Assembly: GCA_026002305.1 (NCBI GenBank)
Contig: BOBI01000007.1
Coordinates: forward strand, 1-29,950
Source of the DNA: Spirochaetia bacterium
Lineage (GTDB): Bacteria > Spirochaetota > Spirochaetia > Treponematales > Breznakiellaceae
DNA length: 29,950 nucleotides
Reading direction: 5' to 3'
A program made the position numbers and the translations under genes. Every line of letters begins with the position of its first letter. Position 1 is the first letter of the stretch. The notes under the pieces are model-generated. The model was not told the origin of the DNA. It did not search any database and was given only the letters and a program-made list of their open reading frames with translations. Below, piece by piece: positions 1 through 29,950 of the stretch.

Positions 1-735
1 CGCCGCATATATTTGGAACTGATTTACCACCCGAAGAAAACTATCCCGGTGGTATGCCTAGTGAAGGTAGTGTCGGCTCGCTTGCCGATACCCTTAACGG
101 ATTTGACAATGCCGATACAGCACTTCCTTACGCGGAGCCGGGAACAACCGGTATACTGGAAATTGTTGACGGGCAGTGGGTAATTCGTGATGAAGAAGGT
201 ACGCCGCATATATTTGGAACTGATTTACCACCCGAAGAAAACTATCCCGGTGGTATGCCTAGTGAAGGTAGTGTCGGCTCGCTTGCCGATACCCTTAACG
301 GATTTGACAATGCCGATACAGCACTTCCCTACGCGGAGCCGGGTATGTTCGGAACTGTAGAATTAGTTGACGGAAAATGGGTAATAAAAGGCGAGGGTGA
401 TGATAGGTATCTCGTTCCCTCTGAAATGCCACCCGAAGAAAACTATCCCGGTATTATACCTAGTGAAGATAGCGTCGGATCGCTTGCAGATGCCCTTACA
501 GGATTTGACAATGCCGATACATCACTTCCTTACGCGGAGCCGGGGACAACCGGTATACTGGAAATTGTTGACGGGGCATGGATACTAAGAAATATGGCAA
601 CCGATGAAGTATCTTTTATAGGAAACGTTGAAGAGCCTCAAGATAGCGAAATTGCAAGTTTAACTGATTTTTTTAAAAATACTGAAGATAATGTTGAATC
701 GAATTTTCCGCCTGCGGAACCCGGAATGTTTGGAA
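1..735 (+). repeat. Tandem coding repeats (67-aa units) in the SPOR protein
   Basis: Positions 1-142 and 202-343 match at all but one base (T128 versus C329, synonymous in a proline codon), a period of 201 nt. A third unit starts near 440 and a divergent, shorter fourth near 640. The stretch after PYAEPG in unit 1 (about 130-171) is nearly identical to unit 3 (about 532-573), not to unit 2, so the array is mosaic. This suggests recent unequal exchange or gene conversion. Confidence 0.9.
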
Positions 736-1604
736 CATTGGAGCTTATTGACGATCGTTGGGTATTACGAAATGAAAGTGGTATTCATGACATAGCTGAT
801 ATTTCAAACAATGTTCAGGCGCCTGATCTGGCCTACAGACTTGGTGTCATAGAACCAAAATTTGCAATAAAAGAAACAACAACAAAATGGTATCCTGAAT
901 TTGAGTTAGAGCCAAATGATTCAATGCCGCCGGCGGTTATTGTGCCTGTAGGACCTGTTACGGCTGAAAATCCGGCAAAAGCTGATAACAGCGCTAATTT
1001 AACGCCTCCGAATCCCCTTCCAGATAAAGACGGTAACAATTTCTTACCTCCATTTCCAATTCCAATTCCTGATAGGCAGGATGTAGCCCTTACTACCGCT
1101 CCTACGCCTATCCCGGATTCTAAAAACACGACAGAACGCCTTCCACCTGCACCTTTACCGGATAGAATGAAGCAGAAAATGGCGGCTCCTATAACAAAAC
1201 CTGAAACACGCTCTGAAATAGTGATGGTTGAAATGGCCGATCCTATTCCTGTCATTACCCAAACAAAGAACGAGGCGAAAATTGAAACTGTAATAATTAA
1301 GATGGCGGATCCTATTTCGTTTAATGAGGCTGAAATTGACAAGAAACTTGTTGTCAGTAAGCTGGAAAAAGGGAAGTACTATTTGCAGCTTGGATTATAT
1401 GACGGAAAGGACAAACTTACAGATGAGTTTACAAAACTAAATAAAGCTTTCCCGTATCTTGTTGAGGCATCCGGCGGCAAAGATTTAACAACATATAAAC
1501 TGCTTGTGGGCCCTGTAAATGAAGGTGAAAGTAACGCATTGCTTTTGAGGTTTAAATACAATGGTTACAAAGGAGCATTTATCCGGGAGGGGAGTCAGGG
1601 CTAG
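1..1604 (+). CDS. Repeat-containing protein with C-terminal SPOR domain (5' truncated by window edge)
   Basis: The frame is open from position 3 and runs off the left edge, so the true start is outside the window; an ATG at 54 lies inside a repeat and is not a credible start. The visible part has four tandem units anchored on PYAEPG (nt about 129, 330, 531, 711; spacing 201, 201, 180). They alternate between a TTGILEIVDG form and an MFGT(V/L)EL(V/I)D form. A proline-rich linker follows with recurrent P-x-P-D-(R/K/S) motifs (nt about 920-1170) and two MADPI motifs. The last ~80 residues (from KLEKGKYYLQLGLYDGK) fit a SPOR domain, which in known families binds glycan strands lacking stem peptides at sites of wall remodelling. 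Function is therefore probably cell-wall associated. The repeat units are not a family I recognise. Confidence is high for a real gene and moderate for SPOR. Confidence 0.8.
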   Translation, partial: PHIFGTDLPPEENYPGGMPSEGSVGSLADTLNGFDNADTALPYAEPGTTGILEIVDGQWVIRDEEGTPHIFGTDLPPEENYPGGMPSEGSVGSLADTLNGFDNADTALPYAEPGMFGTVELVDGKWVIKGEGDDRYLVPSEMPPEENYPGIIPSEDSVGSLADALTGFDNADTSLPYAEPGTTGILEIVDGAWILRNMATDEVSFIGNVEEPQDSEIASLTDFFKNTEDNVESNFPPAEPGMFGTLELIDDRWVLRNESGIHDIADISNNVQAPDLAYRLGVIEPKFAIKETTTKWYPEFELEPNDSMPPAVIVPVGPVTAENPAKADNSANLTPPNPLPDKDGNNFLPPFPIPIPDRQDVALTTAPTPIPDSKNTTERLPPAPLPDRMKQKMAAPITKPETRSEIVMVEMADPIPVITQTKNEAKIETVIIKMADPISFNEAEIDKKLVVSKLEKGKYYLQLGLYDGKDKLTDEFTKLNKAFPYLVEASGGKDLTTYKLLVGPVNEGESNALLLRFKYNGYKGAFIREGSQG

Positions 1605-1830
1605 CGTATTATCCGGCAACTCACACATTATCAATGCGAAGACTGTTCAGGATGTGCTTTTTGTGATAAGTGTACAAAGTCAAAAGAGAACCGGTGTTTG
1701 CAGGTTTCAAAAACATTACTTGCGGAAAGGGAAAAAAGTCTTGAAAACATTTTGAATGAAATGTGAACCGTTCCATTCAGATTGAAGGCGCGTTTGGAGT
1801 AGAAAGCAAAAAAAATGTGGTGCACAGCAC
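1605..1830 (+). pseudogene. Decayed IS1182-like transposase fragment
   Basis: In the frame starting at 1629 the sequence reads YQCEDCSGCAFCDKCTKSKE followed by NRCLQVSKTLLAEREKSLEN, then a TGA at 1764-1766. One frame over, from 1763, it continues RSIQIEGAFGVESKK. The cysteine cluster followed by a R-S-I-Q-(I/V)-E-G-A-F-G block is the C-terminal signature I know from IS1182-family DDE transposases. No start, catalytic core or inverted repeats are visible, and there is at least one frameshift or stop, so this is a relic. It begins directly after the SPOR gene stop, so the original 3' end of that gene may have been altered by the insertion. Confidence 0.7.
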
Positions 1831-1878
1831 CCTTGCGCAAACCGTGTGTTAGACGAAGTGCTACATTGCCACAATTTT

Positions 1879-2211
1879 TTATTTTTCTATTTCAATAAAT
1901 CCATTCACTATATCAAGAACATCTAACAAAATATCATTCGCCACATTTTCAATATATTCAAAATTCCGTGCATCGATATCGAGCGTTCTTACTTGATCGC
2001 ATAGAATTACTCCGGTAGTCTTTGTCCGATTATCTAATTTTATATGAAAAGGATGATCCTTATCCCTGTTTGTTATGGGACAAACAATAGCCAACTTTGA
2101 AAAATTATTAAAACTTTCGTTACTTACTATCAGCGCAGGCCTTCGACCTCGTTGTTCATGACCAGCTTGTGGGTCAAAATCAAGCCAAATTACATCTCCT
2201 TGTTTTACCAT
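1879..2211 (-). CDS. mazF: MazF/PemK-family toxin (endoribonuclease)
   Basis: A 110-residue protein from the ATG at 2211 (MVKQGDVIWLDF). The longer open frame to 2238 has no better start and would lie deep in the upstream antitoxin. It shows the family pattern: G-D-V-I-W-L at the N-terminus, the G-H-E-Q-R-G-R-R-P-A-L-I-V-S loop and a downstream C-P-I-T-N segment holding the usual catalytic Arg and Thr. MazF toxins cleave mRNA at short motifs and are neutralised by the partner antitoxin. Its start overlaps the last codons of the antitoxin by 7 nt, the typical coupled arrangement. The ORF looks intact. The exact cleavage specificity cannot be read from sequence. Confidence 0.88.
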   Translation of the reverse strand: MVKQGDVIWLDFDPQAGHEQRGRRPALIVSNESFNNFSKLAIVCPITNRDKDHPFHIKLDNRTKTTGVILCDQVRTLDIDARNFEYIENVANDILLDVLDIVNGFIEIEK

Positions 2212-2462
2212 ACCTCTTTTCCCACGGGTCTCCCCCAATCTATTTCTACTTGATTTTCAGGAGTAAAATTTTTGCCATAAAAATTAACAAGCCGTTCTTT
2301 GGTGGTTTTATGTTTTTTACCATATGTTTTTTTTATGATAATTGCTTCATTTTCTACTAAAACATCAACCGTATCATTTTCAGCTATGTTGATATTTTGC
2401 AGAAAAGCCTTTGGGAGCCGTATTCCTTGACTATTTCCCCATTTAACAATTGCCGTTGTCAT
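2205..2462 (-). CDS. mazE: MazE/PemI-type antitoxin (AbrB/SpoVT fold)
   Basis: An 85-residue protein with an N-terminal swapped-hairpin DNA-binding domain: AIVKWGNSQGIRLPKAFLQN matches the K-W-G-N-S-x-G-(I/V)-R-(L/I)-P-K consensus. The C-terminal half (about residues 50-85, ending FYGKNFTPENQVEIDWGRPVG) is the likely toxin-binding tail. A ribosome site, AGGGG, sits just upstream of the ATG at 2462. The TAA at 2205-2207 overlaps the toxin start. Members of this family usually autorepress their promoter. Here the upstream sequence starting at 2483 is a copy of the structured repeat described separately, so any promoter lies in or next to that repeat. Confidence 0.88.
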   Translation of the reverse strand: MTTAIVKWGNSQGIRLPKAFLQNINIAENDTVDVLVENEAIIIKKTYGKKHKTTKERLVNFYGKNFTPENQVEIDWGRPVGKEVW

Positions 2463-2482
2463 ACCCCTATTATCCTTTTCCC

Positions 2483-2686
2483 TTTATTCTCCGTGCGGTT
2501 TAATACCGTCTGCACGCTACGCACCTGCTTGCGTGCGAGGGCTCTGCGGCGGTTCTTCTAAAGCGGTAGTAAACCGCACACGTACAATCACTTCCTATAG
2601 AACGACAGCTTTGGTTTTGTATACATTCATAAGATTGGAACAAAAACAAAGCTGATACCGCGCTGCTCTGCGGCGCGGTAGTTCAT
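2483..2686 (+). repeat. Composite structured repeat, copy A
   Basis: Order of parts: left edge TTTATTCTCCGTGCGG (from 2483); outer stem GTGCGGTTTA (2493-2502) pairing with TAAACCGCAC (2570-2579); conserved tail ACGTACAATCACTTCCTATA (2580-2599); second hairpin CAGCTTTGGTTTTGT (2606-2620) with ACAAAAACAAAGCTG (2639-2653); third hairpin ACCGCGC (2657-2663) with GCGCGGT (2673-2679); right edge GGTAGTTCAT. Positions 2483-2570 are identical to 22205-22292. The parts recur in copy B with different but still complementary stems. Confidence 0.85.
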
Positions 2687-2711
2687 TAGGATATACTTAG
2701 TATATCCTAAT
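2685..2711. promoter_or_regulatory. 27-bp perfect palindrome
   Basis: ATTAGGATATAC (2685-2696) is followed by TTA and then its exact complement GTATATCCTAAT (2700-2711). Perfect 12-bp arms with a 3-nt centre suggest a protein-binding operator or a small hairpin. It begins at the right edge of repeat copy A. No T-tract follows, so it is unlikely to be a terminator. Confidence 0.6.
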
Positions 2712-2854
2712 TCTATCATAGGGTCAAGAGTTTTTCTCTTTCTCAGAAATTCTGAATTTGGCACTAAATTCTGCTAAATTATCGGGCACTTTTGCCACAT
2801 GCTTCCCTATTTGGCTCGTAAGCCTGTTAAATATGTCCCCTTCCATCCTTCTAT

Positions 2855-3312
2855 TTTATTGTCCGTGTTTTGGTTTAATACCGCGCAGCTTGCTGCGCTC
2901 TTCGGCGTTAAACCAAAACACACGTACAATCATTTCCTATACAAGAGAGTATAACATTTAAGAACAAAGAAAAACTGCGAAAGCAGTTTCCCCCATTCGT
3001 ACCAGTTAACCCGAACAAATGTATCCACCACAGCTTTTTGAAAAAAAGCTGATACCGCGTGGCTTGCCCTAAACTTGACCCACAATTTTAGTTCTGTAAA
3101 CGCGCTCGATTTTTTTTGGCGAAATTCAGGTAATTTCAACCAATCTGGAAACCAAAAAGCATCAAATTCTTCCTGAAATGATGAAAATATCTGTTTATCC
3201 ACCTGTACAAGGTCAAAAATTCTGAATCACCTGACAATTTTTTAACATTTTTTAGCACATTGGGGAAACATAGAATTTTGTGGGGCAAGTTTAGGGCTTG
3301 CCGCGCGGTAGT
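2855..3312 (+). repeat. Composite structured repeat, copy B (interrupted)
   Basis: Same order as copy A but with changed stems. Left edge TTTATTGTCCGTG (2855); outer stem GTGTTTTGGTTTAA (2865-2878) pairing perfectly with TTAAACCAAAACAC (2908-2921); inner hairpin GCGCAGC-TT-GCTGCGC (2883-2898); tail ACGTACAATCATTTCCTATA (2922-2941, one mismatch to copy A); second hairpin CAGCTTTTT (3031-3039) with AAAAAGCTG (3043-3051); third hairpin starting ACCGCG (3054) that is split by the insertion at 3067-3296; right edge CGCGGTAGTTCAT (ends about 3316). Confidence 0.82.
3067..3296. mobile_element. MITE-like insertion of about 230 bp with 4-bp target duplication
   Basis: The left end CCCTAAACTTGACCCACAA and the right end, read on the other strand, CCCTAAACTTGCCCCACAA agree at 18 of 19 positions. 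CTTG occurs immediately outside both ends (3063-3066 and 3297-3300), as expected for a target-site duplication. Removing the element and one CTTG gives ACCGCGTGGCTTGCCGCGCGGT, a proper hairpin aligned with copy A of the surrounding repeat. The interior contains no intact gene, so it would need a transposase in trans. I cannot assign the family. Confidence 0.75.
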
Positions 3313-3360
3313 TCATCATGGATTTTGAAACTTTGAATTGCTGTGAGGCGTTGCGGTGGG

Positions 3361-3390
3361 TTGACATTAATGGTTTTCCTCTGGTAGATT
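3361..3390 (+). promoter_or_regulatory. Sigma-70-type promoter for tRNA-Glu
   Basis: TTGACA at 3361-3366, an 18-nt spacer, and TAGATT at 3385-3390. The expected start point is about 5 nt before the tRNA gene at 3402. This is the best match to a housekeeping promoter in the window. Confidence 0.6.
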
Positions 3391-3401
3391 TGTATTTGTA
3401 G

Positions 3402-3473
3402 GTCTCCTTCGTCTAGTGGTTAGGACACCGGGTTTTCATCCCGACAACGGGGGTTCGACTCCCCCAGGAGATG
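3402..3473 (+). tRNA. tRNA-Glu (anticodon TTC)
   Basis: A 72-nt cloverleaf. The acceptor stem GTCTCCT (3402-3408) pairs with AGGAGAT (3466-3472, one G-T pair) and the discriminator base is G3473. The D arm includes CTAGTGGTTAGGACA. The anticodon stem CGGG/CCCG encloses the loop with TTC. The T arm GGGGGTTCGACTCCCCC is canonical. CCA is not encoded. It stands alone, with a promoter upstream and a strong terminator 5 nt downstream, so it is probably a single-gene transcript. Confidence 0.95.
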
Positions 3474-3477
3474 TCTT

Positions 3478-3515
3478 AAACCGCGCCGTCTTGCATAAAG
3501 CGGCGCGGTTTTTTA
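3478..3515 (+). terminator. Rho-independent terminator after tRNA-Glu
   Basis: AAACCGCGCCG (3478-3488) and CGGCGCGGTTT form an 11-bp GC-rich stem with a 12-nt loop, followed by TTTTT. The 3' side runs into TTTATTGTCCG, the left edge of the structured repeat, so the terminator looks built from that family. It may also stop convergent transcription of the minus-strand gene ending at 3531, although the T-tract on that side is short. Confidence 0.85.
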
Positions 3516-3530
3516 TTGTCCGTATTTGGT

Positions 3531-4781
3531 TCAATTTTTACGTTTGAAAGCGGCTTTAATAACATCGGGCACATAACTTAATACAAAAGCTATAGGCAAA
3601 AGGAGCGCAAGCGTAACCTTATTATCTTGGTAAAACATTGGCAATAATTTTAATACCATTGTAAGAATACCGCCTAACAATATGCAGGTCATGAATATTT
3701 TTAAGAGTTTTTCGCACAATAGTCTTTTTTGTTCTTTCTTTGTAAAAGCGATAATTATACCCAACGGGACGGCAGCAAAGAATAGCGGGTTTACAAAAAT
3801 AACATTCAAGTTATGCCATGTATAATCATGGTCTGTAAATAACGACATAAAGAATGCCGCTGTTCCCATAAAGCCAAAGAACAAACCAAAGATACCAATG
3901 CTTAAACCAAACAATCTATTTACGGTTTTTATATTTTTCAAAAATATAAAAACCGTAAATATTAGTGCTATAGAAATCCCTAAAATTAAACCCGCAGGCC
4001 AATTTTCACGTGGGGAGGGCAGAACCGGTGGTCTGTCTTTAGATGTGTATATAATTTCTACATTGCTAACCAACGGCTGCTTCTGTCCGGTTTTGTCTAT
4101 ATACGAAAAGTTATTTATTTGTATTCCGGCTTCGGAGGGTAAAAACATTTCCTGTTTTACAGTAGTGAGGGTATCAATGCCTTGCCCCATAAGAAAATTT
4201 ATTAACCAATCACCAAATGGATCAAAATAGGAATGACGCCTAACGTGCTGTCTTAATGTAAAACGTCCGGGTGTGTTATTAGCCATCTCATAAAATTGTC
4301 CATCAACAGCATCGTCAATAAGATTAGTAATTCGCGTAACACAATTATCTGAAAAATGATTATACAGATAATCTTTATATTCAGGTGTTATATTACGTTC
4401 CGCAACACGAACAATTTCCGCTTTTTGATCCGATGTCAAATTTAAGGTGTATATAGTTACATCGCGGTTATCCGCAATATAATGAGATATAACGTTATTT
4501 GTACTTGAAACAACGCTGCTGAACCACAAACGTCCCATAGCGAAGTTAGTAAAAAAATTTTCTTTTTCAAATGAAAAAACACCATAGTCATAAAATCGTG
4601 ATGTACCTGTAAGTTTGTCTTCGATAATTAAACCAAAATGTCCCCACCAAAAGTATAGTTCGTTGCCGGGCCCTATTACGGCAATCTTGATGGTGATATA
4701 GTCGTATCTGTTTTTTGTTTCTTGTGCATTAAGATTGTAGAATGACAAGCATAACAAGATTAAAATGAATAATTTTTTCAA
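3531..4781 (-). CDS. DUF4105 / Lnb N-terminal periplasmic domain membrane protein
   Basis: A 416-residue protein with a TTG start (4779-4781) preceded by GAGG 8 nt upstream. A signal peptide (MKKLFILILLCLSFYNLNAQ) is followed by an exported domain with the family hallmarks: LYFWWGHFGLIIED with its histidine, and HFSDNCVTRITNLIDD with the cysteine of an NlpC/P60-like fold. From about residue 260, five hydrophobic segments anchor it in the inner membrane. The family is related to the N-terminal part of lacto-N-biosidase-type proteins; its biochemical role is unclear, and an amidase or peptidase activity would be an inference. It is the last gene of the minus-strand pot cluster, 20 nt downstream of the metallo-hydrolase gene. 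An unusually long perfect palindrome (3917-3961) lies within the coding region of the first membrane segment. Confidence 0.75.
   Translation of the reverse strand: MKKLFILILLCLSFYNLNAQETKNRYDYITIKIAVIGPGNELYFWWGHFGLIIEDKLTGTSRFYDYGVFSFEKENFFTNFAMGRLWFSSVVSSTNNVISHYIADNRDVTIYTLNLTSDQKAEIVRVAERNITPEYKDYLYNHFSDNCVTRITNLIDDAVDGQFYEMANNTPGRFTLRQHVRRHSYFDPFGDWLINFLMGQGIDTLTTVKQEMFLPSEAGIQINNFSYIDKTGQKQPLVSNVEIIYTSKDRPPVLPSPRENWPAGLILGISIALIFTVFIFLKNIKTVNRLFGLSIGIFGLFFGFMGTAAFFMSLFTDHDYTWHNLNVIFVNPLFFAAVPLGIIIAFTKKEQKRLLCEKLLKIFMTCILLGGILTMVLKLLPMFYQDNKVTLALLLPIAFVLSYVPDVIKAAFKRKN
3917..3961. repeat. 45-bp perfect palindrome inside a coding region
   Basis: Left arm 3917-3938 (starting TATTTACGG) and right arm 3940-3961 (ending CCGTAAATA) are fully complementary around a single central base at 3939. 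It lies in the DUF4105 gene and encodes FTVFIFLKNIKTV in frame. In mRNA it would form a 20-odd-bp stem, AU-rich near the tip. Confidence 0.85.
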
Positions 4782-4801
4782 TTTTTAGACCTCTTTATTT
4801 A

Positions 4802-5608
4802 TTATACATCTATTTCTAAATTATCAAAAGACGGGAGGGTAATAGGGTAGTGGATATTATTTTTTTTTGTGTATTGTTTGCAAATTCCTGTGATTTCAGC
4901 GTGAGAATGTTCGTGCGATATATGTGTAAAAAACACTTTTCTTAAATATACAGAATCTATTTTTCTTATTGCGTCAAATGCCTGCTCAAAATTAAAATGT
5001 GTTTCGTGTGTGTGTTTTCTTAACGCGTCAATAATTAACACAGAAATATTTTTTAACAAACCATAAGATTCTTCGTATATATTGCTGCAATCTGTAATGT
5101 AGGCAATTTCCGTTTTGTTTTCTTTTATTTTCCAGCCCAAAATATCCAAATCACCGTGTTTTACAGGTATCGGTGTTATCGTTAAATCTTTTATGTCAAA
5201 ACTGCTATTACAAATATTAAGATCGATGCGTGGTTTACCGCCGCCTTGTTGTGTAGTTTTCCAAATGTAAGCAAATCTTCTTTTTACTTCGCCTATCGTT
5301 AATTCATTTCCGTAAACAGTTAAAGGTCTAACCCACGTTAACGGCCGGAGGTCGTCTAATCCGTGCAGATGATCCGCGTGCTGATGGGTCAGCAAAACAG
5401 CGTCTAAATGCCGTATTTGCGCACGTATCGCCTGAAGCCTGAATTCCGGCCCGGTATCAATTACGATACGGGCGCCGGAACTGCCTTTTATATAAAGTGA
5501 AGTACGAAGGCGGCGGTCCCGTTCATCGTGTGAACGGCAAACTGCGCAGGAGCAGCCAACAACAGGTATGCCGTGAGATGTTCCTGAACCCAGCACGATT
5601 AACTTCAA
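4802..5608 (-). CDS. PhnP-like metallo-beta-lactamase-fold hydrolase
   Basis: A 268-residue protein starting at TTG (5606-5608), with AGGTGA 7 nt upstream; this start gives the family N-terminus MKLIVLGSGTSHGIPVVGC. Cys19, Cys21 and Cys24 (GCSCAVC) fit the structural zinc site of PhnP-type enzymes. LLTHQHADHLHGL is the H-x-H-x-D-H metal motif, and further ligands are likely in VKHGD, ITDCS and THISHEH. Known relatives are phosphodiesterases, for example PhnP on cyclic ribose phosphates, but no phosphonate genes are nearby, so the substrate is open. Three bases separate it from potD, so it is probably co-transcribed with that gene. Confidence 0.83.
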   Translation of the reverse strand: MKLIVLGSGTSHGIPVVGCSCAVCRSHDERDRRLRTSLYIKGSSGARIVIDTGPEFRLQAIRAQIRHLDAVLLTHQHADHLHGLDDLRPLTWVRPLTVYGNELTIGEVKRRFAYIWKTTQQGGGKPRIDLNICNSSFDIKDLTITPIPVKHGDLDILGWKIKENKTEIAYITDCSNIYEESYGLLKNISVLIIDALRKHTHETHFNFEQAFDAIRKIDSVYLRKVFFTHISHEHSHAEITGICKQYTKKNNIHYPITLPSFDNLEIDV

Positions 5609-5611
5609 TTT

Positions 5612-6670
5612 TTAGTCACCTACACGAATTGAATCAAACCACGCTTTATTATAAATATCTAACGCCGCGCCTAAATCGTCTTTTAATTCCGTGTTTGCAA
5701 GATCTTCCACATTATACATAGGCGTTTCTTTTATATGCAAACGGGCCGGAACATTTACCGATGAAGGAAATTTAAAGAAATCACAGAATTCAGCGTATAT
5801 TTCCGGCCTGTGTATAAAATCAATAAACTTATAAGCAAGCTCAATATTCTTTGATCCCTTTAATATACACATACTGTCTATGTACGAGGGGCCGCCCTGC
5901 GGTGGAATAAAGAAAACGGTGCTGTTTTTTAGTTTCTCGTTACCCGAAATTTCTTCGTACACAACTTCGGCATAACCTTGTACAACCCAGAAATCACCGT
6001 TTGCGTAACCTTTTCCAAAGGCTTCCGCATCAAACTTTACAAGGTTCGGTTTCCAGCTTGTATTTATAAGGTCTCTTGCCTCGTTAATTTCCGCGCTGTC
6101 TGTTGTATTAACAGAATATCCAAGTGATACAAGCGCATCGCCGAAAACTTCGCGCATATCGTCTAACATAGTCATGCGGTTTTTTAAATCGATCCGGGCG
6201 AAAATAGACCAGTCTTTTTCAAAGTTTGGTACTTTCTCTGTATTTACCGCGACACCGGCGGCTCCAAAATAGTATGGCACAGAATAGTCCATATCAGGAT
6301 CGTATGCGGCTTTTTGTAAAACAAGAGGGTCGATGTTTGTTAAATTTGAAAGTTTTGATTTTTCAATTTTTTCAAACATACCCTGATTTTTCATAATTGA
6401 AACATAATCACCCGAAGGAAATACAATATCGTAACCGGAGCCGCCCGATTTTATTTTTGCGTACATATCTTCGTTTGAAGCAAACTCGTCGTAAAAAACC
6501 GTGACATTGTATTCCTGTTCAAATTTCTCGATTACGGAATCCGGCGTGTAGTATGTCCAGTTGTAGATATACAGCCCTTCTTTTTTTGAACATGAACAAA
6601 AAATAGTTAGTACTAAAAACACAGTTACCGCAGCCAAACCTGCGGCTTTTAAAAAGCGCGATTTAATCAT
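5612..6670 (-). CDS. potD: Spermidine/putrescine-binding lipoprotein PotD
   Basis: A 352-residue extracytoplasmic binding protein of the PotD family. Residues 1-27 form a lipoprotein signal ending IFCSC, with Cys25 or Cys27 as the lipid-modified residue and a loose spirochaetal lipobox. The mature part starts with the family motif LYIYNWTYYTPDSVIEKFEQ and has DIVFPSGDY and the C-terminal AYKFIDFIHRPE region. It delivers polyamines to the PotA/B/C transporter encoded just upstream in the same direction. A strong ribosome site (AAGGAG) lies 8 nt before the ATG. It is separated from potC by an ABC-F gene and a 132-bp gap with a possible promoter, so it may be expressed more strongly than the membrane components, as is common for binding proteins. 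Confidence 0.93.
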   Translation of the reverse strand: MIKSRFLKAAGLAAVTVFLVLTIFCSCSKKEGLYIYNWTYYTPDSVIEKFEQEYNVTVFYDEFASNEDMYAKIKSGGSGYDIVFPSGDYVSIMKNQGMFEKIEKSKLSNLTNIDPLVLQKAAYDPDMDYSVPYYFGAAGVAVNTEKVPNFEKDWSIFARIDLKNRMTMLDDMREVFGDALVSLGYSVNTTDSAEINEARDLINTSWKPNLVKFDAEAFGKGYANGDFWVVQGYAEVVYEEISGNEKLKNSTVFFIPPQGGPSYIDSMCILKGSKNIELAYKFIDFIHRPEIYAEFCDFFKFPSSVNVPARLHIKETPMYNVEDLANTELKDDLGAALDIYNKAWFDSIRVGD

Positions 6671-6688
6671 AATAACATCTCCTTTCTA

Positions 6689-6716
6689 ATTATAACTTAA
6701 TTTTGAACTATTGTCA
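6689..6716 (-). promoter_or_regulatory. Putative promoter for potD
   Basis: On the minus strand, TGACAA (6716-6711), a 16-nt spacer and TATAAT (6694-6689) resemble sigma-70 boxes about 20 nt before the potD start. The -10 is a perfect match and the -35 is weak. It would allow potD to be expressed apart from potABC. Confidence 0.4.
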
Positions 6717-6802
6717 CAAGCCCTGAACAGGCGGAAAATGAAAATAAATTTTATAAGTCATTTGTCAAAAATCCAAAATTTTTTGCAAGGGTATTCATAT
6801 TT

Positions 6803-8884
6803 TCAGCTCTCCACCGCCGTGAGATCCGCGTTAATTTTTTCCCATTCGGCGGTTAAGTTTGCGATGGTGGTATTTATGTTTTCCAGCCGCCGCATAATGT
6901 CTTTTGCTTTTTCGCCATTGGAATAAATTTCCGGCTTTGACAAATCCGCTTCCATGTTTGATTTTTCGGTTTCTGCTTGGTCTAGTTTTTCCATTTGCAG
7001 GGATTCTTCTCTGCGGAGCCGCCTTATAAGGCTTTGTTTTTTCTTTTCGGCTTCGCGCGCTTCCTTTGTGCCTGCGGTTACAGGAGCGGAAGATGTGGGG
7101 GTAGCGGAAGGCCAAACCTCGGTCGGGGCGCGCTGTGCGGAGGCACAAGCGCATTTCGACCGGGGGGCAGGACTGGAGCGAGGGGGAGCAGTGGCGGGTA
7201 AGGGTAAACGATTTGGGCTGTTTTTGCCTTCGTTGGGTGCATTTTGCTCCCCCCCTTCTACTCTTTGTAGATAGTAGCTGTAATTTCCGTAAAAGAGGCG
7301 TGGGGGGGTATCGGGCTGTAGTTCCAGCGTTTTTGTGGAGAGGGCTTCCATGAAGGCGCGGTCGTGCGAAACGAAAATTATGGTGCCTGTGTATGCGGAA
7401 AGGGCTTCCAGTAGGATTTCTTTTGTGGTTAGGTCTAAATGGTTTGTGGGCTCGTCTAAAATAAGGAGGTTTAGCGGTTTTAACAGTAATTTTAATAACG
7501 CGAGGCGGCTCTTTTCGCCGCCTGAAAGCACGTTAAGGCTTTTGAATACATCGTCGCCCCGGAATAAAAAGGCGCCTAGCATATCGCGCACTTTTGGAAT
7601 TAAGTCGGTTGGGGCGGAATTTTCCATGAATTCTACTACGCTGCTGTTACCGCTTATGGCCTCCGAGGAGTCTTGCGTAAAGTAGCCAATCATAATGCCG
7701 GCGCCTGTTTTGACGGTTCCGACATAATCGTCGTCGGCTCCTGCTATAATACGCAAAAGTGTGGTTTTTCCGGCTCCGTTGGGGCCTACAACCACAAGGC
7801 GTTCACCGGATTCAACTGTTAAATCCAAACCTGATAAAACTTGGTGGTCGTTGTAGCTTTTGCATATATTTTGCAATGTGAGTGCGATGCGTCCGCAATG
7901 CGGCGGAGCGGGTAGGGCTATGGCGATTCTTTTTAGGTTTTCCGGTATTTCTATACGCTCCATTTTTTCGATTTTTTTGATACGTTCTTGAACCATTGCC
8001 GCCTTGGTAGCTTTATACCTAAAGCGGCGGATTAGGTCCTCGGCTTTTGCGATTTCTTCCTGTTGGGCCTTATACGCGGCGATTATAGCTTCTGTTTCCT
8101 GCCTGCGCACCACGCAGTAGGCGCTGTAATTACCCGCATAACGCTTTAAAGTGCCTTGAAACAGCTCATAGATTTCGTTGACGCAGCAGTCGAGAAAATA
8201 ACGGTCGTGTGATACTAAAAGATAGGCGCCGTCAAAACCGGCAAGCCATTTTTGAAACCAGACGCGGGCTTCTATGTCGAGGTAGTTTGTAGGCTCGTCT
8301 AAAAGAAGTATGTCGGGGTTTTCCAAAAGAATTTTTGCCAGGGCTATGCGCATTTGCCAACCGCCTGAAAATTCTGATGTGTTACGATCCGGATCGTTTT
8401 TTGAAAAGCCCAAACCCTGCAACACCATGCTGATTTTTTTATCCCTCATGTGGTAGCCGGATTTTTCCACGACCTCTGTAAGCCGGTGTTGTTCTTCTAA
8501 AAGAGCGCGGGTACGTTTTTCTGAAAAGACATCACAGCTACCGTTACCGCCGCTGGTTTCCAGTTCCCGATGTATCGAATCTATTTTGCAGATTATGGCT
8601 TTTATGGGAGAAAAGGCCGTCTCTACTTCTTCTTTTAGTGTATTACCTGAATGGACTACACCGGATTGTGGTAAATATGATACATGGGAGGCTTTTTCTA
8701 TGGCGCGCTCGCCGCTGTCGGGTTGTATAAGACCCGCCATTACTTTCATAAAAGTGGATTTGCCTGAACCGTTAGCGCCGCATAGGGCGGCGCGGCTTCT
8801 GCTTTTTAGAAAAATATTTGCGTTTGTAAATATGTCCCTGTTACCAAAAGCAAGGGAGACACCTGTAAACTGAATAAACGACAT
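6803..8884 (-). CDS. ABC-F family ATPase (Uup/YheS-like) with low-complexity linker
   Basis: A 693-residue soluble protein with two nucleotide-binding domains and no membrane segments. Domain 1 has Walker A GANGSGKST (residues 36-44), signature FSGGWQMR and Walker B ILLLDEPTNYLD. An arginine/lysine-rich inter-domain linker follows (about residues 255-310). Domain 2 has GPNGAGKTT, LSGGEKSR and LILDEPTNHLD. A C-terminal coiled coil (REAEKKKQSL... to the end) is typical of Uup-type proteins. Between domain 2 and the coiled coil is a Pro/Ala/Ser-rich segment (nt about 7060-7200) with much higher GC than its surroundings. ABC-F proteins act on ribosomes or on DNA/RNA rather than in transport. Its place 10 nt after potC is therefore probably transcriptional convenience rather than a role in polyamine uptake. 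Confidence 0.88.
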   Translation of the reverse strand: MSFIQFTGVSLAFGNRDIFTNANIFLKSRSRAALCGANGSGKSTFMKVMAGLIQPDSGERAIEKASHVSYLPQSGVVHSGNTLKEEVETAFSPIKAIICKIDSIHRELETSGGNGSCDVFSEKRTRALLEEQHRLTEVVEKSGYHMRDKKISMVLQGLGFSKNDPDRNTSEFSGGWQMRIALAKILLENPDILLLDEPTNYLDIEARVWFQKWLAGFDGAYLLVSHDRYFLDCCVNEIYELFQGTLKRYAGNYSAYCVVRRQETEAIIAAYKAQQEEIAKAEDLIRRFRYKATKAAMVQERIKKIEKMERIEIPENLKRIAIALPAPPHCGRIALTLQNICKSYNDHQVLSGLDLTVESGERLVVVGPNGAGKTTLLRIIAGADDDYVGTVKTGAGIMIGYFTQDSSEAISGNSSVVEFMENSAPTDLIPKVRDMLGAFLFRGDDVFKSLNVLSGGEKSRLALLKLLLKPLNLLILDEPTNHLDLTTKEILLEALSAYTGTIIFVSHDRAFMEALSTKTLELQPDTPPRLFYGNYSYYLQRVEGGEQNAPNEGKNSPNRLPLPATAPPRSSPAPRSKCACASAQRAPTEVWPSATPTSSAPVTAGTKEAREAEKKKQSLIRRLRREESLQMEKLDQAETEKSNMEADLSKPEIYSNGEKAKDIMRRLENINTTIANLTAEWEKINADLTAVES

Positions 8885-8894
8885 GAGTTATAGT

Positions 8895-9767
8895 TTACTT
8901 TGCCGCGATGTATTTTAGGAAGTTGCGTAAAAGATAGGTTATTAACACAGTGCCTAAAATCATTACAACAGAAAGCGCGTTTATCACAGGCGAAACACCA
9001 AAACGTATGGCCGAGTAGATGTAAAGCGGCAGGGTAGAGGATCCCGGGCCTGAAACAAAATATGTTATTACAAAGTCTTCCAACGATATGGTAATGGCCG
9101 TTAGAAAACCTGAGACAATGCCGGGGGCGCATATCGGGACTGTAACCTTTAACAGGGTTTGACGTTCATTCGCACCCAGATCGGCGGCAGCTTCAATAAT
9201 TGAAAAATCAAATTCTTCAAGCCGCGCCATAACCATTAAAAAAACAAAAGGCAGGTTGAATGTCGCGTGAGCTATAAAAATGGTAATAAGGCCGAGCTTC
9301 ATACCAATACCCGCAAAGAAAATCGAAAGCGATACGCCGATTATTATTTCCGGTAGTACCATTGGCAAAAATGATACGGTTTGTACATAAGAGCGGAGGC
9401 GGAAACGGTACCAGTTTACACCAATTGCACCTAACGTTCCTAACACCGTAGCGGTTCCTGCGGAAGTAACAGCGATTAGCATACTGTTCCAAAATGAACG
9501 CCACAGGTCGCGCGAATGAAGAAAAAGCTGTTCGTACCAGACAAAGGAAAATCCACTCCAGTTCATTCCTTTTGATGAATTAAACGAATACAGAATTAAC
9601 ACAAAAAGCGGTAAAAATAAAAATACAATAACGGCAATAAACATCGCCTGCGAAAATGAAAATGCCTTCCGTGTCGCACGGCGGGCATGACGGTTGGCTT
9701 CGCCTTTTGGTTTTTTCCCATGAAGGTTGGTAACTGTTGAATTTACCAGACTTTTGAAACCGCTCAT
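8895..9767 (-). CDS. potC: Spermidine/putrescine ABC permease PotC
   Basis: A 290-residue inner-membrane protein with about six hydrophobic segments and the conserved cytoplasmic EAA loop (IEAAADLGANERQTLLKVTVP) that docks on the ATPase. The N-terminus has a basic stretch (KKPKGEANRHARRATRK) before the first membrane span, longer than usual. Its ATG overlaps the potB stop by 4 nt (ATGA) and has a good ribosome site (AAGGAG). This implies translational coupling with PotB, its heterodimer partner. Confidence 0.92.
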   Translation of the reverse strand: MSGFKSLVNSTVTNLHGKKPKGEANRHARRATRKAFSFSQAMFIAVIVFLFLPLFVLILYSFNSSKGMNWSGFSFVWYEQLFLHSRDLWRSFWNSMLIAVTSAGTATVLGTLGAIGVNWYRFRLRSYVQTVSFLPMVLPEIIIGVSLSIFFAGIGMKLGLITIFIAHATFNLPFVFLMVMARLEEFDFSIIEAAADLGANERQTLLKVTVPICAPGIVSGFLTAITISLEDFVITYFVSGPGSSTLPLYIYSAIRFGVSPVINALSVVMILGTVLITYLLRNFLKYIAAK

Positions 9768-10663
9768 TTTTCGGCTCCTTTGGCTGCCGTTTTTCCGAGC
9801 CGTCCGGCATCACGCCGCTGCATACCCAGCATGACCATAACACCGGCCGTTGTTACAACAGTCAGCACCATTGATATAGCCGAGGCAAGCGGCCAATTCC
9901 GCGATTTACTAAGCTGATCGGCAATAACATTTCCTAACATATAGGAATCTTTGCCGCCTACTAAAAGCGGCACCGCGTAAGCGCCGAATATCGGTATAAA
10001 TGTAAAAAGTACAGCCGTGTATAAGCCGCCGCGGATATTAGGCAACAGCACACGAAAGACCGATCCGGGTTTTGTAGCTCCTAGATCCTGGGCTGCTTCT
10101 AAAAGTGAAAAATCAAATTTGTCAATCGAAGAAAACATTGGAAGTATCGCGTATGGAAGATACATATATACTAAAACAAGAATGACGGTTTTCTGGTTGT
10201 ACAGAAAATGAATGTAGTCGTCTATTAAACCTATACGCATTAAAAATTCATTTAAAAAACCGTTATTGCCAAGAATATTCATCCATGCAAAAACCCTGAT
10301 AAGAAAATTTGTCCAAAATGGTATTATTATCAGTAACAGTAAAAATGTCTGGTTCCGGCTGCGCGCCATATAATAACCGCAGGGCGCGGCAAGTAAAATT
10401 GTAATTATTGTAGCAATCATAGAAATAAGCAAGGTTCTGCCTGTAATCATCGCATAGTTTGGGTTCAACAGTTCTTTGTATGCGGATATATTGAATTCCG
10501 GCATAACACCGCCGTAAAGACCTTTTTTCAAAAAGCTGAATACTACGATTATGGCAAGAGGGGCAAGAAAAAAAACAGTTAGCCAAATTGTAAGAGAACC
10601 TGAATAAATAAAACCTAAATTCTTTTTAAGCACCGCAGGACGCGAGATAATGCGGCCGCTCAT
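9764..10663 (-). CDS. potB: Spermidine/putrescine ABC permease PotB
   Basis: A 299-residue permease subunit with about six membrane spans (first at FIYSGSLTIWLTVFFLAPLA) and the EAA loop LEAAQDLGATKPGSVFRVLLP. It pairs with PotC to form the polyamine channel. The start overlaps the potA stop by 4 nt (10660-10663). Length and motifs are normal for the family. Confidence 0.92.
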   Translation of the reverse strand: MSGRIISRPAVLKKNLGFIYSGSLTIWLTVFFLAPLAIIVVFSFLKKGLYGGVMPEFNISAYKELLNPNYAMITGRTLLISMIATIITILLAAPCGYYMARSRNQTFLLLLIIIPFWTNFLIRVFAWMNILGNNGFLNEFLMRIGLIDDYIHFLYNQKTVILVLVYMYLPYAILPMFSSIDKFDFSLLEAAQDLGATKPGSVFRVLLPNIRGGLYTAVLFTFIPIFGAYAVPLLVGGKDSYMLGNVIADQLSKSRNWPLASAISMVLTVVTTAGVMVMLGMQRRDAGRLGKTAAKGAEK

Positions 10664-11817
10664 TTACCGGCCTCGTCTTTTATTTCTACAATGTAACCGT
10701 CGTTGGCAATCCATGAAACATAGACATTATCTTTCCAATCAATTTCAGGCCCCTCGTCGGAGTAAACGGCGTGCTGTTTTACAACACGAATCATTTGCGC
10801 CGACATTACCCCAAGCGAATTTTTTACCCTTACATAATATTTTGTCTGAAAGCCTGAATAAATTGGTTCCTCGTTAAATCCCTGAAAGATATTTATATCA
10901 TCCCTGTTTGATTTTGGTCTTTCCTGGGCAATGACAACTTTTTCAGGCCTTATCGTAAAGCTCACCTTTTGTCCTGTTTTAACGGTATCTACAGTGGTTA
11001 CCTTGATCCGTCCAAGATCAGGAATATCAAGCTCCACCATAAATTCAGGCGGATCCTTTGGTAAAGGGACAACCGAGACAACATCCCCGTCAAAAAGATT
11101 GGTATCGCCGATAAAACGCGCGACAAAATCAGTTGCGGGACTTTCGTAAATCTCATGGGGGCTGCCGACTTGTAAAACGTTACCTTGATTCATAACCGCT
11201 ATACGATCCGAAACCGATAGAGCCTCTTGCTGGTCGTGGGTTACGTAGATGAACGTAATGCCGATTTTATCGTGGATTTGGTCAAGCTCAATTAGCATAT
11301 GCTGGCGCAGTTTGGCGTCAAGCGCCGAAAGCGGCTCGTCAAGCAATAGAACACAAGGTTCCTTGATAAGGGCGCGGGCAATGGCGACACGCTGTTTTTG
11401 ACCGCCTGAAAGCTGATTAGGCATTTTTGAGGCGTGGGCCTCAAGCTGAACGAGCCGCAGGTACTCAAGCACTTTTTTTTCTATTTCGCTTTTTGGTGCC
11501 CGTTGCAGCCTTAACGGGAAGGCAACATTTTCATATACCGAAAGATGCGGAAATAGCGCGTAATTTTGAAAAACAGTGTTTACCTGCCGGTGATTGGGCG
11601 GCAAACCCACAACATCGGTTCCGTTAAGCAGAATACTGCCCTCATCGGGACTTTCAAAACCGGCAATAATGCGCAGTAATGTGGTTTTACCACAACCCGA
11701 TGGTCCTAACAGGGAAAAAAATTCCCCTTTTTTAATATCAAGGTTGATATTATTTAATACATCAAAGTCTGCAAACGATTTACATATTCCACAGACAGAT
11801 ACATCGCTCCCTTTCAA
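10660..11817 (-). CDS. potA: Spermidine/putrescine ABC ATPase PotA
   Basis: A 385-residue ATPase energising the PotB/C channel. It shows Walker A GPSGCGKTT, the Q-loop NTVFQNYALFPHL, signature LSGGQKQRVAIARAL, Walker B CVLLLDEPLSALD, the switch histidine in IYVTHDQQEA, and a C-terminal TOBE-type regulatory region (about residues 240-385). The only in-frame start is the TTG at 11815-11817, since a TAA lies a few codons upstream; the ribosome site there is poor. It is the first gene of the minus-strand cluster and is divergent from the TPR/mre operon across a 68-bp gap. Confidence 0.92.
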   Translation of the reverse strand: MKGSDVSVCGICKSFADFDVLNNINLDIKKGEFFSLLGPSGCGKTTLLRIIAGFESPDEGSILLNGTDVVGLPPNHRQVNTVFQNYALFPHLSVYENVAFPLRLQRAPKSEIEKKVLEYLRLVQLEAHASKMPNQLSGGQKQRVAIARALIKEPCVLLLDEPLSALDAKLRQHMLIELDQIHDKIGITFIYVTHDQQEALSVSDRIAVMNQGNVLQVGSPHEIYESPATDFVARFIGDTNLFDGDVVSVVPLPKDPPEFMVELDIPDLGRIKVTTVDTVKTGQKVSFTIRPEKVVIAQERPKSNRDDINIFQGFNEEPIYSGFQTKYYVRVKNSLGVMSAQMIRVVKQHAVYSDEGPEIDWKDNVYVSWIANDGYIVEIKDEAGK

Positions 11818-11885
11818 TCCTTTTCGTCCACCGCCTTATTTTTTACAGGATAGATTACAATGTAAATTTATCGGATTATTGTCAA
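11818..11885. promoter_or_regulatory. Divergent intergenic region with inverted repeats
   Basis: TTTCGTCCAC (11822-11831) and its exact complement GTGGACGAAA (11886-11895) frame this short gap, one just before the potA start and the other at the GTG start of the TPR gene. Between them is TTACAATGTAA (11855-11865), an 11-bp palindrome. Promoters for both directions must lie here, but neither matches consensus closely. The dyads could be operators. Confidence 0.4.
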
Positions 11886-12914
11886 GTGGACGAAACGCCT
11901 AAAAAACGTACCATTGACTTTTTACCGGTTAATTTGTCTAATTGGTACAGGATGCTTGTAAATTATAAAAAGTCCAGGTACGGGGTTTCGGTTAAGAGAA
12001 AACAAACAATTTACGCGATTTTCTTCGTTGTTTTATTAGCATCGGCCGTTGTCGCATCGGTTGCCTTTATTACCATACAGAAAAGCCGGTCTTCAAAAAC
12101 TCAAAAGGATATTGTTGCTTTGTGGAAAAGCAATTCCTATCAAGAAGTATTCGGTGTCTCGTCAAAAGCTCTTGAAGCCAAACCCTTAGACTACTTCTTG
12201 CTTTCCATTCACGGGTTTTCCGCTTATCAGGTTGCAATTGCTCAAATAAATAACTCCGATATGCTTACATACATTGATAAATGTATCTTTTCGTTACGAA
12301 AAGCGCTTTTAGCTAAAAAAAATAATGTCAATAACGGCCGCATAAATTATATCCTTGGTAAAGCATATTATTACAAGGGGGGTTCTTATTCGGATCTTGC
12401 GATAAAACACCTTGAGGCCGCAAAAAAAACATTCAAAGCCGATGATATTAATGAGTATTTGGGGTTGATTTACGCCGATCTTCGTGATTACCGCAAGAGT
12501 GTTGACGCTTTTGCGGCGTCGTTGCTTGCCGGGGAGAGGGCAAATACCGGTATCGAGAACAACGCAAACGATATTCTTTTGTTGGCAATCGCACGTTCAT
12601 ATATTGAATTAGAAGAGGAAGATACGGCGCAAGCCTATCTGTTGCGGTGTCTGGATATATCGCGTGATTATAATGTTATTTCCAGTTCCAGGATACTTTT
12701 AGGCAATATTTACGCAAAGAACGGCGATTTAGACGAAGCTGAAAAACAATATATTTCTGTTTTGAATGAAAGCGGGGAACAAGCCAACGCGAGGTTTCAG
12801 TTAGGGGAATTATTTGCTTTACGCGGCGATTCCACACGCGCCCGCGCGGAATGGAGAAAAGCTGTTCATATTGATCCGGCATACGCACCCGCGATTGCGC
12901 GTTTAAGAATGTAA
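11886..12914 (+). CDS. Membrane-anchored TPR protein preceding mreB
   Basis: A 342-residue protein. The start shown is GTG at 11886 (no clear ribosome site); an internal ATG at residue 23 is the alternative. A cytoplasmic N-terminus of ~40 residues precedes one membrane span (about residues 41-63). The long C-terminal region is built of TPR-like helices (for example [75 protein letters not shown]). It ends 10 nt before mreB in the same direction, so it is probably an accessory or scaffold protein of the elongation machinery. That role is inference from position. TPR proteins are protein-protein adaptors and have no activity that sequence can reveal. Confidence 0.75.
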
Positions 12915-12924
12915 GGGAGGAAGA

Positions 12925-13953
12925 ATGTTTGGTTTAAAGGCATTGGATATTGGTATAGATCTAGGCACATGCAATACACTTATTTATATACGTGGCAAAG
13001 GTATTGTTGTTGATGAGCCTTCTGTTGTGGCGGTTGAACGCGGGACCAAAAAGGTTATGGCCGTTGGAACCGACGCTAAACGTATGCTATGGAAAACCCC
13101 GGAAAACATCATAGCAATACGTCCTATGCGCGACGGTGTAATCGCCGACTTGGAATCAACGGAAAAAATGATCCGCTATTTCATTTCAAAAGCGCTTCCA
13201 CGTTACCGTTTCATTAAACCACGCATGATAATAGGTATTCCTTCATGTATAACAGAGGTAGAAAGGCGCGCCGTAGAAGAATGTGCCTACAAAGGCGGCG
13301 CTCGTGATGTTATGGTTATTGAAGAAAGCCGCGCCGCCGCTATCGGTGCGAATATTCCTATTTTTGAACCGGCCGGGCACATGATATGCGATATAGGCGG
13401 CGGAACAACTGAAATATCCGTAATATCACTTGGCGGTATGGTTGTAAGCAATGCAATTCGTTTGGGTGGAGATGAATTTGATGAAGCAATTGTTAAACAT
13501 GTGCGAAGTGTACACAACTTGATTATCGGTGAACAAACAGCGGAAAGGTTAAAAATTGAAATAGGCAATGCCTCTCCCGATAAAACAATAGAAAAAGTTG
13601 AAATAAAAGGCGGTGATGCCATTACGGGTCTTCCCCGCAGATTGGAAATTGACTCTGTAGAAGTCCGGGAAGCATTACAGGATCCTGTAAATCAAATTAT
13701 TGATGAAATAAAAAAGACGTTGGGTCAAACACCGCCGGAGCTTGCCGCCGATATTGTTGAACAAGGAATTGTTATGACAGGCGGGGGTTCATTGTTAAAA
13801 GGTTTGCCAAAATTAATTTCAAAGGAAACAAATGTTCCGGTTATTCTTGCGGAAAATCCGCTTGAATGTGTTGCGCTTGGCGCCGGAAAATATTTTGAAA
13901 ATGTACGGGGTTTTGATAATACACGCAGCATATACGATAACCTTAACGGGTAG
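12925..13953 (+). CDS. mreB: Rod-shape actin homologue MreB
   Basis: A 342-residue protein of normal MreB length. It has the actin-fold nucleotide motifs [11 protein letters not shown] (phosphate 1) and [17 protein letters not shown] (phosphate 2), the P-S-V-V-A segment, IGIPS in the connecting region and [12 protein letters not shown] in the adenosine site. MreB filaments lie under the inner membrane and orient the elongation peptidoglycan synthases. A clear GGGAGGA ribosome site precedes the ATG. It is followed by mreC 5 nt later. Confidence 0.97.
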
Positions 13954-13958
13954 TTCTT

Positions 13959-14819
13959 ATGCGGCGCGACAGGAAGCAAAAAAAACTCAAGAATTTTGAC
14001 GCTTATGTTTTTATAGCCCTGTCCCTTATTTCATTTTCATTGCTTCTTTTTTCAACACGAAGTTTTATACTTGAAATAAAAGATACCGGCCTTTCGGTTT
14101 TCTCAGGGGTGCGCGGCGGCGTTCACGCCATCTCATCTTTTTTTTCAGGAACAATTCTTTCCATTCAGGAGTTGGCATCCCTTCGCCGTGAATATATGGA
14201 GCTGCAGGATCGCATAGCCCGTTATGAACAACTTGAACGTACAGCGGTGGAAATACGTCAGGAAAATCACCGTTTGCGTGAACAACTAGGCTTTTCACAA
14301 AATATTACATTCAAACATATTCCGGCGGAAATTTCAGGCCGCGATCCCGATAATCTTTTTTCAGCTTTTGTTATCAACAAAGGTAAAGTTCACGGAATTG
14401 CTAATGATATGCCGGTTATTGCCTATCAAAACGGAATGCAGGCCCTTGCCGGCAAAGTTATAAATACCGCTCCATTGGAAAGTCTTGTAATGCCGCTTTA
14501 TGACGGGCGCTCATTTGTCGCTTCACGTTTAGCGCAATCGCGGTATGAAGGCATCGTGGAAGGGCAGGGGAATAGAAATTCACCGTTACTTATGCGTGGG
14601 GTAAATAAAAGGGCCCGGGATGAAGTAACTTCCGGCGATATTATTGTTACAAGCGGGTTAGGCGGAGTATATCCGGCAAATGTTGTCATTGGCAGGGTAA
14701 CTAATGTTTTATTTCAAGAATTTGAAACCTCTTTTGAGTTAGAGGTAGAATGTATAATTGATTTTTCACGGCTTGAATATGTTTTTGTTATTGATGTTAC
14801 GGAGATGAATAATGACTAA
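13959..14819 (+). CDS. mreC: Rod-shape-determining protein MreC
   Basis: A 286-residue bitopic membrane protein. A basic N-terminus (MRRDRKQKKLKNF) leads into one membrane span (about residues 16-33), a coiled coil (about 65-100, SLRREYMELQDRIARYEQLE) and then the two beta-barrel domains of the MreC family (AFVINKGKVHGI, GDIIVTSGLGGVYPANVVIG). In the periplasm it bridges MreB/MreD to PBP2. It overlaps mreD by 8 nt. Confidence 0.93.
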   Translation: MRRDRKQKKLKNFDAYVFIALSLISFSLLLFSTRSFILEIKDTGLSVFSGVRGGVHAISSFFSGTILSIQELASLRREYMELQDRIARYEQLERTAVEIRQENHRLREQLGFSQNITFKHIPAEISGRDPDNLFSAFVINKGKVHGIANDMPVIAYQNGMQALAGKVINTAPLESLVMPLYDGRSFVASRLAQSRYEGIVEGQGNRNSPLLMRGVNKRARDEVTSGDIIVTSGLGGVYPANVVIGRVTNVLFQEFETSFELEVECIIDFSRLEYVFVIDVTEMNND

Positions 14820-15306
14820 AAACATAATTTGGGCATCGGTTTTTATTTTAATTGCCACTATATTACAATCAACACTTCTTTCCCGCCTCTTGTTTGGTTT
14901 TTATTCGATTCCCGATATTGCACTTTGTATTCTTGTATATTCCGCATACATTAACGGGACAATGACAGGACAAATGACCGGCTTCTTTTCAGGCATACTT
15001 ATTGATTTTATTTCAGCCGCGCCATTGGGCCTTAATATTTTAACAAGAACCATCATAGGCGCTGCAAGCGGTGTTTTAAAAGGTGCTTTTTTTGTTGATA
15101 CGGTTTTTGTTCCTATTGCGCTGTGCGGAGGAGCAACATTATTTAAAGCGCTACTGTTATTTTTATTACATTTGTTATTTGTAGATGCGGTGCCGTGCTA
15201 TTCTATTTCTTCACCGGTATTATGGGTGGAACTGTTAATGAATACGGTAACAGCTCCTTTTTTATTCGCGCTGTTAAAAATGTTTAATAATTTATTAAAA
15301 CGTTAA
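14812..15306 (+). CDS. mreD: Rod-shape-determining protein MreD
   Basis: A 164-residue, very hydrophobic protein with about five membrane spans, the size and profile of MreD. The conserved feature is the GFFSGILIDFISAAPLGLN segment, in which the G-x-x-x-D pattern is typical. Its ATG is inside the end of mreC with GGAG just upstream, implying translational coupling. It forms the inner-membrane core of the elongation complex with MreC and RodA. Confidence 0.9.
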   Translation: MTKNIIWASVFILIATILQSTLLSRLLFGFYSIPDIALCILVYSAYINGTMTGQMTGFFSGILIDFISAAPLGLNILTRTIIGAASGVLKGAFFVDTVFVPIALCGGATLFKALLLFLLHLLFVDAVPCYSISSPVLWVELLMNTVTAPFLFALLKMFNNLLKR

Positions 15307-15319
15307 AAGGAAAAATAGA

Positions 15320-17188
15320 ATGGATTCTAATAATGATGATGATGAAAAACAACACCGGCGTATAAATGTTTTACAAATAATTTTTATTCTCATATTTGTT
15401 GTTTATTCCGGAAAACTTTTTGCCATGCAAATATTGCATGGTGATATTTACCGTTCGCGTGCGAATGATATTTCTAAACGGACAGCCGTACTTCCTGCAC
15501 AGCGCGGTGAAATATATGACAGATATTTTAATAATCCGATAGTTTCTAATACGGATTCATTTGCTGTACGCATTGCGCCGGCAGAGATTCCGAGTGAAAA
15601 TATCGAAGGTGTACTTAAACATTTGGCGGAAATTTTAAATACAACCTATGAAAAGATCGAAAAAAAATTGCCCTCTCAATATCAATATCTATTTCAACCC
15701 GTTGAAATTGCATCAAATGTGCCGTTTAAAACAATAGCCGTTATCGCCGAACATTTTGATGTTCTCCCCGGTGTAACATGGCAGCCAAAACCTATGCGTA
15801 ATTATAATGATACCGGAAGCCTCTCCCATATCATTGGATATGTCGGCGATATTACACGCGATGAACTTACAACATTGTATAACAGCGGGTATCAACAGTG
15901 GGATGTCATAGGAAAAGCAGGAATTGAGCGCCAATATGATGAATTATTGCGCGGAAAAGAAGGCCGTGAAACCCGTGTCGTCGACGTGCGGGGACGGTTG
16001 GCACGCGACCGTGAAATTATTCGGGAGGCGCCTGAAATGGGTAAAAATATTGTTTTAACGATTGATCGCAAAATACAAACGCTTGCGGAAAAAGCATTAG
16101 GGCAGCGTATAGGCGCGGTTACGGTAATGCGGCCTACAACGGGTGAAATTCTCGCTATGGTTTCATACCCATGGTACAACCCTGATGTATTTAATAGAAA
16201 CGATGTAAGTGATGAATATCAAAAATTAATAAATGATCCCAACAAACCGCTTTTAAACCGTGCAATACAATCAAGTTATCCGCCGGGATCAACTTTTAAA
16301 ATTGTAATGACGACAGGTATCATAAATGAAGATGCTTTTTCCATTGATAAAACAATTGATTGCCCTGGTGAAATATCCTATGGCGACCGCTTATGGAGAT
16401 GTCATATACGAAAACCCGGACACGGGCGTTTAAATTTACGTAATGCGTTAGCACAATCATGTGATATTTACTTTTGGGTTGTAGGGCGGGACTACCTTGG
16501 CATTGAACGTATTGTTAATTATTCAAACGAATTTGGTTTCGGTAAAGCATCCGGCATTGACATACCGGGTGAGATTGACGGTTTTATTCCTACACCGCAA
16601 TGGAAAGACAGGCGTTTCCATGAAAGATGGCAAAGCGGTGATACAATGAATATATCAATTGGACAAGGTTATGCGTTAGTAACACCGCTTCAAATGGCAA
16701 ATATGGTTTCAATGGTGGTTAATGACGGAATAATGTATAAACCTCATCTAGTAAAAGAAATACGCGATCCTGTAACAGGAGCTGTGGAAAAACAAATAAT
16801 GCCTGAAGTTATCAAGCAAAGTGAAATTAGTTCTGTTGTATTTGATAAGGTGCGTGAAGATATGCGATCAGTAATTAGTGAAGGAACAGCACAATTTCCT
16901 TTAAACATAAAATCTGTAGAAATTGCCGGTAAAACAGGTACAAGCGAAGTTGGCATACAAGATCACTGGCATTCATGGTTTGTTGCCTTTGCTCCTTATC
17001 TTACGGAGAATCCCGAAGATAGAATTGTAGTTTCCATAATTGTTGAAGCTGTAAACAAGTGGGAGTGGTGGTCGCCTTATGCCTCGGCAATAATTTTTCA
17101 AGGCATATTTAAGGATCAAACATTTGAAGAAGCGGTAGCCGCTTTACATTTTCAATATCTAATGCCGGTTCAAAATAGAAGGGAGTAA
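15320..17188 (+). CDS. mrdA: Penicillin-binding protein 2 (elongation transpeptidase)
   Basis: A 622-residue class B PBP. It has a single N-terminal membrane anchor (about residues 17-36), a pedestal domain with the R-G-x-I-x-D-R motif (PAQRGEIYDRYF), and a transpeptidase domain. The active-site serine is in S324-T-F-K, the second motif is S380-C-D (the S-x-D variant usual in PBP2 rather than S-x-N) and the third is K538-T-G-T. It cross-links peptidoglycan during elongation in partnership with RodA, the next gene. AAGGA precedes the ATG. The stop is followed by rodA after one base. Confidence 0.95.
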   Translation: MDSNNDDDEKQHRRINVLQIIFILIFVVYSGKLFAMQILHGDIYRSRANDISKRTAVLPAQRGEIYDRYFNNPIVSNTDSFAVRIAPAEIPSENIEGVLKHLAEILNTTYEKIEKKLPSQYQYLFQPVEIASNVPFKTIAVIAEHFDVLPGVTWQPKPMRNYNDTGSLSHIIGYVGDITRDELTTLYNSGYQQWDVIGKAGIERQYDELLRGKEGRETRVVDVRGRLARDREIIREAPEMGKNIVLTIDRKIQTLAEKALGQRIGAVTVMRPTTGEILAMVSYPWYNPDVFNRNDVSDEYQKLINDPNKPLLNRAIQSSYPPGSTFKIVMTTGIINEDAFSIDKTIDCPGEISYGDRLWRCHIRKPGHGRLNLRNALAQSCDIYFWVVGRDYLGIERIVNYSNEFGFGKASGIDIPGEIDGFIPTPQWKDRRFHERWQSGDTMNISIGQGYALVTPLQMANMVSMVVNDGIMYKPHLVKEIRDPVTGAVEKQIMPEVIKQSEISSVVFDKVREDMRSVISEGTAQFPLNIKSVEIAGKTGTSEVGIQDHWHSWFVAFAPYLTENPEDRIVVSIIVEAVNKWEWWSPYASAIIFQGIFKDQTFEEAVAALHFQYLMPVQNRRE

Positions 17189-17189
17189 T

Positions 17190-18500
17190 ATGAAAATAAG
17201 TGATTTCTTAAAATTTGATTTTTCATTACTTTTTTCGTCCATAATTCTAACGGTTTTTGGAATTTTATTTATTTATTCATCTGCAATAACATCTACAGGT
17301 GTTTTAACATCTACGGAATATACCAGACAAATAATCTGGGGAAGTATAGGTCTTATTTTAGCGATTATTATTGCGCTGCTTAACTACCGGCGTATTTATC
17401 ATTTTGCGTTATATTTATATTTAATAACACTTGTTTTAGTACTATACACTTGTATTAATGGGCGTGTGGTTCATGGAGCAAGCGCATGGATTGGTATTGG
17501 TTCATTCGGTATACAACCATCAGAGTTTACAAAAATCAGTACAATAATTTTTTTAGCACAGTTCCTTGATAGCACAAAAAGAAATGTAAGCAGCCTTTTT
17601 AGATTCATAATTTCTTGTGTAATTGTATTTACACCAATGCTGTTAATACTTATGCAGCCTGATTTAGGAACAGCATTGGTTTTTATTCCAATTTTATTAG
17701 TTATGACACTAATAGCAGGTATTTCATTAAGATATATTGTTTTTTTACTAATGACCATTGGTTTATCCGGTGTTTTAATGATATTACCGTTATGGCAAAC
17801 ATTCATAATAAAAACGACAATACCGATTTTAGTATTATTAACAGATAAACGTTTTCTAATCATTTTTCTATTTGCTTTAACAATAATATTCGTGATTGCG
17901 CTATTTGGGTTTCGTCGATATAAAAAACAATATTTTTATTGGATTTCTTTTTTTTCAACAATTATAATAATTGCAATTATTATTTGGTATGCGGCACAAA
18001 AGGTTTTAAAAGAATATCAGATAATGAGACTTATTGTATTTTTAGACCCGAATATTGATCCGCGCGGTTCAGGCTGGAATATTATTCAATCTATTACCGC
18101 CATTGGATCGGGCGGTTTTATTGGTAAAGGTTATTTACAGGGCACGCAAAGTCATTACAGGTTTTTACCGCAGCAAAGTACAGATTTTATATTTTCAATA
18201 TTCTCTGAAGAATGGGGATTAATCGGCGGTTTATTAGTGTTTCTTTTATTTCTAATTATTGTGTTACGGCTTATAAAAATTATGAGAACTACAACAGATA
18301 CATTTGGATGTTATATAGTCACGGGTCTTTCGGCGATGTATATATTCCATTTCTTAATAAATGTAGGAATGACAATGGGCATAATGCCAATAACAGGAAT
18401 TCCACTGCTTTTTATGTCCTATGGTGGTTCTTCCCTTATAACCGCTATGATAGGCATAGGTCTTGCGTTAAGCATACATACAAGGCGTTTCCAATATTAA
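17190..18500 (+). CDS. rodA: Peptidoglycan glycosyltransferase RodA (SEDS family)
   Basis: A 436-residue polytopic membrane protein of the RodA/FtsW/SpoVE family with about ten membrane spans. The family signatures are GASAWIGIGSFGIQPSEFTK, LLILMQPDLGTALVFIPIL, the loop with the IGSGGFIGKGYLQGTQSHYRFLPQQSTDFIFSIFSEEWG region, and the C-terminal TGIPLLFMSYGGSSL. It polymerises glycan strands from lipid II and works with PBP2. It is slightly longer than many RodA proteins because of extra hydrophobic sequence around residues 205-270. GGGAG at the end of mrdA provides the ribosome site. Confidence 0.95.
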   Translation: MKISDFLKFDFSLLFSSIILTVFGILFIYSSAITSTGVLTSTEYTRQIIWGSIGLILAIIIALLNYRRIYHFALYLYLITLVLVLYTCINGRVVHGASAWIGIGSFGIQPSEFTKISTIIFLAQFLDSTKRNVSSLFRFIISCVIVFTPMLLILMQPDLGTALVFIPILLVMTLIAGISLRYIVFLLMTIGLSGVLMILPLWQTFIIKTTIPILVLLTDKRFLIIFLFALTIIFVIALFGFRRYKKQYFYWISFFSTIIIIAIIIWYAAQKVLKEYQIMRLIVFLDPNIDPRGSGWNIIQSITAIGSGGFIGKGYLQGTQSHYRFLPQQSTDFIFSIFSEEWGLIGGLLVFLLFLIIVLRLIKIMRTTTDTFGCYIVTGLSAMYIFHFLINVGMTMGIMPITGIPLLFMSYGGSSLITAMIGIGLALSIHTRRFQY

Positions 18501-18501
18501 A

Positions 18502-20979
18502 ATGAAATATATAAACCTAAAAGATTTTGACTCATCCTTGTTGACTGTTGAAAAACCATCAAGATATGTTGGCGGTGAATATGGCCGGCTTGCCAAACCG
18601 CAGGCTTTGCTGCAAACCGTAATATCGTTTCCGGACTTATATGAAATAGGAATGTCCAACCAGGCATTACATATTCTATATAACAGGATAAACAAATTAC
18701 CGGATATTTCCTGTGATCGTGTATTTGCTCCGGCGCCTGATTTTGAAAAATTAATTAAGGAAAAAAAAATACCGCTATACGGACTTGATACAGGTATTCC
18801 ATTATGTTCCGCAGATATTCTGCTTTTTACGTTTGGTTATGAGCTTGGAATTAACGGCATCCTTACCATATTAGATTCGGCGGATGTTCCGATTTTATCG
18901 TGTAATCGTAATAATAAACATCCTATCGTTATCGCAGGCGGCCCTTGTGTTTCTAACCCTATACCATATTCAAATTTTATTGATGCTTTTTGGATTGGAG
19001 AAGCTGAAGATGAGTTTTTTATTTTACTGGAAACGCTCTGCAATTTAAAGCAAAAAGGGGCCGGTAAAAAAGAACTGTTTGATAAAATTTCCGAACATAA
19101 ATCTATCTGGGTAAAAGGAAAGGATAAATCCATAAAGAATATTGATGAAAATTTTTCTGAACGTCCAGCTGCAAATAATGTTTTTCCTCTACCAAGTATG
19201 AGAATTGTTCAGCATCATGGCGCGGTTGAAATTATGCGGGGTTGTCCGAACGGATGCAGATTTTGCCATGCCGGAATTTGGTATCGGCCAATGCGTCAGA
19301 AAAAACTTGAGACTATTAAATCGGAAGTATCAAATTTTATAAATATTGGCGGCTTCAGGGAGATTAGCCTTTCCTCACTATCGTCAGGCGACTATTCTAA
19401 CATCGTCCAACTTTTAGAGGAATTAAATAACGAACATTCAAAGAAACATATATCGTTTCAATTACCATCATTACATATTTCAACTTTTTCATTGGATATT
19501 CTAAAGAAAATATCAACAATTAGAAAAAGCGGATTAACCTTTGCGGTAGAAACACCATTAGATATGTGGCAATTAGCTATAAACAAACAAATTACCCTTT
19601 CAAATATAAGGGAAATAATACTGGAGGCCAAAAAAAACGGCTGGCGTACAGCAAAGTTTTATTTTATGATAGGGCTTCCAATAATTTGCGAAAATTACAA
19701 TATTGATGAACCAAAAGAAATAATTTCATTTATACAGGAACTGTCAAGAGCATCAGGATTAAAATTTAATATAAATGTCGGATTATTTATTCCAAAACCG
19801 CATACACCATACCAATGGGCAAAACAGTTGTCTATGGAAGAAGCGTTTAATAAATTATGGGAAATTAAAGAAGGTTTAAGAAAAAGCGGACATAAGGTGA
19901 GTTTTCAGGATACCCTTGTTTCAACAATAGAAGGATTGTTAGCCAGAGGCGATAATAGGGTAGGGGACTTGATCGAAGAGTCTTTCAAAGCCGGCTGCCG
20001 TTTGGATGCGTGGAATGAGTATATTAATAAAGATGTTTGGAAGACACTATTAGAAAAATATGACTACGTTTTAAAAGATGTTCTAAAAGAAAAAAATGTC
20101 AATGATCATCTTCCATGGGATTGCATAGATACGATAACAACAAAGTCATTTCTAAAAAAAGAATTAAATCTATCAAATAATAATAAATTAACCACCGCTT
20201 GTGAAGAAAACTGCAAGAATAATTGCGGTGTTTGTTCAAACAAAAGGACAATTAAGAAAAATAAAGATGTTATAACGCAAATTAAAAGTACAAGAAATGT
20301 TGAAAATACTGAAATTACTGATGATACCAAAGATCCGGATACAAACCGAATTTTATTTTCTTTTGTAAAGAAAAGCACAGCCATTTATATTTCACATTTA
20401 AGTATAATTGAGATTTTCTCAATGGCGTTCCAACGCGCAAGTATTCCTGTGGTTTGGACACAAGGCTATAATCCGTTACCAAAACTTGATTTTGCCTCGC
20501 CCGTATCCATTGGCATTGTTACCCGGAATGAAATCGCCTCCATAGATATATCAGGGTTTATTGATGTCCACGAATTTAAAAACAATCTAAATAAGTATTT
20601 ACCGGATGGAATGGAGATCGTTCATGCCGAGCTTTATCATATAAAACAAGGCCAAAAAAAATACTCGCCCGCGTCGCTGCTTTGGGGGTTTGAATATGAA
20701 ACAGCGAATGGCACAGATATAGTGCCAAAAGACGAGGAAAAGCAATACAAAAAAAGCATTATAGATAATGGCGATTCGCCTCTATCTATAAAGAGAAAAT
20801 ACCTTCTGGCGAAGGTATTAAACCAAAACACGGACAATAAACATGGCGGCGGTTTTTTTGATATAAGGAATAAAACAGACGAAAAGACAGAAGTACAATA
20901 CGATAGTTTTTTTAATGTCTACAAAAACATATATCAAAATAAAGAAACTTCTAATCCAAGTAGACAGAATACACATTAA
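18502..20979 (+). CDS. B12-binding-type radical SAM protein fused to DUF2344 domain (TIGR03960-TIGR03936 type)
   Basis: An 825-residue protein starting one base after the rodA stop. The N-terminal ~230 residues match the TIGR03960 B12-binding-like region (PSRYVGGEYG, ISFPDLYEIGMSN, IVIAGGPC). The radical SAM core carries the 4Fe-4S motif C248-x3-C252-x2-C255 in MRGCPNGCRFCHAGIWYRP. A cysteine cluster C567-x3-C571-x3-C575-x2-C578 links to a C-terminal DUF2344/TIGR03936 domain (from about residue 615: ILFSFVKKSTAIYISHL, PLPKLDFASPVSIG). The two parts are often separate neighbouring genes; here they are one chain. The reaction is unknown; RNA modification is a guess. The last ~50 residues (from about 771) are encoded by repeat and spacer DNA and are unlikely to belong to a conserved domain. 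Confidence 0.87.
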   Translation: MKYINLKDFDSSLLTVEKPSRYVGGEYGRLAKPQALLQTVISFPDLYEIGMSNQALHILYNRINKLPDISCDRVFAPAPDFEKLIKEKKIPLYGLDTGIPLCSADILLFTFGYELGINGILTILDSADVPILSCNRNNKHPIVIAGGPCVSNPIPYSNFIDAFWIGEAEDEFFILLETLCNLKQKGAGKKELFDKISEHKSIWVKGKDKSIKNIDENFSERPAANNVFPLPSMRIVQHHGAVEIMRGCPNGCRFCHAGIWYRPMRQKKLETIKSEVSNFINIGGFREISLSSLSSGDYSNIVQLLEELNNEHSKKHISFQLPSLHISTFSLDILKKISTIRKSGLTFAVETPLDMWQLAINKQITLSNIREIILEAKKNGWRTAKFYFMIGLPIICENYNIDEPKEIISFIQELSRASGLKFNINVGLFIPKPHTPYQWAKQLSMEEAFNKLWEIKEGLRKSGHKVSFQDTLVSTIEGLLARGDNRVGDLIEESFKAGCRLDAWNEYINKDVWKTLLEKYDYVLKDVLKEKNVNDHLPWDCIDTITTKSFLKKELNLSNNNKLTTACEENCKNNCGVCSNKRTIKKNKDVITQIKSTRNVENTEITDDTKDPDTNRILFSFVKKSTAIYISHLSIIEIFSMAFQRASIPVVWTQGYNPLPKLDFASPVSIGIVTRNEIASIDISGFIDVHEFKNNLNKYLPDGMEIVHAELYHIKQGQKKYSPASLLWGFEYETANGTDIVPKDEEKQYKKSIIDNGDSPLSIKRKYLLAKVLNQNTDNKHGGGFFDIRNKTDEKTEVQYDSFFNVYKNIYQNKETSNPSRQNTH
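20814..20864 (-). repeat. Structured-repeat fragment inside the radical SAM coding region
   Basis: Positions 20814-20841 are the exact reverse complement of 2855-2882, 28 bp beginning GGTATTAAACC and ending GGACAATAAA. The following GGCGGCGGTTTT...GATAT is shared with the copy at about 21093-21113. It is read in frame as part of the protein tail (residues about 771-788). Confidence 0.8.
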
Positions 20980-21022
20980 AGAAAGTAAAAAGCCGCAAGC
21001 GCGTTTTGTTTCGTGCAGATTG

Positions 21023-21115
21023 GTATTAAACCGCAAGGAGGATGACCTACCCGCGTAAGCAGAGCTACGCGGTATTAAACCGCACGGAGAATAAACGGCG
21101 GCGGTTTTGATATGC
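21023..21115 (-). repeat. Structured repeat copy between convergent genes
   Basis: Read on the minus strand it runs TTTATTCTCCGTGCGG (complement of 21079-21094), then TTTAATA, a hairpin CCGCGTA/TACGCGG (21051-21057 with 21066-21072, 8-nt loop), and GGGTAGGTCATCC. A second GGTATTAAACCGC block lies at 21022-21034. The left edge is identical to copies at 2483 and 22205. With the converging radical SAM and lipoprotein genes on each side, it may help terminate transcription, but no T-rich tail follows. Confidence 0.75.
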
Positions 21116-21129
21116 GTCTTTCTTAGGTT

Positions 21130-22185
21130 TTAGGGAACTACTTCCAGCTCAAATGAAGTGGAAACATTGGAGCCATCCATAGCTTCCACTTTTATTGTTA
21201 CGGTGCCGTTATTTATACCTTTAACTACAAATGCTTCCAAATCATCAAGCATACTTGGCGGTCTATTTTTTGCATAATCTATTTCAGCTATTGATACATC
21301 CGATGATGTGGCGGTAAGTGCTTTAGTGGTTGCATCTGATGGTAAATTTCTTGCTGAAAAATAGAAATATTTTGTTCGCCCTAAAGTGATGGTTGCTGTT
21401 GTAATCGGGTTGGCAGCTGTAGTCCAAGTACCATTCCAATTATCATCGGCGTAATTATTTACAAGCGCATATAAATTAAGTTGTGTTATCAGAATATTAC
21501 TTGGCGGCGCCGGTAGAAAGAAAGTATTTATTAATGCCGGTGAACTATAAAAACGTGAAAGATTCTGATCATCAAAATTGAAACAAACTATGTATAATGA
21601 AGCATACGTGTATACAAAATTACCTGTCTTTGTTATTGTTTTTACATCCGCGTTCAATGTTGTGGAAATTTCTTCAGTTAAATCATTTGAATTTATAAAA
21701 TAACCATTTGCCGGTTTCAATGTAAACGCGCCGTAGCCATTGGATCTTACCAGATTGTATGCGACATCATAATTCAATTCATAAAAGCCCATATCCCTAA
21801 ATGTATTATTACCCACGGAAGTCTTTGACTGTGTTAATTTATCTAAAGCGGCAAAATCATTCTGCAGTTGAGGGTTAATTCTTGTTCTGTCCGCATCTGT
21901 TATAGCTACAAGACCCTGCTCATTGCTCATATAAATTTTATAATGAACTTCATATCTGTCAAAATATGCGCCTGAGAAATTTGCAATGCTGATATATGGG
22001 TATCTGCCATTTAAAAAGTAAAATGAAATTACATCAGCGGCATCCGGGAGTCTGACCTCCGCCTGCGAGTTCATTGACGTCGAAATGCCTGTAACCGGTG
22101 GTAAATACTGATAAGTTATAATTCCACACGATATGTTTGAAAGCAGGCATATCATTACCAGAAAGAAAGTTTTAAATTTTTTCAT
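21130..22185 (-). CDS. Putative lipoprotein of unknown function
   Basis: A 351-residue exported protein. Residues 1-20 (MKKFKTFFLVMICLLSNISC) look like a lipoprotein signal with Cys20 as the modified residue and a relaxed lipobox. The body is beta-rich with many aromatic and Asn residues. The last ~90 residues (IGR-like TITLGRTKYFYFSARN, then ALTATSSDVSIAEI, then GTVTIKVEAMDGSN) resemble a bacterial Ig-like (BIG_2-type) fold. I do not recognise the full-length family. It is the last gene of a minus-strand run, preceded by a repeat copy that fills nearly all the space up to the TPR gene. A surface or periplasmic role is likely. Confidence 0.6.
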   Translation of the reverse strand: MKKFKTFFLVMICLLSNISCGIITYQYLPPVTGISTSMNSQAEVRLPDAADVISFYFLNGRYPYISIANFSGAYFDRYEVHYKIYMSNEQGLVAITDADRTRINPQLQNDFAALDKLTQSKTSVGNNTFRDMGFYELNYDVAYNLVRSNGYGAFTLKPANGYFINSNDLTEEISTTLNADVKTITKTGNFVYTYASLYIVCFNFDDQNLSRFYSSPALINTFFLPAPPSNILITQLNLYALVNNYADDNWNGTWTTAANPITTATITLGRTKYFYFSARNLPSDATTKALTATSSDVSIAEIDYAKNRPPSMLDDLEAFVVKGINNGTVTIKVEAMDGSNVSTSFELEVVP

Positions 22186-22204
22186 ACCCGATAAAAAACC
22201 TCAT

Positions 22205-22296
22205 TTTATTCTCCGTGCGGTTTAATACCGTCTGCACGCTACGCACCTGCTTGCGTGCGAGGGCTCTGCGGCGGTTCTTCTAAAGCGGTAGTTCAT
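22205..22296 (+). repeat. Structured repeat copy F (88 bp identical to 2483-2570)
   Basis: Bases 22205-22292 equal 2483-2570 with no mismatch, and the next bases TCAT complete the right edge GGTAGTTCAT seen at the ends of copies A and B. An internal hairpin GCACGC/GCGTGC is present. The element occupies most of the 107-bp gap between the TPR gene and the lipoprotein gene. Its TCA (22293-22295) is the TGA stop of the TPR gene. Confidence 0.92.
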
Positions 22297-22958
22297 AAAC
22301 CAAGCTCAACAATTCTGCTATGCGCCAAATTCGTCCAATTATTTTCATTGGGCCACTTTTCAATTACCAACCGGTAAGCCTGTAATGCAGCCTCTTTATC
22401 ATTTTTATCTTCTTGCAGTCTTCCGATTGAAAATTGAGCGTGTGCGGCATCCGGAAAATCTGAAACAGTTAAACTGCGATTATAATATTGCAGCGCATTT
22501 TCAATATTGCCTTGTTCTTCGGCAGCTACGGCGGCATTAAACAGAGCTATTGGGGCAAGATGTGTTTTATTTCCTTTTTTGGCGGCATTATTCCAAGCAT
22601 CTTCAGCTTTATCCCACTCGTTTTTCTCTTTGTAAATATTTGCCGCCATGGACCATGAGCTGCTTGCGGGGTATCCTGAATATTTCTTCGCGTGATTGGT
22701 AAGTTCGCCTAGAAGTTTATCAACATCGGACGACTTTTCAGCATTTGTAAAATCGTTCTTTAAATCAACATAGCTTGTTACCAGGCTTTCAAGCGACAAA
22801 ATAGACTTTTTATTAACAGCATCTGAAATACATAAAAAACCTATTATACCAACTAACACTACAACAACGGCGATTAACGAACCTAACAAATATTTTCTGT
22901 TATTATTCAAAAAAGCGGCTGTTTTATTGACATCTACTGTTTTTACTTCGTTATCCAT
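22293..22958 (-). CDS. Membrane-anchored TPR protein (YfgM-like architecture)
   Basis: A 221-residue protein. A short cytoplasmic N-terminus is followed by one membrane span (about residues 24-45, LLGSLIAVVVVLVGIIGFLC), then periplasmic TPR helices (WSMAANIYKEKNEWDKAEDAWNNA, ALFNAAVAAEEQGNIENALQYYNRS, AQFSIGRLQEDKNDKEAALQAY). This matches the layout of YfgM-type ancillary Sec/chaperone proteins, but the match is architectural only. AAGGGG precedes the ATG. The stop codon comes from the abutting repeat element. It follows the sigma-54 activator by 32 nt in the same direction. Confidence 0.72.
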   Translation of the reverse strand: MDNEVKTVDVNKTAAFLNNNRKYLLGSLIAVVVVLVGIIGFLCISDAVNKKSILSLESLVTSYVDLKNDFTNAEKSSDVDKLLGELTNHAKKYSGYPASSSWSMAANIYKEKNEWDKAEDAWNNAAKKGNKTHLAPIALFNAAVAAEEQGNIENALQYYNRSLTVSDFPDAAHAQFSIGRLQEDKNDKEAALQAYRLVIEKWPNENNWTNLAHSRIVELGL

Positions 22959-22990
22959 AGTGATTATTGTATCCCCTTAATTGATTTTAA

Positions 22991-24004
22991 TTAAGTATCC
23001 CCTTCCCCTTCAATATTTAGTTCCTTAATAAGTTTAGATAGATACGTCCGTTGTATGTCAAGGGCTTTTGCGGTTTCGGTTTTATTCCCCTTTTTATCAC
23101 GGAGAACACTCCCTATATAGCGGGCTTTAAAGGCATTTACCATTGTTTTTAAATCCCTGCCCCCCTCCCCTATTTGCGCATTTAGCAGCGAGTTATTTTC
23201 GATTAATAAATCTTGCCTGTTTATAATGGCTGAATTACCTGTTACACATGCACGCTCAATACAATTTTCAAGTTCACGAATATTTCCGGGCCATGAGTAT
23301 AAAACAAGAGCTTCCATTGCTTCGTCGGAAAAACCTTCAAAGTGCTTTTTTACATCCTGTGAATGTTTCTTTAAAAAGAAAGCGGCAAGGCTGTTTATAT
23401 CCTCGCTCCGGTGCCGCAGAGGAGGAATGTAAATGGGTAAAACATTTAGCCGGTAATAGAGGTCTTTTCTAAAGACGCCTTCTTCAATGAGTTTTTCAAT
23501 ATCCTTATTTGTTGACGCTATAATCCTGACATCAACGCGGACAGAGGTATCCGAACCAATTTTCTCGAATGTTTTTTCCTGTATAACCCTGAGTAATTTT
23601 GCCTGTATGGAATCCGGTAAATCCGCTATTTCGTCAAGAAATAATGTTCCCTTATCGGCTGCTTCAAAACGCCCTTTTGTTTCATCATTGGCGCCTGTAA
23701 AAGCACCTTTTACGTGGCCAAAAAGCGTACTTTCCGCCAGGTCGCCCGCAAGTGTCGCGCAATTAACCTTGATAAAAGGCATATCTTTTCTTTGGCTTCC
23801 TAAATGTATTTGTTCGGCTATAAGCTCCTTACCTACCCCGCTTTCACCTAAAATAAGGACCGATGAATCTGTTTTTGCAATCCGCTGGGCAATTTCTAAT
23901 TTCTCCAGCATAATAGCGCTTTTTGCGATTATTTTTTGCCTGCCTGCCTGATTGCTGATGTCATCAAATGTCGAAAAATCGTTGGCATCCATATTTTTAA
24001 ACAT
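22991..24004 (-). CDS. Sigma-54-dependent transcriptional activator lacking a sensor domain
   Basis: A 337-residue bacterial enhancer-binding protein. The AAA+ domain begins almost at once: Walker A GESGVGKE (53-60), the sigma-54 contact loop GAFTGA (100-105), Walker B TLFLDE (about 120-125) and sensor/arginine residues in the FRKDLYYRLNVLPI segment. A Fis-type helix-turn-helix (ETAKALDIQRTYLSKLIKEL) is at the C-terminus. There is no response-regulator, GAF or PAS domain, as in PspF-type activators, so control must come from a partner protein or expression level. It uses RpoN, whose gene is not in this window. It begins 13 nt after the cmk-rpsA stop with no obvious ribosome site. Confidence 0.9.
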   Translation of the reverse strand: MFKNMDANDFSTFDDISNQAGRQKIIAKSAIMLEKLEIAQRIAKTDSSVLILGESGVGKELIAEQIHLGSQRKDMPFIKVNCATLAGDLAESTLFGHVKGAFTGANDETKGRFEAADKGTLFLDEIADLPDSIQAKLLRVIQEKTFEKIGSDTSVRVDVRIIASTNKDIEKLIEEGVFRKDLYYRLNVLPIYIPPLRHRSEDINSLAAFFLKKHSQDVKKHFEGFSDEAMEALVLYSWPGNIRELENCIERACVTGNSAIINRQDLLIENNSLLNAQIGEGGRDLKTMVNAFKARYIGSVLRDKKGNKTETAKALDIQRTYLSKLIKELNIEGEGDT

Positions 24005-24016
24005 TATTTGACAAAA

Positions 24017-26416
24017 TTATTCTGCCGGGGTTTCCCTTGATTTTATCATGTCGCCTAACGTGAAAGTTGAACCATCGGATTCTTCCGCCGCCATATAGCG
24101 CGAAATTTCTTCCCGCTGCACCTTTCGTTCATAATCACGGATAGAGAACGCAACCTTTTGTTTTTCCGGTATTAGTTCAATAAGCACGGCTTTTATTTTA
24201 TCGCCTGCATGATATTTTTTAAGCTCATCATCCATATTATCTTCTTTTTGTTTTACAAGATTTGTCTTATGGATTAACCCTTCTATTCCGCCGGGAACTT
24301 TTACAAAAATGCCGAAATCGGTAACCGATGAGACCTCTCCCTCAATCAAAGTGCCTATTTTGTATGCTTTTGCAAAATTTTGCCACGGATCTTCTGTCAG
24401 TTGTTTTACACCGAGCCTTATATTCCGGTTTTTTGGTTCAATTCCGATAATAATAAATTCTATCTCGGAATCAACTTTAAGCTCACCGGCGGTGCGTTTA
24501 GATTTTTTCGCCCAAGAAAGATCGTCGCTATGAAGGAAGCCGTCAATGCCCTCCTCAAGCTCGATAAACGCCCCGGCATTTGTAACTTTAACAATTTTTC
24601 TGGTTAAACGTGTACCAAGCGGATATTTTTTATCAATGTCCGTCCACGGATTATCCGTAACTTGTTTAAGCCCAAGTGAAACACGCCCTGCCTGCAGGTC
24701 GTATCCTAAAATCATACATTCGACCTGATCGCCGATATGGAGGATATCACCCGGATTTTGAATTTTTTTAACCCAAGAGAACTCGGAAATATGGGCAAGC
24801 CCCTCAATACCCTCTTCGACTTCGATAAACGCGCCGAAATCAGCAAGTTTGGTAACTTTGCCTTTTACAATATCATTTACATGGTATTTATCTTCAAAAT
24901 GAACCCAAGGATCATCCGTGAAGTGTTTCAAAGAGAGGTTAATTCTTCTTCCGGCCGGATCAATGCGGATAACCTTAACTTTTATTTCCTGGCCCTTTTT
25001 AACAAAGTCCTTAGGGCGCACAACATGACCCCAGCTCATATCATTGACATGAAGCAAGCCGTCAAACCCGCCAAGATCTACAAAGGCGCCAAACGACGTG
25101 AATGACTTTACCGTGCCCGCCATTTCTGTGCCGACAGGGACATTTGTGAAAAAATCCTCGCGCTTTTTCTCGCAGTTTTCCTCAAGGAATTTGCGCCGGT
25201 TAATGACAATGTTCATTTTGCCGTCGGAATATATACGCTCGACAAAGGCTTCTATTTTTTGCCCAAGCAGTTCTTCAGGTTTTTCGACGTGCTGAATATC
25301 GGACTGGCTTATCGGCAGAAAGGCACGGAGATCGCCGCCAAGATTTACATCGTAGCCGCCTTTTACTACCTTTTCGATTTTTCCGGTAATAGGGGTATGA
25401 TCCTGAAAAGCTTGTTTTAATTGTGTGCGCAATATTGCCGCATCGGCTTTTTGTTTAGAAACAACAACTTCGCCATATTTGTTTTCTTTCTTTTCGAGTA
25501 TTACCGAAACGGTATCGCCAATTTGGGGAATATCGGTAAATTCACTAATTTGAATTTTACCCTCCGATTTATACCCTACATCGAGAAACACCTGATCGGC
25601 AGTTACCTGAATGACGGTACCGTTAATGAGCTTGCCCTCTTCCAAGTTTTCGAGACTTTTTAGATATTCCTCTTGCATTTGCGTTTGTAAAACCCCATCG
25701 GTATTTACACTTTTTTTGCCGACCGGCTCTTCTATTTCTACTTCCATCTGACCCATCGTTGATCCTTTTAAACTGATTGTAGCTTCTAATTTCTCATAAA
25801 CTTGCCACTCCGTCAAGTGTGAAGTGTCAAAATAGGTAACTCCCGCGTCAATTCTTAAACTCCCTTCAGGTTTATTTTTATCAAGTTTGTCCCGTGCTTC
25901 GATTGATTCCTTAATTCGCTGTAAAGATTGATCCGACACCCCCTGCTTAAATCGCCGCATTGCGCGGACATCACTTGAGGCGTCCAAAAAAAAGCGAAAA
26001 TCAGCATTGGGGAAAACAACGGTAGTCATGTCCCTGCCTTCAACAACAATGTCAGTATTTTTAGACATTTCCCTAATTATGTCGTTGATATAGTGCCTGA
26101 CAGGGATGTATGAAGAAACAGGGGAAACAAATTCATCAACTTTATCCGTGTGAAGCTCGCCTGTAACATCAATTCCATTGAGGATAACCGTATTTCCATC
26201 ATAATTTAGAGTAATTTTATGAGTAAAATCGACAACATCAGGCTCGTTCTCGGGTTTTATGCCGCTATTTATGCATCCTGCTGTTATGGCGCGGTATAAA
26301 TTTCCTGAATTTACATATACCGGCTTCTTGCCCGAAGAAAGTTTAAGATTTTTTGCAAGCATATTCGCGATGGTACTCTTACCGGAACCTGCAGGGCCGT
26401 CAATTGCTATTATCAT
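24017..26416 (-). CDS. cmk-rpsA: Bifunctional cytidylate kinase / 30S ribosomal protein S1
   Basis: A 799-residue fusion. Residues 1 to ~217 are (d)CMP kinase: P-loop GPAGSGKST, YVNSGNLYRAIT, EGRDMTTVVFP, and the FRFFLDASSDVRAMRRF lid region. After a linker (STMGQMEVEIEE...), six S1 RNA-binding domains follow, the last four of the G-x-F-V/I-x-L-G/E type (FTSFGAFVDLGGFDGLLH, LADFGAFIEVEEGIEGLAH, VTNAGAFIELEEGIDGFLH, VTDFGIFVKVPGGIEGLIH) with D-P-W separators. The kinase makes CDP/dCDP for nucleic-acid synthesis. S1 recruits mRNA to the small subunit. Separate adjacent cmk and rpsA genes are common; here the frame is continuous. GGAG precedes the ATG. The start overlaps the pseudouridine synthase end by 17 nt. 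Confidence 0.95.
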   Translation of the reverse strand: MIIAIDGPAGSGKSTIANMLAKNLKLSSGKKPVYVNSGNLYRAITAGCINSGIKPENEPDVVDFTHKITLNYDGNTVILNGIDVTGELHTDKVDEFVSPVSSYIPVRHYINDIIREMSKNTDIVVEGRDMTTVVFPNADFRFFLDASSDVRAMRRFKQGVSDQSLQRIKESIEARDKLDKNKPEGSLRIDAGVTYFDTSHLTEWQVYEKLEATISLKGSTMGQMEVEIEEPVGKKSVNTDGVLQTQMQEEYLKSLENLEEGKLINGTVIQVTADQVFLDVGYKSEGKIQISEFTDIPQIGDTVSVILEKKENKYGEVVVSKQKADAAILRTQLKQAFQDHTPITGKIEKVVKGGYDVNLGGDLRAFLPISQSDIQHVEKPEELLGQKIEAFVERIYSDGKMNIVINRRKFLEENCEKKREDFFTNVPVGTEMAGTVKSFTSFGAFVDLGGFDGLLHVNDMSWGHVVRPKDFVKKGQEIKVKVIRIDPAGRRINLSLKHFTDDPWVHFEDKYHVNDIVKGKVTKLADFGAFIEVEEGIEGLAHISEFSWVKKIQNPGDILHIGDQVECMILGYDLQAGRVSLGLKQVTDNPWTDIDKKYPLGTRLTRKIVKVTNAGAFIELEEGIDGFLHSDDLSWAKKSKRTAGELKVDSEIEFIIIGIEPKNRNIRLGVKQLTEDPWQNFAKAYKIGTLIEGEVSSVTDFGIFVKVPGGIEGLIHKTNLVKQKEDNMDDELKKYHAGDKIKAVLIELIPEKQKVAFSIRDYERKVQREEISRYMAAEESDGSTFTLGDMIKSRETPAE

Positions 26417-27146
26417 TTTTACTCCATTTTTTGCACAATGTTTCTTTTTCGTAATTTGTTAGTTCGCGGGTTTTTCCCTCAGGCAAGCGGTCTAATAGGA
26501 CCGGCCCGATACGGACACGTTTTAACGATTTCGGGTGTAGGTGAAAATAAGAAAAAACACGCCTTATTTCGCGGTTTTTGCCCTCAATCAGGACAATATC
26601 CAATATTTTGCGGCCAATTCTGGTTATTTTTTCACTTTTGTAAAAAATATTGTCTATTTCAATGCCGCGGCTGAAACTATCAATAATTTTATCGTCAATG
26701 ATTCCTGTTGACTCGACAATATACTCTTTTTCAATTTGATTTCTTGGATGGCTCAAATTAGCCGCGAAATCACCGTCGTTTGTAAAAAAAATCAGGCCGG
26801 AAGACCGGTAATCAAGGCGCCCTACAGAGTACAAGCGTTCTTGGATTTCTTTTGGCAATAGATCTTTGGCAAGCGGCCGGTTTTCCGTATCAAAGGAGCT
26901 GCAAATAAACATGGGAGGCTTATTCAATACGATATATTGCAAATTTTGCTCAATGTGTACTGGTTTACCGTCAAGGGTAACGGTATCCTGTAACGACACC
27001 TTTTGACCAAGTTCCGTTATTATTGAGCCGTTTACGGAAACACGGCCTTGTTGTATGAGGGATTCGGACGCTCTGCGGGAGGCGACACCGGCATGGGACA
27101 GGTATACTTGCAGGCGTATTTGATTTGCTATTGATTCTTCTTGCAC
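26400..27146 (-). CDS. rRNA pseudouridine synthase, RsuA/RluB/E/F family
   Basis: A 248-residue enzyme. An N-terminal S4 RNA-binding domain (RLQVYLSHAGVASRRASESL, then IQQGRVSVNG) precedes the catalytic domain. The nucleophile is Asp112 in VGRLDYRSSGLIFFTNDG, followed by EKEYIV and the C-terminal EGKNREIRRVF motif. It isomerises a specific uridine in rRNA, with RluB-like and RsuA-like targets both possible. The GTG start (27144-27146) has no strong ribosome site, but it is the only start that keeps the whole S4 domain. It is the first gene of the minus-strand translation cluster and is divergent from the ABC importer. Confidence 0.9.
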   Translation of the reverse strand: MQEESIANQIRLQVYLSHAGVASRRASESLIQQGRVSVNGSIITELGQKVSLQDTVTLDGKPVHIEQNLQYIVLNKPPMFICSSFDTENRPLAKDLLPKEIQERLYSVGRLDYRSSGLIFFTNDGDFAANLSHPRNQIEKEYIVESTGIIDDKIIDSFSRGIEIDNIFYKSEKITRIGRKILDIVLIEGKNREIRRVFSYFHLHPKSLKRVRIGPVLLDRLPEGKTRELTNYEKETLCKKWSKNDNSN

Positions 27147-27207
27147 GATTGATTACTAACGCTATAAGCTAACATATAAAGACGTAAAATGTCTACAGGA
27201 GGAAACT

Positions 27208-28197
27208 ATGAAAAAACTGGTATTGGCGGCGCTCTTGTGCGCTACGGCCGGAATTGTGTTTGCCGGTGGCAAGGCCGCAACAGACGGAAAGGTGAAAATC
27301 GGGATTGCCAAAATTGTGCAGCATCCTGCATTGGATGCCGCCGAGCAGGGCATGATTGATGTGCTTGAAGCGGCCGGGGTTGCGTTTGAATACGACAGAC
27401 AGAATGCCAACGGCGATGTGAACACGGCGGCGCAGATTGCTGCTAAATTCAGAAGTGAGCGCGTGGCGCTGGCGGTGGGGATTGGCACACCGGTAGCTGT
27501 GGCTCTGGCTACTGCGATAAAGGATATTCCCGTAGTTTTTGCCACGGTAACAGATCCCGTTGGCGCGGGTCTTGTTTCAACGGTTGCGCATGGCGAGGGG
27601 AATGTTACCGGTATGTCGGACGCAACCCCTAACGAGGATTATATTAGGATTTTCAAGGAAATTGCCAACATCAAAACATTCGGCTACATTTACACGAGTA
27701 ACGAAGCCAACTCTATTTCCTCACTGCTGGAAGTACAGGCAGCGGCAAAGAAACTGGGAGTTACCGTTATCGAGCAGGCAATTTCTACATCATCCGAGGT
27801 TCGCGCGGCGGCTCAATCGATTGTAGGCCGTGTAGATGGCATTTACCTTACTACGGATAATACTGTGTATTCCGCACTACCCGCTCTGATTCAGGTTTTT
27901 AATGCCGCAAAAAAACCGATTTTTTCATGCGATGTTACAAGTACGCGCGGCGGCGGCAGCGTTATTGCAACAGGTATCAACTATTACAAAGCAGGACGCG
28001 CAACAGGCGAATTGGTTTTACAGATTTTAAACGGCAAGAAACCTTCGGATATTCCTGTGCGCTATATGACCGAGCCGGGTGACAACGATTTTTTGCTTGA
28101 CCTTGACGAGGCCGCCAGATGCGGTATTAAGGTTCCACAGAAATATATTGATCAGGCAAATATAATCTTTCAGAATGGTAAAGCGACAGAAAAATAA
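27208..28197 (+). CDS. ABC transporter substrate-binding protein (TrpX-like, PF04392 type)
   Basis: A 329-residue periplasmic protein with an Sec signal peptide (cleavage after IVFA, about residue 20; no lipobox cysteine). The fold resembles type-1 periplasmic binding proteins: VKIGIAKIVQHPALDAAEQG, LAVGIGTPVAVALAT, IPVVFATVTDPVGAGLV, DGIYLTTDNTVYSALPALIQ and GINYYKAGRATGELVLQILNGKKP. The ABC_sub_bind family is often linked to tryptophan or other aromatic amino acids in TrpXYZ systems. The 61-bp leader here has no room for a T-box, so the ligand is uncertain. A perfect AGGAGG ribosome site lies upstream. It shares one base with the permease start. Confidence 0.88.
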   Translation: MKKLVLAALLCATAGIVFAGGKAATDGKVKIGIAKIVQHPALDAAEQGMIDVLEAAGVAFEYDRQNANGDVNTAAQIAAKFRSERVALAVGIGTPVAVALATAIKDIPVVFATVTDPVGAGLVSTVAHGEGNVTGMSDATPNEDYIRIFKEIANIKTFGYIYTSNEANSISSLLEVQAAAKKLGVTVIEQAISTSSEVRAAAQSIVGRVDGIYLTTDNTVYSALPALIQVFNAAKKPIFSCDVTSTRGGGSVIATGINYYKAGRATGELVLQILNGKKPSDIPVRYMTEPGDNDFLLDLDEAARCGIKVPQKYIDQANIIFQNGKATEK

Positions 28198-29108
28198 TGA
28201 TAGAAACGATCATCATTGAGGGCTTGATTTACGGTATCATGGTGCTGGGCGTGTTTATCACGTTTCGGGTGCTTGATTTTGCCGACCTTACCGTTGATGG
28301 CTCATTCGCGCTCGGCGGCTCCGTTACGGCGGCATTGCTGTTGCGCGGCGCGCCGTCGGCGGCAATTTTCCTGGCGGTGTTTGTTGCCGGCTGCCTCGCC
28401 GGTCTTGCCACAGCGCTGATTCACAGCAAACTTAAAGTTCCAGGCCTTCTCGCGGGCTTTCTTACCATGACGATGCTATACTCGGTAAACTTGCGAATAC
28501 AGGGCGGCAGGTCAAATATTTCGTTTCTAAAACTACCCACGATGTTCAGCAAGATCACCGATTTTGCCGCGCGATCCTTGCCGGACTTTCTATCAGGCGG
28601 TATGTCGGTACTGCTATTCCTGCTGCTTGTTACGCTTGCGTTCAAAATACTTATCGACATCTTTTTTCGCACCGACTTTGGTTTGGCAATGGGGGCGCTC
28701 GGCTCCAACCCTCAACTGATAGTCTCGCAGGGAATGGACCCCGAAGTGGTTAAAGCTGCCGGTATCTGCATTGCAAACGGCCTTACTGCGGTAGCGGGCG
28801 CGTTGGCATCGATGTATAACGGCTTCGCCGATGTCGGCTCGGGAACGGGCGTGGTACTGGCGGGCCTTGCCGCTGTTATGATTGGTGAGTTCTTGATGCG
28901 CTCAAACAGAATCGCGCTGCTCACTTTGCGTGTGTTACTTGGCTCGATTCTATACCGTGCCCTGATGTTATTAGCCCGCATCTACGGCTGGCGAATTAAC
29001 ATGGGGCCAAATGACCTCAAGTTTGTAACAGGCGCGCTAATCATTATTTGCCTAATCGTAACGCAGGCAAAGTTACCGTCAAAGCTGTCAAAAAGGGGAC
29101 GGCAATGA
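28197..29108 (+). CDS. ABC transporter permease (BPD_transp_2 / LivH-like)
   Basis: A 303-residue inner-membrane permease with about eight hydrophobic segments, of the branched-chain amino acid / TrpY type. The N-terminus LIYGIMVLGVFITFRVLDFADLTVDGSFALGG and the loop GLAMGALGSNPQLIVSQGMDPEVVKAAGI are characteristic. ATG 28197 overlaps the binding-protein stop by one base, and its own stop overlaps the ATPase start by 4 nt (ATGA), so the three genes are coupled. Codon use looks more GC-rich than in the mre region. Confidence 0.9.
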   Translation: MIETIIIEGLIYGIMVLGVFITFRVLDFADLTVDGSFALGGSVTAALLLRGAPSAAIFLAVFVAGCLAGLATALIHSKLKVPGLLAGFLTMTMLYSVNLRIQGGRSNISFLKLPTMFSKITDFAARSLPDFLSGGMSVLLFLLLVTLAFKILIDIFFRTDFGLAMGALGSNPQLIVSQGMDPEVVKAAGICIANGLTAVAGALASMYNGFADVGSGTGVVLAGLAAVMIGEFLMRSNRIALLTLRVLLGSILYRALMLLARIYGWRINMGPNDLKFVTGALIIICLIVTQAKLPSKLSKRGRQ

Positions 29109-29908
29109 TTGATATACGCAATATCGGTATAACGTTTGCACAAGGTACGCCCGATGAAAACATTGCCCTGCACGACATAAATTTAAGCGTACAGCGCGGC
29201 GACTTTATTACCGTCGTAGGCTCAAACGGCGCCGGTAAAACCACGCTGTTCAATGTACTGGCCGGAAACCTGCTGCCCACGACGGGTAGTATCACCATGA
29301 AAGATGCCGGTAGTACCATCGACATTACACTGCAAAAAGAATTCCGGCGGGCGCGTTACATAGGTCGCATCTTCCAGAGTCCGCTGCTTGGGACGGCAGG
29401 TAAGATGTCGTTGGAAGACAATTTGATGATAGCCAGTTACAAAGGCTGCAAACAGCTCAAAATCAACTTGAACAAACGTAAACGCGATGAATTTAAAACG
29501 CAGCTTGCCGAACTTGGCATGGGGCTGGAGGATCGCCTTGCCGACAATGTAGAGCTGCTTTCAGGCGGACAGCGTCAGGCGCTATCGCTTCTAATGGCGA
29601 CGATGTCTCACCCTGCCCTGCTCTTACTTGATGAGCATACCGCCGCGCTCGACCCCGCAAACGCAGCCATCGTTATGGGTCTGACTACGCGTTTTGCAAA
29701 AGAACGCGCCCTTACCGTAATGATGATTACACACAATATGCGGCACGCCATTGAGACGGGTAACCGTCTTTTGATGATGGACTCGGGCGAAATTGTTTTT
29801 GACATCGGTACTGAGGAAAAAGCTAAGTTGCTGCCCGAAGACCTTGTAACACGCTTTAAGGAGCTAAAACGCCGCGAAATTGTCAGCGACGGGATGCTGT
29901 TGCAGTAA
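29105..29908 (+). CDS. ABC transporter ATPase (TrpZ-like)
   Basis: A 267-residue ATPase. The start at ATG 29105 (MIDIRNIGITFAQG) is chosen because an upstream in-frame ATG at 29048 lies within the permease gene. Walker A GSNGAGKTT (39-47), Q-loop GRIFQSPLLGT, signature LSGGQRQALSLLM, Walker B LLLLDEHTAALDP and the switch MITHNMRHA are intact. DEHTAALDP replaces the more common DEPT, as is usual in this subfamily. It supplies energy for the importer encoded with it. Confidence 0.92.
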   Translation: MIDIRNIGITFAQGTPDENIALHDINLSVQRGDFITVVGSNGAGKTTLFNVLAGNLLPTTGSITMKDAGSTIDITLQKEFRRARYIGRIFQSPLLGTAGKMSLEDNLMIASYKGCKQLKINLNKRKRDEFKTQLAELGMGLEDRLADNVELLSGGQRQALSLLMATMSHPALLLLDEHTAALDPANAAIVMGLTTRFAKERALTVMMITHNMRHAIETGNRLLMMDSGEIVFDIGTEEKAKLLPEDLVTRFKELKRREIVSDGMLLQ

Positions 29909-29922
29909 GGATTTAACCGTTT

Positions 29923-29936
29923 GCGCAATAATGCGC
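29923..29936 (+). terminator. Weak hairpin after the ABC importer
   Basis: GCGCA-ATAA-TGCGC forms a 5-bp stem 15 nt past the ATPase stop. No clear T-run follows within the window, so it may be a weak or Rho-assisted terminator. Confidence 0.3.
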
Positions 29937-29950
29937 TTGCAAATAATTTC

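Follow-up and report, generated by a model that had tools for sequence, protein, structure and literature searches.

Palindromic repeats of a Breznakiellaceae genome as probable transposase-less relatives of IS200/IS605 elements, with predicted guide and cleavage-site letters that change together

Two structured repeats (copies A and B), located on contig BOBI01000007.1 of a Spirochaetia bacterium (assembly GCA_026002305.1; Treponematales, Breznakiellaceae), are very probably non-autonomous elements of the IS200/IS605 kind, termed palindrome-associated transposable elements (PATEs), that would be moved by a TnpA protein acting in trans. The window, that is, the whole 29,950-nucleotide stretch that was analyzed, is contig C7 of a 2.23-Mb genome that is 64.5% complete. 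The classification draws, at the level of sequence comparison, on the ends of the elements, their insertion site, the lack of a duplication at one empty site, the pairing and concerted change of predicted guides and cleavage sites, and the presence in related genomes of IS200 tnpA genes bounded by the same ends. A preliminary description of this DNA knew of no described family that fits the repeats; their anatomy nevertheless matches that of PATEs, which are transposase-less relatives of IS200/IS605, and among the options which that description offered, a non-autonomous element that needs folding for its movement is the one backed by the evidence.

In the proposed mechanism, the Y1 (HUH) TnpA would come in trans from an IS200-type element and bind both hairpins, left and right, on the same DNA strand, and the cleavage sites (TTAT in the left flank and TCAT at the right end) would be selected by pairing with the guides AATA on the left and GATA on the right. 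The element would then leave the donor site in single-stranded form and integrate 3' of another TTAT, with no duplication of the target. From the features described below we infer that the elements are mobilized in trans, that they move by the single-strand route and that they have been active recently. The kind of element is already known, and this particular family appears to be undescribed. Among the open-access papers listed (by title and start of abstract) for repeats in treponemes or spirochaetes, for PATEs and for IS200-derived MITEs, none describes it, and PMC10969869 contains no occurrence of IS200, IS605 or PATE. The elements explain a class of hairpin repeats that is widespread in the bacterial family.

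Copies, ends and insertion sites

Copies A and B were found where they had first been placed, the former at 2484-2686 (including its TTAT target) and the latter at 2856-3316; the place originally given for copy B was right but its end was not, since the copy runs four bases past 3312. The two copies are homologous, the three stems reported for them are present in both, and each sequence folds far more stably than its dinucleotide shuffles (z of -8.15 for copy A and -7.63 for copy B). The third stem of copy B, described earlier as differing but still pairing, is really split by a nested 226-bp insertion (3069-3294), and in uninterrupted copies (for example L039, L045 and L047) that stem reads ACCGCGTGGCTTGCCGCGCGGT. 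The region 3317-3530, which lies within the range first given for the family, is no further copy and consists of tRNA-Glu (3402-3473) and a hairpin after the tRNA, with only a left-end fragment of the family. The suggestion of a terminator or attenuator family was not borne out: promoter-like and terminator-like sites between 2300 and 3600 were not above shuffles, with one terminator-like site against 1.7 expected. A 90-aa open reading frame on the minus strand (2930-3202), which overlaps copy B and the nested element, gave no Pfam match. Beside copy A, on the minus strand at 1879-2462, lies a gene pair for a MazE-like antitoxin and a PemK/MazF-like toxin (Pfam 1.5e-12 and 1.8e-30).

Table 1. 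Positions of the repeat copies and their parts in the window.
Feature	Position	Strand	Evidence
Left cleavage/target site CL of copy A, TTAT, in the flank	2484..2487	+	TTAT in 27/31 own copies, linker-anchored
Copy A, PATE-like element, 199 bp; right cleavage site TCAT at 2683-2686	2488..2686	+	
Copy A outer stem P1 (GTGCGGTTTAATACCG / CGGTAGTAAACCGCAC) around the left-end hairpin; left guide GL AATA at 2502-2505	2493..2579	+	inverted repeat, fold
Copy A conserved linker ACGTACAATCACTTCCTATA	2580..2599	+	44 genome matches vs 0 in control; related linkers in relatives by eye
Copy A hairpin P2	2606..2654	+	fold
Copy A right guide GR GATA (2654-2657) and right-end hairpin ACCGCGCTGCTCTGCGGCGCGGT	2654..2679	+	
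Left cleavage/target site CL of copy B, TTAT	2856..2859	+	
Copy B, PATE-like element, 457 bp; 223 bp minus the nested insertion and its duplication	2860..3316	+	
Copy B outer stem P1 (GTGTTTTGGTTTAA / TTAAACCAAAACAC) with left-end hairpin; GL AATA at 2877-2880	2865..2921	+	inverted repeat, fold
Copy B conserved linker	2922..2941	+	genome 20-mer matches
Copy B hairpin P2 (CAGCTTTTT / AAAAAGCTG)	3031..3051	+	fold
Copy B right guide GATA (3051-3054) and right-end hairpin, split by the nested element	3051..3312	+	
Nested 226-bp transposase-less IS4/Tn5-type element, ends CTAAACTTGACCCACAA, in the loop of the copy B right hairpin	3069..3294	.	
8-bp duplication GGCTTGCC (the hairpin loop) flanking the nested element	3061-3068 and 3295-3302		
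Left-end fragment (TTTTATTGTCCGTATTTGG), 3' of tRNA-Glu	~3511..3529	+	direct repeat
Third window copy, short form: TTAT 22206-22209, element 22210-22296	22206..22296	+	
Left end, degenerate short copy; low bound approximate	21000..21094	-	
Left end, degenerate; low bound approximate	20760..20840	-	

The family is abundant in its own genome. Copy A gave at least 75 blastn pieces (40 of 120 candidates having been scored), and the 20-mer of the shared linker (ACGTACAATCAYTTCCTATA), searched with up to three mismatches, gave 44 matches against none for the reversed control. A script run over the loci located at least 50 left ends, 41 of them with a right end. Counted from the target TAT, the sizes of the elements are stepped, with forms of 78-90 bp that carry one hairpin and longer forms of 142-143, 173-174, 202-203, 225-227 and 256-287 bp; copies that harbor a nested insertion measure 376-460 bp, and those without nesting cover the whole range of 78-287 bp. 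Copies of the same type are near-identical. The elements lack terminal inverted repeats (they begin with TGTCC and end with GGTAGTTCAT), and palindromes lie near both termini.

The left flank (CL) reads TTAT in 49 of 50 copies and CTAT in one, the right end (CR) reads TTCAT in 40 of 41 and TTCTT in one, and a T follows the right end in 29 of 41. The left guide (GL), 5' of the GC-rich left hairpin, is AATA in 41/41 copies; the right guide (GR), 5' of the likewise GC-rich right hairpin, is GATA in 29 of 30 two-hairpin copies and GGTA in the other, with 11 of the 41 copies (five nested, six single-hairpin) giving no right guide. These end counts bear only on the letters that the search expression left free, as it held TATT and TTTAAT[AG] on the left and GTTC[AT]T on the right. 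Because the expression itself held most of the end letters, the ends were recounted from the linker with fuzzy matching, and among 31 copies so anchored CL was TTAT in 27, TTAA in two and CTAT in one (no left match in one), and CR was TTCAT in 25, TTCTT in one and TCCAT in one (no right match in four).

That insertion leaves the target unduplicated was read from one exact empty site and one restored signal peptide. On contig C129, a reverse-transcriptase gene (PF00078) is split by a family member bearing the nested element (L074). When the left flank through TTAT is joined to the base after TTCAT (...GIY/LLGKSKRR..., the slash marking the junction), an alignment of the rejoined protein with 119 homologues needs no inserted column where the two halves meet, from which it follows that no target base was duplicated; one homologue is gapped within four residues of the junction. 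The closest named homologue, from a Treponema sp., shares 66% identity, which makes a treponeme-like spirochaete the likely host. On contig C79, a lipoprotein signal peptide reappears when the flanks are joined in this way. A frame test over the 41 copies (frames of at least 100 aa) did not single out the boundary, giving 13 for a shift of 0, 13 for -2, 13 for +1, 8 for -1 and 9 for +2, probably because most copies sit between genes. One copy (C39:8821) carries a direct repeat of about 18 nt on both flanks, perhaps a tandem repeat that the target already contained; it was rejected as a target duplication, as no such repeat was seen, by eye, beside the other listed copies.

This anatomy corresponds to that of the PATEs of Haloquadratum walsbyi, which, in the available part of their description (PMC3119063), have near-terminal palindromes and a non-coding length, lack both terminal inverted repeats and target duplications, have ends resembling those of IS200/IS605-type transposons, and are themselves targeted by other small mobile elements. 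All of these features recur here, including the ends shared with IS200/IS605-type elements and the attack by small elements. The same source derives short PATE forms from deletion of the core between two palindromes, and the single-hairpin forms of 78-90 bp resemble these. Unlike the Haloquadratum elements, the present family resides in a bacterium, the partners seen are of IS200 type (tnpA only), and part of the family possesses a conserved linker and a long outer stem whose pairing takes in the left guide.

Guides and cleavage sites across related genomes

In IS608 of Helicobacter pylori, as set out in the accessible portion of PMC5934647, the cleavage sites are read through base pairs with a tetranucleotide located 5' of each hairpin and not by TnpA, the letters being GL AAAG with CL TTAC and GR GAAT with CR TCAA, and the pairs including A+16:T-3 and A+17:T-4. 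Restated, guide base 1 pairs with site base 2 and guide base 2 with site base 1, and the AATA/TTAT (left) and GATA/TCAT (right) letters of the present genome pair at those same positions at both ends. A third pair of IS608 joins guide base 4 to site base 4, and these bases likewise pair in the own-genome elements. The resemblance extends to end hairpins on the same strand, to cleavage chosen by 5' tetranucleotide guides, and to insertion 3' of a TTAN site that stays in the left flank, in so far as the same part of PMC5934647 describes them. The family differs from IS608 in lacking a transposase gene, in its letters (TTAT/AATA and TCAT/GATA), and in the three matched right-end states found among relatives.

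Those states emerged from two right-end patterns (the hairpin followed by TTNAT, with guide base 1 open to A, C or G), which occur in 83 and 45 of 195 genomes of the bacterial family, the own genome included, with none for the reversed control. The patterns leave open exactly the two positions at issue, guide base 1 and site base 2. Among the two-hairpin matches listed, 62 of 65 right ends in 48 genomes pair, against a shuffle mean of 29.0, and none of 100,000 shuffles reaches 62; the count is by locus, and related elements are not independent. The 65 comprise GATA/TCAT (37), AATA/TTAT (19), CATA/TGAT (6) and three mismatched ends. On the left, where the expression admits only A or C at guide base 1 and T, G or C at site base 2, 31 of 34 ends pair (21 as AATA/TTAT and 10 as CATA/TGAT), the exceptions being L099 (one of two) and L182, in both of which the left end may have been misassigned, and L217. 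The own locus (L156) was left out of these counts for the relatives. Ten single-hairpin right ends were kept separate, and 65 of all 75 pair when they are pooled; the left guide of the single-hairpin elements of relatives pairs in 7 of 10 (not in L177, L199 or L221).

As judged from these alignments of letters, the predicted guide and cleavage site change together at both ends and in several matched states. It is at this pair that the compensatory change claimed for the family at the outset is strong. For the guide/cleavage-site code of single-strand transposons, the family offers naturally occurring data that need no laboratory redesign and span three matched states on the right, two on the left, and dozens of related genomes. 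Within the open-access titles and abstract beginnings listed for guide/cleavage covariation in IS200, none describes the repeat family.

The outer stem and its linker

In part of the family only, an outer stem (P1) surrounds the left-end hairpin and the conserved linker is present. The 16-nt arm that ends in the guide plus CC forms 14.1 of 16 pairs with the 3' arm of the same element and 11.0 with foreign arms, as calculated over 17 elements of the own genome and relatives that remained from 23 after removal of L168, L173 and L212, in which the ungapped window missed or mispaired the 3' arm, and of three near-duplicates from the own genome. The fraction of P1 cells that are paired is 0.88, against 0.70 in shuffles (0/2000 reach 0.88), and further pair types number 27 against 21.1 (13/2000 reach 27). 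Guide base 1 forms an A-T pair within P1 in some elements and a C-G pair in others. Positions with change on both sides amount to nine, against a shuffle mean of 7.6, a value that 269 of 2000 shuffles reach. The original proposal of compensatory change in this stem is sustained with respect to pairing with the own partner, which exceeds shuffles, but not with respect to two-sided change, which does not clearly do so.

That last result, together with the near-identity of same-type copies within the own genome, is compatible with an origin of the matching changes in P1 and P2 by palindrome correction, in which template switching at hairpins would keep the arms alike with no selection for folding. 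We regard this as a serious contender for the stems, although we lean somewhat against it; it leaves the co-change of guide and cleavage site unexplained, as these do not lie in one stem.

The linker (ACGTACAATCAYTTCCTATA in the own genome, and for example AGTATAATAAATTTCCTATCCAACGAAG in relatives) accompanies P1, by eye, in many such elements. By eye again, many elements contain TAYAAT within it (at 2580-2599 in copy A, for example), which resembles a -10 box. A search with the exact linker pattern over genome contigs yielded two matches, in Emticicia and Chitinophaga, which were taken as chance for a degenerate 20-mer.

These features also bear on the idea that the fold is kept for RNA, with P1, the linker, P2 and the right hairpin forming a processed or regulatory RNA that is mobile only incidentally. 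The better pairing of P1 with its own than with foreign partners in the 17 elements, the recurrence of the linker with its -10-like motif in relatives, and a comparison with the 5' tnpA RNA of IS200, a source of structured small RNA according to the available part of PMC12594629, would agree with it. On the other side, tRNA-Glu is the sole match in an Rfam search of the window at the gathering score, the promoter-like and terminator-like sites described above do not exceed shuffles, and only 11 of the 34 two-hairpin elements from relatives (L156 left out) form 12 or more of the 13 P1 pairs, while 15 form at least 11. We consider such an RNA unlikely.

Since P1 includes the left guide, pairing of the guide with the cleavage site and pairing within P1 are mutually exclusive on one strand. 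One conceivable consequence, which we put forward as doubtful, is that P1 acts as a built-in switch, in which its pairing would hide the left guide and permit excision or targeting only once the stem is opened; such opening may be brought about, for instance, when the conserved linker is bound or when the stem is transcribed through. If true, these elements would represent a self-regulated, guide-sequestering subtype of single-strand transposition that tracks changes of the guide, and would add a form of self-control beyond those described in the consulted portions of the cited work.

Transposases of relatives and the nested element

No Y1 transposase (PF01797) was found in the own genome, itself 64.5% complete, and such genes are present in 119 of 195 genomes of the bacterial family. 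Without a Y1 gene in the own genome the family cannot be called an IS, a point that leaves the naming as PATEs unaffected. In relatives, IS200-class loci have the structure TTAT-T...GGTTTAATACC-hairpin...tnpA...GATACC-hairpin-TTCAT, and five IS200-type elements of 581-583 bp were recovered with both ends. The best preserved of the five is L125, because three have reading frames of at most 126 aa and L166 is without the first histidine of the HUH motif. The TnpA of L125 matches the NCBIfam model transpos_IS200 (NF033573) at 3.7e-39, identifying it as IS200/IS605-type, and that of L166 matched, in a PDB search, the ISHp608 transposase (4e-10) and other transposase chains, some of which we take to be those of ISDra2. 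In none of the five is P1 pairing above shuffles or a linker match present, so that none of them represents a full-length parent of the P1 type. Another IS200 group in the bacterial family has unrelated hairpins. An involvement of omegaRNA and TnpB (IS605 with tnpB) was rejected, PF07282 being absent from the own genome and present in 18 of 195 family genomes.

The many copies, palindromic units and single-hairpin forms would also suit REP or REPIN-type elements moved by RAYT (TnpA_REP), and relatives do possess such genes, as all four weaker-class Y1 proteins tested match REP_Tyr_transpos over its cut-off. The available text on REP/BIME and TnpA_REP (PMC8266576) likewise describes palindromic repeats used by a Y1 enzyme, with a tetranucleotide at the foot of the hairpin. 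In that text, however, REPs carry GTAG and are cleaved at CT, whereas here GTAG is absent from the 5' foot and the letters are AATA, GATA or CATA, changing with the site. Moreover, NATACC-type hairpin ends lie beside the gene in none of 14 weaker-class Y1 loci (four of them typed), in contrast to the IS200-class loci, which have them, and against the REP model the TnpA of the matching IS200 elements scores below cut-off. Movement by a RAYT is accordingly very improbable, and mobilization of the family by an IS200-type TnpA remains the preferred reading.

The element nested in copy B illustrates that a second mobile element uses the hairpin loops of these PATEs as landing sites. All six copies found in the own genome (the one at 3069-3294 of the window and others among loci L156-L162) sit in loops of family hairpins; both orientations and several types of host copy are represented, and the duplications measure 8 or 9 bp. 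A seventh match, on contig C33, is a 21-bp end only and also abuts a hairpin of the family. In relatives, most matches are a 21-23 bp end alone, and 22 of 195 genomes (own included) have a match. At L256, two such ends enclose a gene for an IS4/Tn5-type transposase (NF033590, 1.1e-101; Tnp_DNA_bind and Tn5 dimerisation domains), and at L162 a reading frame beside an end of this type presumably resembles an IS110-type transposase. A comparable habit is that of ISRm22 of Sinorhizobium meliloti, an IS4-type element inserted at the axis of REPs; in the part of PMC1525189 available to us, this holds for 10/10 insertions in the table, and the text gives nine copies, six with perfect direct repeats. 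The nested element resembles it in being IS4-type and in sitting within palindromic repeats, and differs from it (6-bp duplications) in its length of 226 bp, its lack of a transposase, its 8-9 bp duplications and its placement in PATE hairpin loops.

In size and copy number the family would also suit ordinary MITEs, which a DDE transposase moves and which have terminal inverted repeats and a target duplication. Copy B does contain both features, but as those of the nested element; the ends of the family members without inverted repeats and the exact empty site without duplication already contradict this explanation, to which we attach practically no probability.

Elsewhere in the window, three direct repeats of 184 nt with a spacing of 201 nt lie within one open reading frame at 1-586, and a perfect 22-nt inverted repeat with a 1-nt loop is found at 3917-3961, within a gene for an Lnb_N-domain protein.
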